Notes: generated from the sequence alone by a model not told the origin. A stretch of DNA of 64,000 nucleotides from Erysipelotrichaceae bacterium (GCA_017473265.1 JAFULQ010000026.1:1-64000); one strand, 5' to 3'; positions 1 to 64,000 are shown, counted from the first letter of the stretch. Numbers and translations: made by a program.

Positions 1-27
1 AATAATTTTATACTTTTTGGTCATAAG

Positions 28-76
28 AAAAGACAGATTATCGAAGGATATTCACTTCTTGATATCTGTCTTTTTT
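28..76. terminator. Hairpin terminator left of polC
   Basis: An 11-bp stem (AAAAGACAGAT at 28-38 with ATCTGTCTTTT at 64-74) is followed by a T run on the plus strand, and the minus strand also ends in a short T run. It could end a plus-strand gene lying before the window, polC on the minus strand, or both. Confidence 0.7.
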
Positions 77-85
77 GCTTTTTGC

Positions 86-135
86 CAACCTAATTATTTA
101 GAGTGGGGTTTCCCAAAACAACCTAATAATTTAGA
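86..135. repeat. Short direct repeat pair, 17 bp
   Basis: CAACCTAATTATTTAGA at 86-102 recurs at 119-135 with one mismatch, a 33-bp period, in the gap downstream of polC. The function is unknown. It may be a small duplication or a binding site. Confidence 0.5.
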
Positions 136-169
136 TTACTACTATGTCTCCATAATAGAAGTTAATTAA

Positions 170-3100
170 CTAAAATAACGATAATTGATTTGTTTCTTGT
201 AAATGATCTAGCACACCCATATCACTTAAATTCTTAATTTGTGTATGGTTTAATTGTGTACGATCTTGTAAGTCTTCTTTAGAGATAAATGCTTGTTTTT
301 CTCTAGCTTGTACTACAGAAATCCCAACGTTTTCTCCTAAGCCATCTAATGCAGTAAAAGGAGGTACGATTACATGAGGATCATCTGGATGCACAGTAAA
401 TCGACTTGCGGCAGATAAATTCAAATCAATATTAGAGAAACGATAGCCTCTACGATGCATTTCATAAGCCACTTCAAAAGTAGTAATCAAATCACGTTCT
501 TTATTGGTTACAGATTCACCTTCAGCAACTCGTTTTTGAATATCTTGTAAACGTTGTAAGATACGTTGTTCACCAGCAATCAATGTTTGTACTTCATAAG
601 CATCACAACGACAACTAAAATATACTGCATAATAATATTGTGGTTGATGAACTTTAAACCAAGCAATACGTACAGCCATCATAACATACGCAACTGCATG
701 AGCTTTTGGGAACATGTATTTAATCTTCTTACAAGAACCTAAATACCATTCAGGTACATTGTTTTGTAACATCAATTCTTCCCATTCTGGTTTTACCCCT
801 TTACCTTTACGAACACTTTCCATAATATCGAAAGCACTCTTAGGAGGTAAACCTTTTTGAATTAAATAAACCATAATGTCATCACGACATCCAATTACTT
901 GTTTCAAGGTACAAATACCCGCTTCAATTAAATCCTTCGCATTATTTAACCAAACATCAGTACCATGGGTTAAACCAGCTAGTGATACCAATTCCGCAAA
1001 CGTAGTTGGACGTGTCATTTCTAAGATACCACGAATAAATTGAGTACCGAATTCTGGTAATCCACAAGCACCCGTTTCTTCATTATACGGAATTGAAGGA
1101 TCTAAAATCTTTAATGCCTTGGTACTAGAGAACAATGACATCGTTTCTTCATCATGAATAGGAACCTTAACAGGATCTATTCCACTCATATCACGTAACA
1201 TACGAATCGCAGTAGGATCCACGTGTCCTAAAATATCTAATTTCAAAATATTATCATGAATATCTTTAATTGAGAAGTGTGTTGTCTTCCATTCCGATTC
1301 AGGATTATTTGCAGGATATTGTACAGGCGTAAAATCATGAATTTCATATTCTTTCGGACATACTACAATACCACCTGGATGTTGTCCAGTTGTACGCTTA
1401 ACCCCTTCACAGCGATTAGATAAATATTCCATTTTTGCTTTATTATAGAGTGGAATATTTTCATTTTCACAATATCCACGAATATATCCATACGCAGTCT
1501 TTGTTGCGACTGTACCAATGGTACCTGCCGCAAACACGTGTGTTTCACCAAAGATTTCTTTAATTTGATTTTGTGCATGTTGTTGATATTCACCAGAGAA
1601 GTTTAAGTCAATATCTGGAACTTTATCCGCATTAAAGCCTAAGAATGTTTCAAATGGAATGCTATGACCATCCGCAATCATTCTTGTACCACAATGTGGA
1701 CAATCTTTATCTGGCATATCAAATCCACTTGCGAATTCACCATTGGTATAAAACTCATTGTATTTACACTTTGGACATACATAGTGAGGATCCAATGGAT
1801 TAACTTCTGTAATATTAGCCATTGTTGCAATAAAACTAGAACCTACAGAACCACGAGAACCTACAACATACCCATTTTCACGACTACGTTTAACCAATAA
1901 GTGCGCAATGTAATACTGTACAGCAAATCCATGTTTAACTACCGCACCCAATTCACGTTCAATACGCGCACTAACAATTTCAGGTAATGGATTACCATAA
2001 CGTTCATAAGCATTCTTATAAATTTCTTCCGTTAATAATTGGTCACACCCTTCAATATTTGGTGTATACAAATCTTCAACTAACGGGAACATCTTTTCAA
2101 TGGAATCCGCAATTGCATTACTATTAGTAACTACAAGTTCATATGCTAAATCTTCACCCAACCAAGCAAATTCTTGTAACATTTCATTCGTTGTACGTAA
2201 ATGTTGATCAGGTGCAGTTTTCGTGTGGGTACGATCATATAAAGGATGTCGAGCACCGCCAATACGTTGGGCACTAATATAAACATCACGTAAAATCTTA
2301 TCTTCAGGATCAATATAGTGACTATCCCCAGTCGCTACTACCATTTTACCTAAACGTTTAGCCGTTTTAATCACATTGGTAATAACTTCTTTTAAACGAT
2401 CTTGTGTAAATGAAGTTTGAGGATTTACTAAACGTTTATAATTATCTAAAGGTTGAATTTCAATATAATCATAGAAATCCATACACTTTTCTAATTCTTC
2501 TTGCGAATCATTCATAGCTATTTCAAATAGTTCTGAATTATAACAACTAGAACCAACTAATAAATGCTCTTTGCGTTTCGCGATTTCTTCACGAATGATA
2601 CGAGGTTCCGCAACAATATTTCCACCCTTTGCATCATCTGCTTTTTCAGAATAAGTTAAATATTCTGTATGTGATAAAGTAACTAATTCGTAAATCTTCT
2701 TAATTCCCGCCATATTCTTCGCTAATAAAGAAATATGATTAGAGAACATTTTCTTATAAATATCTTTTGTTTGTGAATTTTGTAAATCAAATAGATTCAT
2801 AGAATCCAAATCTTTAAATTCTTTTAACATACGCATAAATGCATAGGATAAAACTTCCGCATCATAATCCGCTCTATGCGCTACATCCGCATCATAGGCA
2901 ATATTATAATTACGAACGATATTCCCTAACGCATATTTCTTACGTGCTGGGAATAATGACCATGCTAGTGGTAATGTATCAATAACAGCATTCGATAATG
3001 GTTTTCTACCTATACGTTTTAATGATGCATTCATAAAACCAAAGTCGAAAGACGCATTATGCGCAACTAAAACACTATCACCAATAAAATCCAATAATTT

Positions 3101-4456
3101 ATCAACCACTTGTTCAAACGTTGGTGCATGATCAACCATAGATTGCGTAATATTTGTTAACTTTTCAGTAAATGCATTTAATGGAACTGGAGGTTTAATA
3201 AACGTTTGTAAACGTCCAATTTCCGCATCATTCTTCATCTTAATCGCACCAAATTCAATAATGGAGTCATATTGATTCGATAAACCCGTAGTTTCCAAGT
3301 CAAAGATAACATATGTCGCATCTTTTAATTTTGTATCATTTGGTTGCATAACAATATTCGCAACACTATCTACCATATTCATTTCAATACCGTAGATAAC
3401 TTTAAAATCATAATCTTTATTACGTTTAACTAAATTTAAATGGGTAATTTGTGCTTGAGGATAGGCTTGTACCACCATATGGTCCATAATCGTAACCGCC
3501 TTATGTCCCCACTTAAATGCACGTGTCACTAACTCTTTCGCTTCACATACCCCATCCATTTCAGATTTATTCGTATGCGCATGCAATTCAACACGTTTCA
3601 CTTCCGCTTCATCCTTACGAATCGCTGGCGCATCAATAACTTCAATGTCATTCGATATCATTGACATTTCTTGAGAGAAGCTATCATATTTAATATCACC
3701 ATATGCACGAACATACATACCTTCTTTAAGCTTATGCAATTCTTCTTTTGGACAATTTTTACCTTCAAAACGTTTTAATGAGAATGCTTCATTATTTTCC
3801 GCAATCATCATCATTTGTAATTCTCTACCATTTTTAATTGGACGATACTCAATTTTAAAGATTTGCCCTTCAATATAAGCATTTTCAATGTTTTGAACCG
3901 CATTTGCTAAAGGAATATATTTACACTCTAAACGATTGGTTTGTTTCATCTTCGTATTCTTTTCCTCTGCTTGTTCGTTCGTATAACGATATTGAGGACT
4001 CTTATTTTCATAAGAAGCACAAACAAACTCATGATGCATCGCACAAGAATTTAAAAAACTAGATAAATTTCCTAATTCATTTTCATATTTATCAAATAAA
4101 TTCGCATCACGATATACTAAAGATAATTTGCCATTTTTAACATTTGGAAATAAATCATCAATAAAAGAATATTTATATTGTTGATTAAAATGTTGAATAT
4201 ATTTCTTAACATCTACTGGTGCTAAATCTTCCGCATCACTAGTAATGTATAATTCTACTTTTGCGCCTGTTTCTTTTTCAAAACACTCTTTAGTACGCAT
4301 CCACAAGGAAAATGGTAAACTTTGTTTAATTTTTAATGGAATGATTAACGTTTCTTTTGCACGATGAAAAACAGGTTGAAATACATAACCACCTGCAAAA
4401 TATGCACACTCTTCAATTGTTAATCCTATTTTTTGTAATAATGCTAATACATCCAT
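170..4456 (-). CDS. polC: DNA polymerase III alpha subunit, PolC (Gram-positive type)
   Basis: This is the replicative polymerase of low-GC Gram-positives, combining polymerase and 3'-5' proofreading in about 1,430 residues, the usual PolC length. In order I see an N-terminal domain and OB fold, a PHP domain starting at ELHAHTNKSEMDG (near residue 295), a DnaQ-type exonuclease inserted into it (IFDLETTGLS, with a later HNASFDFGF), the rest of PHP, a Zn-binding CPKC...CPHC segment, and the polymerase core with the PDIDLNFSGE metal site. The ribosome site AGAGG is 9 nt from the ATG at 4456 and only 3 nt from the one at 4462, so I prefer 4456. The gene stands alone, with a hairpin beyond its stop. 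Confidence 0.98.
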   Translation of the reverse strand: MDVLALLQKIGLTIEECAYFAGGYVFQPVFHRAKETLIIPLKIKQSLPFSLWMRTKECFEKETGAKVELYITSDAEDLAPVDVKKYIQHFNQQYKYSFIDDLFPNVKNGKLSLVYRDANLFDKYENELGNLSSFLNSCAMHHEFVCASYENKSPQYRYTNEQAEEKNTKMKQTNRLECKYIPLANAVQNIENAYIEGQIFKIEYRPIKNGRELQMMMIAENNEAFSLKRFEGKNCPKEELHKLKEGMYVRAYGDIKYDSFSQEMSMISNDIEVIDAPAIRKDEAEVKRVELHAHTNKSEMDGVCEAKELVTRAFKWGHKAVTIMDHMVVQAYPQAQITHLNLVKRNKDYDFKVIYGIEMNMVDSVANIVMQPNDTKLKDATYVIFDLETTGLSNQYDSIIEFGAIKMKNDAEIGRLQTFIKPPVPLNAFTEKLTNITQSMVDHAPTFEQVVDKLLDFIGDSVLVAHNASFDFGFMNASLKRIGRKPLSNAVIDTLPLAWSLFPARKKYALGNIVRNYNIAYDADVAHRADYDAEVLSYAFMRMLKEFKDLDSMNLFDLQNSQTKDIYKKMFSNHISLLAKNMAGIKKIYELVTLSHTEYLTYSEKADDAKGGNIVAEPRIIREEIAKRKEHLLVGSSCYNSELFEIAMNDSQEELEKCMDFYDYIEIQPLDNYKRLVNPQTSFTQDRLKEVITNVIKTAKRLGKMVVATGDSHYIDPEDKILRDVYISAQRIGGARHPLYDRTHTKTAPDQHLRTTNEMLQEFAWLGEDLAYELVVTNSNAIADSIEKMFPLVEDLYTPNIEGCDQLLTEEIYKNAYERYGNPLPEIVSARIERELGAVVKHGFAVQYYIAHLLVKRSRENGYVVGSRGSVGSSFIATMANITEVNPLDPHYVCPKCKYNEFYTNGEFASGFDMPDKDCPHCGTRMIADGHSIPFETFLGFNADKVPDIDLNFSGEYQQHAQNQIKEIFGETHVFAAGTIGTVATKTAYGYIRGYCENENIPLYNKAKMEYLSNRCEGVKRTTGQHPGGIVVCPKEYEIHDFTPVQYPANNPESEWKTTHFSIKDIHDNILKLDILGHVDPTAIRMLRDMSGIDPVKVPIHDEETMSLFSSTKALKILDPSIPYNEETGACGLPEFGTQFIRGILEMTRPTTFAELVSLAGLTHGTDVWLNNAKDLIEAGICTLKQVIGCRDDIMVYLIQKGLPPKSAFDIMESVRKGKGVKPEWEELMLQNNVPEWYLGSCKKIKYMFPKAHAVAYVMMAVRIAWFKVHQPQYYYAVYFSCRCDAYEVQTLIAGEQRILQRLQDIQKRVAEGESVTNKERDLITTFEVAYEMHRRGYRFSNIDLNLSAASRFTVHPDDPHVIVPPFTALDGLGENVGISVVQAREKQAFISKEDLQDRTQLNHTQIKNLSDMGVLDHLQETNQLSLF

Positions 4457-4510
4457 TTTCATCTTCCTCTCGTTTATCTATTTTATCATAAAAAAAGTAA
4501 CCATAATAGA

Positions 4511-5437
4511 TTACTTCTTTACTTTTTGATTTAACCATAAAATAACATCTGAATATACAAATTCTTTATCTAGACCTAAAAACAATAAATGCCTGCGATT
4601 TGGATAATCAAAATATTCAATATTTTGATAACCGGCATCTTTCATTTTATTAATAGCATATACAACTCCTTTAGGATAATCAATACATGGATCTTGATTA
4701 CCAGCTAAAAATAAAATCGGTAATTGTTTTTTTATTGGATGCCAATCTTTATTAATATACACATCATAATAGCCAAAAATAACATCATGTAATAATCCAT
4801 TAGTAGGCAGATGACCACACGATTCTAATTGATTATAGAAATCAATTACTTCTTGATCACTACTTAACCAAGAATACTCATCTTTCGTTTTAAATTTACG
4901 TTTCATATCAGCATAAAACTGTTGCATATAAAATTTTGCTGGTGCTTTACGATAATTTCCATGAATACTATGTTCCAACATACCATTAACTATCTTAATA
5001 ATTGGAGTATATGGTAAAGAATTTGATAAGATAACACCACTAATCTCATATTCATAACGTTTTAAATACGCTCTAGCAATTAATGAACCAACACCACATC
5101 CAAGGATAAAATATGGTAAATTACGATAACGTTCTCTAATAAATCTAGCAAAACGATTGTTATCTTTAAGATTCAATATCCAACCATCCTTTTCATCAAA
5201 ATATCCTAAAGGATGCTCATCATCATAAGATTGTCCATGACCTCTTTGATCACAAACCATAACTACATATCCATAACTAGCTAAAACAGCTGCTATCTCA
5301 TTATATAGTTCTTTACACTCCATTAAACCATGCATAATATGAACGACACCTTTTGGTTCTGTATCAGGAATGGTAACTGATGCATATAATTTTAAATTGT
5401 CATGTAAAGAATTTAATGCGATTGTTTCTCGTTTCAT
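4511..5437 (-). CDS. Alpha/beta-hydrolase (Hydrolase_4 / monoglyceride-lipase-like) lacking the usual serine
   Basis: This 308-residue cytoplasmic protein has the family fold: the oxyanion region HIMHGLMECKELY, VVMVCDQRGHGQS, a C-terminal acid loop LFLAGNQDPCID and a final NRRHLLF histidine. The nucleophile elbow, normally GHSMG, reads GCGVG, so the catalytic serine position holds glycine. It may be inactive, use another residue, or have a binding role. The start at 5437 follows GGGAGGTAACAA; 14 upstream in-frame residues lack a ribosome site. It is divergent from tmcAL, and its substrate cannot be told. Confidence 0.85.
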   Translation of the reverse strand: MKRETIALNSLHDNLKLYASVTIPDTEPKGVVHIMHGLMECKELYNEIAAVLASYGYVVMVCDQRGHGQSYDDEHPLGYFDEKDGWILNLKDNNRFARFIRERYRNLPYFILGCGVGSLIARAYLKRYEYEISGVILSNSLPYTPIIKIVNGMLEHSIHGNYRKAPAKFYMQQFYADMKRKFKTKDEYSWLSSDQEVIDFYNQLESCGHLPTNGLLHDVIFGYYDVYINKDWHPIKKQLPILFLAGNQDPCIDYPKGVVYAINKMKDAGYQNIEYFDYPNRRHLLFLGLDKEFVYSDVILWLNQKVKK

Positions 5438-5545
5438 ATTTGTTACCTCCCTTTGATTTAATATAATACCACTTTTCATTATTTGTACAATAGATATTTC
5501 CTACTAAAAATAGAATAAATATGATATGATGCTAAAGGTGATAAA

Positions 5546-6637
5546 ATGAAAGTAACAGGAATCGTAGTCGAATATAATCCATTTCATAATGGACATATTC
5601 ATCATATACAAAAAGCAAGAGAATTAACAAACTGTGATATTTTAATTGCAGTTATGAGTGGAAACTGGGTACAACGTGGTGAACCTGCTATTATTGATAA
5701 ATGGGAACGAGCAAAATGCGCAATTGCGCATGGTGTTGATTTAGTTGTAGAACTACCTTTTTTATACGCAACACAAAGCGCCAGTGAGTTTGCTAAAGGT
5801 GCTATCAATATATTAAAAGCTTTACATGTAGATTCTATTGTATTTGGTTCAGAAACGAATAATTTAGAAGAATTAAAAGAAATTAGCGAACTTAGTTATA
5901 ATGTAGATCGTTTCAAAGAAGTATTAAATGAAGGATATAGTTACCCTGCTGCTTATGGATATTTCGCAACAGCCTATGGACCAAACGATATTTTAGGTAT
6001 TGCTTATTTAAAAGAGATTCAAGGTACAAATATTGTCCCTTATACAATCAAACGCACAAACCAATATCATGGTAATGAATTAGATGATATCGCAAGTGCT
6101 AGTGCCATTCGTAAAGGTTTATTAAACAATGAAGATATAACGCATACAACACCAATGGAAAATCTTCCAATTCCTAAAACATGGGAGGATTATTATCCAT
6201 TATTGCAACATATCCTATTAACTTCTACTAGAGAACATCTACAATCTCTATTATTAGTAGATGAAGGTATTGAAAAACATTTAATCAATCAAGCTAAAGT
6301 TAGTAAAACCTATGCTGAATTTATTAATAGATGTGTTGTTAAACGTTATACCAAAGCAAGAATCCAACGAACATTAGTACATATTCTTACACAAACCTTA
6401 AAGCAAGACAAAATCAACGCAAACCATCAAGTCTACATTCGTGTACTAGCTAGAAATGAAGTTGGACAAAACTATATTAAAACTCTTAGAAAAGAAGAAT
6501 TGATTTTTGCTAATAAGTATATTCAAATTCCTGATTGTTATCGTGAAATAGAATATCGTGCAACAGTGGCGTATAGTTATCCATATGAAAATAAATTAGA
6601 TATTATTGAAAAAGAAATCTACGGTCAATACAAATAA
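5546..6637 (+). CDS. tmcAL: tRNA(Met) cytidine acetate ligase TmcAL (YlbM family)
   Basis: The 363-residue protein belongs to the family that uses ATP and acetate to form N4-acetylcytidine at the wobble position of elongator tRNA-Met. The N-terminal nucleotidyltransferase-like motif VEYNPFHNGHIHHI gives the HxGH signature, followed by MSGNWVQRGEPAI and ASASAIRKGL, the HIGH/ISSS-like parts of the adenylation site. Length fits the family. It is one of the few plus-strand genes, preceded by AAGGTGATAAA, and it converges on an aminotransferase gene with a shared hairpin between them. Confidence 0.93.
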   Translation: MKVTGIVVEYNPFHNGHIHHIQKARELTNCDILIAVMSGNWVQRGEPAIIDKWERAKCAIAHGVDLVVELPFLYATQSASEFAKGAINILKALHVDSIVFGSETNNLEELKEISELSYNVDRFKEVLNEGYSYPAAYGYFATAYGPNDILGIAYLKEIQGTNIVPYTIKRTNQYHGNELDDIASASAIRKGLLNNEDITHTTPMENLPIPKTWEDYYPLLQHILLTSTREHLQSLLLVDEGIEKHLINQAKVSKTYAEFINRCVVKRYTKARIQRTLVHILTQTLKQDKINANHQVYIRVLARNEVGQNYIKTLRKEELIFANKYIQIPDCYREIEYRATVAYSYPYENKLDIIEKEIYGQYK

Positions 6638-6660
6638 AAAGGCGATTAATTCGCCTTTTT
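6636..6660. terminator. Bidirectional terminator between tmcAL and aminotransferase
   Basis: A perfect 10-bp stem (AAAAAGGCGA / TCGCCTTTTT) with a 5-nt loop overlaps the tail of the convergent aminotransferase gene and gives a T run in both directions. Confidence 0.9.
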
Positions 6661-7818
6661 AAATTGCTCCATAAAAATTTCAATTTTAGCTAATGCCATT
6701 TTAATTTCATCAATGCTATATGCATAAGAAATACGAATATACCCTTCACCTGCATTACCAAAGGCACTACCAGGTACACAAGCAACATTTTGCTCTTCTA
6801 ATAGTCTTTCACAGAATTCTAAAGAAGTAAGACCAGTATGCTTAATACATGGGAAAACATAGAACGCTCCCTCAGGCATATGTGTAGGCAAACCAATTTC
6901 ATTCAAACGACTTACTAATAAGTTACGTCTCTGTTTATATTGAACAATCATTTCATCGACATATTTTTGTCCGTTGCGTAAACCTTCAATAGCTCCATAT
7001 TGAGCAGCTGTTGGCGCTGACATTATAATGTATTGATGAATTTTCAACATTTGTTCTACAAAAATAGAATTGGCACATAAATATCCCAAACGCCATCCAG
7101 TCATCGCAAATGCTTTAGAAAAACCAGAAATTAAAACAACTAAATCACGAATTTCTGGGAATACCGCTGGTGAACAATGCTTACTAGAATAATTTAATTC
7201 CGCATAAATTTCATCACTAATTACAATTAAACGATGTTCTTTAATAATTGGAATTAATGGTTCATAATCTTCTTTATTCATAATTCCACCAGTTGGATTT
7301 GATGGGAAATTAATAATAATAGCCTTAGTTTTATCTGTAATCTTTTCTAATAACTCTTCCTTCGTTAATTTAAATTGATTCTCAGCCTTCAATTCAATAA
7401 ACACAGGAACACCACCAGCTAAACGAACAGCAGGCTCATACGCAACATATGCAGGCTCTAGAATAATTACTTCATCACCAGAATTAATTATTGCACGCAA
7501 AGCAATATCAATTGCTTCAGAACCACCAACTGTGATAATCATTTCTTTATTTGGACTATAATGTAAATCATAACGTTTACGTAAATAATGACTCAATTCC
7601 GTACGCAAAGACAATAAACCAGCATTCGCTGTATAATGCGTATGTTTCGCTTTAATAGAATAAATAGCAGATTCACACACATTCCAAGGAGTCGCAAAAT
7701 CCGGTTCACCAACCCCTAATGACAACACACCCTTTTTTGTATTCGCTAAATCAAAGAAACGACGAATACCACTAGGTTTAATCTCAACAACTGTTTTATT
7801 TAATAAATCTCTATACAT
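6646..7818 (-). CDS. Pyridoxal-phosphate aminotransferase, class I/II (PatA/aspartate aminotransferase-like)
   Basis: The 390-residue fold-type I aminotransferase has the PLP-lysine motif SGFSKAFAMTGWRLGY, substrate-side NFPSNPTGG and ISDEIYAEL, and the C-terminal arginine region EGYIRISYA. Family members transfer amino groups between amino acids such as aspartate or alanine and 2-oxo acids; the exact substrate is not readable. Its ATG overlaps the stop of the upstream Lrp-type regulator as TAATG, implying translational coupling, so the regulator probably controls an amino-acid pathway that includes this enzyme. Confidence 0.93.
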   Translation of the reverse strand: MYRDLLNKTVVEIKPSGIRRFFDLANTKKGVLSLGVGEPDFATPWNVCESAIYSIKAKHTHYTANAGLLSLRTELSHYLRKRYDLHYSPNKEMIITVGGSEAIDIALRAIINSGDEVIILEPAYVAYEPAVRLAGGVPVFIELKAENQFKLTKEELLEKITDKTKAIIINFPSNPTGGIMNKEDYEPLIPIIKEHRLIVISDEIYAELNYSSKHCSPAVFPEIRDLVVLISGFSKAFAMTGWRLGYLCANSIFVEQMLKIHQYIIMSAPTAAQYGAIEGLRNGQKYVDEMIVQYKQRRNLLVSRLNEIGLPTHMPEGAFYVFPCIKHTGLTSLEFCERLLEEQNVACVPGSAFGNAGEGYIRISYAYSIDEIKMALAKIEIFMEQFKKAN

Positions 7819-8306
7819 TAAATGCTCACCTGAATTCTATCGTCTTCTTCTTCATCTGTATCTGCGAAAATTACACCATTTTTCTTATATTGTTTTAAGA
7901 TGAAATTTGTACTAGTACCAGTTACCCCTTCAACAACCGCTAACTTACTACCAACAAAATTACTAATATCTTGCATAGTTCTTCCTTCCACGACAACTGA
8001 AAACTCAGTTTTACCACTCATTAAATACATAGTATCTACTTCAGGATATGCATAAATCATACTAGCGATACGGTCATAACCAAAATCACGCTCAGGCTGA
8101 CAAGTAACATCAATTACAGCAGTTACTCTATCAACATTCGCTTTATCCCAATTAATAATGGTATGGTAACCATTAATCACTTTATTCTTTTCAAGTTCAG
8201 TCAATGTACTCCAAACTGAAAATTCTGATTCTTGTAAAATTGCTGCTAAGTCTTTTATATCTCGCTTCGCATTTTTTTCAATTAATGCCAATAATTCTTT
8301 TTCCAT
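7818..8306 (-). CDS. Lrp/AsnC-family transcriptional regulator
   Basis: This 162-residue regulator has an N-terminal winged helix (LLALIEKNAKRDIKDLAAIL, EFSVWSTLTELEK) and a C-terminal RAM ligand-binding domain (VTAVIDVTCQPE..., GKTEFSVVVEGRTMQDI). Family members sense amino acids. GAGGTG precedes the ATG at 8306, and 22 further in-frame upstream residues are hydrophobic and lack a ribosome site. It is the first gene of a two-gene operon with the aminotransferase. Confidence 0.9.
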   Translation of the reverse strand: MEKELLALIEKNAKRDIKDLAAILQESEFSVWSTLTELEKNKVINGYHTIINWDKANVDRVTAVIDVTCQPERDFGYDRIASMIYAYPEVDTMYLMSGKTEFSVVVEGRTMQDISNFVGSKLAVVEGVTGTSTNFILKQYKKNGVIFADTDEEEDDRIQVSI

Positions 8307-8363
8307 AAAATTCACCTCATATATAGTCAGTATTTTACTAAAAAATAAATAAATTGTAAAAAG

Positions 8364-8387
8364 AAAAATCACCTAATGGTGATTTTT
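8364..8387 (-). terminator. Terminator of yebC
   Basis: AAAAATCACC / GGTGATTTTT forms a 10-bp stem with a TAAT loop, overlapping the yebC stop codon. Confidence 0.88.
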
Positions 8388-9105
8388 ATAATTGAACATT
8401 GTGATATACGTGTTGAACATCATCAACATCATCTAATAAAGTTAATAAACGATCAAATAACATTTTTTCTTCATCAGATTCTAAAGTAATAACATCTTGA
8501 GCCATCATAGTTGTTTCAAGCATATCATATTCGATACCAGGATATAATTCATCAATAGCATCTTTAGCTTTATATAAGTCAGTAGGTTCTACATAAACTG
8601 TCATAGCACCATCTTCAACTTCTAATTCTTTTACATCTACTTCAGCCATAATTAATGCATCCAATACGCCTTCTTCATCTTCAGACGCAAAGCTTAAGAT
8701 ACCAAACGCATCATAACTGTGTGATACACTTCCTTTAACGCCTAAATTTGAACGAGACTTATTGAAACATGTACGAATATCACCTAAAGAACGGTTTAAG
8801 TTATCTGTTAATACATCAATTACGATTGTACTAGCACCAGGTCCAAATCCTTCATAACGAGCTTCGATATAAGATTCACCTGTACCACCTTTAGCTTTTT
8901 CAATATTTCTTTTGATAACATCGGCTGGAACTTGTGCAGCTTTTGCTTTTTCAATTACACGTTTTAAACTTTGGTTCATATCTGGATCAGGAACACCAGC
9001 TTTTGCAGCCATATAAATTTCCTTACCAAATCTTGAATATACTTTTGTTTTTGCGGCAGCCGTTTTCGCCATAGCGGCTTTACGCACTTCATGTGCTCTT
9101 CCCAT
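8386..9105 (-). CDS. yebC: YebC/PmpR (TACO1) family protein
   Basis: The 239-residue protein is typical of the YebC family from MGRAHEVRKAAMAKTAAAKT through the GPGASTIVIDVLTDNLNR core. Members were described as DNA-binding regulators, and more recently as translation factors that help ribosomes through difficult stretches such as prolines. The start at 9105 is 6 nt after AGGTGA; a TTG two codons upstream would abut the ribosome site. It is single-gene, with a terminator at its stop, between pheT and the Lrp operon. Confidence 0.95.
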   Translation of the reverse strand: MGRAHEVRKAAMAKTAAAKTKVYSRFGKEIYMAAKAGVPDPDMNQSLKRVIEKAKAAQVPADVIKRNIEKAKGGTGESYIEARYEGFGPGASTIVIDVLTDNLNRSLGDIRTCFNKSRSNLGVKGSVSHSYDAFGILSFASEDEEGVLDALIMAEVDVKELEVEDGAMTVYVEPTDLYKAKDAIDELYPGIEYDMLETTMMAQDVITLESDEEKMLFDRLLTLLDDVDDVQHVYHNVQL

Positions 9106-9180
9106 GAACAATCACCTTCCCTAAATTTTTTACTTTATTATTATACTCAATAGTTATTTATAAGACAAATATTTTCTTAC

Positions 9181-9207
9181 AAAAAAGGCAGAAAATTCTG
9201 CCTTTTT
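9181..9207 (-). terminator. Terminator of pheST operon
   Basis: AAAAAGGCAGA / TCTGCCTTTTT closes an AT loop immediately after the pheT stop and reads into a T run on the minus strand. Confidence 0.9.
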
Positions 9208-9208
9208 A

Positions 9209-11602
9209 TTATGCTTCACGTAAAACAGCCTTTAATTGATTGCGTAATGCATTCACAATCTTTTCAACAACCGGATTAATATCCTTATCAGTTAATGTTC
9301 TTTCTTCAGATTGGAATACCATACTTACAGCAATACTTTGTTGTCCTTCAGGAACACCTTTACCTTTATAAACGTCAAATACTTCAACATCTTTTAAGAT
9401 CTTACCAGCATTTTTACGTACGATATTTACGATATCTCCAGCCTTAACATCTAAATCAACTAATAACGCTAAGTCATATGAACTAGATGGATATTTACAA
9501 ATAGGTACGAATTTAACTTTAGATGCTTTCGCATTGAAGATAACTGATAAATTAAATTCACCAATCATACAAGCATCAATATCATATTCTTTTGCTTTTG
9601 CAGGATGCACTTTACCAAATACACCAAGTAAATCTTTACCTAAATATAAAGCGGCACTTTGTGATGGATGGAATGTTGTTGTATCCACATCGTTTGCTTT
9701 GATTGTTACACGTTTTTCATCAAATCCTAATTCTTCTAATAATGCATAGATTTGACCTTTCATTACATAGAAATCATTGTTTGTAGTAATAGCTTGCCAT
9801 TTACTACGAACCGTTGTAGGAGTTAACGCTAACGCTAAACGATCTTGTGGTTCACCTTTTTCGTTATATACAACTGCTACTTCAAATAAACCAAAGTTAT
9901 CATTACTTCTAGCAGTATTGAATGCGACTGTATCTAACATACTTGGCATAATAGATGTACGGAAATAACGACGTTCATCACTAGCTGGGTTTGCTAATTC
10001 AACCGCACCACTTAATGGCATAACTGAATTATCAATATGTTTCTTACTTACTAATGAATAAGAAATAATTTCACTATAACCAAAGCCATTTAACATTTTC
10101 TTAATCATACGAGTTGTACGACCATTTGGAGCTAAATTACCTTGTGTAGTTGGCATTAATGGTAATGTAGAAACAATATGGTCAAATCCTTGAATACGAA
10201 TTACTTCTTCAACTAAATCTTCTGCAATAGAAATATCTGTACGATAAGAAGGAATTGTACAAGTAATAACATCACCATCAACTTTAGGTTCAAAACCTAA
10301 ACGAGCTAATGGATCACATGCTTCTTCCATCGTAAATGTTGTACCTAATACACTATTTACTTTAGATAATGTAACACTAACTTCTTTACTAGCTTCTTTT
10401 AAAGAACCACAAACAACAGTTTCTTCAATACCACTAGCACTAGCATATTCAACCAATAATTGAACCGAACGTTCAACAGCTTTCACACAAGCTAATGGAT
10501 CAATACCTTTAATGAAATGTTGTGCAGCTTCTGTATTTAAATTGAAATTACGAGCAGAATTACGAATACATACATGATCAAAGATAGCCGCTTCGATGAT
10601 AATACCTTTAGATTCTTCATCAATCTTACTATCATCACCACCCATGATACCAGCAATACCAATTGCTTTACCTTCAGTAGTAATCATAATATCATCTTCA
10701 GTAATGTTATATTCAACACCATCTAAAGCAGTATACGCTTCATGTAAACCTTGTTTAACTGTAATTTCTTTAGCAGGAATTTTAGCTAAATCATAGAAAT
10801 GTAATGGTTGACCAGTTTCTAACATTACTAAGTTAGAAATATCAACTACGTTATTAATTGCTTTAATACCAGCACCTTTTAATGCATCTTTAATCCATTT
10901 TGGAGATTCTTTTATTTCCACATGATTAATCACTTTACCTAAGAATGTAGGACATTTTTCAGTTTCAGATTTAATCACTAAATTTGTTTTACTTTCTTCT
11001 ACTTCTACATGATAATCAGGTAATGTAACTTCACGATTTAAGATAGCTCCAACTTCTTTTGCCATAGCCCACATAGCCAAGCAATCGTTACGATTAGGAG
11101 TCAATCCTACATCTAAAATTGTATCATCTAATGATAAATAACCTAATACATTTGTATCACCAACAACTGCATCATCACCTAATACTTCAATACCAGCTAA
11201 TTGTTGTTCAGTTAATTGTTTTGGATCTACACCTAATTCAGATAATGAACAAATCATACCCTTAGATTCTTCACCACGAACTACACCTTCTTTGATATCT
11301 CCACCACGTAATTTGCATCCAGGTAAAGCTACAATTACTTTTTGACCTTTTGCTACATTTGGAGCACCACAAACGATTTGACGAACATCAGTTCCTACAT
11401 TTACTTGACAAATATGCAAGTGATCACTATTTGGATGATCTACACATTCTTCTACATAACCAACTACTAAGTTAGTAGCATATGCCATTTCTTCTAACCC
11501 TTCAACTTCTAAACCACAAGCAGTGATTTTATCTGCTAACATTTTAGGTGTAATATCATGTAAATCTACATATTGTTTTAATACATTATAACTTAATCTC
11601 AT
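9209..11602 (-). CDS. pheT: Phenylalanyl-tRNA synthetase beta subunit
   Basis: The 797-residue large subunit of the PheRS heterotetramer has full family length. I see the N-terminal tRNA-binding (EMAP-like) domain (VGYVEECVDHPNSDHLHICQVNVG, within residues 40-150), the B3/B4 editing region (PLHFYDLAKI, TALDGVEY), the B5 domain (PSYRTDISIAEDLVEEVIRI), the class II-like core and a C-terminal anticodon-binding domain (FKPV-type KYPSSSYDLALLVD). GGGGGAGTGAGTC precedes the ATG. It follows pheS after 13 nt and shares its T-box control. Confidence 0.98.
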   Translation of the reverse strand: MRLSYNVLKQYVDLHDITPKMLADKITACGLEVEGLEEMAYATNLVVGYVEECVDHPNSDHLHICQVNVGTDVRQIVCGAPNVAKGQKVIVALPGCKLRGGDIKEGVVRGEESKGMICSLSELGVDPKQLTEQQLAGIEVLGDDAVVGDTNVLGYLSLDDTILDVGLTPNRNDCLAMWAMAKEVGAILNREVTLPDYHVEVEESKTNLVIKSETEKCPTFLGKVINHVEIKESPKWIKDALKGAGIKAINNVVDISNLVMLETGQPLHFYDLAKIPAKEITVKQGLHEAYTALDGVEYNITEDDIMITTEGKAIGIAGIMGGDDSKIDEESKGIIIEAAIFDHVCIRNSARNFNLNTEAAQHFIKGIDPLACVKAVERSVQLLVEYASASGIEETVVCGSLKEASKEVSVTLSKVNSVLGTTFTMEEACDPLARLGFEPKVDGDVITCTIPSYRTDISIAEDLVEEVIRIQGFDHIVSTLPLMPTTQGNLAPNGRTTRMIKKMLNGFGYSEIISYSLVSKKHIDNSVMPLSGAVELANPASDERRYFRTSIMPSMLDTVAFNTARSNDNFGLFEVAVVYNEKGEPQDRLALALTPTTVRSKWQAITTNNDFYVMKGQIYALLEELGFDEKRVTIKANDVDTTTFHPSQSAALYLGKDLLGVFGKVHPAKAKEYDIDACMIGEFNLSVIFNAKASKVKFVPICKYPSSSYDLALLVDLDVKAGDIVNIVRKNAGKILKDVEVFDVYKGKGVPEGQQSIAVSMVFQSEERTLTDKDINPVVEKIVNALRNQLKAVLREA

Positions 11603-11615
11603 GACTCACTCCCCC

Positions 11616-12653
11616 TTACTCAAATCTTGTGAATGGTTTTAAGAATTGAATATCATTCGCATAGAAATTACGAATATCATCAATACCATATTTCAACATA
11701 GCAACACGTTCAACACCTACACCAAATGCAAAACCAGTATATTTAGTTGAATCAATGCCAGCCATCTCTAATACATTTGGATGCACCATTCCGCCACCCA
11801 AAATTTCAATCCAACCAGTTCCTTTACATACGTTGCAGCCTTTACCACCACAAATATGACAAGTAACATCGATTTCTACAGATGGTTCAGTAAATTGGAA
11901 ATAACTTGGACGCAAACGAATTTCACGAGTTGGTCCAAACATATGTCTTGCTAATAATTCTAAAGAACCTTTTAAATCTGACATATGAATATTTTCAGCA
12001 ACAACTAACCCTTCAATTTGAACGAATTGATGACTATGTGTCGCATCATCATCATCACGACGATATACTTTACCTGGACAAACAACTTTAATAGGTAATT
12101 TATCATGTAAAGCTTCTAAAGTACGCATTTGAATTGCTGTTGTATGCGTACGTAATAATCTTTCTACATCAATATAGAAAGTATCTTGCATATCACGAGC
12201 TGGATGCCCTTGTGGAATATTTGCACGTTCGAAATTGTATAAATCCAATTCAACTTCAGGACCATACCATACTGTATAACCCATAGATTCGAAAATATCT
12301 TCAATTTCTTGTTGAACGATTGTTAATGGATGTAATGTACCCTTACTAGCTTTTACACCAGGTAAAGTAATATCAATTGCATCCTTAGCCATTTGTTCTT
12401 CCATTGCTTTCTGTGCAATTTCTTCCATTTTACTAGCAAATACAGCTTCAAATTCTTTCTTTAATTCATTTGCTTTTTGACCAAATTCACGTTTTTCTTC
12501 TGGTGATAATGTTTTCATTTGAGACATAAAACCAGCAATCAAACCTTTTTTCCCTAAGATATCAACTTTTAACTTGTCGATTTCTTCTTTCGTATTAGCA
12601 CCAGCAATTTGCGCTAACACATCTTGTTTAATCTCATCCCACTTAATTGACAT
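11616..12653 (-). CDS. pheS: Phenylalanyl-tRNA synthetase alpha subunit
   Basis: The 345-residue catalytic subunit attaches phenylalanine to tRNA-Phe. The N-terminal coiled coil is followed by class II motifs: [50 protein letters not shown] (motif 2) and [21 protein letters not shown] (motif 3). The start at 12653 follows AAGGAGAATTTT; 11 more in-frame residues extend into the leader terminator and are unlikely to be translated. The leader is a T-box with a Phe specifier. Confidence 0.98.
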
Positions 12654-12659
12654 AAAATT

Positions 12660-12890
12660 CTCCTTTTCAATAAAAAAACCGCACACGTCCAGGAACGAAC
12701 GAGCGCGGTACCATCCTGATTTGTTTCATAAAAAACACACTTAATTTTGATAACGCAGTACTCTGCGGAGGTGATTAGCCCCACTCCAAGGTGAATTCAA
12801 ATAGATGTCTCTAAAGTGGCTTTCAGCCGGTGACCACTTCTTTCTAAAGAGCCAGTGCCTATTCTACTAGTCCTTTTCATCACGTTACTT
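12660..12890 (-). promoter_or_regulatory. T-box leader with Phe (UUC) specifier upstream of pheST
   Basis: The T-box core AGGATGGTACCGCGC is the reverse complement of about 12703-12717. In the stem I specifier loop, GAATTCACCTTGGAG (minus strand, 12798-12784) places UUC at 12795-12793, the Phe codon, matching the downstream genes. A GC-rich hairpin ending in seven T residues (around 12672-12710) is the terminator that competes with the antiterminator. Uncharged tRNA-Phe binding would permit read-through into pheS. Confidence 0.95.
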
Positions 12891-12929
12891 AAAATTATAG
12901 TCTAAAAAAGAGGATTATGCAAATACTTT

Positions 12930-13610
12930 TTAGTTAATGACTCTATAACGTAAACGAATGTACGAATTATCTAAGAGATTGCATTCCTGTAATTGCAAAA
13001 TACCTAATTGATTTAATTCATCTGTAGAAAACAAACTTTTACCATCAATCATTGTTGGAGTATCTTTACCACCAACTAAAACAGGCGCAACTACAATATC
13101 AATATAATCAAACAGTTTTTCTTTCAAAAACAAACTATTTAAAGTACCTCCACTTTGAATTGTCAAATAATCACAACCAAAATCTCTTTTCAAAATTTCA
13201 AGAGCACTAACAAGATGTAATTCATCTTGGAAAATAATATGTAAATTAGATTCATGAACCATAAAAGCTGGATGATTATTATTCGTAGTAATTAAAACAA
13301 ACTCCTTAGATAATGCACAAAAGTAACGAATACCCTGCTCATTCAAATGATGATTATCAATCATCACAAAAGAAACAGGTCCTTTATTTGGCATTGAACG
13401 AGTATTTACCCCAATTTTCGCTTGAACTTTACCAGAATTTAATGACCATAAATCCGTCGTTTGTTCAATTTCATAATATTGATGCAAACCTTCAGACAAA
13501 CCAGAAATATGCGGAAAATCTTGATCAAAATCTAATGCATCGGTTGTGCCAGTACTGATTTTCCCATCAACCGACATCAACATAAATAAAGTTGTAATTG
13601 GGCGATTCAT
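12930..13610 (-). CDS. RibD C-terminal-like reductase (dihydrofolate-reductase fold)
   Basis: The 226-residue protein matches the bacterial bifunctional deaminase-reductase C-terminal family: N-terminal PITTLFMLMSVDGKISTG, a central NTRSMPN segment, and the nucleotide-binding LTIQSGGTLNSLFLKEKLFDYIDIVVAPVLVGGKDTPT. Such proteins reduce pteridine- or riboflavin-precursor-like substrates with NADPH; no riboflavin genes are nearby, so the substrate is open. AGGAGGTATTT precedes the start. It lies between the ysgA-like gene and the pheS T-box. Confidence 0.85.
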   Translation of the reverse strand: MNRPITTLFMLMSVDGKISTGTTDALDFDQDFPHISGLSEGLHQYYEIEQTTDLWSLNSGKVQAKIGVNTRSMPNKGPVSFVMIDNHHLNEQGIRYFCALSKEFVLITTNNNHPAFMVHESNLHIIFQDELHLVSALEILKRDFGCDYLTIQSGGTLNSLFLKEKLFDYIDIVVAPVLVGGKDTPTMIDGKSLFSTDELNQLGILQLQECNLLDNSYIRLRYRVIN

Positions 13611-13621
13611 AAATACCTCCT

Positions 13622-13650
13622 AAAAAAGCATAATCAAAAAGATTATGCTT
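13622..13650 (-). terminator. Terminator of rRNA methyltransferase gene
   Basis: A perfect 10-bp stem (AAGCATAATC / GATTATGCTT) with a 5-nt loop is followed by T residues on the minus strand of the RibD-like gene leader. It lies just upstream of the methyltransferase stop in window coordinates, that is, downstream in transcription only of genes reading through; it may instead end transcription from the left-hand strand side of ysgA. Confidence 0.55.
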
Positions 13651-14371
13651 ACTTTCTAAAATGATAGGCTACAATTCCACCTGCAACGGCTACATTTAAT
13701 GATTCAAATTGTGACATTTCAATAAATACATGATGATCACATACATCTAATACATCATTGGATACACCTTTTCCCTCATTGCCTAATACAATGGCAAAGT
13801 TATCATGTGGTTTATATTCTTGTAATGGCTTTGCATTTCTTAAACTTGTTCCATAGATGGTACATCCATTTTGTTTTAATTCTACAATTTGTTTATGAAT
13901 ATCATCACGAATAACTGCAATATGGAAGATTGCTCCTTGAGAAGAACGAATAACCTTACTAGAATATTCATCCGCACAATTCTTAGATAAGATAACCGTA
14001 TCAAAACCAAAGGAATACGCTGTACGAATAATAGTTCCAACATTCCCTGGATCTTGTACTTGATCCAAAATAAAACAGCGTTTCTTATTTGATGTTACTT
14101 GAGGTTTCTTACAAATCGCTAAATACTTATTTAATGAAGATGTAGAAGATAGCTTATGCATAATCTCTTCAGTAACAAATATCGGTTCTAAATTGAAGAT
14201 GTTTTGTACATCCTTACGAACTAATAAATGATGAATTAAACCATGTTTATTCGCTTCTTCAATTAAATGTTCTTCTTCAATAATAAATAATCCTGTCTCA
14301 TCACGATATTTTTTTTGTTGTAATTTATACCACTCTTTTACTTTGTTATTTTGCAAAGAATTAATTTCCAT
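13649..14371 (-). CDS. TrmH/SpoU-family RNA 2'-O-methyltransferase (YsgA-like)
   Basis: The 240-residue SAM-dependent SPOUT enzyme has an N-terminal substrate-binding domain (residues 1-85) and a knotted catalytic domain with the three motifs: FILDQVQDPGNVGTIIRTA (motif 1), AIVLGNEGKGVS (motif 2) and SLNVAVAGGIVAYHF (motif 3). The likely target is a ribose in rRNA. Bacillus has the related ysgA next to pheS, and only one gene separates them here. GGTGATATT precedes the ATG. Confidence 0.92.
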   Translation of the reverse strand: MEINSLQNNKVKEWYKLQQKKYRDETGLFIIEEEHLIEEANKHGLIHHLLVRKDVQNIFNLEPIFVTEEIMHKLSSTSSLNKYLAICKKPQVTSNKKRCFILDQVQDPGNVGTIIRTAYSFGFDTVILSKNCADEYSSKVIRSSQGAIFHIAVIRDDIHKQIVELKQNGCTIYGTSLRNAKPLQEYKPHDNFAIVLGNEGKGVSNDVLDVCDHHVFIEMSQFESLNVAVAGGIVAYHFRK

Positions 14372-14403
14372 AATATCACCGTATTCATCTTAACATAAAC
14401 AAA

Positions 14404-14434
14404 AAAGAAAAGGAACGAATTAATCGTTCCTTAG
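14404..14434 (-). terminator. Terminator of ileS
   Basis: AAGGAACGA / TCGTTCCTT forms a 9-bp stem with an ATTAA loop, followed by T residues on the minus strand, overlapping the ileS 3' end. Confidence 0.88.
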
Positions 14435-17163
14435 TCCTTTAATACATTGTGACAACGTGTACAAACGCCATCTTCTTCTAATGATTCAAATACGTTCCAA
14501 CAACGCGGACATACATGACCATTCATTTTTTCAACTTTAACACCACATTTACTGTTTTCGAATACTGGTAATTCTTCTTCAGTAGTAACTACTTTAGAAA
14601 CAATGAATAATTGTGCTAATTGTTGTAATGTGAATGTGTCTAATAAACCTTTGTATTCATCAGTAACATGTAATGTAACTACTGCTTCTAATGGTTTACC
14701 AATAACTTTTTCAGTTCTAGCTACTTCTAATGCTTTTAATACATCATTACGAACTGCAAATACGCTTGACCATAATGCTTTAACTTCTTCAGCATTTGCA
14801 TATACATCTGTTGTTGGGAAATCATTTAAATGAACAGATGCGGCTTTTTTACCTGTGAAGTGATCATATACTTCTTCTGTTGTGAAAGATAGAATTGGAG
14901 CTAATAATAATGCTAATGCTTCAACACAATCATAGATTACAGATTGAACTTGTCTACGACGTTTAGAATCTTTCTTTTCAATGTATAAAATATCTTTAGC
15001 GATATCTAAGTAGAATGAACTTAATTCATTTGTCATGAAGCTTGTACATAATCCAGTAACATCTAAGAAATCATAATGAGCATATGCTTGTTTAACTGCT
15101 TCTACTAATTCAGCTAAACGAACTTTTAAATATTGATCGATACTTTCTAATTCTTCATATTTAACATAATCAGATTCATAATTGAAATCAGATGCATCAA
15201 TATTACCTAACATGAATTTGAATGTATTACGAATCTTACGATATTGTTCAGTAGCTTGTTTGATTAAGTCATCTGAAATACGCATATCTTGTTTGTAGTC
15301 AACGTTAGCTGCCCATAAACGAAGAATATCTGCACCAAATTTATCTACGATAGCAATTGGATCAATAACGTTACCTTCAGATTTACTCATCTTACGACCT
15401 TTACCATCTAATACATAACCATGGCTTAATACGCTCTTATATGGAGAACATCCATTTGTAGCAACACCAACGATTAATGAAGAGTTGAACCAACCACGAT
15501 ATTGGTCACTACCTTCAAAATATAAATCACTTGGATAACTAAATCCACGTTGTTCTAAGATGTTATGACTTGAACCAGAGTCAAACCAAACGTCCATAAT
15601 ATCTGTTTCTTTTGTAAATAATCCATTAGGAGATTTTTCATTTGTATAACCTTCTGGTAATAAGTCTTTAGCTTCTCTATCAAACCAAACATTTGAACCA
15701 TATTCTTCAAATAATTTCGCAACATGTTCAAATACCACTTCATCCATAATTGGACTCTTATCTTCATTGTAGAAAATAGGAATTGGAACACCCCAAACAC
15801 GTTGACGAGAAATACACCAGTCACCACGGTCACGAATCATGTTATATAAACGAACTTCACCGAAGTCATTTTCCCATTTAACATTTTTAATTTCTTTTAA
15901 TAATTCTTCACGAATCTTTTCAATAGATGCAAACCATTGAACAGTAGCACGGAAGATAATAGGTTTTTTCATACGTTCATCATGAGGATAACTATGAGTA
16001 ACCCATTCTAACGCTAATAAATTACCTAATTCATCCAATTTATTAGTAACTGTTTTATTAGCATCTGTAACGAATTGTCCTTGTAAGAAGTCACCAGCTT
16101 CTTCCATCATACAACCCTTTTCATCTACTGGACAATATGCTGGTAAACCATATTTTAAACCAACAATAAAGTCTTCCATACCATGACCTGGAGCAGTATG
16201 TACACATCCTGTACCATCTTCATCAGTAACGTGATCACCTAAAATAATAACACTTGTACGATCATAGAATGGATGTTTAACAGTAATGTTTTCTAATTCT
16301 TGACCACGATAAGTTTTGATAATTTCTCTTTGTTCTAAATGGAATTTATCGCATAATTTATCAACCATAGTAGATAATACGATTAATTTACCCTTTTCTG
16401 TATTAACAACAGCATATTCAAAACGAGGATTTAAACAAATTGCTAAGTTAGCAGGAATTGTCCATGGAGTAGTTGTCCAAATAACAAAACGTTCATCTGT
16501 TAATACACCTTTACCATCTTGAACATCAAATGCTACATAGATAGTTGGGTCTTTTTTATCGAAGTATACGATTTCACTATCTGCAATCGCACTTTCACGT
16601 TCTGGTGACCAATAAATAGGTTTCAATCCTTGATAAATTAAACCTTTCATCGCCATTTTCGCAAAAGAACGAACTTGGTTAGCTTCAAAATCCTTAGTTA
16701 AAGTAATATAAGGATTTTCAAAATCCGCAACAGTTCCTAAACGTTTCATTGTATTACGTTGAATATCTACTTGAGTTAATGCATATTCATGACAACGAGT
16801 TCTAAAATCAGCCACAGACATTTTCTTACGGTCATATCCTAAAGCAGGCATTTTATTCTCAATTGGTAAACCATGTGTATCCCATCCAGGAACAAATGGC
16901 ACATGATAACTAGCCATGTGTTTACTCTTAACAATAAAGTCTTTAATAATACGGTTCATTGCTGTACCACAGTGTAAGTTACCATTTGCATATGGAGGAC
17001 CATCATGCAATACAAATGGAGTCTTATCTTCATTTCTCTTCAACATTTCTTGGTACAAATTCATTTCTTCCCAACGAGCTTGATAACCAGGTTCTTTTTT
17101 AGGAAGATTGCCACGCATCTCAAATGCAGTATTAGGCATTAATAATGTGTCTTTAAAATCCAT
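14431..17163 (-). CDS. ileS: Isoleucyl-tRNA synthetase
   Basis: The 910-residue class I synthetase charges tRNA-Ile and edits valine. Motifs seen are HDGPPYANGNLHCGTAMN (HIGH-like), the CP1 editing region (WTTTPWTIPANLAIC, GTGCVHTAPGHGMEDF), DVWFDSGSSH, the KMSKS loop (GRKMSKSEGNVIDP) and a C-terminal zinc finger CPRCWN...CTRCHNVL. Length is normal. AAAAGGAGATAGATAAA precedes the ATG, and a T-box leader with an Ile specifier lies upstream. It sits downstream of divIVA as in Bacillus. Confidence 0.98.
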   Translation of the reverse strand: MDFKDTLLMPNTAFEMRGNLPKKEPGYQARWEEMNLYQEMLKRNEDKTPFVLHDGPPYANGNLHCGTAMNRIIKDFIVKSKHMASYHVPFVPGWDTHGLPIENKMPALGYDRKKMSVADFRTRCHEYALTQVDIQRNTMKRLGTVADFENPYITLTKDFEANQVRSFAKMAMKGLIYQGLKPIYWSPERESAIADSEIVYFDKKDPTIYVAFDVQDGKGVLTDERFVIWTTTPWTIPANLAICLNPRFEYAVVNTEKGKLIVLSTMVDKLCDKFHLEQREIIKTYRGQELENITVKHPFYDRTSVIILGDHVTDEDGTGCVHTAPGHGMEDFIVGLKYGLPAYCPVDEKGCMMEEAGDFLQGQFVTDANKTVTNKLDELGNLLALEWVTHSYPHDERMKKPIIFRATVQWFASIEKIREELLKEIKNVKWENDFGEVRLYNMIRDRGDWCISRQRVWGVPIPIFYNEDKSPIMDEVVFEHVAKLFEEYGSNVWFDREAKDLLPEGYTNEKSPNGLFTKETDIMDVWFDSGSSHNILEQRGFSYPSDLYFEGSDQYRGWFNSSLIVGVATNGCSPYKSVLSHGYVLDGKGRKMSKSEGNVIDPIAIVDKFGADILRLWAANVDYKQDMRISDDLIKQATEQYRKIRNTFKFMLGNIDASDFNYESDYVKYEELESIDQYLKVRLAELVEAVKQAYAHYDFLDVTGLCTSFMTNELSSFYLDIAKDILYIEKKDSKRRRQVQSVIYDCVEALALLLAPILSFTTEEVYDHFTGKKAASVHLNDFPTTDVYANAEEVKALWSSVFAVRNDVLKALEVARTEKVIGKPLEAVVTLHVTDEYKGLLDTFTLQQLAQLFIVSKVVTTEEELPVFENSKCGVKVEKMNGHVCPRCWNVFESLEEDGVCTRCHNVLKD

Positions 17164-17179
17164 TTTATCTATCTCCTTT

Positions 17180-17400
17180 TTTAAAATAAAAAACGCCCTA
17201 ATCTAAGGACGTTATAACGCGGTACCACCTTAGTTCATATAGAAATCTATATGCCCTCAACTCTTTTAACGCAAGATTACGATATAACTTACTACATTCA
17301 GTTATATAGCTCACAAGTGATGTCTACCTATATCTTCCTTGTTGAATTTCCACCAACCATCAACTCTCTAAAAATTCCAATATAGCAGCGCGTCTTGATC
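17180..17400 (-). promoter_or_regulatory. T-box leader with Ile (AUC) specifier upstream of ileS
   Basis: The canonical core AAGGTGGTACCGCG lies at about 17230-17217 (minus strand). Stem I carries an AGAGAGTTGATGG region and a specifier loop where AUC (17321-17319) precedes ACTTGTGAG, matching Ile. The terminator is AACGTCC / GGGCGTT with a TTAGATTA loop and a T run at 17191-17212. The specifier agrees with ileS. Confidence 0.95.
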
Positions 17401-17407
17401 AAAGCTT

Positions 17408-17911
17408 TTATTTTTCTAATTCCTTTTTCGCATCTACAAACGGAGCACGAGTTTCATCAGATAAATAATCTAAATTAGAAATTTCTGGAATTTGGAATGT
17501 TTCCATTAAAGCATCCATACTTTGTAATTTAGATTTAATATCCGTTCGCATCTCTTTTGTTTGTGAAGTCAAACGATTAATTTCAATAAAAACCATCTTC
17601 GCAGAACCTAATGCTTCTTTAATAATTAAGTCCGCATTCCCCTGCGCAGTTTCAATTATAACATTTGCTTCCTTTAATGCCAACCTCGAAATTTCTTCTG
17701 CAGCCTTTTCACGCATAGATAATTCATTAATTAACATTTGATAACGTTGTTTTAACATTAACAACTGCTCATTTGCACTCTTAATTTGGGTTTGATAACG
17801 TGTTATTTGTTCTTTAAGCATTTGATTTTCTTCTTTAAGATCATCAACTTCATCATTATATCGAAAACGTTCATAATTTTGACGTCTAGATAAAAAACGA
17901 CTATCTGACAT
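17408..17911 (-). CDS. divIVA: DivIVA-like cell division / polarity protein
   Basis: The 167-residue protein is mostly coiled coil (about residues 15-125, with heptads such as LKEENQMLKEQITRYQTQIK), as in DivIVA, which binds curved membrane at division sites and poles. The position after ylmH and before ileS is the classical divIVA locus, and this carries much of the call. The N-terminal segment is shorter and less conserved than the usual DivIVA membrane-binding head, so membrane binding is uncertain. GGGAGGGTAGTGTT precedes the start. Confidence 0.8.
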   Translation of the reverse strand: MSDSRFLSRRQNYERFRYNDEVDDLKEENQMLKEQITRYQTQIKSANEQLLMLKQRYQMLINELSMREKAAEEISRLALKEANVIIETAQGNADLIIKEALGSAKMVFIEINRLTSQTKEMRTDIKSKLQSMDALMETFQIPEISNLDYLSDETRAPFVDAKKELEK

Positions 17912-17927
17912 AACACTACCCTCCCAT

Positions 17928-18659
17928 CTATACGTATTGCTCTACATGTACTAACAAATTACCCTTTTTAGTAACGGCAATTTCTTCTCTAATTTTAAAA
18001 CGACCAACTTGTCGAATCGAAACGATGTCACCATTATGACACAAATCATTACAATCCACAAGAGAATCATAATTTAATCTTACTAAACCAGCACGAATCA
18101 TTTGTTGAGCCTTATTTCTAGACATATGGCCAAGTTCACTAACAATCGCATCTAAACGATACGATGAACTTGTAATTTTCAAACTCTTCGTTTTAAATAC
18201 TGGTTCTAATAAAACATTACTTCTTTTAAAATGAATGGATAATTGATGAATTTGATGTAAATTCGCTTCTATATAATCCGCAATATTCTCTTTTGTATAA
18301 ATAACTATTTGAGAATCATCCAACCAAATATCACCAAATTTTTCTTTTTGAATACCAAGATTCATTAATGCACCATACACATCTCGATGCGAAATTTTAA
18401 CAAAATCTCCACGATACTTTCCAATTAAACAAACAACATCATCATAATCTCCAACAACAAGACAACGCATTGTAGTTTCCTCAAAATCAGGCACAAAATG
18501 ATAATCCACTTGTTTACCATAGTATCGTTTAACCACTTCAACTTGTGAAGGTGTTAAAAAATCAGAACAAGATGTACGATATGACATTTCATAAAAACGT
18601 CGATAATCATCCAATCGTTTTAAAAAAGCGTCTTGGTTCTTAAAATGCTCATTCTGCAT
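17928..18659 (-). CDS. ylmH: S4-domain RNA-binding protein YlmH
   Basis: The 243-residue protein has an N-terminal YlmH-type region (FLTPSQVEVVKRYY, VVGDYDDVVCLIGKYRGDFVKISHRDVYGALMNLG) and a C-terminal S4 domain (RLDAIVSELGHMSRNKAQQMIRAGLVRLNY). YlmH homologues have been linked to rescue of stalled 50S subunits. Its ATG overlaps the sepF stop as TAATG without a strong ribosome site, suggesting coupled translation. A ylmG gene, usual between sepF and ylmH, is absent. Confidence 0.9.
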   Translation of the reverse strand: MQNEHFKNQDAFLKRLDDYRRFYEMSYRTSCSDFLTPSQVEVVKRYYGKQVDYHFVPDFEETTMRCLVVGDYDDVVCLIGKYRGDFVKISHRDVYGALMNLGIQKEKFGDIWLDDSQIVIYTKENIADYIEANLHQIHQLSIHFKRSNVLLEPVFKTKSLKITSSSYRLDAIVSELGHMSRNKAQQMIRAGLVRLNYDSLVDCNDLCHNGDIVSIRQVGRFKIREEIAVTKKGNLLVHVEQYV

Positions 18660-19051
18660 TATTCTTCATCTTGAGAAATAGAACCATCAACACCAATATT
18701 TACTGGTGTACATAAAATTGCATCACGATCGATATGTTTAGTAGCTCCACTTAAACCAAATGTAACACCTTGTAAAAAGTCAATTGTTCTTTGTTTATAT
18801 TCATAAGACAATTTTCTTAAATTAACAACAGCAGCTCTACGTTCTTTTAAGTGTTTAGCAATTTCAACCACTTCGTCAAAAGAACGAGGTTCAAACATAA
18901 CGATATTTGTTTCAGCAGCATTTACACCACGTGCTTTAGGTTTTTCATATTTGCTAATTGATTTAGCTTCTTCTTCATTTACTTCAAGATATTCTTCTTC
19001 ATCATCAACTTCAGGAGCGAAGAAATCTGTAATTCTATTTTTAATACTCAT
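18659..19051 (-). CDS. sepF: Cell division protein SepF
   Basis: The 130-residue FtsZ-tethering protein begins with the amphipathic membrane anchor MSIKNRITDFFAPE, followed by an acidic linker and the DUF552 core (IVMFEPRSFDEVVEIAKHLK, RAAVVNLRKL, DFLQGVTFGLSG). Its job is to align FtsZ filaments and recruit them to the membrane. GGAGG lies 8 nt before the ATG at 19051. It starts the sepF-ylmH-divIVA run, directly after the CotH/VTC/DUF4956 module. Confidence 0.95.
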   Translation of the reverse strand: MSIKNRITDFFAPEVDDEEEYLEVNEEEAKSISKYEKPKARGVNAAETNIVMFEPRSFDEVVEIAKHLKERRAAVVNLRKLSYEYKQRTIDFLQGVTFGLSGATKHIDRDAILCTPVNIGVDGSISQDEE

Positions 19052-19109
19052 TGTAAATACCTCCAATTATTATTAATTATAACACTTAACTATAGAAAAT
19101 GAAATAATA

Positions 19110-19778
19110 CTAGTCACCAAAATCATTTTGATATGCAACAAAACTGCAAGATTTAACACCTTGAATTTGTTGAATCGCTGTAATAATTACTGATTCTTTT
19201 TGCACATCTTTAACTTCTAATTCATAAGTAACTTCAACATCTTTACCATATGCAGTTTGAGAACGTAATTTCTTATTTTTAATTGATTCAACTTTTGCTA
19301 ATACAGCACTTTCAGCATCCATTGAATATTTAATAATTAACAAATAACGTCTAGACAATCTAAATCCAAATGCATAGCATCCCATGTATAATAATCCTAC
19401 TAATAAACTACCAAATATTGATGGTAAATACATACCAGCACCAGTCATAATACCTGCCGCAATAGCCCAGAACATAAATGCTGTATCAAGTGGTTCTTTA
19501 ACTGCTGTTCTAAAACGAACAATAGATAACGCCCCTACCATCCCTAATGATAACGCCATGTTTGATGAAATTGTACATGTAATAATTGATGTTACCATGG
19601 CTAATAAAATAATACTCATCGCAAATGAATTTGAATATACTACACCAGTATATGTTTTACGATAAATAAATAGAATAAATAATGCAATGACACATGCAAC
19701 TGCTACAGATAATAATAATTCTGGTAAAGAAATTGTGCCATTCAAATCAGCTAAAATCATTTCTAAAATATTTTGCAT
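19110..19778 (-). CDS. DUF4956-family membrane protein
   Basis: The 222-residue protein has four predicted membrane helices in residues 1-145 (LLLSVAVACVIALFILFIY, MSIILLAMVTSIITCTI, MALSLGMVGALSIVRFR and the FGSLLVGLLYMGCYAFGF area) and a soluble C-terminal part (150-222). The segment GALSIVRFRTAVKEPLDTAFMFW is typical of DUF4956. The function is unknown; the family is repeatedly found with VTC-type and CotH proteins, as here. AGGAGGTTAGTT precedes the start, 10 nt after the VTC gene. Confidence 0.85.
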   Translation of the reverse strand: MQNILEMILADLNGTISLPELLLSVAVACVIALFILFIYRKTYTGVVYSNSFAMSIILLAMVTSIITCTISSNMALSLGMVGALSIVRFRTAVKEPLDTAFMFWAIAAGIMTGAGMYLPSIFGSLLVGLLYMGCYAFGFRLSRRYLLIIKYSMDAESAVLAKVESIKNKKLRSQTAYGKDVEVTYELEVKDVQKESVIITAIQQIQGVKSCSFVAYQNDFGD

Positions 19779-19788
19779 AACTAACCTC

Positions 19789-20466
19789 CTACTTCACATT
19801 TGCACAACGTGCAAACTTACTAACAGCTTCTCTACGTAATGGAACAGTACTTAAGATACCTGCAATACTACTTGGTAAATATTCGTTATATTTAACTTCT
19901 AATACTTCCAAGCCATCGTCTAAGATATCATAACCTCCATTTTCAAGATTCCATAAATTCGTATCATACACACCAGAATGAATCATCGAATCAAAAGTGA
20001 TTCTAACATCACTAACAGGATGTACAAACGCAGTTCTTCGATATCTAACAACTACCGAAGGAACCAACCTTTCAATGCGCATAGCCCCTAGAAACTCTTG
20101 TAACAAAGGACTGTGTGATTTAATTCTTTCATATTGACCAGCAATTAAACAATCCGCAATTTCCTTAGAAATCTTCACTTGTTTTTTACTTGTCATATTG
20201 TTATGTTTCATTTTCTTTTCTAAACGAACAAACTCATAATTATCATTGTAATAACGAATACGATATTTACTACGATTTAAAACACCATTCATCTTTTCAT
20301 AATAAGCAACATTATCAATGGTATCAAAATATAAACTAGTAATAATATAAGAACCATCATCACCACCTGCATTTTTATCTTTATCTAAAAATGCTGATAA
20401 TTGTTGTTTCAAAGCCAAAGCATCCGTATGACTCAAAATATATTTAATTTCATATCTATACTTCAT
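19789..20466 (-). CDS. VTC-domain (polyphosphate polymerase-like) protein
   Basis: The 225-residue protein has the triphosphate-tunnel fold of VTC domains: RYEIKYILS, SLYFDT, RSKYRIRYYN, a basic strand VRLEKKMKHNNMTSKKQVKIS, VRYRRTAFV, VRITFD and LEVKYNEYLP. In yeast Vtc4 this tunnel makes polyphosphate from ATP; activity in bacterial members is inferred. GGAGG is 6 nt before the ATG at 20466, while the first ATG (20472) overlaps the CotH stop. It lies between CotH and DUF4956 genes as one operon. Confidence 0.87.
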   Translation of the reverse strand: MKYRYEIKYILSHTDALALKQQLSAFLDKDKNAGGDDGSYIITSLYFDTIDNVAYYEKMNGVLNRSKYRIRYYNDNYEFVRLEKKMKHNNMTSKKQVKISKEIADCLIAGQYERIKSHSPLLQEFLGAMRIERLVPSVVVRYRRTAFVHPVSDVRITFDSMIHSGVYDTNLWNLENGGYDILDDGLEVLEVKYNEYLPSSIAGILSTVPLRREAVSKFARCANVK

Positions 20467-20468
20467 AA

Positions 20469-23360
20469 TCATCCTCCAAAATACTTTTCATATTCCGCAT
20501 TGGACAATCCAAAATATGACTTCGCATGCTTTTTAATATAAGAATCACGTTTCTTAATATAATTGCGTAAACCACTAACAGCATCTTCCCAATATGCATA
20601 GGAATGACCCCATCTAGCACGATCACGTTTCATTTCTGGTTTAATTTCATTATAAATATCATCTAAACGTTGTAAAACTATGTCTTTTTTCCACGTATTC
20701 TTCATGTTATAACTTAAACGTTCTAAGAACATCTGTCTAAATTCAGCATTCTTCATTAAATTTCTTAAAATCGTCGTTTCCCAATGATTAAACGTCATAC
20801 CACCAGGATCCGTTGTAAAATTAAAGAAATTATAAGAATAATTATAAAATGCAAAATCTAAATCATAGAATATATAATGGAATCTACCATCATCTAAATT
20901 CGGATTTCTAAACATACGACTATTTACAATATCATTATTTGTTGTATAAATAACCGCAATCCAATAATCTGCACAGTTTTCAACATTTACCATATCTTTA
21001 ACTTTATCATAATTAGCCTTTTTAGACATATCATGAGTACTTACAAAATTACGTAAATTATTATAAGCTTTCATATTACCAGATTTATACGTTCTATCAA
21101 TACGAACAATATCTGTATTCGATGTCGTCGCTTCAACATTATAATGGTTAGCCACAAAGTGTTCATCTACCTTCTCACGAATGAAATACACACCCCAATA
21201 CTTCCCATTCATATATAAGATAACTGACTTATATGCCTGTACATCTACATCCGTATAATCATCTACCAAACTCGTACCAACTAAATCACGAATGACACTC
21301 TCTTCTTCATCTTGAGAGCCAGTACGCAACACAAAACTTTGATAAAAACTCGTATCACGCTTTTCAAATAAAGGATACTCTAAATGACCAGCACCATATT
21401 TTTTCTTAAATACAACTTCATAGCACTTTTTAGGATACCCACGTGCACTGCCACCAAACATCTGTAAACCAAAAGGAATCGAAAACTTAGACTCATTATC
21501 CTCTAATAATTCTATGACTCCGCCACCAACTTCATACCCTTCTGTCCAAGCATGGTTATGTAAATTATTAATTTTACTTTGATCCATACTTAATGATAAA
21601 ACAGGTAGTGTATGATTTTCATTGATGATATAAGAACAGGTCAGTGTTTGACTGACCATTTTATCTTGTTCTTTTGCCATAAATTTTAAAACAGTTGTTT
21701 TTGTTAAATGTAAAGGCTCACTATACACTTTACTAGAAGTCGTAGGATTAGAGCCATTCGTTGTATAGTAAATGGTCCCAACCCCATTTAATGCAACAAC
21801 AACTTCATCAACATCATTAACTACTAAAGAACCTTGGCTACTACTGGGAGAACTACTTCGAGCAATTGTACCAGCATCATTTTTCGCTTTAGGAGTTGGC
21901 GTTTTATAATAATACATTCCATTAGCGTCTTTACCATAGCTATAACCACTTGGTAAATCACCAACAAATAAACTATCTACAACTTTGTTATTTTTCGATA
22001 AATAAATACCTTCTCTTCCAGCCAAACCAAAATTCGCATGATAATAAGATTTATTAGTCAAATTCGTATTACCACTAGCCATAATTACATAATAAGCATT
22101 TGCATCTAAAGTAACTTCAGGCAATTGATATTTATTCACTTGATTTAAAGTATCAGATAAATAATAATCACTTAATAAAATTGCATGATCAGAATTGTTA
22201 TAAATTTCAATCCAATCATAATAATTCGCACCATTTTGCGCTAAATAACTATAGTTATTACTCATAGCCTCAGAAATAATTAAATCATTTTCTAAAGCAA
22301 ATGTAGAATGAAATTCTTTAATTCCTTCTGCACTATTTTCATATCCAGGAGTAGGTTCACAAGATTCAAAATATCCACCCTCTGCATAAACCATACTTAC
22401 ACCATCAGATACATTCTCATAACTATAACTAGCAATTACTTGACCCTTATTGTTCGTTAAAACTACATCGCCCGTATTACCTTCTAATTTAAATGAACTA
22501 TGAAGCACATCGTTTTTAAGATTCTTACCAGATGTATAAACAACCAACACTTCATTTGGTTGAATCATAACATTTGGAAACTGCCACTTAAAACTCTCAC
22601 TTAAACTATTAGATAAACTATAATTATTCAAAGAAATAATAGAATCAGAAATATTCTTAATTTCAATAAAACCATAGAATTGATGATCCATCATAAAATT
22701 CCCATCATTACGAACCAAGAATTCATTAATAATTAAACTAGAATCATCTACTGTCTGAATACTTGCTAATAAAGTATTATGCCCTTCAATTGTGTTCGCA
22801 AAACCAGGAGTAGGTAAATTTTGAATCACCCATTTACCATCTGCATTTCTTCCCATTACTTGATTCGCTTCTAAAGCTACTGTTTCAACCGCATCAATGA
22901 CTTTACCACTAGGCTTACGCAAAGAAATAACTTCATTTCCACTACTTGAAATTTTGAAATTCGCAAACATTCCTTCTTGTGCTTGTCCACTACAGAATAC
23001 TGTTAAATATTCATGAGGTCCAATTGAAGAATTTGCTGGGAATACCCACTTAATTTCTTTTTCACTATCACTTAATCCATAATTATCTAAAACAATTTCA
23101 GAATCTGTACCATTGTATAATTCAATATAATCATGACTATTCCCTTGATAATCACTAATTACACCACTACTAGTAGAACAAATTTCATTGATAATTAATT
23201 TTTCAATATGGAAAGACTCGTTCGTTAAGTCTTCAGTATCAATTTTAGAAGAATCAAAATTAGAAGAATCAGATAAAATAACAGAACCAATTGCTAAAGC
23301 AATCATTAGTCCTGCTAATAAAAAGAATAAAATAGGTTTTGTAGATTTACTTTGTTTCAT
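20469..23360 (-). CDS. CotH-kinase protein with lamin-tail domains
   Basis: This large exported or membrane-anchored protein (963 residues from ATG 23360; an ATG at 23369 is possible) starts with one helix, ILFFLLAGLMIALAIGSVIL. Three lamin-tail domains follow (about 60-190, 215-350 and 370-500; e.g. LIINEICST, LIINEFLVR, LIISEAMSN, each with a DYIEL-, FIEI- or DWIEI-type strand), then a chitobiase/FN3-like module (TIYYTTNGSNPTTSSKVYS) and a C-terminal CotH domain (WGVYFIREKVDEHF, IFYDLDFAFYN). CotH kinases phosphorylate spore coat proteins in Bacillus; here a cell-surface role is equally possible. It overlaps the VTC gene by 4 nt. Confidence 0.9.
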   Translation of the reverse strand: MKQSKSTKPILFFLLAGLMIALAIGSVILSDSSNFDSSKIDTEDLTNESFHIEKLIINEICSTSSGVISDYQGNSHDYIELYNGTDSEIVLDNYGLSDSEKEIKWVFPANSSIGPHEYLTVFCSGQAQEGMFANFKISSSGNEVISLRKPSGKVIDAVETVALEANQVMGRNADGKWVIQNLPTPGFANTIEGHNTLLASIQTVDDSSLIINEFLVRNDGNFMMDHQFYGFIEIKNISDSIISLNNYSLSNSLSESFKWQFPNVMIQPNEVLVVYTSGKNLKNDVLHSSFKLEGNTGDVVLTNNKGQVIASYSYENVSDGVSMVYAEGGYFESCEPTPGYENSAEGIKEFHSTFALENDLIISEAMSNNYSYLAQNGANYYDWIEIYNNSDHAILLSDYYLSDTLNQVNKYQLPEVTLDANAYYVIMASGNTNLTNKSYYHANFGLAGREGIYLSKNNKVVDSLFVGDLPSGYSYGKDANGMYYYKTPTPKAKNDAGTIARSSSPSSSQGSLVVNDVDEVVVALNGVGTIYYTTNGSNPTTSSKVYSEPLHLTKTTVLKFMAKEQDKMVSQTLTCSYIINENHTLPVLSLSMDQSKINNLHNHAWTEGYEVGGGVIELLEDNESKFSIPFGLQMFGGSARGYPKKCYEVVFKKKYGAGHLEYPLFEKRDTSFYQSFVLRTGSQDEEESVIRDLVGTSLVDDYTDVDVQAYKSVILYMNGKYWGVYFIREKVDEHFVANHYNVEATTSNTDIVRIDRTYKSGNMKAYNNLRNFVSTHDMSKKANYDKVKDMVNVENCADYWIAVIYTTNNDIVNSRMFRNPNLDDGRFHYIFYDLDFAFYNYSYNFFNFTTDPGGMTFNHWETTILRNLMKNAEFRQMFLERLSYNMKNTWKKDIVLQRLDDIYNEIKPEMKRDRARWGHSYAYWEDAVSGLRNYIKKRDSYIKKHAKSYFGLSNAEYEKYFGG

Positions 23361-23451
23361 TCTTCTCATCCTCTCATTCTTCGCTAATTGTAGCATATTT
23401 AATAAACAAAAAAAAGGTAGTCAAAAATAAAATAAAGAAACAATAATTTCC

Positions 23452-23694
23452 TTATCTTACTTTAACTACAATTACATCTTTTCCAATACTAATAATATTA
23501 TCAATCGCTATCACTATTTTCACATCATTAAAAAATAAACAACGTAATCTTTGTAATAAGTTCTTTGGTTCTTTTACAATAATACTTTCAATACATAAAC
23601 TATGACTGTTCAAATCTAAATCCGAAATAAAACCAATCATTTCACCATTTTGTTCATTAACAACAAACTTCTTTTGTAGTGCAGAATATTTCAT
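23452..23694 (-). CDS. ylmC: YlmC/YmxH-family PRC-barrel protein
   Basis: The 80-residue single-domain PRC-barrel protein (ALQKKFVVNEQNGEMIGFISDLDL, GKDVIVVKV) matches the YlmC/YmxH family, found in spore formers. The position just after sigG is the Bacillus ylmC position. AGGTGATACT precedes the ATG. The ribosome site lies in the loop of an 8-bp inverted repeat (23692-23717), which may modulate translation. Confidence 0.85.
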   Translation of the reverse strand: MKYSALQKKFVVNEQNGEMIGFISDLDLNSHSLCIESIIVKEPKNLLQRLRCLFFNDVKIVIAIDNIISIGKDVIVVKVR

Positions 23695-23717
23695 AGTATC
23701 ACCTACACCATACTATG
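23692..23717 (-). repeat. Inverted repeat enclosing the ylmC ribosome site
   Basis: CATAGTAT (23692-23699) and ATACTATG (23710-23717) form a perfect 8-bp stem. The loop holds AGGTG and the stem includes the ylmC start codon. It could be an RNA switch or an operator; no known class is recognised. Confidence 0.6.
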
Positions 23718-23721
23718 CTCG

Positions 23722-24495
23722 TTATAAATTTTTCTTTAAACAATTTAACGCATTTTTCTCCATTCTTGAAACTTGTGCTTGTGAAATACCCATTTCTTTC
23801 GCTAATTCCGTTTGTGTTTTTCCATCATAATAACGAGCATAGATAATCTCTCGTTCTTTATCATTCAGCAATCGCATACTACTTTGAATCGAAATTTGAT
23901 CATTTAATTTACGAATTTCATCATTACTATCTTCTATTTGATCAACTAATTGGATAGAATCCCCTTCATCACTATACATTGGTTCATAAATAGAAACTAC
24001 ACCTTGTAAGGTTTCTAAAGCCATATGCACATCATGTTCACTAATAGATAATTCCTTCGCAATCTCTAAATAACTCGGTTCAAATTGATTTTGTTGAAGA
24101 AACTGTTCTTTCATCTGTAAACATTTATAACTTTGATCTTTTAGTTGTCTTGAAATTTTAATCATTTGTCCATCGCGCAAATATCGTTTCATTTCACCAA
24201 TAATCATCGGAACTGCATACGTACTAAAACGCACTTCATGTTTCAAATCAAAATTATCAATTGCTTTAATCAAACCAATACATCCGATTTGAAATAAGTC
24301 ATCTAAATTATCTGTACGATTGATAAATCGCTGTACCATCGATAAAACTAATTTCAAATTACCATTTACCAAGGTTTCTTTACATTCAACTTCACCCTTT
24401 TGATATCTCTTAAATAAATCCATCATTTCATGATTGGACAAAACAGGTAAATCAGATGTTTTTAAACCACAAATATCCACTTTATAACGAGACAT
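23722..24495 (-). CDS. sigG: Sporulation sigma factor SigG (late forespore)
   Basis: The 257-residue sigma-70 factor closely resembles SigG: N-terminal SRYKVDICGLKTSDLPVLSNHEM, region 2 (VNGNLKLVLSMVQRF, DDLFQIGCIGLIKAIDNFDL, FSTYAVPMIIGEMKRYLRDG), region 3 and the region 4 helix-turn-helix (TELAKEMGISQAQVSRMEKNAL). It directs forespore genes after engulfment. GAGGTGA is 5 nt before the ATG at 24495. It is divergent from hflX, which separates it from sigE. Confidence 0.95.
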   Translation of the reverse strand: MSRYKVDICGLKTSDLPVLSNHEMMDLFKRYQKGEVECKETLVNGNLKLVLSMVQRFINRTDNLDDLFQIGCIGLIKAIDNFDLKHEVRFSTYAVPMIIGEMKRYLRDGQMIKISRQLKDQSYKCLQMKEQFLQQNQFEPSYLEIAKELSISEHDVHMALETLQGVVSIYEPMYSDEGDSIQLVDQIEDSNDEIRKLNDQISIQSSMRLLNDKEREIIYARYYDGKTQTELAKEMGISQAQVSRMEKNALNCLKKNL

Positions 24496-24551
24496 ATATC
24501 TCACCTCGTTATTAGTATCGACATACCTACCATCTTTACACTTGGCAGTTA

Positions 24552-24580
24552 TTGGTATTCTTTCAGACCTATGGTAAAAT
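24552..24580 (+). promoter_or_regulatory. Putative sigma-A promoter of hflX
   Basis: TTGGTA (24552-24557), a 17-bp spacer and TAAAAT (24575-24580) place the transcription start close to 24587, shortly before the chosen hflX start. Confidence 0.55.
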
Positions 24581-24605
24581 ACTATACATGAAAGAAGTTG
24601 ATTCT

Positions 24606-25853
24606 ATGAATGATTTAGGAATAATTGTTTCCCTTCAAATATATAAAAGCGATTCACAAATTCAATATGAAATGCAAGAACTAGAACAACTATGCAATGC
24701 TTGTCATATTGATATCGTAAATAGTTATGTTCAAAAAGCTGATACGATTAATGCAGCTACCTATATTGGTAAAGGAAAAGCCTTTGATATTGCTAGTGAT
24801 GTACATGATAAAAATGTAACTGTTGTAATTTTTAATCATGAACTATCTGGCTCTCAAGTTCGTAACTTAGAAACCATTATGCAAGTAAAAGTAATGGACA
24901 GAACCGATGTTATTTTAGAGATTTTCTCTAAACGTGCCCAAACCAAAGAAGCCAATCTCCAAGTAGAAATTGCACAATTAAAATATACTTTGCCACGTTT
25001 AGTACATGATAAAGTACAATACGATAGACAAGGTGGCGGTAGAAACCGTGGTGCTGGAGAAAAGAAACTCGAATTAAATAAACGTCGTATCGAACAAAGA
25101 ATTCATTCTTTAGAACGTGAATTAGAATTAGTTAAAAAGAATCGCGAAAATCAAAGTAACAAGCGTAATAAGAATACCATAGGAAAAGTTGCTTTAGTTG
25201 GATATACAAATGCTGGAAAATCTTCATTAATGAATGCATTATTACATATTACCCAACAAGAAGAACATAAACTTGTCTTTGAAAAAGACATGCTATTCGC
25301 GACTTTAGATACAAATACTCGTCTTATCGACAATAAAAACTACCCTGCTTTCTTACTAACAGATACTGTAGGATTTGTATCAAGCTTACCACATACATTG
25401 GTTAAAGCATTCCATAGTACCTTGGAAAGTGTAAATCAAGCTGATTTATTATTACATATTGTAGATCGTAGTCATCCAAAATACAAAGAACAAATGGAAA
25501 CAACGATTCAAACCTTAAAAGAAATTAAGGCACACAATATACCTATGATTACAATTTACAATAAAACCGATTTAGTACAAGAAGAAATTCATACTAGTGA
25601 AATTTGCATATCTTGTAAAACAAAAACAAATCTAAATCAAGTACTAGAAGCAATTACACAACACTTCTATAAAGAATACTATGAACTAGATTTGTTAATA
25701 CCATATGAAGATACCAATTTCTATCACAACTTACATAAATCCCAATTCATCAATGAAACACTTCTTGATGAAAAAGGATATAAAATTCATTGCTTATGTC
25801 ATCCAAACTTTTATAATGAACATATGCAAAGAATCCAAAAATATTTATGCTAG
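24606..25853 (+). CDS. hflX: GTPase HflX
   Basis: The 415-residue ribosome-associated GTPase splits stalled or stress-inactivated 70S ribosomes. It has the glycine-rich HflX N domain (AATYIGKGKAFDIAS, FNHELSGSQVRNLE, VMDRTDVILEIFSKRAQTKEANLQVE), RQGGGRNRGAGEKKLE, and G motifs GYTNAGKSSLMN (G1), DTVGFVSSLPH (G3) and NKTD (G4). I chose 24606 because the ATG at 24588 would sit at the predicted start of the transcript. It is on the plus strand between sigG and sigE, which are adjacent in Bacillus. Confidence 0.94.
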   Translation: MNDLGIIVSLQIYKSDSQIQYEMQELEQLCNACHIDIVNSYVQKADTINAATYIGKGKAFDIASDVHDKNVTVVIFNHELSGSQVRNLETIMQVKVMDRTDVILEIFSKRAQTKEANLQVEIAQLKYTLPRLVHDKVQYDRQGGGRNRGAGEKKLELNKRRIEQRIHSLERELELVKKNRENQSNKRNKNTIGKVALVGYTNAGKSSLMNALLHITQQEEHKLVFEKDMLFATLDTNTRLIDNKNYPAFLLTDTVGFVSSLPHTLVKAFHSTLESVNQADLLLHIVDRSHPKYKEQMETTIQTLKEIKAHNIPMITIYNKTDLVQEEIHTSEICISCKTKTNLNQVLEAITQHFYKEYYELDLLIPYEDTNFYHNLHKSQFINETLLDEKGYKIHCLCHPNFYNEHMQRIQKYLC

Positions 25854-26542
25854 CTTTCAACTAATTGATCTTTTAACTTCAAAATGATTCGTTTCTCTAA
25901 TCGAGAAATATACGATTGTGAAATACCTAATTTCTCTGCAATATCTTTCTGCGTTAACTCCTCCATTTGGATACCATAACGCATCATCATTATTTCCTTT
26001 TCACGCGGTTCTAAATGCTCTATAGCAGATAAAACCGCTTTTTTATTTTCATTTAACATAAATTCATCTTTAACTAAATCATTAGATGTACCTAATATAT
26101 CAGACAACAACAATTCATTTCCATCATAATCAATATTCAATGGTTCATCAAAAGACACTTCTACTTTTTGTTTATTTTTCTTGCGTAAATGCATTAATAT
26201 TTCATTTTCAATACATCTAGAAGCATACGTAACTAATTTAATGTTTTTATCCAAATCAAAAGTTTGTATAGCCTTAATTAAACCAAAGGTCCCAATACTA
26301 ATTAAATCTTCCATAAAAATCGGATTACTCTCAAAACGTTTCGCAATATAAACAACCAATCGCAAATTATGTTCGATAAGCTTATTTCTAGCTTGCATAT
26401 CCCCTTTTTGAAACAACAATAAAGCCTCTAGTTCATCTTCTTTACTCAATGGATGTGGTAAAACATCACTACCCTGAATATAATAACAATCACTCTCATA
26501 CGATTTACATTGTAAAGCTTTAAGTAACCATAAAAGCCACAT
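25850..26542 (-). CDS. sigE: Sporulation sigma factor SigE (pro-form, mother cell)
   Basis: The 230-residue pro-sigma-E has a hydrophobic pro-sequence of about 21 residues (MWLLWLLKALQ...) before YYIQGSDVLPHPLSKEDE, which matches the Bacillus cleavage region. Region 2 (HNLRLVVYIAKRFE, DLISIGTFGLIKAIQTF, TYASRCIENEILMHLRKKNK), VSFDEPLNIDYDGNELLLSDILGT and the region 4 helix-turn-helix (DIAEKLGISQSYISRLEKR) follow. It directs mother-cell genes after processing by SpoIIGA, whose gene lies 7 nt upstream and is interrupted. AAAGGTGA precedes the ATG. Its 3' end overlaps hflX by 4 nt. Confidence 0.95.
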   Translation of the reverse strand: MWLLWLLKALQCKSYESDCYYIQGSDVLPHPLSKEDELEALLLFQKGDMQARNKLIEHNLRLVVYIAKRFESNPIFMEDLISIGTFGLIKAIQTFDLDKNIKLVTYASRCIENEILMHLRKKNKQKVEVSFDEPLNIDYDGNELLLSDILGTSNDLVKDEFMLNENKKAVLSAIEHLEPREKEIMMMRYGIQMEELTQKDIAEKLGISQSYISRLEKRIILKLKDQLVES

Positions 26543-26549
26543 AGTTATT

Positions 26550-27260
26550 TCACCTTTCTAGTAATTGATTCAATAAACATGGATACAAATTTTGAATATC
26601 TTTTTCTATATATGCAATATATACCCTCTGCTTAGGAATATGTACTCCAACTATAGAACCTTGACACACTTCTACTAATTCATTTTGAACAGTCGCAATT
26701 ACTTTCTCTTTAACCTGCAACACTTGTTTATCATGTAAATAAATAATCGGTATCTGCTGATAATTCGCAAAATTACCACTATCCCAATATCCATAACAAC
26801 GAACATGATATTCATCAAATTCTAAAGATATCGCATAACAATACTCTTTTAATTTTCTAAATGAACTACATCGATATAATAAAACATAAGTAACCAAAGA
26901 TAAAACAAACAATACCAATACCCATTGATAAGATGTCGTTTTCATATACCAAATTCCATGATAAATAGTACCTTCAAATAAGATATACATAAACAAGATA
27001 ATCATAAAGCATAGTAACTAATGACAAAACATTAAACAAACTTTACGCATATACAAAAATATAGATACAACTTCTATAAGTAATACAGCATACATAGAAA
27101 TATCTGCATACAAAAAAACCAAGATACAATTACTAATAATAACAACTATAATCATTCTTCGTTTATCTATATACTGATTAACTATATATGCAGATAATAA
27201 TGATGTACAAATACACAAAACAACCTGAAACAAGAATACAAACTCCAAATATGATTTCAT
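26550..27260 (-). pseudogene. spoIIGA: spoIIGA, sigma-E processing protease, split by an in-frame TAG
   Basis: Two segments lie in the same frame: 27260-27021 and 27005-26550, divided by a TAG at 27020-27018 and four further codons. Together they give about 238 residues with five membrane helices (the fourth runs across the stop: VCLMFCH, then LLCFMIILFMYILF) and the SpoIIGA protease domain with the aspartate motif YWDSGNFANYQQIPIIYL. The ATG at 27005 has no ribosome site. SpoIIGA cuts the pro-sequence of SigE at the septum, and the gene directly precedes sigE. Options are a nonsense mutation, read-through, or a sequencing error. Confidence 0.85.
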
Positions 27261-27275
27261 ATACATCCCTAAAAC

Positions 27276-27308
27276 AAAATACCATTACATAATAGAAAAT
27301 AATGTCAA
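27276..27308 (-). promoter_or_regulatory. Possible long-spacer spoIIG promoter
   Basis: On the minus strand TTGACA (27308-27303) is followed after 21 bp by TATTTT (27281-27276). The Bacillus spoIIG promoter, activated by Spo0A, is known for a longer-than-normal spacer, so this is suggestive. No clear 0A box was seen. Confidence 0.3.
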
Positions 27309-27318
27309 TTATCCACAG

Positions 27319-29865
27319 TTATCTTAATTTTTTTATACCTTCATTGAGTAAAATAATAAGCATCGATAATCCAACAACGACTCCCCAACAGGCTATTGGT
27401 AATGAACAAATATGTAAAGCATTTTGTAAAAACACATTTTCACTTATAAAGAATTGAATCGTACAACTTAATAGAAATATGATATTTAACCATGTATTAG
27501 AAAATAATTGTAAACTACATAAACTATGATCTAATTGCTTCATATTATAAACATGAAATAATTGCGTAAATGATAAGGTCATAAAAGCCATTGTATTCGC
27601 TACTTCAATTGATATTTGTAATCCATAACGATAACTAATTAGTGTAATACAACAAATGAAAAAGCCGTTACATAACAATTGAATCATGTGTTCTTTATTT
27701 AGAAATTGATTATGATGATTACGAGGATGTCTTTTCATCAAATCATCTTCTTTTGGTTCCATTCCTAAAGCAAAAGCTGGAAATGTATCGGTAATTACAT
27801 TAATCCATAATAACTGAATTGGATGTAACAATAATGGATATTTCGATAGCAAAATCATGGAGCCCAATAAAGATAGACATTCACCAATATTACACGACAA
27901 TAAGTATAAAATGACTTTAACGATATTATCATATATGCCTCTACCTTCTTCTACTGCTTTCATAATCGTACTAAAGGTATCATCCATCAATATCATATCG
28001 CTCGCTTCTTTAGCAACATCCGTTCCCCTTTTACCCATAGCAATACCTACATTCGCTTCTTTTAATGCAGGCGCATCATTAATACCATCGCCTGTCATAG
28101 CTACCATTTTTCCATGTACTTTTAATGTTCTTACAATCTTTAATTTATGTTCAGGAGTTACTCTAGCAAAGACCTTATATTGATTAATTTTGCGATATAA
28201 CGTTTCATCATCTAACTCATCCAATTCTTTTCCTGTTATAACTTCATGCTCATATTTCGCAATCTTAATTTGTTTGGCAATCGCTAAAGCAGTACTTGCA
28301 TGATCACCAGTAATCATTACAACATCAATTCCTGCTTGCTTAGCTAATGCAATTGCTTCATATACATCCTCTTTTACTGGATCCATCAATCCAATAAGAC
28401 CTAGAAAGATGTATCCTGTATCTAAATCGTGAATATCTAATGATAACAATTCCTTACGACATACACCAATCACCCGTAAAGATTGATTTGCCATTGTATT
28501 CGCAATATCTACAATTCTACTTTTCATAGAATCTGTTAAATAACTAACTTGATTTTGTATTTCAATTTTACTGCAACTATCAAGAACTTGTTCCCAAGCC
28601 CCTTTCATATAGACATCATAATATTTATGCACTTTAACAATAGAAATCATTCTTTTTTTAGTTGAATCAAACTGTTCTTCATATACTTTTACAACTTGTT
28701 TTAGATGCTTATGATTATTACATAACCGATACAAAGCTACATCCGTTGCATTTTGTTTATTATCATCTTTATTAGGATCATAACTATTACAGATGAAAAT
28801 TGCATCCAAAAAGCTAGTAGAGATTTGTTTCTCAAATGGAACAGCATAAGTTACAACTTCCATTTGATTTTTAGTAATTGTACCTGTTTTATCTGTACAA
28901 ATGGTATCAATTGCACCTAACGTTTCTACTGTTTGCATTTTCCTCACTAGCGTATTTACCTCACTCATACGTTTTACACCAAATGCCAAAATGACAGTTA
29001 TGACTGCAGTCAATCCTTCTGGAATTGAGGCAACAGCTAATGAAATTGCGGTCATAATTAAAGGTAATAATTCACGATTCTGTAATATACCAATAATAAG
29101 AATAAAAATGGATATCCCAATCGCAACCATTCCTAACACTTTACCTAACTTTTGAAAACGAATTTGTAAAGTGGTTTGATTATCTTCCGTACTTTGTAAT
29201 AAATTAGCAATTTTACCAACTTCAGTATGCATACCAATTTGTTCAACAACACCTTCTGCTGTACCCGATACAACAAAAGTTGAAGCATAAACCATATTTT
29301 TACGATCTGCTAAAGGAGTAGCTTCTTGATAAATATACGTATCATTTTTGTATGTACTATCGCTTTCTCCTGTTAAAGATGATTCATCAACTGCTAATTG
29401 TTCACAATTAAGCAATCGAATATCTGCACTAATATAATTTCCAGATTCTAATTTTACTATATCTCCAACAGTCACAAATCGACTATCTATACTTTGATAA
29501 AGTCCATTTCTTTTCACCATTGTTTGCGGAATTGTTAATTGTTGTAAAGCTATCATTGATTTTTCTGCTTTATATTCTTGTACAATACTAAAAACCGCAT
29601 TAAATACAATAATGGATAAAATAATAAAGGCATCAATAAATTCCATCATCAAAATCGATAAAATTGCACTAATAAATAAGATAATTACCATAGGATCTAC
29701 TATTTGTTCACTTACTAATGAAATAAAACCCTTACCCTTATGTACAAACAAATCATTATAACCATACATTTGTAATCTACGTTTTACCTCGTCATCACTT
29801 AAACCAAATTCTTTATTCGATTGTAATTGTTTAATAGTCTCTTCTTTAGAAACATCATATCCCAC
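27319..29865 (-). CDS. Cation-transporting P-type ATPase, calcium (P2) type
   Basis: The 848-residue ATP-driven pump has the N-terminal cation-ATPase domain, TGES actuator loop, membrane motif SIPEGLTAVITVILAFG (PEGL, as in SERCA-like calcium pumps), phosphorylation site CTDKTGTITKN, and hinge MTGDGINDAPALKEANVGIAMG; about ten helices. It probably exports Ca2+. The start is a GTG six nt after AGGAGG. A 7-bp inverted repeat upstream may be an operator. It precedes spoIIGA on the same strand but looks independent. Confidence 0.93.
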   Translation of the reverse strand: MGYDVSKEETIKQLQSNKEFGLSDDEVKRRLQMYGYNDLFVHKGKGFISLVSEQIVDPMVIILFISAILSILMMEFIDAFIILSIIVFNAVFSIVQEYKAEKSMIALQQLTIPQTMVKRNGLYQSIDSRFVTVGDIVKLESGNYISADIRLLNCEQLAVDESSLTGESDSTYKNDTYIYQEATPLADRKNMVYASTFVVSGTAEGVVEQIGMHTEVGKIANLLQSTEDNQTTLQIRFQKLGKVLGMVAIGISIFILIIGILQNRELLPLIMTAISLAVASIPEGLTAVITVILAFGVKRMSEVNTLVRKMQTVETLGAIDTICTDKTGTITKNQMEVVTYAVPFEKQISTSFLDAIFICNSYDPNKDDNKQNATDVALYRLCNNHKHLKQVVKVYEEQFDSTKKRMISIVKVHKYYDVYMKGAWEQVLDSCSKIEIQNQVSYLTDSMKSRIVDIANTMANQSLRVIGVCRKELLSLDIHDLDTGYIFLGLIGLMDPVKEDVYEAIALAKQAGIDVVMITGDHASTALAIAKQIKIAKYEHEVITGKELDELDDETLYRKINQYKVFARVTPEHKLKIVRTLKVHGKMVAMTGDGINDAPALKEANVGIAMGKRGTDVAKEASDMILMDDTFSTIMKAVEEGRGIYDNIVKVILYLLSCNIGECLSLLGSMILLSKYPLLLHPIQLLWINVITDTFPAFALGMEPKEDDLMKRHPRNHHNQFLNKEHMIQLLCNGFFICCITLISYRYGLQISIEVANTMAFMTLSFTQLFHVYNMKQLDHSLCSLQLFSNTWLNIIFLLSCTIQFFISENVFLQNALHICSLPIACWGVVVGLSMLIILLNEGIKKLR

Positions 29866-29883
29866 ACTATCCCTCCTAATAGT

Positions 29884-29905
29884 GTACTATATGCAAACAT
29901 AGTAC
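29884..29905 (-). repeat. Inverted repeat upstream of the P-type ATPase
   Basis: GTACTAT (29884-29890) and ATAGTAC (29899-29905) form a perfect palindrome with an 8-bp centre, 19 bp before the start codon and overlapping the likely promoter. This is consistent with a dimeric repressor site. Confidence 0.55.
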
Positions 29906-29917
29906 AATTAGAACAAA

Positions 29918-29948
29918 AAAAGAGTAGATTGAATTTGAATCTACTCTT
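29918..29948 (-). terminator. Terminator of lepA
   Basis: AGAGTAGATT / AATCTACTCT (10 bp) with a 7-nt loop and a T run on the minus strand overlaps the last codons of lepA. Confidence 0.88.
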
Positions 29949-31743
29949 CATCCATCGATAATACAGCCATGAATGCTTCTTGTGGAATTTCTACAGAACC
30001 CACAGCCTTCATACGTTTCTTACCCTCTTTTTGTTTTTCTAATAATTTCTTCTTACGTGTGATATCTCCACCATAACATTTAGCTAAAACGTTTTTACGT
30101 AAAGACTTAATATCACTACGTGCAATTACTTTACCATTGATTGCTGCTTGAATTGGAATTTCAAACTGTTGCTTCGGTATTAATTTCTTTAATTTCTCAG
30201 TGATTGCTCTACCTCTAGGATAAGCAAAATCACGATGAACAATACAACTTAAAGCATCAATAACTTCACCATTTAATAAGATATCCATCTTCGATAATTT
30301 AGATTCTTGATAACCAATCAATTCATAATCAAATGAAGCATACCCTTTTGTACATGATTTTAATTTATCAAAGAAATCAAATACAATTTCCCCTAAAGGT
30401 AAATGATAAATAATCATACGACGTACATCATCCAAATACGTCATATCTTGATAGATACCACGTTTTCTTTGACATAAATCCATAATTGGACCAATATAAT
30501 CCTTTGGTGTAATAATAGTTGCCTTTACATAAGGTTCTTCAATATGATGAATTCTTTGCATTTCAGGTAAATGCGCTGGGTTATCAATACGTAAAACTGT
30601 TTCATCAGTTAAATATGCTTCATAGATAACACTTGGAGCAGTCGCAATTAACTCTAAGTTATATTCACGTTCCAAACGTTCTTGAATAACATCCATATGT
30701 AATAAACCTAAGAATCCACATCTAAATCCAAAACCTAATGCTTGTGATGTTTCTGCTTCAAATTGTAATGACGCATCATTCAATTGTAATTTTTCTAAAG
30801 CATCACGTAAGTCATTATAACGATTACTATCCGTTGGATATAAACCACAATATACCATTGGATTCATCTTACGATATCCAGGATAAGGTTCTAATGTTGG
30901 GTTATCTTTTAAAGTTACCGTATCCCCAACCGTAACATCCTTAACTGATTTAATACTAGCCGCGATCCATCCTACTTCACCAGCGCTTAAGCAATCTTTT
31001 TTCACTTCTTTAGGATTACGAATTCCTACTTCAGTTACTTGATATACGCCCTTAGTCGCCATAAATTCAATGGTATCACCAACTTTAACTGTACCATCTT
31101 TCACTCTTACAAAGATAATAACCCCACGATATGCATCATATACACTATCAAATACTAATGCTTTAAAAGGTTTATTAATATCACCATTGGGTGCAGGAAC
31201 CTTTTTAACAATGGCTTCCAATACATCTTGAATACCAATACCATTTTTAGCACTAATTAATGGTGCATCTTGCGCTTCTAAACCAATTTCATTTTCAATT
31301 TCATGAATAACCACTTCTGGTTGAGCACTAGGTAAATCAATTTTATTAATAACTGGTAAAATTTCCAAATCATTATCCAATGCAAGATATACATTCGCCA
31401 ATGTTTGCGCTTCAATACCTTGTGCCGCATCAACAACTAAAACTGCCCCTTCACAAGCAGCTAAAGAACGAGATACTTCATATGTAAAGTCTACATGGCC
31501 CGGAGTATCAATTAAATGTAATATATAATCATTACCATCTTTTGCTTTATATGATAATTGAACAGCATTCAATTTAATTGTAATTCCACGTTCTCTTTCT
31601 AAATCCAATGTATCTAAAATTTGGTCCATCATTTCTCTTTGTTGAACCGTTTGTGTTTGTTCCAAAATACGATCCGCTAAAGTAGATTTTCCATGGTCAA
31701 TATGTGCAATAATTGAAAAATTTCGAATAAACTTTTGATCCAT
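29941..31743 (-). CDS. lepA: Elongation factor 4 (LepA)
   Basis: The 600-residue translational GTPase is of normal length. G1 ([14 protein letters not shown]), switch II ([12 protein letters not shown]) and G4 (NKIDLP) are present, followed by domain II, III and V-like parts and the LepA-specific C-terminal domain ([12 protein letters not shown]..., [39 protein letters not shown]). EF4 acts on ribosomes during initiation or stalled translocation. AGGAGTGATGAAAA precedes the ATG. In Bacillus it follows yqxA, while here it is followed by the ATPase. Confidence 0.98.
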
Positions 31744-31790
31744 TTTTCATCACTCCTAAATAATCTATCGTATTATATCATATAATTAAC

Positions 31791-31831
31791 AAAAAGAACT
31801 ATATTTTTAGCTTTTGCTAAGAATATAGTTC
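31791..31831 (-). terminator. Intrinsic terminator of rho
   Basis: A long imperfect stem (GAACTATATTCTTAGC / GCTAAAAATATAGTTC, minus strand) with an AAAA loop is followed by TTTTT, just beyond the rho stop. Confidence 0.82.
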
Positions 31832-32964
31832 ACTACATCATCATTCGATTTTGTTTTTGTAAATAACAATAATAACGTTTCTACCGCTTTATCACTCTTA
31901 CTAGACATAAATCCCCTACGAATAGACATAACTGCTTCCATTTCTTTTTCAGTTAGTAATAAATCATCACGACGAGTACCTGATTTTACTAAATCAATAG
32001 CTGGGAAAATACGTTTCTCTTGTAATTGACGTGATAAAATCAATTCCATATTACCTGTACCTTTGAATTCTTCAAAGATAACATCATCCATCTTACTACC
32101 TGTTTCAATTAAAGCAGTCGCTAAAATTGTTAAACTACCAGCCTCACGAGTATTTCTAGCTGCGCCAAAGAAACGTTTTGGCATATACAAGGATGCAGGG
32201 TCTAATCCGCCAGATAAAGTTCTACCACTACTTGTACAAGTTAAATTATAGGCTCTAGATAAACGAGTAATGCTATCTAATAAAATAACAACATCTTTAT
32301 TACATTCAACTAAACGTTTGGCACGTTCCATAACCATTTCCGATACTTTTTTATGTTTTTCTGGCAATTCATCAAATGTAGAATAAATAACTTCAACTTG
32401 TTGTTCATTTAATGCTTCCTTAATATCCGTAACTTCTTCTGGACGTTCATCTATTAATAAAACAATCAAATGTACTTCAGAATTATTTTGTTGAATGGAT
32501 AAAGCTATATCTTTAAGTAAAGTTGTTTTACCAGCTTTTGGAGGAGAAACAATCATCCCACGTTGACCTTTTCCTATTGGAGCCAATAAATCTGTAACAC
32601 GAACAGAAACACTAGAACTACTTAACTTTAAACGTTCATTAGGAAAAATTGGTGTCAATAATTCAAATGAAGTACGCATTTTAACTTTTTCAGGATCTTC
32701 TCCATTGATTGCGGTCACAAACATCAAACCTTTAAATTTCTCTCCGCCTTTTGGTTGACGAATAAAACCAGAAATAAAATCACCAGTTTTCAAATTAAAA
32801 CGACGAATTTGTGATGAAGACACATAAACATCATCACTACTTGATAAATAATTTTCACTACGAATAAAGCCATAGCCATCCGCCAAAACTTCTAAAATAC
32901 CGGTAACCATCTCACCCTTTTCAAGCGCTTCTTCTAGTTCGGTCTTTTCTTCTTTAATATCCAT
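31807..32964 (-). CDS. rho: Transcription termination factor Rho
   Basis: The 385-residue hexameric RNA helicase begins with a short acidic leader and the cold-shock-like RNA-binding domain ([36 protein letters not shown]). The ATPase domain has Walker A ([14 protein letters not shown]), Walker B ([16 protein letters not shown]), the Q-loop area ([25 protein letters not shown]) and R-loop [11 protein letters not shown]. It lacks the long N-terminal insert of some bacteria. AGTAGGTG precedes the start. It lies between lepA and an ArAE-type gene. Confidence 0.96.
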
Positions 32965-32972
32965 AATTACAC

Positions 32973-33944
32973 CTACTTTTCTTTTTCATTTAAACTATAT
33001 ACATTTTTATAAAACTCTCTTTTAATCAGCAAAAACTCTTCAATTCTTCTTAATAAAACAAACAATCTAGCACGATCTTCAAATTCATTGCGTTCTACTG
33101 GCAATGGTGTACTTTTCATTTTTGCATCTAAAACATAAAATTCATCCAATAATTGCTCACAATCATTCTTTAAATGGTACTCATTAGCGATTTTATTCAA
33201 AAATTCAGAAATCATCTTTGCAGTAAATGGCGTTGTGTGCATATTACGAATGATTTTATACATTTCATACAACACTTGTGTTTGTTTAGAACGCATAGAG
33301 ATATATTTACGATCAAAATCATCAAAAGTAAAAATAGAATTTTTCTCATTTTCATAACTCATTGTTTTAGCTTTAGATATTAATTCATATAACACATCAA
33401 AACAACTACCATCATACTCATCAATATCTTGCACAATACGCTTCGACATTCTTAGCAAAATATATCGAATTTGATTATCCGCTTGACTCTTTAAATCTTC
33501 AATATAAGTATTCTTCTTTAAATGTAAATTTGCCATAATTCCAATCGATACACCAATACCAAATAAACCCAATTCATTTATAATTGTTGGAAAAGTCATC
33601 ATTTGGAATGTTAAAAAATGGGAAATTAATACAGAGTTGACAGCCATAGAACTATACCAAGAACATAGCTGACAAATAAATAGATAGAATACTAAATAAA
33701 TACAATAAGCGAGGATGGTATAACCAAAGAAATAGAAACAACCATATGCAATCACCAAAGCAATGATAAATGCTATAAAGCGTTCAATAGCCGTATGCAA
33801 AGTATCCTTTTTTGTCGATTGAATGGTTAATATGGTAACTATACCACAAGATATGTAAAATGAAAAATCTAAAGAATAAGCGATAACGATAGCAAAAATA
33901 CTTGCTAATACAATTTTCATTGTATTGAAAACAACTCTTTTCAT
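32973..33944 (-). CDS. Aromatic-acid-exporter-like (ArAE/DUF939) membrane protein
   Basis: The 323-residue protein has an N-terminal block of about six hydrophobic helices (residues 8-150, including LDFSFYISCGIVTILTIQSTK, a typical ArAE_1 segment) and a soluble helical C-terminal half. The family resembles small FUSC-type exporters; substrate unknown. GGTGAT is 4 nt before the ATG at 33944, and 15 upstream in-frame residues are not supported. It ends 8 nt before the rho start, so both may share a transcript. Confidence 0.8.
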   Translation of the reverse strand: MKRVVFNTMKIVLASIFAIVIAYSLDFSFYISCGIVTILTIQSTKKDTLHTAIERFIAFIIALVIAYGCFYFFGYTILAYCIYLVFYLFICQLCSWYSSMAVNSVLISHFLTFQMMTFPTIINELGLFGIGVSIGIMANLHLKKNTYIEDLKSQADNQIRYILLRMSKRIVQDIDEYDGSCFDVLYELISKAKTMSYENEKNSIFTFDDFDRKYISMRSKQTQVLYEMYKIIRNMHTTPFTAKMISEFLNKIANEYHLKNDCEQLLDEFYVLDAKMKSTPLPVERNEFEDRARLFVLLRRIEEFLLIKREFYKNVYSLNEKEK

Positions 33945-33990
33945 TTTTATCACCGTAATTATTCTACCAAATTTTAACAAAAAATACAAA

Positions 33991-34014
33991 AAAGAAGCCC
34001 AATTAGGACTTCTT
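33991..34014 (-). terminator. Terminator of the pfl operon
   Basis: AAGAAGTCC / GGGCTTCTT (one G-U pair) with an AATT-type loop is followed by T residues on the minus strand at the pflA stop. Confidence 0.8.
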
Positions 34015-34756
34015 ACTTTGAACGTATTTCTTTTATACCTTGTAAAATGTATTTTCTAGCTTCCATAGCCTTTTCTTTACTTAATGCTTCAACACCTTCT
34101 AATGGATATGTTAAACCTAATTCTTTATACTTATTAACACCCATTGTATGGTACGGAAGTACATCTAACGCTTTTAAATTGGATAATGTTCCAATAAAGC
34201 GTCCTAAATCCATTAAATCATTTGGATCATCAGTAATTGAAGGAACCACCACATGACGAATCCATAAAGGCACTTTCTTACTTTCTAAATACTTCGCAAA
34301 TTTAAGAATATTTTCATTTTTTTGTTTTGTTAAATGTAGATGCTTATCAGGATGAATATGTTTAATATCCAACATTACCAAATCAGTAATTGTTAACAAC
34401 TCATCTAATTTACTACGATAATTATCACTATCTTGATATGTAATACCAGAAGTATCAATACAAGTATGAATATCAAATTGCTTTGCGAGTGTAAATAAAG
34501 AAATCAAGAAATCAATTTGTAATAATGGTTCTCCACCTGTAACCGTAATTCCACCATTTTTATAGAACGACTGATTCTTTAAGAAACGATCAATAATCTC
34601 ACTAGGCTCCACTTGCTTGCCATCTTGCATTTTCCAAGTATCTGGATTATGACAATACAAACAACGCATCGGACAACCTTGTAGAAAGACTACATAACGC
34701 AAGCCTGGACCATCTACAGTTCCAAATGATTCCTCAGAATGAATATACCCTTTCAT
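34013..34756 (-). CDS. pflA: Pyruvate formate-lyase activating enzyme (radical SAM)
   Basis: The 247-residue protein has the radical-SAM cluster motif GCPMRCLYCHNPDTW (CX3CX2C), the GGEPLLQIDF SAM-binding segment and the family C-terminal VLPYHTMGVNKYKELG. It installs the glycyl radical on pyruvate formate-lyase. Its ATG overlaps the stop of the 80-residue glycyl-radical protein as TAATG, so the radical-bearing chain and its activase are translationally coupled. Confidence 0.96.
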   Translation of the reverse strand: MKGYIHSEESFGTVDGPGLRYVVFLQGCPMRCLYCHNPDTWKMQDGKQVEPSEIIDRFLKNQSFYKNGGITVTGGEPLLQIDFLISLFTLAKQFDIHTCIDTSGITYQDSDNYRSKLDELLTITDLVMLDIKHIHPDKHLHLTKQKNENILKFAKYLESKKVPLWIRHVVVPSITDDPNDLMDLGRFIGTLSNLKALDVLPYHTMGVNKYKELGLTYPLEGVEALSKEKAMEARKYILQGIKEIRSK

Positions 34757-34998
34757 TAAATACTTTCGTGGAAAGTTCTAGAAATAACTTCATCTTGTTG
34801 TTCTTTTGTTAATTTAACGAAGTTAACAGCATATCCACTAACACGAACAGTTAATTGTGGATACTTTTCAGGATGCGCTTGTGCATCTAATAATGTTTCT
34901 TTAGTGAACACATTTACATTTAAGTGATGTCCACCTTTTTCAACATAACCATCTAATAAAGCAACTAAATTGTCAATTTGACTTTGTGTAACTGCCAT
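34756..34998 (-). CDS. Glycyl-radical domain of pyruvate formate-lyase as separate subunit (GrcA-like)
   Basis: This 80-residue protein equals the C-terminal radical domain of normal [41 protein letters not shown] (radical glycine at residue 55) and [15 protein letters not shown]. coli GrcA/YfiD is similar but works as a spare part beside a complete PFL; here the neighbouring PflB lacks this domain, so the protein is probably an essential subunit. AAAGGAGGATATACAG is an excellent ribosome site. It is in the same frame as pflB, 7 codons after its TAA. Confidence 0.93.
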
Positions 34999-35016
34999 CT
35001 GTATATCCTCCTTTAA

Positions 35017-37116
35017 TTATTCAGCATCTAAACCTTCAAATAATGTAGGTGTACCACATGCACCATTAGAGCAATCTAAATCAATTTCAATATCACCCAT
35101 GAATACTTGGTTATCCTTACCTAAAGCACTAGGAATAATTGAGAATGTATTAGAAATACCATCTTGAGCATCTTTAAATGGTAACTTAGCAACTGAAGCT
35201 AATGAAGCTACTGCACCATGAGTATCTCTTCTATGCATTGGATTAGCACCTGGAGCAAATGCTTCACCTTTTCTACGTCCATCAGGAGTAGAACCTGTAT
35301 TCTTACCATAAACAACGTTAGAAGTGATTGTTAAGATTGATGTTGTAGGAATAGAATCTCTATATGTATGGTTCTTACGAACATGTTCCATGAATGTATG
35401 AACGATTTCATTAGCGATACTATCTACTCTATCATCATCATTTCCATATTTAGGGAAATCACCTTCAACAATATAATCAGTAGCGATACCATCTTCATCA
35501 CGTACCACCTTAACTTTCGCATACTTAATAGCACTTAAACTATCCGCAACAACAGACAATCCAGCAATACCAGTCGCAAACCAACGAGTAACGTGTTGAT
35601 CATGTAAAGCCATTTGTAATTTTTCATAACAATATTTGTCATGCATATAGTGAATGATATTTAATGTATTAACATAAACATTTGCTAACCATTTCATCAT
35701 TTCATCGTATTTTTCCATTACTTCATTGTAATCTAAATATTCAGATGTAATTGGACGATACTTAGGACCAACTTGTTTTTTACTAATTTCATCAACACCA
35801 CCATTGATAGCATATAATAAACACTTAGCTAAGTTAGCACGAGCACCGAAGAATTGCATTTCTTTACCTAAACGCATACTAGAAACACAACATGCAATTG
35901 CATAGTCATCACCATGACTTACACGCATTAAATCATCATTTTCATATTGAACAGATGAAGATTCTATAGAAACTTTAGCACAGAAACGTTTAAAGTTTGT
36001 AGGCAATTTAGTAGACCATAAAACTGTTAAGTTTGGTTCTGGTGCAGCACCTAAGTTACTTAAAGTATGTAAATAACGATAAGACATCTTAGTAACCATA
36101 TGACGACCATCAATACCTACACCACCAATAGATTCTGTTACCCATTGAGGGTCACCAGAGAATAATGCATTGTATTCAGGTGTACGAGCAAATTTAACCA
36201 AACGAAGTTTCATTACAAAATGGTCAACCATTTCTTGTAATTCTTCTTCAGTATAAACACCGTTTCTTAAGTCTCTTTCTGCATAAATATCGATAAATGT
36301 AGAAGTACGACCTAAAGACATAGCAGCACCGTTTTGTTCTTTAACAGCACCTAAATATGCAAAATACAACCATTGAATTGCTTCTTTTGTATCTTTAGCA
36401 GGTCGAGAAATATCATAACCATAGCTAGCAGCCATTTGTTTTAATTGTTGTAAAGCACGAATTTGTTCAGCCAACTCTTCACGGTCACGAATGACTTTAG
36501 AATACATTGTTGTACGAGTTGTCATTTTTTGTTCATTCTTATCTTCAATTAAACGATCAATACCATATAATGCTACACGACGATAGTCACCAATAATACG
36601 ACCACGACCATAAGCATCTGGTAAACCAGTAATAATATGACTAGAACGACAAGCTCTCATTTCAGGAGTATAAGCATCAAATACGCCTGCATTATGAGTT
36701 TTTCTATGAAGTGTAAAGAATTCACTAATTTCAGGATCTACTTCATATCCATTGTCTTTACAAGCTTTTTCAGCCATACGGATACCACCATATGTATGTA
36801 AAGCACGTTTAAAAGGTTTGTCAGTTTGGAAACCAACAATTGTTTCTTTTTCCTTGTTTAAATAACCAGGACCATGAGAAACAATACTTGATACTACATG
36901 AGTATCCATATCTAAAACTCCACCAGCTTCACGTTCTTGTTTTGTTAAATCCATAACTTGATCCCACAAGTCCAAAGTATTTTGTGTTGGACCAACTAAG
37001 AACGATTCATCACCATCATATGGAGTATAGTTCTTTGTAATAAAACTTCTTACGTTAATTTCTTCAGTCCAAGCTCCACCATTAAAGCCAGACCATTCTT
37101 CGTAATGTCTACGCAT
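35017..37116 (-). CDS. pflB: Pyruvate formate-lyase catalytic subunit lacking the glycyl-radical domain
   Basis: The 699-residue protein converts pyruvate and CoA to acetyl-CoA and formate when paired with a radical domain. The PFL fold is complete up to the thiyl site [11 protein letters not shown] (near residue 405) and [35 protein letters not shown]. It then ends with a short tail ([20 protein letters not shown]...) instead of the RVSGYAV domain, which is the next gene. Usual length is about 750. A sigma-A promoter and a cre-like site lie upstream. Confidence 0.95.
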
Positions 37117-37165
37117 TTTAATTCCCCCTACTTTCTAATTTGCAATATGAAATTGCCATGGTGTT

Positions 37166-37194
37166 ATTTTACAACTATACATTTAATTACTCAA
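37166..37194 (-). promoter_or_regulatory. Promoter of the pfl operon
   Basis: On the minus strand TTGAGT (37194-37189), a 17-bp spacer and TAAAAT (37171-37166) lie about 50 bp before the pflB start. Confidence 0.65.
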
Positions 37195-37227
37195 GAGATA
37201 TACCCATATTTGTAATTTATTTCACGA

Positions 37228-37241
37228 AGAAAACGCTACCA
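37228..37241. promoter_or_regulatory. Candidate cre (CcpA) site upstream of pflB
   Basis: AGAAAACGCTACCA fits the 14-bp cre pattern TGWNANCGNTNWCA with two mismatches (positions 1 and 12). It lies about 35 bp upstream of the -35 box, a placement compatible with activation. CcpA control of pfl is known in other Firmicutes. Confidence 0.45.
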
Positions 37242-37304
37242 TATTTCATATAAAACATATACTTTATAAAAAACTAAATCTTATAGAAAACTAAATGAAT
37301 ATAT

Positions 37305-37330
37305 AACAAAAAGAGCTACTAAAAGTAACT
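37305..37330 (-). terminator. Terminator of the YciI-like gene
   Basis: AGTTACT / AGTAGCT (7 bp with one G-U) and TTTTT on the minus strand overlap the stop. Confidence 0.65.
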
Positions 37331-37620
37331 TATTTTTGTAAAAAATTATTCTCCAGATTTGCTTCTAATAAACGGTAACAATCAAAATCTAAATAAAATC
37401 CTTCAGACACAAATGGATCTTGCTTAACTAATTCACAAGCCTCTTCTAACGAATTCGCATATAAAATTTGCATAGCTCCACCATGACCAATTAATGGTCC
37501 ACACAAGAACAATGTACCCTCTAATGCTAACTTGCGTAAGTGATCACAATGTCTTACATTCATATCAGGATCAATTGTATCACTACTTTTATTTTTTAAT
37601 ATTACCACATATTTTTCCAT
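37330..37620 (-). CDS. YciI-like protein
   Basis: The 96-residue protein with the ferredoxin-like YciI/YCII fold (VVILKNKSSDT, RHCDHLRKLALEGTLFLCGPL, GGAMQILYANSLEEACELVKQDPFV) belongs to a family with a conserved His/Asp pair and a few members acting as small dehalogenase- or isomerase-like enzymes. No function can be assigned here. It lies 8 nt after the PstS-like gene on the same strand and may be cotranscribed with it. Confidence 0.8.
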   Translation of the reverse strand: MEKYVVILKNKSSDTIDPDMNVRHCDHLRKLALEGTLFLCGPLIGHGGAMQILYANSLEEACELVKQDPFVSEGFYLDFDCYRLLEANLENNFLQK

Positions 37621-37628
37621 AAATACCT

Positions 37629-39116
37629 CTATTCTACAGGACTATATCCTGTCTTTTCAATTATATATTGTCCATCTTCACTCAACATAAAGTCAATTAC
37701 TCTTTGTACATTCTCATTTTGATTACCCTTAACCGTTATACAATACAATGGCGTTACAATTGGATATTCACCACTAGTAATGGATTCTGTAGATGGATAC
37801 ACTCCATCAACTGCAATCATCTTGGCCCCTTCAACTTTTGTCATACCATCAAAGTAATATCTAAATGAATAACCAATTGCACCATCTTCATTGTGATATT
37901 CCGCCACTTCTTCAATAATTCCAAGCATTGCATATTCCATTTCATAAGTTAAAGGTTCTTTTAAAGGTGTATCACCCATAAAATAAACCATCATTGATTG
38001 TGATCCAGAACGTTCTGGTCTTTGGAATGCAATAATCTTCTCATTTTTACCGCCAACTTCTTTCCAATTAGTAATTCTACCACTATAAATATCTTTGATT
38101 TGTTGAGTAGTTAAATTATCAATCGGATTTTCTTCATTCACAAAGAATACAAAACCCTCTTTACCAATAGGGGTATATTCCAATTCAACTCCTTTAGAAC
38201 TAGCAAAATCTAATTGAGATACCGATGGTTTAGCACCAAAGAACATATCGACTGCTCCATTTACCAAACCCTCAAAACCAACTGCAGTATTATGGAAAGT
38301 CACAACTAATCCATTTTCTTGTTTTGTACGATAATAGTAATCTCGTTCTATTTTCTCAACATCTTCATAAATTGCTTTCGCAATCGCACCATATACAGGA
38401 TAACAAGCTTCTGCGCCATCCATAATTGGCATATTTTTATATCCTTCAATCTTTTCAACATTAGAATCAATAGTTACTAATTTATTCTTTTCATTGTATA
38501 AAGCATAATCATATAAATCGACACTAGAAAACCCACTCATATAGCTAAAATTATGTCCTTGTTTTGCATACTTATGATTTGGAGAATTAACATACGTAAA
38601 AAGACAAAGTACTGTGCACAATCCATAAATAATCAAAGAAAAATACCATTTTTTATTACGTAAAATAATCAAAGAATATAGTAACGAAAAAAGGAAAATT
38701 ATTCCGATTGAAATAATTGATACATACGTATTCGCAAACAAACTTAAAATTATCATAAAAGGGAAAAAAGGAAATACCAACACATAAATAAGCGGTAAGC
38801 CTGGATCCAACAAAGATGCTTTAGAACCTATAAATAACAAACTAAAAAGTAAAGTTGTAAGCAAAATATATCCAATATTGAAAAATAAAATTTTATTATT
38901 AAATTTAGGACGTTTTCGTAAATTTTCAAAATATATAGACAAAAACACAATACTAACAATAACGAAATATACACAAGTAATAGCCACATCCGCATAAAGT
39001 ATATTCCCCATAAATGTTCCCAATAACGCAAAACCAACCGCCATAAAAGAACTAAATAAATATCCTCCAATCAATAAAAGAATTGACATAAAAACTCCAT
39101 ATTTCTTATTTGTCAT
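37629..39116 (-). CDS. PstS-like phosphate-binding domain fused to a multi-helix membrane domain
   Basis: The 495-residue protein has about six helices in residues 8-185 and a periplasmic-binding-protein domain of the PstS type after residue 215 (VTFHNTAVGFEGLVNGAVDMFFGAKP, LTTQQIKDIYSGRITNWKEVGG, FQRPERSGSQSMMVYFMG, GAIGYSFRYYF). Normal PstS is a lipoprotein without such helices. No pst permease genes are adjacent, so it may sense phosphate or a similar anion rather than feed a transporter. GGTGAGAGT precedes the ATG at 39116. It is next to a Spo0A-like regulator. Confidence 0.82.
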   Translation of the reverse strand: MTNKKYGVFMSILLLIGGYLFSSFMAVGFALLGTFMGNILYADVAITCVYFVIVSIVFLSIYFENLRKRPKFNNKILFFNIGYILLTTLLFSLLFIGSKASLLDPGLPLIYVLVFPFFPFMIILSLFANTYVSIISIGIIFLFSLLYSLIILRNKKWYFSLIIYGLCTVLCLFTYVNSPNHKYAKQGHNFSYMSGFSSVDLYDYALYNEKNKLVTIDSNVEKIEGYKNMPIMDGAEACYPVYGAIAKAIYEDVEKIERDYYYRTKQENGLVVTFHNTAVGFEGLVNGAVDMFFGAKPSVSQLDFASSKGVELEYTPIGKEGFVFFVNEENPIDNLTTQQIKDIYSGRITNWKEVGGKNEKIIAFQRPERSGSQSMMVYFMGDTPLKEPLTYEMEYAMLGIIEEVAEYHNEDGAIGYSFRYYFDGMTKVEGAKMIAVDGVYPSTESITSGEYPIVTPLYCITVKGNQNENVQRVIDFMLSEDGQYIIEKTGYSPVE

Positions 39117-39149
39117 ACTCTCACCCATTTCTACTAACATCATAACATA

Positions 39150-39171
39150 AAAAGGAGATTTCTCTCCTTAA
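39150..39171 (-). terminator. Terminator after the Spo0A-like gene
   Basis: AAGGAGA / TCTCCTT with a short AT loop and TTTTT on the minus strand overlaps the stop of the Spo0A-like gene. Confidence 0.7.
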
Positions 39172-39863
39172 CTTAATTGTGAATTTAAATAATCTGTGCA
39201 AGATTGAATAAATTCCGTATTCGTCACTTTGCCATTATCATAATGAACTAAGTTATGAAACAATTTATCCAACATTTGTGAATTGCCTTGTAAAAAGGCT
39301 TTTTCAATCACATATCGCATATTTCTTTCCACATTAGCTACAGACGTATTATATTGTTGCGCCAAAATTGGATATAATTGCATAATCTTCAATTTTGTTT
39401 TAGATGTTGATAAGCGCACATTCCATTTCACTGCACTCTTTAAATAATAATAACCATTTTGAGACGAAGAAATGCCTAATTGTTGAAATAAAGCCACCGT
39501 TCTTTGCTCTAACGAACGATTTTCATCTAAAAATATTTGAGAAAATAATCCATTCTCTAATAATGGACTATACAATATTCCTTGTACTTTAAATGATTTA
39601 CGAATATCAACTAAACGCAAATCACCATCAATGCCTTCATAATGAGCTAAAAAGACAGAAATTTCAATTTTTTCATCTATTAAATACTGTAAAATTTTAG
39701 GTATTAAGTTTGTGTCCATTGGAGTATCCAAAAACAAACAATCAAAATTACCATTTTTTAATAATTCTTTATACTCTTCTTGATAATGAATCAAGCGGGT
39801 GCCTCGTTTCCAAGGCAAATCTATCCAATCAAGATAACGATCAGATATCACTAATGTAAACAT
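39168..39863 (-). CDS. spo0A: Spo0A-like regulator with divergent receiver domain
   Basis: Of 231 residues, about 125-231 match the Spo0A DNA-binding domain: LFQQLGISSSQNGYYYLKSAV, LYPILAQQYNTSVANVERNMRYVIEKAFLQGN and TNTEFIQSCTDYL. The N-terminal 115 residues are only faintly receiver-like: FDCLFLDTPMD offers a phospho-acceptor candidate, Asp46, but the usual acidic pair is reduced to ISDRY. It is probably the sporulation master regulator of this lineage, with altered input. The neighbour is the membrane PstS-like protein. Confidence 0.83.
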   Translation of the reverse strand: MFTLVISDRYLDWIDLPWKRGTRLIHYQEEYKELLKNGNFDCLFLDTPMDTNLIPKILQYLIDEKIEISVFLAHYEGIDGDLRLVDIRKSFKVQGILYSPLLENGLFSQIFLDENRSLEQRTVALFQQLGISSSQNGYYYLKSAVKWNVRLSTSKTKLKIMQLYPILAQQYNTSVANVERNMRYVIEKAFLQGNSQMLDKLFHNLVHYDNGKVTNTEFIQSCTDYLNSQLS

Positions 39864-39875
39864 GTGTTCTCCTAT

Positions 39876-40637
39876 CTAGCCAAGCATAACATCCATAAAT
39901 AACATCACACAAAATCCAATTAATAACGAATAGGTAGCTAATTGTTCATGACCATGACCATGCGTTTCAGGAATCATTTCATCACAAATTACATATAACA
40001 TCGTACCACCAGCAAAAGCTAATAAAAATGGTAATAATAATGATGAAATAGAAATAGCAAAATAACCAACAAATGTCGCAATCATTTCTACAATACCCGT
40101 AAATGAAGCAACCAAAAATGTACGTTTACGACTCACACCACTAGCCAATAATGGAAAAACTACAATCATTCCTTCTGGAATATTTTGTAAAGCAATCCCG
40201 GCAGCTACTGTAAAAGCATCCATAATATTACCTGTACCAAAACTTACTCCAGTAGCCAATCCTTCAGGAAAATTATGAATCGCAATTGCCAATACAAACA
40301 ATAATGTCTTATTCATCAATGCTGTATTTTTTGTATGCGACTCTTCTTTTTCATCATCAACCAAATGATGTAAATGTGGTGTTAAACGGTCTAACACATT
40401 TAATACAACTGCACCGCCTAAAATACCCACAAACACCATCCAAATACCTTGTTTATCTACATATTCCAATGAAGGTAAGATTAAGCCTAATACAGCTGCC
40501 GCAAGCATAACTCCACTAGCAAAACCTAATATCATATCATTCATTTTATGTGAGATTTCTTTAAATAAAAATCCAATTAATACACCAAAAATTGTCGAAA
40601 ATCCAATTCCCAGAGCGGTTAAAGCAACTAACTGCAT
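39876..40637 (-). CDS. ZIP-family divalent metal transporter
   Basis: The 253-residue membrane protein has about eight helices. The metal sites are clear: HNFPEGLATGVSFG in helix 4 and ALQNIPEGMIV in helix 5. A histidine-rich loop (HLHHLVDDEKEESH) lies between helices 3 and 4. ZIP proteins import zinc, iron or manganese. It lies 12 nt upstream of the Spo0A-like gene on the same strand, so they may be cotranscribed. Confidence 0.93.
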   Translation of the reverse strand: MQLVALTALGIGFSTIFGVLIGFLFKEISHKMNDMILGFASGVMLAAAVLGLILPSLEYVDKQGIWMVFVGILGGAVVLNVLDRLTPHLHHLVDDEKEESHTKNTALMNKTLLFVLAIAIHNFPEGLATGVSFGTGNIMDAFTVAAGIALQNIPEGMIVVFPLLASGVSRKRTFLVASFTGIVEMIATFVGYFAISISSLLLPFLLAFAGGTMLYVICDEMIPETHGHGHEQLATYSLLIGFCVMLFMDVMLG

Positions 40638-40695
40638 GTTATCCCTCCTTCAATCACAGTATACTTCAAATAAAAGTAAATAGAAAGTTAAATAA

Positions 40696-40735
40696 TTGTA
40701 AAAAGAATAATAGTTATCTCACCACTATTCTTAAT
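40696..40735 (-). terminator. Terminator of the rsmF-like gene
   Basis: AAGAATAGT / ACTATTATTCTT, with a bulged A, and TTTTT on the minus strand at the gene's stop. Confidence 0.6.
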
Positions 40736-42045
40736 CCTTTTGGATACTTATTTTTAATCATCATGCCATCACCCTTACCAAAACCTAAAGGAATCTTTTT
40801 ATACATGACACATACATACCCTTTTATATTTCTACTAATGACATTACCACTTAAATAAACTGCTAATTCATCATCCGTTAATTCTACCACTTGTTTATAA
40901 TCATTGATAAATCGACTTGCTAGATAGAAATGATGAGCTGGTTCTAAACGTTTCTTAATCATTTCACCTACATAAACACCTTGTCTTAAAATATTGATAT
41001 TTTTAAGCTGAATAAATGGCGTTTTCTTCATATAAATCTTATTATTAATCTCTAAATAATAAGCATCTTCATATCCAAGTTGTCCTTTCACAAACTTAGA
41101 AACTTCCACGTCCACCTTACTAGACTTCAATTCATTTTTACTAGATGTACCCGCAGAAACTTTCTTACGCATACGACACATAAAATGACCTTCTCCACCA
41201 TCCATTGGAAAGATACGACGGAGTTTAGAAACATCTAAATCTTCATATACAATTCCAGTACGTTTCACATGATCTAAGCAATCCACCAATTCCATTTCAG
41301 GATGCTGTTTTAAGAATTCATACACAACCCCTTCATTTTCTTCTTGGGCATATGTACAAGTAGAATAAACTAATAATCCACCCTCTTTAACACATTGAAC
41401 CGCTTCATTAAGAATAAATAATTGTCGAGCTGCACACGCATCTACATTTTCTTTAGACCATTCCAACTTAGCTAATTCATGCTTTTTCATCATGCCTTCA
41501 CCACTACAAGGAGCATCTACTAAAACTTTATCAAACCATCCTTGCATTAAAGGACATAATTTATCTACTGGCGCATTGGTAATCATATTTTCAGTTACAC
41601 CCATTCGTTCTAGATTTGATAATAAAATGTTAGCACGTTTGCTATCAAATTCATTAGATACTAAAAATCCAGTATTATTTAATTTCGTCGCAATTTGACT
41701 ACTTTTACCACCAGGTGCAGCACATAAATCCAATACCCAATCACCTTCTTGAATATCTAACATATCTACCACACTACTAGCACTAGGTTCCTGTAAATAA
41801 TATAAACCCGCTAGATGTGTCCAATGGTTTCCAATACTCTTAACACTTGAATCAAATCGATACCCAACCGAACTAAAATTTGAAGGTTCTAAAGTATATG
41901 GAAATTGTTCTTTAAGAAAATCAATATCGCATTTCGCTTGATTGAGACTCAAACCTTTATAAACCTCCCGATCCAATGAAGCTATATACGCATCGAATTC
42001 ATCTTGTAATAAATCTTGCATACGTTGTAAAAAATCTTGTTTCAT
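40714..42045 (-). CDS. RsmF/RsmB-type rRNA cytosine-5 methyltransferase
   Basis: The 443-residue NOL1/NOP2/sun-family enzyme has the SAM site DLCAAPGGKSSQIA, motif IV APCSGEGMMKK and motif VI STCTYAQEENEG (two cysteines used in catalysis), and a C-terminal PUA-like/RsmF part. The overall form fits RsmF, which methylates cytosines of 16S rRNA. No strong ribosome site is seen before the ATG at 42045. The gene follows fmt on the same strand. Confidence 0.9.
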   Translation of the reverse strand: MKQDFLQRMQDLLQDEFDAYIASLDREVYKGLSLNQAKCDIDFLKEQFPYTLEPSNFSSVGYRFDSSVKSIGNHWTHLAGLYYLQEPSASSVVDMLDIQEGDWVLDLCAAPGGKSSQIATKLNNTGFLVSNEFDSKRANILLSNLERMGVTENMITNAPVDKLCPLMQGWFDKVLVDAPCSGEGMMKKHELAKLEWSKENVDACAARQLFILNEAVQCVKEGGLLVYSTCTYAQEENEGVVYEFLKQHPEMELVDCLDHVKRTGIVYEDLDVSKLRRIFPMDGGEGHFMCRMRKKVSAGTSSKNELKSSKVDVEVSKFVKGQLGYEDAYYLEINNKIYMKKTPFIQLKNINILRQGVYVGEMIKKRLEPAHHFYLASRFINDYKQVVELTDDELAVYLSGNVISRNIKGYVCVMYKKIPLGFGKGDGMMIKNKYPKGLRIVVR

Positions 42046-42061
42046 GTTTTAGATTATAACA

Positions 42062-42087
42062 TAAAAAAAGCTGATAGAAAATCAGCT
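42062..42087 (-). terminator. Terminator of fmt
   Basis: AGCTGAT / ATCAGCT with a 5-nt loop and a run of T on the minus strand, just past the fmt stop. Confidence 0.85.
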
Positions 42088-43032
42088 AATTCTTTGACCA
42101 ATATATTGCTTACCTTGACCATTTTTAAAATCTCTAGCAAGCATTTTACCTTTACCTTCAACCTGTAATACATCAACTAATAACAATTTACCATCACAAG
42201 CAATACCCATATATGTATTACCATCTACATCATAGAAATCTGTAATTGTACCATTTTCAGCATTAGTCTTTTTATCACTCATCTTCACAGACCAGAATTT
42301 TATTTTCTTATCCATGCAAATACCATAAGAAACAGGAACCGGAATTAAAGAACGAATATGATTATACACAGTACGATAATCTTTATTAAAATCCACTTTT
42401 TCTTCTTCTTTAGACACATTCCAAGCATATGTAACTAATGATTCATCCTGAGGAGTACGAGTATACGTACCATCTAATAAAGAAGGCAATGTTTCATGCA
42501 ATAATTCTGCACCAATCTTCATTAATTCATCATATAAAACACCAGTAACCATATCATCTGTAATCACAATTTCCTTTTGTGAAATCATATCACCCGCATC
42601 CATTTTATGAACCATTTCCATAATAGTAATACCCGTTTTTTCTTCCCCATACATAATCGCTTTATGAATTGGAGCACCACCACGTAATTTAGGCAACAAA
42701 GACGCATGAACATTAAAACAGCCTAATTTAGGTAATTCCAATACAGCATCCGGTACCATTTGACCATAGGCACAAGTAATAATCAAATCTGGTTGTAAAT
42801 CCATAATCATTTGATAATCTTGTTTTAATTTTTCAGGTTGATAAACAGGTGTATTATGTTCAACTGCAATCTTCTTTGTTGGAGTCATTTCCAATACTTG
42901 TTTACGCCCAACTCTTCTATCTGGTTGAGAAACAAGACCAATCACTTCAACTGCTTCTTCTTGATATAATTGTTCAAGGATACTACACGCAAACTCAGGA
43001 GTACCCATAAATAATGTTCTAACTTTATTCAT
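42082..43032 (-). CDS. fmt: Methionyl-tRNA formyltransferase
   Basis: The 316-residue enzyme formylates initiator Met-tRNA using 10-formyl-THF. It has VRTLFMGTPEFACSIL, the catalytic region CFNVHASLLPKLRGGAPIHKAI (Asn, His and the SLLPxxRG loop), GVTGITIM-like KTGITIMEMVHKMDAGD and a C-terminal OB-like domain. AGGAAGTGATAAAA precedes the ATG at 43032; a GTG three codons upstream lies inside that ribosome site. No def gene is adjacent. Confidence 0.97.
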   Translation of the reverse strand: MNKVRTLFMGTPEFACSILEQLYQEEAVEVIGLVSQPDRRVGRKQVLEMTPTKKIAVEHNTPVYQPEKLKQDYQMIMDLQPDLIITCAYGQMVPDAVLELPKLGCFNVHASLLPKLRGGAPIHKAIMYGEEKTGITIMEMVHKMDAGDMISQKEIVITDDMVTGVLYDELMKIGAELLHETLPSLLDGTYTRTPQDESLVTYAWNVSKEEEKVDFNKDYRTVYNHIRSLIPVPVSYGICMDKKIKFWSVKMSDKKTNAENGTITDFYDVDGNTYMGIACDGKLLLVDVLQVEGKGKMLARDFKNGQGKQYIGQRIS

Positions 43033-43085
43033 TTTTATCACTTCCTGTGTATTATTATACCTTAGACAAAGAAAGGAATCTAGAC

Positions 43086-43367
43086 TTAAAACACATCCAT
43101 GATTTTTTTCACAATACCAACACCTTCTTGAATTATTGATACCACAAATATACTTAACGCATTCCCCAATTTCCCAGCACGATTCTCTTCAATTTGTAGT
43201 AAATAGACATCTTTATTCGGTTGATACATATATCCATTTTCAATTTGTGATTCAAACTTCTCTAATTCTTCATCTAAACTTACATATTGTTCATTATTAC
43301 TTGATAACACAGATACAATAGAAACAATCATTAAGATAACTAAAATGTCCAATACAAAACGTTTCAT
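43086..43367 (-). CDS. Small membrane protein in the yqxA position
   Basis: The 93-residue protein has one N-terminal helix (VLDILVILMIVSIVSVL), an acidic middle and a hydrophobic C-terminal segment (ALSIFVVSIIQEGVGIV). It overlaps the spoIIP stop by 4 nt (ATGA) with AAAGGAG before it. In Bacillus, yqxA (DUF3679, similar size) follows spoIIP, so it may be its counterpart; sequence likeness alone does not prove this. Confidence 0.65.
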   Translation of the reverse strand: MKRFVLDILVILMIVSIVSVLSSNNEQYVSLDEELEKFESQIENGYMYQPNKDVYLLQIEENRAGKLGNALSIFVVSIIQEGVGIVKKIMDVF

Positions 43368-44188
43368 GATTGTACTCCTTTCACAAAAACATTAGAAAAT
43401 ACATCAATAGAATTTTGTACTTCACTAAACGTATTATTATTTGATCCCATTTCTAATAAATATACATGCTCCATAACATCTTGATTGAAAACCGTATAAT
43501 ATTTTCGACTTATATTTTTAAATATTCCATTTACTTCTGCATTACCCATTTTCATCCACTTTTTAACAAACATCGTTTGCGATTCATAATTATCATGTGC
43601 ACTTGATATCACAAACATCATTTTGGCATATGACTCTTGTTCATAAACAACACTGGTATTTGCATTACCCACTCCATCTCTATGTAAATCAATCACATAA
43701 TCAAAACCATCATAATCAACTAATGCTTGTTTAAGAAAAATTCTAGATACATCATATAAAGCATCATAACTATAACCATTCTTTTTTGCATATTTATTAA
43801 AATCATTTAACTCAACAACAACTTGATACCCCTGTGATTCTAACTTCTCAGCTAAATACAATGCCGCATCCACTACTGTTTTACCACCTTTGTAAGTTTC
43901 ATTTTGATGAGAATTATAGATATAAACTTTTTTCTTTTCTGTTTTATCTATTTTAGAATCATCCACTGTAGTATCGATATGTTTATCCTCTGCTTCTTTT
44001 TGATATGTATGAAAAATAACCAACTGTTTTTGAAAATCCAAATCAGAAAAATCAAAACTTGGACGTAATAACATTTCCATCATTTTAGAAGTATCATGCA
44101 TAATATAAACAAATCCTCCTAAAAAATCTGTCAAATAAAGAAAACTAAAAAATAGAATGAGTGAAACCCATCCATTTTTATAAAACAT
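43364..44188 (-). CDS. spoIIP: Stage II sporulation protein P
   Basis: The 274-residue membrane-anchored peptidoglycan amidase/endopeptidase of the engulfment machinery (DMP complex with SpoIID and SpoIIM) has an N-terminal helix (residues 5-25), then the catalytic domain: VYIYNSHQNETYK, DYVIDLHRDGVG (metal-binding His), YVYLLEMGSNNNTFSE. GAGGTGATGTT precedes the ATG. It follows gpr with a 38-nt gap, as in Bacillus, supporting the assignment. Confidence 0.93.
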   Translation of the reverse strand: MFYKNGWVSLILFFSFLYLTDFLGGFVYIMHDTSKMMEMLLRPSFDFSDLDFQKQLVIFHTYQKEAEDKHIDTTVDDSKIDKTEKKKVYIYNSHQNETYKGGKTVVDAALYLAEKLESQGYQVVVELNDFNKYAKKNGYSYDALYDVSRIFLKQALVDYDGFDYVIDLHRDGVGNANTSVVYEQESYAKMMFVISSAHDNYESQTMFVKKWMKMGNAEVNGIFKNISRKYYTVFNQDVMEHVYLLEMGSNNNTFSEVQNSIDVFSNVFVKGVQS

Positions 44189-44226
44189 AACATCACCTCA
44201 AAATACTGTATGCGAATACTCATAAA

Positions 44227-45033
44227 TTATGAAAATAAACTATCATTAATTACAGTCGATACGATATTCGATAAATACATTAATTCATAATCCATTTCCT
44301 TAGGAGTAACTATCAAATCCCACTGCTCATCAATTGTAAAATCAACATCCTCAACAACTTGCGATACAATCGAAACAATATCAATCACCGTACTAACACC
44401 AATCGCAATGACATTAACTCCCATCGTATGTTGATCAATCGAACCTTTACTATACCCAATACCACTACCTGGTTGAATCCCAGTATTGGTGATTTGAATT
44501 ACTCGATTTAAGCGTTTCATATCTTTGGTAGCTAGCGCATCAATTGCAATAACAACATCTGGTTTATAAAAATTCACAATACTTTTTACTATTTGAACTG
44601 TATCCAATCCTGTTTGCCCTACCACTCCAGGCGTAAAAACAGCTACTTTTCTTTCTAAATTTAGATGCGCACTAACTAATAACTGTTCACACGTCCTGCA
44701 ACCTAAAGCATCCGCAATCACATCCTTATTCCCTAATCCAACAATCAATACTTTTTTTATTGGATATATTTGTTCTAACAAATCTTTTAAATATAAAGTA
44801 CATACTTCAATAATTTGTTTACGAATACTAGCATCTTGTAGCTCATTAAATTCAATTCCAATATAGTCACCAACAACTTTATCTAAACAATTTTGTTCTT
44901 TATGTACTTTTACATGATTTACTACAACATCTTGTATACGTTTTACATGATAGGAACAATCCTCATTTTCCACTTCTTCAAACAATTCTTCATACGCAAT
45001 ATCGGTTCTAAAACTCTTCTTTTTACCATTCAT
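44227..45033 (-). CDS. gpr: Germination protease GPR
   Basis: The 268-residue protease degrades small acid-soluble spore proteins on germination. Motifs are FRTDIAYE (pro-region cleavage area), VLIVGLGNKDVIADALG, VFTPGVVGQTGLDT, VVIAIDALATKDMKRLNRVIQITNTGIQPGSGIGY. It is shorter than Bacillus GPR (368) by internal and C-terminal loss, but the core motifs are kept. GGAGGTTTTTAT precedes the ATG. It is divergent from rpsT, as in Bacillus. Confidence 0.93.
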   Translation of the reverse strand: MNGKKKSFRTDIAYEELFEEVENEDCSYHVKRIQDVVVNHVKVHKEQNCLDKVVGDYIGIEFNELQDASIRKQIIEVCTLYLKDLLEQIYPIKKVLIVGLGNKDVIADALGCRTCEQLLVSAHLNLERKVAVFTPGVVGQTGLDTVQIVKSIVNFYKPDVVIAIDALATKDMKRLNRVIQITNTGIQPGSGIGYSKGSIDQHTMGVNVIAIGVSTVIDIVSIVSQVVEDVDFTIDEQWDLIVTPKEMDYELMYLSNIVSTVINDSLFS

Positions 45034-45075
45034 ATAAAAACCTCCAATAGTAGTATGTTAATTTCTACGGATTTC

Positions 45076-45104
45076 TTGCAATTACCAAAAGAATTTGTTA
45101 TAAT
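45076..45104 (+). promoter_or_regulatory. Promoter of rpsT
   Basis: TTGCAA (45076-45081), a 17-bp spacer and a perfect TATAAT (45099-45104) lie 31 bp before the rpsT start. Confidence 0.8.
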
Positions 45105-45135
45105 TGCAAACGGACAAATGTTTAGGAGGTGCACT

Positions 45136-45399
45136 ATGCCAAATATTAAATCTCAAAAGAAACGTGCTATGACAAACTTAAAAAGAAATGCAATCGTTAG
45201 TTCTGAAAAATCAGCATTAAAAACAGCTATTAAGAACGTACGTAAAGCTGTAGAAGCTCAAGATAAAGCTGCTGCAGTTGAAGCTTTAAACGTTGCTTAT
45301 ACAAAATTAGATCAAGCTGTTTCAAGTGGAATTCACCACAAGAACTATGCTATGCGTCAAAAATCACGTTTAAGCAAGGCTGTTAATGCTCTTAACTAA
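45136..45399 (+). CDS. rpsT: 30S ribosomal protein S20
   Basis: The 87-residue basic, helical protein binds 16S rRNA. It has MPNIKSQKKRAMTNLKRNAI, LKTAIKNVRKAVEA and the C-terminal SSGIHHKNYAMRQKSRLSKAVNAL, all typical of S20. TTTAGGAGGTGCACT precedes the ATG at 45136; the open frame runs on upstream through the promoter but has no ribosome site there. Confidence 0.98.
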   Translation: MPNIKSQKKRAMTNLKRNAIVSSEKSALKTAIKNVRKAVEAQDKAAAVEALNVAYTKLDQAVSSGIHHKNYAMRQKSRLSKAVNALN

Positions 45400-45414
45400 T
45401 TTTAAATAGAAAAG

Positions 45415-45442
45415 ATGAACCGAATATTCGGTTCATTTTTTT
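45415..45442 (+). terminator. Terminator of rpsT
   Basis: ATGAACCGAAT / ATTCGGTTCAT forms a perfect 11-bp stem followed by seven T residues. Confidence 0.92.
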
Positions 45443-45467
45443 ATGCAAACAAAAAAAGAAGAGAAAT

Positions 45468-46130
45468 TTACTTTCCCTTCTTCACTATATCTTGCATCAT
45501 TTGAAGCTTACTATTAGCTTCTTTTAATTTTGGATAATCACTAGGTAATTGTTTAACAATCTTTTGATACTTATCAAGTTCTTGTGACCAATACTCTTGA
45601 AAGATATCACTATGTTGATTACGTAAAATTGGTCCAAACATTACATCAAACGAATTCCATTCTTGCTTTTTATATTCAACTACTAATATTTGATAATATT
45701 TATAGTCAAATACAATTTCTTCAGCCACAATAGAAAATCCATGAGTAAATAACCATTCACGCAACAAATCCACATCTTTGTTTGCTTGTAAAACTAAATA
45801 TTTACAAGCCTTACAATAATCAAATCCCTTTTCAAGAATTTCAATCATTGTATTCGCACCCATACCGGCGATAATAACCGCTTCACATTGCATAGGTAAA
45901 TCTTGCACACCATTTGATAAATACAATTGAATATCTTGCATATGATATTCTTGCAACATTTTTTGAGCACTTGCTAGTGGACCTTTTGCCACATCAGAAG
46001 CACATACTTCCATATTTGGATACTTCTTTTTAATAGCAATCGGTAATAAGCAATGATCTGTACCAACGTCTACTACAGATTGAACATTTGGTAATACATT
46101 CAAAATCGTTTGTAATCTTTTTGTTAACAT
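45468..46130 (-). CDS. trmK: tRNA (adenine-22 N1)-methyltransferase TrmK
   Basis: The 220-residue SAM-dependent enzyme makes m1A22 in tRNA. It has a Rossmann methyltransferase domain (VVDVGTDHCLLPIAIKKKYP, CASDVAKGPLASAQKML, AVIIAGMGANTMIEIL) and a C-terminal coiled-coil arm. Its ATG overlaps the rpoD stop as TAATG. Location behind sigA is the same in Bacillus. Confidence 0.93.
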   Translation of the reverse strand: MLTKRLQTILNVLPNVQSVVDVGTDHCLLPIAIKKKYPNMEVCASDVAKGPLASAQKMLQEYHMQDIQLYLSNGVQDLPMQCEAVIIAGMGANTMIEILEKGFDYCKACKYLVLQANKDVDLLREWLFTHGFSIVAEEIVFDYKYYQILVVEYKKQEWNSFDVMFGPILRNQHSDIFQEYWSQELDKYQKIVKQLPSDYPKLKEANSKLQMMQDIVKKGK

Positions 46131-47299
46131 TAGTTTTTATCCACGAAATCACGTAAACGTTTAGAACGTGTTGGATGTTTTAATTTACGTAATGCTTTAG
46201 CTTCAATTTGACGAATACGTTCACGAGTAACGTTAAATTCACGTCCAACTTCTTCTAAAGTACGTGTACGACCATCCAATAAACCAAAACGTAAACGTAA
46301 TACTTTTTCTTCACGTTCAGTTAATCCTTTTAATACATTGTTAATTTCATCTTTTAACAATTGATTATTTGCATATTCATCTGGTGAAGTAGCTTCTTTA
46401 TCTTCAATGAAATCACCTAAATGTGAATCATCTTCTTCCCCAATCGGAGTTTCTAAAGAAACAGGTTCTAATGCAATCTTTTGAATTTCTCTAACCTTTT
46501 CAGGTGAAATATTACCCATCTTTACAGCAATTTCTTCAGCAGAAGGTTCTCTACCTAAATCTTGCACCAATTGACGTTGAATACGAGTTAATTTATTGAT
46601 TGTTTCAACCATATGCACAGGAATACGAATTGTACGAGCTTGGTCCGCAATTGCACGAGTAATTGCTTGACGAATCCACCAAGTCGCATATGTAGAGAAT
46701 TTGAATCCTTTAGTGTGATCAAACTTTTCTACCGCTTTAACTAAACCCATGTTACCTTCTTGGATTAAGTCTAAGAATAATAATCCTCTACCAACATATT
46801 TCTTAGCAATTGATACTACCAAACGTAAGTTACTAGAAATTAATACATTCTTAGCCTCTTCATCACCCGCTTTAATACGACGAGCAATTTCAGGCTCATC
46901 TTCAGGATTTAATAAAGGAACACGACCAATTTCTTTCAAATACATTTTTACAGGATCGTTAATTTTAACACTTGGAATATCAGAATAGTTCATTTGGAAA
47001 ATTTTTAAATCCAAATCAACTTTCTCACCATCTTCATCATCATCCATTAAAGAATCATCAACTAAATCTACATCATCTGCACTCGCATCAACGACATCAA
47101 CTTCAGAAAATTCAACATCCTCATCTTCGCTAATTACAATATTTTCTTTACTAAACCAGTCATACAATTCATCTAATTCAGTATCTGTAATATCTAAATG
47201 CTCAATCGCCTCTAAGATATCTGCTTGAAAAACTTTTTTATTTGCTTCATATTGCTTTTTAAATTCTACTTTTAATTCATCTAATGTTTTATACGCCAT
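46130..47299 (-). CDS. rpoD: Primary RNA polymerase sigma factor (SigA/RpoD)
   Basis: The 389-residue housekeeping sigma has an acidic 1.1-like N-terminal part, region 1.2 ([16 protein letters not shown]), region 2 ([50 protein letters not shown]), region 3 ([17 protein letters not shown]) and region 4 ([20 protein letters not shown]). GGAAGGAGATTCAT precedes the ATG. It is in the classical dnaG-sigA-trmK order. Confidence 0.98.
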
Positions 47300-47318
47300 A
47301 TGAATCTCCTTCCTTACG

Positions 47319-49061
47319 TTATTTACTATTCTTACGCATTTGAATATATTGTTGCATCAACTTTAGTTTCATTTGTGGATCCTGCACCGCTTGCAATTGT
47401 TGTTTTAATTCCATTTCTTGACGCTTCTTTAAGCTATCCTTTACCTTTTGCATGGCAGCCACTAAAACTTCTATATTCACTTGCTTAACGAATAATTCAC
47501 TCTCAGAAATATCAATTACGATTTTCTGTAAATGCGGTTTTTCCAAATGACTTAAAAAGTCAGCTAATTCCAATTTATGATGCATACGATAATATTCCAT
47601 CATTTGAATAACAATTGCTTGACAATCTTCATCAATTAAGAAACCTAATTCATCTTTAAATCTTCCAAATGCTTCATTGGATAATAATAATTGAGATAAA
47701 ATCTCATATTGCGCAATCAATAATCCATCCATATTTTTAGAAATAGGAGCTACACTTACTTGTTTGAAAACATTCGTAGTTGTTTGAACAACCAAGCTTT
47801 GTAATTGATGCACTTCAAATCCCGTATCACGACTCAATTGATTGATAAAATAATTACGGTCAAAGTTATCTTTAACTTGTTGTAATTCATTCATAATCAC
47901 CGTCGCATATTCTCGCTTACTGTTATAATTACTTAAATCATAATGATACTGATGAAAACGATACACAAATTCCATCCAAGTCAATGGTTTTTGTACCATC
48001 AACTTCAATTCATCTGCACCATATGAATTTATAATCTCATCAGGGTCCATACCTGTTTTGTTATTCGCTACTTGTACTTGTAATCCATTTGCTAGCGCTA
48101 ATTTACCAGCTTTATATATTGCATTTTGACCAGCCATATCACCATCATAACACAATACAATATTCATAGATAACTTTCTAAGCAATAACATTTGTTCCTT
48201 CGTACATGCCGTTCCAAGTGTCGCAACAACATTCGAAATACCAGCACGATCAAAGGCAAATAAGTCCATAGGACCTTCCACAACAATAACTTTTTGTTGT
48301 TTTTTACACTCATTACGAGCACGATGATAGTTATAAATTAACTTCCCTTTAGAATAAATCTCTGTTTCAGAAGTATTAATATATTTACGATCATCATGTT
48401 TATCCATTGTTCGAGCCGTAAATCCAACTGGATTACCATCCATATCATGAATCGGAATCGTTAAACGATTGATCATGACATCATACAAACCTCTTTCATT
48501 TAAAATCGCAAGATTTGTACGAATCATTGATTGATCCGAATACCCCTTTTTTGATAAGAATTCATGTAAACGGTGGGATGCAGGCAAATACCCTAATTGG
48601 AAACGATTAATTTGTTCATCATTCATCCCACGTTTATGTAAATACTCTTTCACATGGATACCATCCACACTTTCAAGTTGAAACTGTGAATATAAAATGC
48701 TTTCATTTAAAACCTTGTATAAATCACTAAAACGACTATCAACAGGTTTTTCTTGTGTAGGCAAAGCAACATCCAACGGATAATTCACCATTTGCGCTAC
48801 TTTAACTACTGCTTCATAAAACGATATCTTTTCAAATTTTTCAACAAACTGGAACACATTTCCTCCAGTTCCACAAACAAAACATTTAAAGATTTGTTTA
48901 TCCGTTGAAATACTCATAGAAGGATCATGGTCGTCATGAAAAGGACAAACACATTTCAAACTTCTACCTTTTTTTTCGATTGGTAGATATTGTCCAATAA
49001 TATCCTCAATTCTTGCCTTACGACGAATTTCTTGGATAATCTCATCCTTGATGAACGCCAT
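47319..49061 (-). CDS. dnaG: DNA primase DnaG
   Basis: The 580-residue primase has a CHC2 zinc-binding domain ([26 protein letters not shown]), a TOPRIM catalytic domain ([31 protein letters not shown]) and a C-terminal helicase-interaction region. AGAAGGTGATGTAG precedes the ATG. It lies 17 nt after the glyS stop and 19 nt before rpoD, so these form one macromolecular-synthesis operon. Confidence 0.97.
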
Positions 49062-49078
49062 CTACATCACCTTCTTTA

Positions 49079-50452
49079 TTAAAAGTCCATCGCGTTTCTA
49101 ACAATACTTTCGATTTCTTCAATTTTAATACGTTTTTGTTCCATTGTGTCACGATCACGAATAGTTACACATCCATCATTTTCTGTATCAAAGTCAATTG
49201 TTACACAGAATGGAGTACCAATCGCATCTTGACGACGATAACGCTTACCAATACTTCCAGCTTCATCAAATTCAACCATGAAATGTTTAGCTAATTTCGC
49301 ATACACTTCTCTAGCTTGTGCTGATTGTTTCTTAGTTAAAGGTAATACACACACTTTAAACGGTGCTAATGCAGGATGTAAGTGCATTACTGTACGAACA
49401 TCATTTTCATTAATTACTTCTTCTTCATAGCTATCACAAGCATATGCTAAGAATAAACGTTCAACACCAACAGCTGGTTCAACACAGTATGGAACATACT
49501 TTGTATTTGTTGTTGGATCTAAATAATCCAAACTTTGTTTACTGTGTTTAATATGTTGAGATAAGTCATAATCTGTACGGTCAGCAATACCCCATAATTC
49601 ACCCCAACCAAATGGGAATAAATATTCAATATCACATGTACCTACAGAATAGAAAGATAACTCTTCTTTAGAGTGTTCTCTAAATTTAAGATTTTCTTCT
49701 TTTAAACCTAAGTTTAATAACCAATCCATACAGAATTTTTTCCAGTATGCATACCATTCTAAATCTGTACCAGGTTGACAGAAGAATTCCATTTCCATTT
49801 GTTCAAATTCACGAGTACGGAAAATGAAGTTACCAGGAGTAATTTCATTACGGAAACTCTTACCAATTTGACCGATACCAAATGGTAATTTTTTACGCAT
49901 AGTACGTTGTACATTTTTGAAGTTAACAAACATACCTTGAGCAGTTTCAGGACGTAAATAAATTGTATTCTTAGAATCTTCTAATACACCTTGGAAAGTT
50001 TTAAACATTAAGTTAAAACGACGAATATCAGTAAAATCATGAGCACCACAGTTAGGACAACCAATATGATTATCTTTAATGTATTGCATCATTTCTTCAT
50101 TAGACCATCCTTCAGGATTCACTTTACCTTCAGAGAATTCTTCAATTAAGTGATCCGCACGATGTCTTGATTTACATTTTTTACAGTCCAATAATGGATC
50201 AGAGAAGTTTGCTAAATGCCCTGTAGCAACCCAAACTTCAGGATTCATTAAAATAGCCGCTTGAATACCTACATTATTAGGGTCTTCTTGAATAAATTTT
50301 TGCCACCAAGCTTTTTTAATGTTGTCCTTTAATTCAACTCCTAAAGGACCAAAATCCCAAGTATTACTTAATCCACCATAGATTTCAGAACCTTGGTAAA
50401 CAAAACCAGATTGTTTTAAATGACTGACAATTTTATCGAAACTTACTGCCAT
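49079..50452 (-). CDS. glyS: Glycyl-tRNA synthetase, homodimeric type
   Basis: The 457-residue class II enzyme has [29 protein letters not shown], the zinc-like [16 protein letters not shown] and CPNCGAHD, motif 2 ([25 protein letters not shown]) and a motif 3-like [16 protein letters not shown], plus a C-terminal anticodon-binding domain. GAGGGGATTAAT precedes the ATG at 50452. It is normally next to recO; a 5.7-kb insertion has moved them apart. No T-box is seen upstream. Confidence 0.97.
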
Positions 50453-50522
50453 ATTAATCCCCTCATTTCTGTCTATTTTTGTCATTTTTTCGTTCTACCG
50501 AACGCATAAATAATCACTATAT

Positions 50523-50551
50523 AATATACTCGTTTTCGACATTAAAGTCAA
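50523..50551 (-). promoter_or_regulatory. Promoter of glyS at the transposon edge
   Basis: On the minus strand TTGACT (50551-50546), a 17-bp spacer and TATATT (50528-50523). The -35 box lies wholly in the 9-bp duplicated target TAAAGTCAA, so the insertion left this promoter intact. Confidence 0.75.
50543..50551. repeat. Target-site duplication, left copy
   Basis: TAAAGTCAA directly abuts the left terminal inverted repeat, and the same 9 bp abut the right one at 56294-56302. Confidence 0.82.
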
Positions 50552-50572
50552 CTTCAATTCGTAAAGTAGAAT
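50552..50572 (+). repeat. Left terminal inverted repeat
   Basis: Starts CTTCAATTCGTAAAGTA and differs from the right end at position 18 only. It is itself the start of a palindrome (CTTCAATTC ... GAATTGAAG, 50552-50577). Confidence 0.8.
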
Positions 50573-50585
50573 TGAAGTGTTGACG

Positions 50586-50606
50586 CTTCAATTTGTAAAG
50601 TAGAAT
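50586..50606 (+). repeat. Subterminal copy of the terminal repeat
   Basis: CTTCAATTTGTAAAGTA plus GAAT matches the left terminal repeat at 20 of 21 positions, 34 bp further in, in direct orientation. This may be an additional transposase-binding site. Confidence 0.7.
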
Positions 50607-50635
50607 TTGTTGCATAAATTTGCCGCATTACGCAA

Positions 50636-50670
50636 AACAAAACTAGCAACAGAAATTATTGCTAGTTTTA
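50636..50670. terminator. Bidirectional hairpin near the left end
   Basis: AAAACTAGCAA / TTGCTAGTTTT (11 bp) with a 9-nt loop. It would end transcription of the leftward membrane-protein gene and shield glyS. Confidence 0.8.
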
Positions 50671-50710
50671 TTTTGCCAATGTTAATTATAATATGAAGTT
50701 AATATTCACG

Positions 50711-51361
50711 TTAAATTTCATAGTCATTTTTATTAATACCATTTCCTTCTTTTAGCCTTTCCCACACTTTAGAGCCTGTAGAATAAGCTAATTCAATATA
50801 CTCAATATCATTGAGATTAATAAGAATGGACGATGGGTAATCTGGTCGAAAAATAATATCATCATTTGCTTTTTTTATTTTTGCATAATCTATTAAAGCA
50901 ATATATGAATCTCGACCCTTTTCTTCTTTTAAACTAAATGTTCCTATATAATAGTAATCGTCTGCTTTTAAATAAAGTTTCATTATTGTTTTCTTTTCAT
51001 AATCAATAACGTCATCAAAAATATCAAAATGAATCGTTTGATGATTCATATGTAATAAAAACTTTCTAACTATTTTTGTTTTAGACAGATAAATAACGCC
51101 AAATGGAAGTAAGGCTCCCGTTACAACATATATCATCACTTTTGTATATTCGTAAAATATAAAATTAGTCAATATGTGGCTATGAATTATACTATATGTA
51201 ACTTTAATTAAATAACTAATAAACAAACTCCATAAACACATAATAGGTATATCTGATTGTTTATTAAGTAATTTATTGTAAATGCACATATAAATGAAGC
51301 CCGGTAAAAATAAATCCATCAATTCAGGAACAATTGAAATTAAATCTGTTAAAGCTTCCAT
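50711..51361 (-). CDS. Membrane protein of unknown function (possibly DUF6338-like)
   Basis: The 216-residue protein has an N-terminal LPGFIYMCIYNKLL segment and three predicted helices (about residues 15-30, 40-62 and 73-95), then a soluble domain of about 115 residues rich in beta-strand pattern and ending WERLKEGNGINKND. The LPGF start and layout recall DUF6338 proteins, but this is not certain. AAAGGAGAACAAGT precedes the ATG, 12 nt after the stop of a 45-residue gene; the two form a pair. Confidence 0.7.
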   Translation of the reverse strand: MEALTDLISIVPELMDLFLPGFIYMCIYNKLLNKQSDIPIMCLWSLFISYLIKVTYSIIHSHILTNFIFYEYTKVMIYVVTGALLPFGVIYLSKTKIVRKFLLHMNHQTIHFDIFDDVIDYEKKTIMKLYLKADDYYYIGTFSLKEEKGRDSYIALIDYAKIKKANDDIIFRPDYPSSILINLNDIEYIELAYSTGSKVWERLKEGNGINKNDYEI

Positions 51362-51373
51362 ACTTGTTCTCCT

Positions 51374-51511
51374 TTACTTGTTCTTCTTGTTATTATTATC
51401 ATTTTCTTTTTTAACTTTTAATATTTTCTCTATAGTTATGTCACCATTATTAGATCCTTGCTTTGAATGAATAAGAATATTATCGTTATATTTTTTATCT
51501 TTTGTTTCCAT
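51374..51511 (-). CDS. Small hydrophilic protein paired with the membrane protein
   Basis: The 45-residue product starts METKDKKYNDNILIHSKQGS and ends in a very polar Asn/Lys-rich tail (KKENDNNNKKNK). GAGGAGATTAATT precedes the ATG. Not recognised. Its tight coupling with the next gene suggests a shared task. Confidence 0.6.
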   Translation of the reverse strand: METKDKKYNDNILIHSKQGSNNGDITIEKILKVKKENDNNNKKNK

Positions 51512-51607
51512 AATTAATCTCCTCATAAACAGTTCTAATAATTATATATCACTAATTGACAAAATACTATCATAAAATTTAGAATAAATTTGCCATAATT
51601 TATTTTT

Positions 51608-51628
51608 CTCCTTTTCATTGAAAAGGAG
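51608..51628 (+). promoter_or_regulatory. Hairpin hiding the ribosome site of the basic peptide
   Basis: CTCCTTTTC (51608-51616) pairs perfectly with GAAAAGGAG (51620-51628) across a 3-nt loop. The right arm is most of the ribosome site AAAAGGAGGTG of the 20-residue peptide, so folding should block translation. Confidence 0.65.
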
Positions 51629-51639
51629 GTGTAACTAGC

Positions 51640-51702
51640 ATGGCTAAGATGAAAGTAAGAATCAAGGTCAAAGGGCGAGTTAAAGTTCGTACTCGACGCT
51701 AA
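51640..51702 (+). CDS. 20-residue highly basic peptide
   Basis: The peptide MAKMKVRIKVKGRVKVRTRR has ten Lys/Arg residues, alternating with Val/Ile, as in an amphipathic strand, and no acidic residue. AAAAGGAGGTG lies 10 nt before the ATG, and a strong terminator follows 12 nt after the stop, so the gene looks like a unit of its own. It might bind nucleic acid or membranes. It resembles no small protein I know. Confidence 0.6.
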   Translation: MAKMKVRIKVKGRVKVRTRR

Positions 51703-51714
51703 TTACAGTGGTAG

Positions 51715-51742
51715 AGGATGTCACCAGCATCCTCCTTTTTTT
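51715..51742 (+). terminator. Terminator of the basic-peptide gene
   Basis: GAGGATG / CATCCTC (7 bp) with a 7-nt loop, followed by seven T residues. Confidence 0.85.
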
Positions 51743-51811
51743 ATGACAGTATTTTGCGTAATGATGCTTGAGTTTGTGATAAAATTTTCTTAGAAAGTGA
51801 GGTGCTCATTA

Positions 51812-51988
51812 ATGCCAAATAATAAATTAATTAAAGATATTGAGAAAGCGGCAATTAATGTTGTAAAGAAAAAGGGTGTTGAAATCGAATGCCCAAATTG
51901 TAATAAAACTATTACTGTTAAGCCATCAACTAAACAATGCCCTAAATGTAAATGTAAGTTAAACATTAAACTTGAACGCCATCAATAA
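51812..51988 (+). CDS. Small zinc-ribbon protein
   Basis: The 58-residue protein has a basic N-terminal helix (LIKDIEKAAINVVKKKG) and two CxxC knuckles, ECPNCNKTI and QCPKCKCKL, forming a zinc ribbon. Such small proteins are common in phages and mobile elements; function unknown. GAGGTG is 7 nt before the ATG at 51812. The 3' end overlaps a convergent gene by 23 nt. Confidence 0.7.
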   Translation: MPNNKLIKDIEKAAINVVKKKGVEIECPNCNKTITVKPSTKQCPKCKCKLNIKLERHQ

Positions 51989-52121
51989 TCTCATATTCTA
52001 TTGTGGCTATTTCGTTTGCTAACGATTTAGCCTCTTTTAATAATTCGACTAATCTAGCAGCTTTTATAGAAGCTTCTTCTATACCAGTTATTTCAATCTC
52101 AATTACTTTTTTATCTTCCAT
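51966..52121 (-). CDS. Small acidic protein, unknown
   Basis: The 51-residue product starts MEDKKVIEIEITGIEEASIK and continues as a charged helix (AARLVELLKEAKSLANEIA), ending in a short strand. AGGAGG is 7 nt before the ATG at 52121. It resembles small phage-type proteins of unknown function and is convergent with the zinc-ribbon gene. Confidence 0.6.
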   Translation of the reverse strand: MEDKKVIEIEITGIEEASIKAARLVELLKEAKSLANEIATIEYEIIDGVQV

Positions 52122-52171
52122 TTCATTTCCTCCTATAAAAATAAAAAGCCAATCATAAGATTGACTCAAAA

Positions 52172-52190
52172 GGCTGCAAACAGCCCAAAA
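52172..52190 (-). terminator. Terminator of the transposase gene
   Basis: GGCTG / CAGCC around a TTTG loop with TTTT after it on the minus strand, just past the transposase stop. Confidence 0.7.
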
Positions 52191-52198
52191 TATTAATA

Positions 52199-53563
52199 TT
52201 ATTCAAAAAATTCCAACATATAATCTCTAACATCATTAGCACAACTATCTCTGAATTCCAAGAATTCTCTCATACTCATAATGCAGAAATACTCGCCGCT
52301 ATAAAGAACCAGATAATTTAAGAATGTTGTTTTATAGTTCTTTAATATCACAGGTAAGCATTTGCCAACATACTTCATACCATCCTCTGTATTTAAATAT
52401 AATTGATAAAACATATATCCCAGTAACACACAGACAAGATGGAAACTTATCACATGCAGTTTCGTACTTTTGAAATCTTCAAGTTTCCAGAAATCTTTCA
52501 GTTGTCTAAAATCTTCTTCAATTTTTGTACGAATATCATATATTTCAATAATTTCTTCTGCACTCTTATCAAAATCTGTAGTGGCAAATACAATATATGA
52601 TTGAGTTTCTTCAATCCATGAAACGCTAGTATTTAACTCTAATACGTGTTCAATTATATTTCCATCCCATAAACTATCTACTTTAGGAATATGATGGATC
52701 ATCTGATTTTTTCTGTTTGGATGAGGTCTCCAATTTTCATATATATTTGCTAGATCGATTGCCATGTTATATTCGGCCATATGTTGTCTTAGCGGAAAAT
52801 ATACTTCTATTTTTTTCACTTCTTTTAGATGCTTAATCATTTTTCTAGAAATATATCCTCTATCCATTATAAGAATGTCACCTTCTTTTAGATGTGGTGA
52901 ATTATAAATGATATCTTCACTTAATAAAATGTCATTTGTAGTAGCTGTACCAAATCTAACTTCTTCAATGATTCCAGTAGTTCCAAATAAACCTCTTAAT
53001 GTGGCAATTTTATATCCTCGCATTTTATCTCCTCTACGATCAATAGAAATAGAAGATTGTTCATAATTCTCGTTATCAAAATTTACTGCAATTTTGGTAC
53101 AGTCAATAATATGAATGGTAGGAGATATGCCAAGTTTCTTCATGATAGAACTTGCAATAGCATTATAACCATCAAATAATTCTAGAGCTGAATATTTACC
53201 AAGTAAGTGTCTAATCGTACCTTCGGTTAACCAACCACAATCATTATCAGAAGAAAATGCGTTATATCCAAGCTCAGCAAGTGTTCGATGATCTCTAATA
53301 GCAAAAGGTATATCAGTTAAACTAGTTTTAACTTTCATCTTTGCTGCAATAGCCAATGTCACAATGAAATTTAAAGGAATAAATGAATTATGTCTTCTTC
53401 TATCTTCAAAGCCATCGTTGATGCAATCTATAACTCCTACACGAAGCATAGAAAGAATGATGTCATCCACTAAGTTGCTATTACTTGCAACAATGCCATC
53501 TAGTAATTTATTTTGTATTTGCTTTTTCACTTTACTTTTGTCATTCTTGCAAATAGTCAACAT
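52199..53563 (-). CDS. IS4-family DDE transposase
   Basis: The 454-residue transposase has RNase H-fold residues: HIIDCTKIAV (first Asp), DILIMDRGYISRKMI (second Asp) and the Y-R-E-K signature in YDIRTKIEEDFRQLKDFWKLE (YxxRxxxExxxxxxK), which carries the catalytic Glu. The N-terminal part (residues 1-130) is the usual DNA-binding region. It appears intact. GGGAGG lies about 10 nt before the ATG, and a promoter (TTGACA, 17 bp, TACACT) precedes it on the minus strand. It may be its own insertion sequence or the transposase of the larger unit. Confidence 0.92.
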   Translation of the reverse strand: MLTICKNDKSKVKKQIQNKLLDGIVASNSNLVDDIILSMLRVGVIDCINDGFEDRRRHNSFIPLNFIVTLAIAAKMKVKTSLTDIPFAIRDHRTLAELGYNAFSSDNDCGWLTEGTIRHLLGKYSALELFDGYNAIASSIMKKLGISPTIHIIDCTKIAVNFDNENYEQSSISIDRRGDKMRGYKIATLRGLFGTTGIIEEVRFGTATTNDILLSEDIIYNSPHLKEGDILIMDRGYISRKMIKHLKEVKKIEVYFPLRQHMAEYNMAIDLANIYENWRPHPNRKNQMIHHIPKVDSLWDGNIIEHVLELNTSVSWIEETQSYIVFATTDFDKSAEEIIEIYDIRTKIEEDFRQLKDFWKLEDFKSTKLHVISFHLVCVLLGYMFYQLYLNTEDGMKYVGKCLPVILKNYKTTFLNYLVLYSGEYFCIMSMREFLEFRDSCANDVRDYMLEFFE

Positions 53564-53645
53564 ATGGTGGTGTCCTCCCTACACCCACAGTGTAGATGAA
53601 TTACCACAATTTGTCAAGAGTTTATCCACAATTAGCTCATTTTCT

Positions 53646-53674
53646 TTGACACAATGAGTGGAATATGCTAAAAT
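53646..53674 (+). promoter_or_regulatory. Promoter of the XRE regulator
   Basis: A perfect TTGACA (53646-53651), a 17-bp spacer and TAAAAT (53669-53674). The inverted pair CTCATT ... AATGAG around the -35 box could be an operator. Confidence 0.7.
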
Positions 53675-53698
53675 TTGTTCAAGAAAAGGAGAATCCTT

Positions 53699-54031
53699 AT
53701 GAACGCACAACAATTTATTGGAGAACAAATTAAAAATCTACGCATACAACACAAAATGAGCCAAGCAGAGTTGGCTAGAAAACTTAATGTAAGTGATTCT
53801 ATTATTTCAGGTTATGAAAGAGGTGTTAGAACTCCATCTATAGAAGTTTTACTTAATTTAAAAGATACATTCGGTGTATCTCTTGATTACTTTATTACTG
53901 ATGAAATAGAGAAACATGCTCGATTAATGGTTGATCTTACAGATTTAACAGATGATCAATTTATGATAATTGCAAAATTAATTGATCAATTCAGCAAATA
54001 TAACGAATTAACTAAAAAGGAGAACGATTAG
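53699..54031 (+). CDS. XRE-family helix-turn-helix regulator
   Basis: The 110-residue repressor-like protein has an N-terminal HTH_3 domain (IGEQIKNLRIQHKMSQAELARKL, VSDSIISGYERGVRTPSIEVLLNLKD, FGVSLDYF) and a short acidic/helical C-terminal part. Such proteins often control phage or transposon genes, including their own. AAAAGGAGAATCCTT precedes the ATG at 53699. It converges with the ribbon-helix-helix gene, with a 4-nt overlap. Confidence 0.9.
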   Translation: MNAQQFIGEQIKNLRIQHKMSQAELARKLNVSDSIISGYERGVRTPSIEVLLNLKDTFGVSLDYFITDEIEKHARLMVDLTDLTDDQFMIIAKLIDQFSKYNELTKKEND

Positions 54032-54041
54032 TTCTCTTTTT
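54014..54041. terminator. Convergent terminator between XRE and RHH genes
   Basis: GAGAAC / GTTCTC flanked by A and T runs on both sides, lying over the two overlapping stops. Confidence 0.7.
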
Positions 54042-54204
54042 CTTCGTCCTCCATATCATCTAATGCATAATTAATACACATGACAATTAATTTGTTAAGC
54101 GATACATTTTTCTTATCACAAATTTTTTCTAATCTTTCTACTAATTTCTTTTCTAAACGAAATGTTTTATTAACATATTCTTCCCGTTCTACTTTAAATG
54201 CCAT
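54028..54204 (-). CDS. Ribbon-helix-helix-like DNA-binding protein
   Basis: The 58-residue protein has the Arc/CopG pattern: a strand (EEYVNKTFRLEKKLVERLEKI) then two helices (CDKKNVSLNKLIVMCINYALDD) and an acidic tail. Single-domain members are small repressors, often of mobile elements or toxin-antitoxin loci. GAGGTGG lies 5 nt before the ATG at 54204. Four ACACTT-like repeats lie upstream, one over the promoter of the divergent lipoprotein gene. Confidence 0.75.
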   Translation of the reverse strand: MAFKVEREEYVNKTFRLEKKLVERLEKICDKKNVSLNKLIVMCINYALDDMEDEEKEN

Positions 54205-54221
54205 AATTTCCACCTCATTGT

Positions 54222-54288
54222 TTACACTTTAATAATATTGGAAATTAAATTTGTATTATACACTTAATATCTAGTGTAATATACACTT
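54222..54288. promoter_or_regulatory. Cluster of ACACTT repeats, candidate operator
   Basis: TTACACTT (54222-54229), ATACACTT (54258-54265), inverted AGTGTAAT (54273-54280) and ATACACTT (54281-54288) lie in the divergent region between the RHH gene and the first lipoprotein gene. Such clustered half-sites suit an RHH repressor. Confidence 0.55.
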
Positions 54289-54315
54289 GAAAATAAGATG
54301 CACGAATTGTAAAAT
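54287..54315 (+). promoter_or_regulatory. Promoter of the lipoprotein genes
   Basis: TTGAAA (54287-54292), a 17-bp spacer and TAAAAT (54310-54315); the last ACACTT repeat touches the -35 box. Confidence 0.65.
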
Positions 54316-54341
54316 ATTGGTAAGAAAGAAGGCGAAATTAT

Positions 54342-54545
54342 ATGAAAAAATATTTGATTATTTTTGCTATTTTATTAGGATTGTTCCTCATTGGTAGTTG
54401 CGAAGATAATGAACACAGCAGCGTTAGATGTGGCATCTGTGGTAGAGAATACCAAGCAGGAGATGCCGGTGGTAATTTTATGAATATCACATGGAGTGGT
54501 TTTTGTAAATCATGTGAAAAAGGCTATCACTCATTAAATCAATAA
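54342..54545 (+). CDS. Small lipoprotein with zinc-ribbon-like cysteines
   Basis: The 67-residue product has a hydrophobic signal (YLIIFAILLGLFL) and lipobox LIGSC, so it should be lipidated at Cys20, then CGICGREY and CKSCEKGY, two CxxC pairs like a small zinc-binding or redox module outside the cell. No family recognised. GAAGGCGAAATTAT precedes the ATG. It is cotranscribed with the next lipoprotein (16-nt gap). Confidence 0.68.
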   Translation: MKKYLIIFAILLGLFLIGSCEDNEHSSVRCGICGREYQAGDAGGNFMNITWSGFCKSCEKGYHSLNQ

Positions 54546-54561
54546 ATCAAGGAGAACGTTT

Positions 54562-55194
54562 ATGAGAAAAATTTTAACATTAATTATCATTGCATTAATA
54601 GTAAGTGCATGTGGTGCAACTAATTATAAAAATAATTTAGCAGAAGTATATCCGGCTTACGCAGAAGATATCAATGAAATTCTAACAAATGACGATGCAA
54701 AGTTATGCTATGACATTTATCAAGAAAATAGCACACTATCTTTTTTAGAATTATGTGAAAAAATGGTTTTAGAAAGCAACAATACTCCTAGTCTTACGAA
54801 AAATTCACTAAATTATCTAAAAAAGGAATATAATTTAACAAATGTGGTTTTCACTAGATTGGAAGATAGTAATTTGCCAGTTCTTTTCTACGATATTTAT
54901 AGTAGTGGAAAAGATACAAAAGTTAATCTGATGTATTTTTACAATGATATAAGCAAGACTTTTGACAAAATGATTGTCGCACTAGATCATGAGGATGTGA
55001 CAGAAAAAAGTAGTATGCAATTCTATTTCGTTTGCTTAGAAGCAATGATGTCCGTTGATGCTTCATTCGAAAATAATGTTCAATTAGCCAACGACATTGT
55101 TGGTGAAGCTTTTGATAGAGAACAATCACACAATGGTTTTACATATAGCGTAGTTGAAAGCGATTCTAGTGTAGGCTTTGTTATTTCAAAATAA
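54562..55194 (+). CDS. Lipoprotein of unknown function
   Basis: The 210-residue product has a signal peptide with lipobox LIVSAC (Cys17) and a mixed soluble domain without recognised motifs; there are no further membrane helices. AAGGAGAACGTTT precedes the ATG. It follows the small lipoprotein in the same operon, and a terminator follows the stop. It may be an element-encoded surface protein, for example in exclusion or adhesion, but this is speculation. Confidence 0.72.
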   Translation: MRKILTLIIIALIVSACGATNYKNNLAEVYPAYAEDINEILTNDDAKLCYDIYQENSTLSFLELCEKMVLESNNTPSLTKNSLNYLKKEYNLTNVVFTRLEDSNLPVLFYDIYSSGKDTKVNLMYFYNDISKTFDKMIVALDHEDVTEKSSMQFYFVCLEAMMSVDASFENNVQLANDIVGEAFDREQSHNGFTYSVVESDSSVGFVISK

Positions 55195-55200
55195 TATATA

Positions 55201-55230
55201 AATAGGGCTATGATGTAGCTCTATTTTTTA
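55201..55230 (+). terminator. Terminator of the lipoprotein operon
   Basis: AATAGGGCTA / TAGCTCTATT (one G-U pair) with a 5-nt loop and TTTTT. Confidence 0.8.
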
Positions 55231-55312
55231 CAAAAATACAATAAAATAACTTTGATTATTTCTTGAAAAGTGTCTACATATGTTATTATTTAGTAAAGAA
55301 AGGAGAGAGACA

Positions 55313-55561
55313 ATGGATGTAAGCAATACAATCAAACAATGTGAAGAATGTAAAGCTATCGGAGAAATCCACTTTAATGGAGGTAAACCAATTAGCTTAT
55401 ATAATCTATTTAGCATTGACAACTATTCTTTTAATAATCCAAGCATTAAAGATTTAGAAGAATATTTTAATCAATACTCAAAAAAGTTTGTAACATTAAC
55501 AACAAGATATGAGAAGCATCTTATTAATGTAAATAGCATTACACACATTACATTAAAATAA
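55313..55561 (+). CDS. Small protein, possibly LytTR-like at its C-terminus
   Basis: The 82-residue product starts MDVSNTIKQCEECKAIGEIH and ends with a strand-rich segment (KKFVTLTTRYEKHLINVNSITHITL) that recalls the end of a LytTR DNA-binding domain, but is too short to be one. An N-terminal CEEC pair might bind metal. AAAGGAG precedes the ATG at 55313. Not recognised; convergent with a 45-residue gene. Confidence 0.6.
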   Translation: MDVSNTIKQCEECKAIGEIHFNGGKPISLYNLFSIDNYSFNNPSIKDLEEYFNQYSKKFVTLTTRYEKHLINVNSITHITLK

Positions 55562-55567
55562 CTACTT

Positions 55568-55705
55568 CTACAATGTTTTAATTAAGATTTTTGCGATATC
55601 AAGTATTTTTTCTACTTGTATGCCGTGAAAGTCTTTTTTTATTTCTTCAACAATTTGAACAGCTTTTTCAGCGATTTCTTTATCAGACTTATACATTGAT
55701 CCCAT
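55568..55705 (-). CDS. Small helical protein, unknown
   Basis: The 45-residue product starts MGSMYKSDKEIAEKAVQIVE and appears to be a single amphipathic helix (EEIKKDFHGI, VEKILDIAKILIKTL). A strong AAGGAGGAATAAAA precedes the ATG. No known family. It lies between the 82-residue gene and the structured-RNA promoter. Confidence 0.6.
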   Translation of the reverse strand: MGSMYKSDKEIAEKAVQIVEEIKKDFHGIQVEKILDIAKILIKTL

Positions 55706-55771
55706 TTTTATTCCTCCTTATAATAAATGTAAGTTTACAAAATGATGTTTTAAGAAAACATCCAATAATAT

Positions 55772-55800
55772 TTGACATCACTAATATTACCTAATATAAT
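55772..55800 (+). promoter_or_regulatory. Perfect-consensus promoter of the structured RNA
   Basis: TTGACA (55772-55777), exactly 17 bp, then TATAAT (55795-55800). No other promoter in the window matches the consensus at all twelve positions. The transcript should start near 55807. Confidence 0.85.
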
Positions 55801-55896
55801 TACCCATGCCCACATTTGGGAGAAAGGAGCTGTGATTATGTTAAAAGCAGTTTTGAGTAACCCTGTCTCTGAAGAAATGATGATGCATGGGTAATT
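55798..55896. repeat. 12-bp inverted repeat at the promoter of the RNA
   Basis: AATTACCCATGC (55798-55809) spans the predicted transcription start and its perfect reverse complement lies at 55885-55896. It might be an operator or a DNA-looping site; only its last bases could pair in the transcript. Confidence 0.6.
55838..55894 (+). CDS. 18-codon open frame at the 5' end of the structured RNA
   Basis: MLKAVLSNPVSEEMMMHG is preceded by GAAAGGAG at an 8-nt distance. It may be a leader peptide whose translation influences folding, or a chance frame in an RNA. It is too short to judge from composition. Confidence 0.4.
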   Translation: MLKAVLSNPVSEEMMMHG

Positions 55897-56090
55897 TATA
55901 TTGCAGAACCCCACTGCTAAAGTGAAGTCGCCTTAGGTAAGATACGATGCGCATCCATCTATTTATATTATAGCGATAAATCGTAGCTACGCGTTCCAGA
56001 GGATGACAAGGATTAAAGTGTAGGGCTGGAACTGCACTTGCTATAATATAAGTTGCACTAATGGTTCAGAGAAAACAAATATAGGGAAAA

Positions 56091-56130
56091 GAGTTTCCAA
56101 TGTGATGTGCGTGGAAACCTTTTTATTTTC
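56091..56130 (+). terminator. Terminator of the structured RNA
   Basis: GTTTCCA (56093-56099) / TGGAAAC (56112-56118) with a 12-nt loop, followed by CTTTTTATTTT. Confidence 0.85.
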
Positions 56131-56272
56131 TCCAAAATATAATTAATGAAAATTTTTGAAACCTTTTTATGAAAATTCTAGAAAATGATAGAATTTATAT
56201 ATTAAATGGCATTATTTATCCTATAATGAAGTCAAAATAATGCAAATTTCATAAAAATGCATAAAAACCGTT
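56131..56272. other. Gene-free AT-rich stretch at the right end of the transposon
   Basis: No open frame with a ribosome site is seen on either strand. It contains several TGCAAA/TGCATAAA-like words that might be subterminal binding sites, but no clear copy of the terminal repeat. Confidence 0.5.
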
Positions 56273-56293
56273 ATTTTACTTTACGAATTGAAG
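56273..56293 (-). repeat. Right terminal inverted repeat
   Basis: Read inward on the minus strand it begins CTTCAATTCGTAAAGTA; 20 of 21 bases match the left end. Confidence 0.8.
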
Positions 56294-56302
56294 TAAAGTC
56301 AA
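56294..56302. repeat. Target-site duplication, right copy
   Basis: TAAAGTCAA directly adjoins the right terminal repeat, identical to 50543-50551. Confidence 0.82.
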
Positions 56303-56310
56303 CGATAATA

Positions 56311-56340
56311 GAAAAAGAGACTCTATAATAGAATCTCTAT
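56311..56340 (-). terminator. Terminator of recO
   Basis: GAGATTCTA / TAGAGTCTC (one G-U pair) and a T run on the minus strand at the recO stop. Confidence 0.8.
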
Positions 56341-57071
56341 CTTTGACTATAATATTCATATAAAAAGCGACTACTTTTCGTTGAAATACCACTATGAATC
56401 TTTAACGCATCCAAAAGCAAACGTGTTAACGAGAATTGATTGACTTCATAGTTTTCTAGTTTGTCATACACATCAAAAGATGCTTTATGAATCACACGAT
56501 ATGCTTGTAATAATTCAACATTATAAACCGGCAAATGCATTGTTTGATTGCAATACTGACAAACAAAACCACCCTCTTCTAAAGAAATACTTACAATATC
56601 TTTTTGATGATTACACATAACACAACCATCAACCATAGGAGTATTTCCTTCTAAAGACAATAGTTTAGCCAAATACAAATTCATGATTGTTAACTTTTGA
56701 GAACGATTTTCTAACTCACTAACAAAACGCGTAAACTCAACAAACAAATCATGCGATTGCGCAAATTTTAATGTCAACTCCGCAACCACCGAAGTAATAG
56801 CTAAACAATCCAAATCTTCACGCAACATACGATGACTATCAATCACACTCGCGTGCTTAACTGTATGTATTTTATCATTTGATACATAGTCTATATTGAT
56901 ATTGGTATAAGAAAACAACTGAAATGCATACGCTAATTTACTTGTTTGTTTCTTCATACCTTTAACCATCAAAGAAATCACACCATATTCCTTTGATAAC
57001 GCTTGTACAATCACATCATGTTCTCGATAATCTGTTTGTTTAAGCACAAACACATTAACCGAATTATTCAT
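56337..57071 (-). CDS. recO: DNA repair protein RecO
   Basis: The 244-residue recombination mediator loads RecA in the RecFOR pathway. It has an N-terminal OB fold (VFVLKQTDYREHDVIVQALSKEYGVISLMVKGMKK), a helical region and a zinc-like site CVMCNHQ...CQYCNQ. The ATG at 57071 lies 7 nt after GGAG and overlaps era by 8 nt. It is the end of the ybeY-dgkA-cdd-era-recO run, before the transposon. Confidence 0.94.
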   Translation of the reverse strand: MNNSVNVFVLKQTDYREHDVIVQALSKEYGVISLMVKGMKKQTSKLAYAFQLFSYTNINIDYVSNDKIHTVKHASVIDSHRMLREDLDCLAITSVVAELTLKFAQSHDLFVEFTRFVSELENRSQKLTIMNLYLAKLLSLEGNTPMVDGCVMCNHQKDIVSISLEEGGFVCQYCNQTMHLPVYNVELLQAYRVIHKASFDVYDKLENYEVNQFSLTRLLLDALKIHSGISTKSSRFLYEYYSQR

Positions 57072-57966
57072 CATCAAACTCCGTTTGAATATAACCTAAT
57101 TGCAACAATTTCGCTCTACGATTTCTCCAATCCTTTTCAACACGTACAAACAATTCTAAATAAACAGTTGTACCTACAATGGTTTCTAACTCTTTACGAG
57201 CTTGCATACCAATGCGTTTTAACATCGCACCCTGTTTACCAATAATGATACCCTTTTGCGAATCACGTTCTACCATGATCATTGCATTAATAATTGTTTT
57301 ATCTTTTTTAGACACAATGCGTTCAATTACAATCGCAACACTATGAGGAATTTCATCACGAGTATTTAATAAAATTTTCTCACGAATGATTTCCGCCATA
57401 ATAAATTGTTCAGGATAATCACACACTTGCCCTTCAGGATAATATTGAATTGTATCGGTTAAATATGTTTTCGTTACTTCTAATAAACGATCAATATTAT
57501 CTTCTTTTAATGCAGAAATAGGAATAATTTCTTTAAAATCAAATTTATGAGAGAAATTCTCTAAATATTGAATCAATTGTTCTTTCGTTAATAAATCAAT
57601 CTTATTTAAAACCAAAATTACAGGTAAATGTTTAGATTCTAGTTGCTTTAAGATATATTCATCACCAGTACCAAATTCTTTACTTACATCAACAATGAAA
57701 TATACCAAATCTACACCACTTAAAGAACTCCATGCTTCTTTAACCATTTCCTCCCCTAATTGGTGTTGAGGTTTATGAATACCTGGAGTATCTACAAAGA
57801 TAATTTGCGCATCTTCTTCAGTTAAAATCCCACGAATATTATTTCGTGTTGTTTGCGCTTTAGGTGTAGTAATAGCAATCTTTTGTTGCAAAATACTATT
57901 CATCAATGTAGATTTACCAGCATTTGGACGTCCAATAATAGCTACAAATCCACTAACAAAACCCAT
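57064..57966 (-). CDS. era: GTPase Era
   Basis: The 300-residue 16S rRNA maturation GTPase has the G domain (AIIGRPNAGKSTLMNSIL, FVDTPGIHKPQHQLGE, LVLNKIDLL) and a C-terminal KH domain (ERDSQKGIIIGKQGAMLKRIGMQARKELE). Length is normal. Its ATG overlaps the cdd stop as TAATG. Confidence 0.98.
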   Translation of the reverse strand: MGFVSGFVAIIGRPNAGKSTLMNSILQQKIAITTPKAQTTRNNIRGILTEEDAQIIFVDTPGIHKPQHQLGEEMVKEAWSSLSGVDLVYFIVDVSKEFGTGDEYILKQLESKHLPVILVLNKIDLLTKEQLIQYLENFSHKFDFKEIIPISALKEDNIDRLLEVTKTYLTDTIQYYPEGQVCDYPEQFIMAEIIREKILLNTRDEIPHSVAIVIERIVSKKDKTIINAMIMVERDSQKGIIIGKQGAMLKRIGMQARKELETIVGTTVYLELFVRVEKDWRNRRAKLLQLGYIQTEFDDE

Positions 57967-58364
57967 TATAAAACATCCTCCTCATCGAAAGACATTGGTA
58001 ATAATTCACGCATTGTCTTTGTCACTTCTTCTTTACCATTTGATAAATAAATTGGCGTATCTTTACCAAGCAATTCATTCAATACTTGACGACAAGCTCC
58101 ACATGGTGCAGAAATACGTTTACCATTACTAACGATTGCTAAAGCTTCAATATCTTCTCTACGATAACCATTAGAATATGCCGCAAACACTGCACTACGT
58201 TCTGCACAGTTTGTTAAACCATAAGAAGCATTTTCAATATTTACACCTTTAAATGTTTTACCATCTTTACATAAAACACATGCTCCTACTGGAAAATTTG
58301 AATACACACAATAAGAATCTTCTAACGCTTCAAAAGCTAATGCTACTAATTCATTCTTTGTCAT
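57966..58364 (-). CDS. cdd: Cytidine deaminase
   Basis: The 132-residue zinc enzyme deaminates cytidine and deoxycytidine for pyrimidine salvage. It has VCSNFPVGA-type VYSNFPVGACVLCKDG, NCAERSAVFAA (catalytic Glu and one Zn Cys) and PCGACRQVLNE (two Zn Cys). It is part of the conserved era cluster. Confidence 0.97.
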   Translation of the reverse strand: MTKNELVALAFEALEDSYCVYSNFPVGACVLCKDGKTFKGVNIENASYGLTNCAERSAVFAAYSNGYRREDIEALAIVSNGKRISAPCGACRQVLNELLGKDTPIYLSNGKEEVTKTMRELLPMSFDEEDVL

Positions 58365-58379
58365 AATATATCCTCCTCT

Positions 58380-58730
58380 TTATAAAATATGACGTAAAAC
58401 CATAATCATTCCAATTATAAAACTCATAAGCGATGCAACTAATACAAAACCAGCAGCTCCATCCTTCATACGCTTCGCCAAAGGATGAACCTCAGGATAC
58501 ATCGCATCCATTAACCATTCAAATAATGTATTACAACACTCTGCACAAATGACAATGGTACATAAAACGGCTACAACTAACATTTCATAATAATCAAAGC
58601 CAATGATATATGCACCAAATAATGCACAGATTGTTATATAGATTTGAATACGAACACTACGTTCCGTACTCAAAAAATCTTTTAAACCAACAAAAGCTGG
58701 ATAAAATTTATGAATTAACCATTTTAGCAT
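58380..58730 (-). CDS. dgkA: Diacylglycerol/undecaprenol kinase family protein
   Basis: The 116-residue membrane kinase has an N-terminal soluble helix and three membrane helices, with the family motif AECCNTLFEWLMDAMYPEVHPLAKRMKDGAAG given in part as NTLFEWLMD and KRMKDGAAGFVL. Gram-positive members phosphorylate undecaprenol. It overlaps the ybeY stop by 7 nt. Confidence 0.94.
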   Translation of the reverse strand: MLKWLIHKFYPAFVGLKDFLSTERSVRIQIYITICALFGAYIIGFDYYEMLVVAVLCTIVICAECCNTLFEWLMDAMYPEVHPLAKRMKDGAAGFVLVASLMSFIIGMIMVLRHIL

Positions 58731-59188
58731 CGACTAACCCAACCATCTAAAATCATATCTTGTAAGGCAAACATCACTTTTTCATCTTCTTCAGTCATAT
58801 GATCATAACCCAACAAATGCAATAAGCCATGTGTAAACAAGAAACAAACTTCTCTTCTTAATGAATGACCATATTCCTCAGCTTGACGTTTTGCAGTATC
58901 AACACTAATAAAGATATCACCAAGTTCTTGTTCAATTTCCTCATACATAGATTCCAATTCACTCATTTCATCTTGCAAAGCAAACGTAATCACATCCGTA
59001 GGACGATCTACCCCACGATACTCACGATTCATCGCATGAATTTCCTCATCATCAATAAAAATAACGGCAAAACTCACATCATCATTTCTCTCTAATACTT
59101 TCCAAGTACGCTTAGCAATTTCATGAAAATCTTCTTCATATTGTTCAAATTCTTTCACATCTGTTTGATTAATTACTGATAATTCCAT
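58724..59188 (-). CDS. ybeY: rRNA maturation endoribonuclease YbeY
   Basis: The 154-residue zinc-dependent RNase for 16S 3' processing has the signature FTHGLLHLLGYDHMTEED (three Zn histidines), and MNREYRGVDRPTDVITF. GGAGG is 7 nt before the ATG at 59188. Head of the dgkA-cdd-era-recO group. Confidence 0.97.
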   Translation of the reverse strand: MELSVINQTDVKEFEQYEEDFHEIAKRTWKVLERNDDVSFAVIFIDDEEIHAMNREYRGVDRPTDVITFALQDEMSELESMYEEIEQELGDIFISVDTAKRQAEEYGHSLRREVCFLFTHGLLHLLGYDHMTEEDEKVMFALQDMILDGWVSRC

Positions 59189-59229
59189 ACACATGCCTCC
59201 ATACAAAGTTATTATACACTATCCAAACT

Positions 59230-59565
59230 CTAAAACAAAATCTTTTCTATCTTCAAATAATATCCTTGATAAATAAACAAATACAAGAAATACGGTAACC
59301 AAACACTATGTATTCTTTGATCACACAAATGTACAAACCAACCTATTTTCTTAACCAACATAAAATGTTTTTGTTTAGGCAAATAAATAATATACGGTTC
59401 TTCATGTAATACATGTTTACAATAATATCCACTAGCCTCTATTTGCATCTCTTTTAAAAGACTTACAATTTCTAACATACTAATCATTGGTTTTTCATAA
59501 TTCAAATCAACTTCAATATCATACAATTTCAAATACTCTTTTAAACAATAGATTCCACAATTCAT
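59230..59565 (-). CDS. Small peptidase-C39-like protein
   Basis: The 111-residue single domain starts MNCGIYCLKEYLKLYDI, like the DCGPACL-type catalytic Cys start of C39 peptidases, with a later KQKHFMLVKKIGWF (candidate His) and CDQ (candidate Asp). There is no transporter domain, unlike bacteriocin exporters. Substrate and activity unknown; no bacteriocin-like gene lies beside it. AGTAGGAGGACTACTT precedes the ATG. Confidence 0.65.
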   Translation of the reverse strand: MNCGIYCLKEYLKLYDIEVDLNYEKPMISMLEIVSLLKEMQIEASGYYCKHVLHEEPYIIYLPKQKHFMLVKKIGWFVHLCDQRIHSVWLPYFLYLFIYQGYYLKIEKILF

Positions 59566-59614
59566 AAGTAGTCCTCCTACTTATATATACGTCAACTTTT
59601 TTAATTTTCCCTAC

Positions 59615-59644
59615 TAAAAAAGCAAACAACTTACGCTGTTTGCT
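59615..59644 (-). terminator. Terminator of the CorC/HlyC-type gene
   Basis: AGCAAACA / TGTTTGCT (8 bp) with an 8-nt loop and T run on the minus strand. Confidence 0.85.
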
Positions 59645-60905
59645 CTTTCTTTTCTTCATTTTCCTCAATCATACGAGAAATTTTAACTTTTTTAACTACA
59701 CGATCATTCGCATCCAATACAATAATACGTAAATCTTTATAAGTTAAGATTTCACGTTTTTCAGGGAAACGTTCTTGTAATTCAGTAACCCATCCACCAA
59801 CTGTACTAGAGTCAAAATCATCTTCATCTTCTTCATATGTATCAAAAGTATCAAACAAATCAACTAATGAAGCATTACCAGTGAAAATATACGTGTTATC
59901 ATCAACTTTAATAATTTCATCAACCACTTCATCATGTTCATCCCAAATATCACCAACAAGTTCTTCCAAGATATCTTCCATAGTAACGATACCCTCCGTT
60001 CCACCATACTCATCAATAACAATAGCTAAATGCGTTTGATTTTCTTGTAATAAACGTAAAGTATCCATCATTGAGAAATTAACTGGAACACAAATTGGCG
60101 GTTGCATAATTTTTAAAATATCAGATTGACCTTTGTCCATAAAAGCATAGAAATCTTTTTCATGAATAAATCCGATAATATGGTCAATTGTCTTTTCATA
60201 TACTGGTAAACGAGAATATTGATTTTCCAAGAATACTTGTTTAATTTTATCAAGATCCTCATTTTGTTCAATCGCAACGACATCTATTCTAGGAGTTAAA
60301 ATATCCTTAACATCCAAGTCATTAAATTCAATTGCTGAACGAACTAACTCAGATTCTTCTGCTTCCATAGCTCCTTCTTTTTCAATTTCATCTACCATAG
60401 TGATTAACTCTTCATCTGTCATACCTTTATTTTCATCAGATTTAATAAATAAACCAATAAACTTTTTCCATAAGTCAAAAATAAATGTTAAAGGCATTAA
60501 AAGAATCTCTAATGTATAGATGATTGGAGCAGAAAACATAGAAAATGTATCTGCAAATTGATTTGCTAAAGACTTTGGTGTAACTTCACCAAAGAATAAA
60601 ATGACTACCGTCATAACAATTGTTGAAATTGTTGCTCCCTTATCTAAGAAATATTTCGTAAATAAGATTGTCGCAAGCGTACTTCCTAAAATATTAACAA
60701 AGTTATTTCCTACCAAAATCGTTGAAATCAAACGATCATAGTTATCTAACAATTTCAAAACCAATTGTGCTCTGCGATTTCCTTTATTCGCCATATTCTT
60801 CAAACGGAAACGATTACAAGTTGAAAATGCAGTTTCTGTTGCAGAAAAATATCCAGAACCAAGAACACACGCAGCTAATATCACTAATAATATTGTATCA
60901 TTCAT
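59631..60905 (-). CDS. CNNM/CorC-type membrane protein (DUF21, CBS pair)
   Basis: The 424-residue protein has an N-terminal DUF21/CNNM membrane domain (about residues 1-190; FSATETAFSTCNRFRLKNMANKG), a CBS pair (about 205-330; MTPRIDVVAIE-like LTPRIDVVAIEQNEDLD, EYGGTEGIVTMEDILEELVGDI) and a C-terminal CorC_HlyC domain (FDSSTVGGWVTE). The family includes Mg2+ exporters and transport regulators; old names call it hemolysin. AAAGGTGGTAGTTTAA precedes the ATG. Confidence 0.92.
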   Translation of the reverse strand: MNDTILLVILAACVLGSGYFSATETAFSTCNRFRLKNMANKGNRRAQLVLKLLDNYDRLISTILVGNNFVNILGSTLATILFTKYFLDKGATISTIVMTVVILFFGEVTPKSLANQFADTFSMFSAPIIYTLEILLMPLTFIFDLWKKFIGLFIKSDENKGMTDEELITMVDEIEKEGAMEAEESELVRSAIEFNDLDVKDILTPRIDVVAIEQNEDLDKIKQVFLENQYSRLPVYEKTIDHIIGFIHEKDFYAFMDKGQSDILKIMQPPICVPVNFSMMDTLRLLQENQTHLAIVIDEYGGTEGIVTMEDILEELVGDIWDEHDEVVDEIIKVDDNTYIFTGNASLVDLFDTFDTYEEDEDDFDSSTVGGWVTELQERFPEKREILTYKDLRIIVLDANDRVVKKVKISRMIEENEEKKEQTA

Positions 60906-60932
60906 TTAAACTACCACCTTTCTACAAAACAA

Positions 60933-61037
60933 CTAATACAAAAAAGTATCGTTATCACCTGGTGGTGTTAAATAAATTTCATTTAACATAACGGTTTTTT
61001 TATTTAAAATACATATACTCGGGTCTACGTCTAACAT
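60933..61037 (-). CDS. 34-residue open frame between phoH and the CorC-type gene
   Basis: The product starts MLDVDPSICILNKKTVMLNE and ends YLTPPGDNDTFLY. AAAAGGATGGTG lies about 5 nt before the ATG. No family recognised; the gap is otherwise empty. It might be a real microprotein or a translated leader. Confidence 0.45.
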   Translation of the reverse strand: MLDVDPSICILNKKTVMLNEIYLTPPGDNDTFLY

Positions 61038-61093
61038 AAGCACCATCCTTTTAATGACATATACTATAACAAACTTTATATAAAAAAGCAAAT

Positions 61094-62047
61094 TTACTTT
61101 TGATCATCGTATTGTGTAAGAATCTTTTTCACCAATGGATGACGTACGACATCGGAATTATGTAAATGCACAAAACCAATTTCATCAATACCTTGTAAAC
61201 GATTCAATGCATCAATAAATCCAGATCCTTTAGATGAAGGTAAATCAATTTGGGTCATGTCCCCTGTAATAATCATCTTAGAATCAAATCCCATACGTGT
61301 TAAAAACATTTTCATCTGCATTGGAGTCGTATTTTGCGCTTCATCTAGAATAATAATCGCATCATCTAATGTACGTCCACGCATATAGGCTAAAGGCGCA
61401 ATTTCAATTATACCTTTTTCCAATAAACGTTCTGTTTGTACTTGTCCTAATGTAAAATACAAAGCATCATAGATAGGACGAAGATATGGATCTACTTTTT
61501 CTTTTAAATCACCTGGTAAAAATCCTAGATTTTCACCAGCTTCTACTACAGGACGTGTAACAATCAAGCGTCTAACTTCTTCATTACGTAATTGTGTAAC
61601 TGCATAAACAACAGACAAGAACGTTTTACCAGTTCCTGCAGGTCCACTAACAAAGATCATATCCTTGCTCATTAACGCATCCAACAATTGTTTTTGCCCA
61701 ATCGTTTTTGGATAAATTAATTTATGTTCGTAACTTCTTCCAACTGCTTTTTTATATAAATGATTTACATCATGAGAAATTCCATTAAAGATGGTTTCAG
61801 CAATAATTTGTACATCCATAGACTTTAATTCTTTTCCACTTTCAATACAATTCATCATTTGTGTAAATACATCATCGATAGCATTTTTATATTTTTCATC
61901 AATAAAAGCAAGAATTTGTTCTTCATCAATGGAAATTTCACAAGCAAAAATATTTTTAATAATATTTAAAAACTCATCTTGAACACCACATAATTGACGA
62001 CGTTGTTCAGCATTTAATGTTTCAATGTTTTTACTATATTTAATCAA
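61094..62047 (-). CDS. phoH: PhoH-family ATPase
   Basis: The 317-residue protein has Walker A FVSGPAGTGKTFLSVVYAV and Walker B DAIIILDEAQNTTPMQMKMFLTRMG, and the terminal SDVVRHPLVKKIL. PhoH proteins are putative RNA-dependent ATPases/helicases. The start codon is TTG, placed 8 nt after AGGAGG. It follows yqfD and precedes the ybeY cluster, as in Bacillus. Confidence 0.95.
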   Translation of the reverse strand: MIKYSKNIETLNAEQRRQLCGVQDEFLNIIKNIFACEISIDEEQILAFIDEKYKNAIDDVFTQMMNCIESGKELKSMDVQIIAETIFNGISHDVNHLYKKAVGRSYEHKLIYPKTIGQKQLLDALMSKDMIFVSGPAGTGKTFLSVVYAVTQLRNEEVRRLIVTRPVVEAGENLGFLPGDLKEKVDPYLRPIYDALYFTLGQVQTERLLEKGIIEIAPLAYMRGRTLDDAIIILDEAQNTTPMQMKMFLTRMGFDSKMIITGDMTQIDLPSSKGSGFIDALNRLQGIDEIGFVHLHNSDVVRHPLVKKILTQYDDQK

Positions 62048-62058
62048 GCTTATACCTC

Positions 62059-62967
62059 CTATGGTATCGTTATATCTTCTAACAAAGTGTAATGGACTTT
62101 TAACAAAACTTTGTCTTCTTCTCTAGTATACTTCAAAATTGTTTCTTTCACAATTTTTTCATTACTAGTTATATATTGACTTACTTGATTACGACAATCA
62201 AATAATAATTTAAAAAACAATACTCCATCATGCGTATTCTCATGAATTACACTGGACTCTATTGTATACCAAGTATATCCATACACCTTACCTTTTACAT
62301 ATAAATCCTTTATCTGTCCATAAGAATCTAACATATACCCTTCTACTAAAGTACTTCCTTCATAGACAAAATCATGAATATTAACCACTTTATGACCATG
62401 TTGTACATCAAATAAAGCAATTACAGCATCTTTTGTAGCATATAAAGGTTCTCTATACAATTCTGAGATTTCTACATGCTTTTTCTCACTAAAAGAAACA
62501 TACAATTTACTTCCCTCTTTATAAGCTTCTAACCATGAAAGTTGTTGGTGATATTGCGTAAATAATTGCTGTTTTAGATCATTAACTTCTAAAGAAAAAT
62601 ATGGCAAATCAAAATCCTCTATTTCACTAATTATATTTTGCTTTAATTTACCTTCATTACCAATTATTTCATATGAAAAAGTTGTATTTTGTAAAAGAAA
62701 CCAAATACAACATACCATAACAATCTTCAGATAAAACATTATACTTTTACAATTTCGAAAAAACATACCCAACAAACCAGTTGTAAGAACATAACAAACA
62801 GTATTTTCAGTAGATAGAAGATTACGATAAGCAAAAGAAGTATAAAAATAAATACCATCAACATATGTAATATCATACACATCTATAGAATAACGAGAAA
62901 GAAATTCATTAAATGCATCTTCATCACCAATAAACTGATATAAATCATACCCTACACTTTTAAACAT
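62059..62967 (-). CDS. yqfD: Sporulation protein YqfD
   Basis: The 302-residue membrane-anchored protein is shorter than Bacillus YqfD (398). The N-terminal part has a helix around residues 80-95 (FYLKIVMVCCIWFLLQ), followed by FSYEIIGNEGKLKQNIISEI, and SSKLYVSFSEKKHVEI-like strands; the C-terminal repeats (VYEGSTLVEGYM, VYGYTWYTIESS) fit the family. Needed for sporulation in other species. It overlaps yqfC, with GAGGTAGAGT before the ATG. Confidence 0.85.
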   Translation of the reverse strand: MFKSVGYDLYQFIGDEDAFNEFLSRYSIDVYDITYVDGIYFYTSFAYRNLLSTENTVCYVLTTGLLGMFFRNCKSIMFYLKIVMVCCIWFLLQNTTFSYEIIGNEGKLKQNIISEIEDFDLPYFSLEVNDLKQQLFTQYHQQLSWLEAYKEGSKLYVSFSEKKHVEISELYREPLYATKDAVIALFDVQHGHKVVNIHDFVYEGSTLVEGYMLDSYGQIKDLYVKGKVYGYTWYTIESSVIHENTHDGVLFFKLLFDCRNQVSQYITSNEKIVKETILKYTREEDKVLLKVHYTLLEDITIP

Positions 62968-63157
62968 ACTCTACCTCAATATGAGTGACAGATCCATATA
63001 ACAATGTTTCTGATATAGAATATTCTTTAATTCTCAGAGCTGTACCTATAATTGTATACATATGATTACGAGTTGAAAAAATCATTTTCTTTTCAGAAAT
63101 ATAAACAAATTGCACTTTCCCATCAAGTCGTAAATATTTTTCATCCAATACTAGCAT
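62960..63157 (-). CDS. yqfC: YabP/YqfC-family sporulation protein
   Basis: The 65-residue protein has the YabP fold pattern (YLRLDGKVQFVYISEKKMIFSTRN, LYGSVTHIEVEYV), and it directly precedes yqfD, matching Bacillus yqfC. GAGGTGATTGT precedes the ATG. It overlaps yqfD by 8 nt. Confidence 0.85.
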   Translation of the reverse strand: MLVLDEKYLRLDGKVQFVYISEKKMIFSTRNHMYTIIGTALRIKEYSISETLLYGSVTHIEVEYV

Positions 63158-63182
63158 ACAATCACCTCATTGCATTGTATGC

Positions 63183-63212
63183 AAAAAAAAATAGAAGTTA
63201 CCTTCTATTTTT
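63183..63212 (-). terminator. Terminator of rpsU
   Basis: AAATAGAAG / CTTCTATTT with a TTAC loop and a long T run on the minus strand, at the rpsU stop. Confidence 0.85.
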
Positions 63213-63387
63213 TCATTTTTCTAGCTTTTCTTGCGGCTTCTGATTTTAATTTACGAGCTACACCCGGTTTTACATAAAACTCTCTTTTGCGAGCCTCAGC
63301 AAGGGTTCCGTTGCGAGAAACTTGGCGCTTAAATCTACGTAAAGCATCATCAAGTGCTTCATTTTCTTTTACTACAACTCTTGGCAT
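63205..63387 (-). CDS. rpsU: 30S ribosomal protein S21
   Basis: The 60-residue basic protein is a normal-length S21: [40 protein letters not shown] and a lysine-rich end. GGGAGGTTTTGGA precedes the ATG at 63387. It heads the rpsU-yqfC-yqfD-phoH order of Firmicutes. Confidence 0.97.
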
Positions 63388-63459
63388 TCCAAAACCTCCC
63401 TTCTGAAACAAGCATTAACATTATAGCAAATATTTATAAAAAATCAATACTATTTATTA

Positions 63460-64000
63460 TTAATAACTAGTTTTTACTGTTTTACCAGCAACTAATTGAC
63501 ATCCACCACTTGTACCAATACGAGTAGCACCCGCATTTAACATATTTTCGAAGTCTTCAGCAGTACGAACTCCACCTGCAGCCTTAACTTCACATACATC
63601 TTTAACAGTATCTTTCATCAATTTAACATCTTCAACTGTTGCTCCATTTGTAGAGAAACCTGTGGATGTTTTAACGAATGCTGCTTTTGCATTCATACTT
63701 AATTCACACGCTTTTACTTTTTCTTCATCTGTTAATAAACATGTTTCAATGATAACTTTTACACATTTACCACCAGCAGCTTCAACTACAGCACGAATAT
63801 CATCTTCTACTAATTGATAATTTTGAGATTTCATAGCCCCAATATTCATTACCATATCAATTTCATCCGCACCATTTTCGATAGCTTCTTTTGTTTCAAA
63901 TGCTTTAGTACCACTTGTTGTAGCACCCAATGGGAAACCTACAACTGTACAAACTTTAACATCAGTACCTTCTAAAGCTTCCTTACATGTTTTTACCCAT
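63460..64000 (-). CDS. deoC: Deoxyribose-phosphate aldolase, 5' end outside the window
   Basis: The last 180 or so residues are present, and the frame continues to the window edge without a stop (…[20 protein letters not shown]). It has [26 protein letters not shown], the Schiff-base lysine in [16 protein letters not shown] and [15 protein letters not shown]. DeoC cleaves 2-deoxyribose-5-phosphate in deoxynucleoside breakdown. The internal TTG at 63930 is not the true start. Confidence 0.96.

What the first reader, a model, noticed from the sequence alone, without database searches (positions are those of the whole stretch)
50543..56302. A cleanly bounded 5.74-kb transposon with cargo, inserted between recO and glyS
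The sequence shows 21-bp inverted ends with one mismatch and the identical 9 bp TAAAGTCAA touching both outer edges. Together with the broken recO-glyS neighbourhood this is what a transposition event leaves. The cargo is mostly unknown small proteins, regulators and an RNA. I do not recognise these ends. If the internal IS4-type protein moves the whole unit, this would be an IS4-related element carrying passenger genes, which is unusual.
Basis: partly seen in the sequence, partly recalled or inferred. Interest (0 to 1): 0.8.

Follow-up and report, generated by a model that had tools for sequence, protein, structure and literature searches.

The report
IS4-related jumping element with passenger genes
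A 5.7-kb piece of mobile DNA inserted itself cleanly between two housekeeping genes of a gut bacterium and carries about ten small passenger genes; relatives with the same ends and mover gene but different passengers occur, one copy per genome, across gut bacteria of several groups, so this is a little-described family of cargo-carrying insertion sequences.

Summary
A 5,742-bp element (50552-56293) has 21-bp inverted ends (one mismatch), flanked on both sides by TAAAGTCAA. A same-genus genome, G003, holds the empty recO-glyS junction with a single TAAAGTCAA at 98-99% identity.

Relatives of it (42-64% identity over the best segment) sit inside elements with the same ends (consensus CTTCAATTCGYAAAGTA) and their own 8-11-bp duplications in 12 other loci from Erysipelotrichales, other Bacilli, Clostridia and a gastranaerophile. 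The smallest have transposase alone or transposase plus a divergent XRE regulator. Nine, this one included, carry further, mostly unrelated genes. Transposases have IS4 DDE and YREK signatures but fall below every NCBIfam cut-off. Ends match no IS4 subgroup signature clearly.

Verdict: an IS4-related 'transporter IS', a lineage apart from IS231, the only IS4 subgroup with passengers known in 2008 (PMC2266710). New variant of a known kind. Extras: a below-threshold FuFi-1 RNA match, and a 20-aa cationic peptide cassette shared with two other elements.

The parts
50543..50551 (.). target site duplication TAAAGTCAA, left copy
   Evidence: single copy in the empty site of G003
50552..50572 (+). 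left terminal inverted repeat CTTCAATTCGTAAAGTAGAAT
   Evidence: matches the consensus of 22 ends
50586..50607 (+). second, internal copy of the left-end motif, 34 bp in
50711..51361 (-). 216-aa putative membrane protein, no family, no clear relatives
51374..51511 (-). 45-aa small ORF with ribosome-binding site
51556..51734 (+). peptide cassette: promoter TTGACA-18-TAGAAT (51556-51585), hairpin covering the ribosome-binding site plus GCCAU/AUGGC pairing with the start codon, 20-aa peptide MAKMKVRIKVKGRVKVRTRR starting at 51640, intrinsic terminator 51714-51734; shared with the elements in L045 and L046
51812..51988 (+). 58-aa zinc-ribbon protein (PHROG 9188, unknown function)
51966..52121 (-). 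51-aa protein (PHROG 19236, unknown function)
52199..53563 (-). IS4-type DDE transposase, 454 aa, intact; D154 D234 E349, Y342 R345 E349 K356
53589..53674 (.). back-to-back promoters of transposase (53617-53589, -) and XRE gene (53646-53674, +)
   Evidence: consensus match only
53699..54031 (+). 110-aa XRE-type regulator, divergent from the transposase; homologues in the same place in other elements
54028..54204 (-). 58-aa ribbon-helix-helix (Arc-like) protein; 74% identical in the Thomasclavelia element
54342..54545 (+). 67-aa small protein with lipoprotein-like start and Cys pairs
54562..55194 (+). 210-aa predicted lipoprotein, no relatives found
55313..55561 (+). 82-aa unknown protein
55568..55705 (-). 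45-aa small ORF with ribosome-binding site
55772..56124 (+). RNA gene: perfect promoter TTGACA-17-TATAAT at 55772-55800, 18-codon ORF at about 55840, then a FuFi-1-like RNA 55881-56124 ending in a hairpin and T run
56273..56293 (-). right terminal inverted repeat CTTCAATTCGTAAAGTAAAAT
56294..56302 (.). target site duplication TAAAGTCAA, right copy

Best explanation
The stretch is one transposable unit of an IS4-related lineage. Its own 454-aa DDE transposase recognises the CTTCAATTCGYAAAGTA ends, cuts the whole 5.74-kb unit out, and joins it to a target cut with a stagger of about 9 bp, which repair turns into the flanking 9-bp repeats. The divergent XRE protein probably represses transposase expression and helps keep copy number at one. 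The other ten or so genes and the RNA are passengers, a 'transporter IS' arrangement. Shown: ends, duplication, empty site, and conserved linkage of ends, transposase and XRE over many loci. Inferred: catalysis by this protein, cut-and-paste chemistry as in other IS4 elements, and XRE repression.
For: Ends and 9-bp duplication; empty site. A 2,093-bp relative in G034 with the same ends, 9-bp duplication TTGCTATAA, and only transposase and XRE. Eleven more elements with the same kind of ends, transposase or its remnants inside, and 8-11-bp duplications. IS4 signatures D154-(79)-D234-(114)-E349 and Y-2-R-3-E-6-K, invariant in 13 transposases. XRE next to and divergent from the transposase in nine loci, homologous to each other. 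Transposase tree does not follow host phyla: the gastranaerophile copy nests among Firmicutes copies. Element G+C differs from host: 41% vs 61% in L050, 27% vs 40% in L044.
Against: No movement has been seen. Only one copy exists in this genome. The transposase scores below all NCBIfam cut-offs, and the predicted structure was too weak in the catalytic core to find the Tn5 fold. One empty site was examined, in a different species of the genus.
Confidence: 0.93

Rival explanations
1. The transposase belongs to an ordinary insertion sequence nested inside a different, larger transposon whose own mover is absent or elsewhere.
For: IS nesting is common; the transposase gene occupies only a quarter of the unit.
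Against: In the 2.1-kb G034 relative the same ends immediately enclose transposase plus XRE; the end motif goes with this transposase in 13 loci; no second transposase or recombinase lies in the unit; the scans reported no inverted-repeat pair with target duplication bracketing the transposase alone that comes near the outer pair.
Confidence: 0.03
2. A non-autonomous cassette (mobile insertion cassette) moved in trans by a relative.
For: Such cassettes exist for IS231 (PMC2266710); in Dielma a 1.2-kb pair of similar ends without transposase exists (L029 9657-10862).
Against: This unit has an intact 454-aa transposase with all signature residues; the genome holds no other copy.
Confidence: 0.03
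3. Remnant of a composite transposon: the doubled left end (50552 and 50586) would be the trace of a second, lost copy that captured the DNA between.
For: Second end motif 34 bp inside the left end.
Against: No second transposase, no second right end; other cargo-bearing elements have single ends. It could explain how cargo was gained, not what the unit is now.
Confidence: 0.05

Closest known systems
IS231 / MIC231 elements (IS4 family, Bacillus cereus group)
   Same: IS4-type DDE transposase with YREK, about one helix turn of target duplication, size range up to 5.4 kb because of passenger genes (PMC2266710)
   Different: IS231 ends begin CAT and duplications are 10-12 bp; its extra DNA lies between the left end and the transposase. 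Here ends begin CTTCAATTCG, duplications are 8-11 bp, cargo lies on both sides, a divergent XRE gene accompanies the transposase, and hosts are mostly gut Firmicutes
Transporter IS (tIS) as a class
   Same: an IS with its own transposase plus passenger genes unrelated to transposition (PMC3129680; PMC9330008)
   Different: tIS is a descriptive class, not a lineage; here a whole transposase lineage carries cargo in most intact members
IS10, IS50 and ISPepr1 subgroups of IS4
   Same: 5'-CT ends and 7-9-bp duplications (PMC2266710)
   Different: conserved internal end positions of ISPepr1 and IS50 are not met; listed sizes are 1.2-1.6 kb without cargo
FuFi-1 RNA (Rfam RF02986)
   Same: 55881-56124 aligns over the whole model, E 3.5e-7
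   Different: 43.7 bits, below the gathering score of 59.6; a long insertion in one hairpin

Membership tests
IS4 family (De Palmenaer et al. 2008, PMC2266710) | DDE with spacers D(60-110)D(100-150)E | tested here: met
   D154, D234, E349; spacers 79 and 114 residues; invariant in 13 relatives
IS4 family (De Palmenaer et al. 2008, PMC2266710) | Y(2)R(3)E(6)K motif | tested here: met
   Y342 R345 E349 K356, invariant in 13 relatives
IS4 family (De Palmenaer et al. 2008, PMC2266710) | transposase from a single ORF | tested here: met
   454-aa ORF, 52199-53563
IS4 family (De Palmenaer et al. 2008, PMC2266710) | target duplication of about 10 bp (7-13 over subgroups) | tested here: met
   9 bp here; 8-11 bp in relatives
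NCBIfam IS4 models (NF033592, NF033591, NF049925) | score above curated cut-off | tested here: not met
   best NF033592, 75.2 bits against 115; all eight relatives tested also below
IS231 subgroup | ends CAT-------AA--TAA and 10-12-bp duplications | tested here: not met
   ends CTTCAATTCG, 9-bp duplication
ISPepr1 subgroup | ends YT-AA-YTT---A, 7-8-bp duplications | tested here: not met
   position 4 is C in all 22 ends examined
IS50 subgroup | ends CW------Y---CA-A--W- | tested here: not met
   position 13 is A in 20 of 22 ends, not C
IS10 subgroup | ends CT, 9-bp duplication, transposase clusters with IS10 | tested here: inconclusive
   CT and 9 bp fit, but two bases are weak evidence; no IS10 transposase compared
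Transporter IS (tIS) | own transposase plus passenger genes inside one pair of ends | tested here: met
Mobile insertion cassette (MIC) | IS ends with cargo but no transposase | tested here: not met
   intact transposase present
FuFi-1 RNA (RF02986) | score above Rfam gathering score | tested here: not met
   43.7 against 59.6 bits

The most novel reading that the evidence does not exclude
A distinct IS4-related subgroup whose members are, as a rule, single-copy cargo carriers with a built-in XRE control gene and fast cargo turnover, spreading between phyla in the gut; and some members share a 20-aa alternating cationic/hydrophobic peptide with an RNA-occluded start site that acts as a toxin-like maintenance or antimicrobial gene of the element.
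Probability: 0.25. Interest if true: 0.7.

Novelty: new variant of a known kind. Interest (0 to 1): 0.52.

Why it matters
In 2008 passenger DNA inside single IS4-family elements was reported only for IS231 (PMC2266710), with the remark that nobody had looked systematically elsewhere. These data show a second, separate IS4-related lineage in which cargo is the rule among intact members, in hosts from Erysipelotrichales, other Bacilli, Clostridia and a gastranaerophile. It gives defined ends, an empty site and minimal cores, so the question of how a simple insertion sequence gains and swaps cargo becomes testable. The cargo is a source of unstudied small proteins and RNAs of gut bacteria.

Tried and rejected
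Scan of viral contigs and tblastn of phages and plasmids with the transposase: no relatives. Searches for relatives of the 210-aa lipoprotein and the 216-aa membrane protein in phages, viral contigs and related genomes: nothing convincing. PADLOC: only generic HTH matches and marginal hits of the zinc ribbon, so no defence system is claimed. AlphaFold2 model of the transposase had much of its catalytic core below pLDDT 50 and Foldseek gave no significant match: uninformative, not evidence against. Peptide pattern hits in G001 and G005 lie inside a 185-186-aa ORF that reads as elongation factor P and were discarded. Several single end-motif hits with two mismatches in related genomes sit in no recognised element and look like chance. 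The end pair in L030 has no target duplication and was not counted. A FuFi-1-like match in L062 overlaps a coding gene at 29 bits and was discarded.

Full report
OBSERVATION. The unit spans 50552-56293 (5,742 bp). Its ends are 21-bp inverted repeats with one mismatch, and TAAAGTCAA touches both outer edges. No first-order Markov randomisation of the window (20 tried) gave a 9-bp direct repeat joined to an inverted repeat of at least 18/20 within 10 kb; the window has exactly one such pair, this one. Genome G003, of the same genus, matches both flanks at 98-99% and joins them at a single TAAAGTCAA. G003 has no match to the transposase. The duplication is therefore a real target duplication and the insertion is absent from a relative.

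DO THE ENDS BELONG TO THE INTERNAL TRANSPOSASE? Genome G034, another family of the same order, has a 2,093-bp element (L031 156-2248) with ends CTTCAATTCGTAAAG and a 9-bp duplication TTGCTATAA. It contains only a broken relative of the window transposase (about 45% identity) and a divergent XRE gene (37% identity to the one here). A search of one genome per species for relatives of the transposase returned 17 loci. Searching around each for direct repeats that abut inverted ends, with no end sequence given, recovered the same end motif. The results were: Thomasclavelia 4,222 bp, 10-bp duplication; Dielma fastidiosa 5,004 bp, 9; a roe-deer gut Clostridia genome 5,218 bp, 10; a Bacilli genome 5,852 bp, 10; a gastranaerophile 4,003 bp, 8; Pseudoflavonifractor gallinarum 3,631 bp, 8; another Bacilli genome 2,833 bp, 8; an uncultured Clostridium 3,324 bp, 8 (found by the end motif); a 1,470-bp element with a broken transposase and no cargo in Vallitaleaceae, 10, whose ends share CTTCAAT and then diverge; and two decayed copies of about 1 kb. 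Over the 22 ends compared (Vallitaleaceae and the uncultured Clostridium left out) the consensus is CTTCAATTCGYAAAGTA, with positions 2, 4, 6-10 and 12 invariant. Each of the eight genomes searched whole held a single locus, or in Sporomusa only scattered fragments.

CORE AND CARGO. The XRE gene lies next to the transposase and diverges from it in nine loci, the window included, and the proteins are homologous (the L042 copy is the same contig as L052). I take it as part of the core and, by its position over back-to-back promoters, as a likely repressor; that is inference. The rest is cargo and differs almost completely between elements. The ribbon-helix-helix protein is shared with the Thomasclavelia element at 74% identity, and a zinc-ribbon protein is shared between the Thomasclavelia and one Bacilli element. 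Recurrent types are predicted lipoproteins, small zinc-ribbon proteins and small HTH proteins. The gastranaerophile element contains a piece of a phage baseplate-type protein (Pfam Gp10_C). Cargo lies on both sides of the transposase. No resistance gene and no recognised defence system was found in the window element. In the Dielma element about 0.8 kb next to the transposase is masked and could not be read.

FAMILY. The transposase meets the hallmarks of the IS4 family as set out by De Palmenaer and colleagues (PMC2266710): D154, D234 and E349 with spacers of 79 and 114 residues, the YREK motif, a single ORF and duplications of about one helix turn. It does not reach the NCBIfam IS4 cut-offs, nor do its relatives. 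The ends do not fit the IS231, IS50 or ISPepr1 signatures; IS10 cannot be excluded on two bases. A new subgroup is likely but was not tested against ISfinder. A tree of 13 transposases puts the window copy with Thomasclavelia (97/95) and then Dielma (100/99), and places the gastranaerophile copy among Firmicutes copies. With the G+C contrasts this indicates transfer between distant hosts.

TWO SMALL EXPRESSED-LOOKING UNITS. First, 55881-56124 matches the FuFi-1 RNA family at E 3.5e-7 but below its gathering score; a perfect sigma-70 promoter lies at 55772-55800, and an 18-codon ORF with a ribosome-binding site precedes the match. Its free energy is not exceptional against shuffles (z -1.2). 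Second, the 20-aa peptide MAKMKVRIKVKGRVKVRTRR has counterparts in two other elements, MAKRRIRIKVKGTVKIRIRRH in L046 and MAKRKIKIEVKVTAKVRIRRR in L045. All three have a TTGACA promoter, an upstream TTGCCATAAT, a pyrimidine-rich segment facing the ribosome-binding site, and a terminator-like hairpin after the stop. In the window the fold buries the ribosome-binding site in a 10-bp hairpin and pairs GCCAU with AUGGC at the start codon (z -2.3); in L045 and L046 the ribosome-binding site is paired too, but those folds are less exceptional (z -1.9 and -1.1). No such peptide turned up in phages, plasmids or viral contigs, nor elsewhere in 60 genomes apart from two chance hits inside what reads as the elongation factor P gene. 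An occluded start and a cationic alternating peptide suggest a product the cell guards against, but this rests on three sequences and no experiment.

VERDICT. The kind of thing is known (IS with passengers; IS231 is the precedent); the lineage and its consistency are what is new here.

Noticed in passing
window 51556-51734; L046 about 7640-7870 (-); L045 about 7580-7800 (-): Conserved cassette for a 20-21-aa cationic peptide with promoter, hairpin over the ribosome-binding site and terminator, found only inside three of these elements.
   Followed up: partly
window 51560-51577 and 51739-51756: 18-nt inverted repeat (94%) bracketing the peptide cassette; not looked for in the other two elements.
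   Followed up: no
window 55772-56124: FuFi-1-like RNA with a perfect promoter and an 18-codon ORF ahead of it; in relative G009 an above-threshold FuFi-1 (L060 1501-1671) lies among XRE, ImmA-like and zinc-ribbon genes, a mobile-element-like setting.
   Followed up: partly
L029 9657-10862 (Dielma fastidiosa): 1.2-kb pair of similar ends with no transposase and near-matching 10-bp flanks (TCCAATATTA/TCCTATATTA): possible non-autonomous derivative in a genome with a full element.
   Followed up: partly
L028 1513 onwards: Single left-type end followed by a 126-aa protein weakly resembling PemK/MazF toxins (E 0.0097, below cut-off); no partner end found.
   Followed up: partly
L048 3014-3522 and L053 10643-13605: Two elements share an 85%-identical 78-aa HTH protein next to phage-tail-like genes or fragments, as if both had taken up phage DNA.
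   Followed up: no
window 17202-17411 (-): T-box leader (127.7 bits), unrelated to the element.
   Followed up: no
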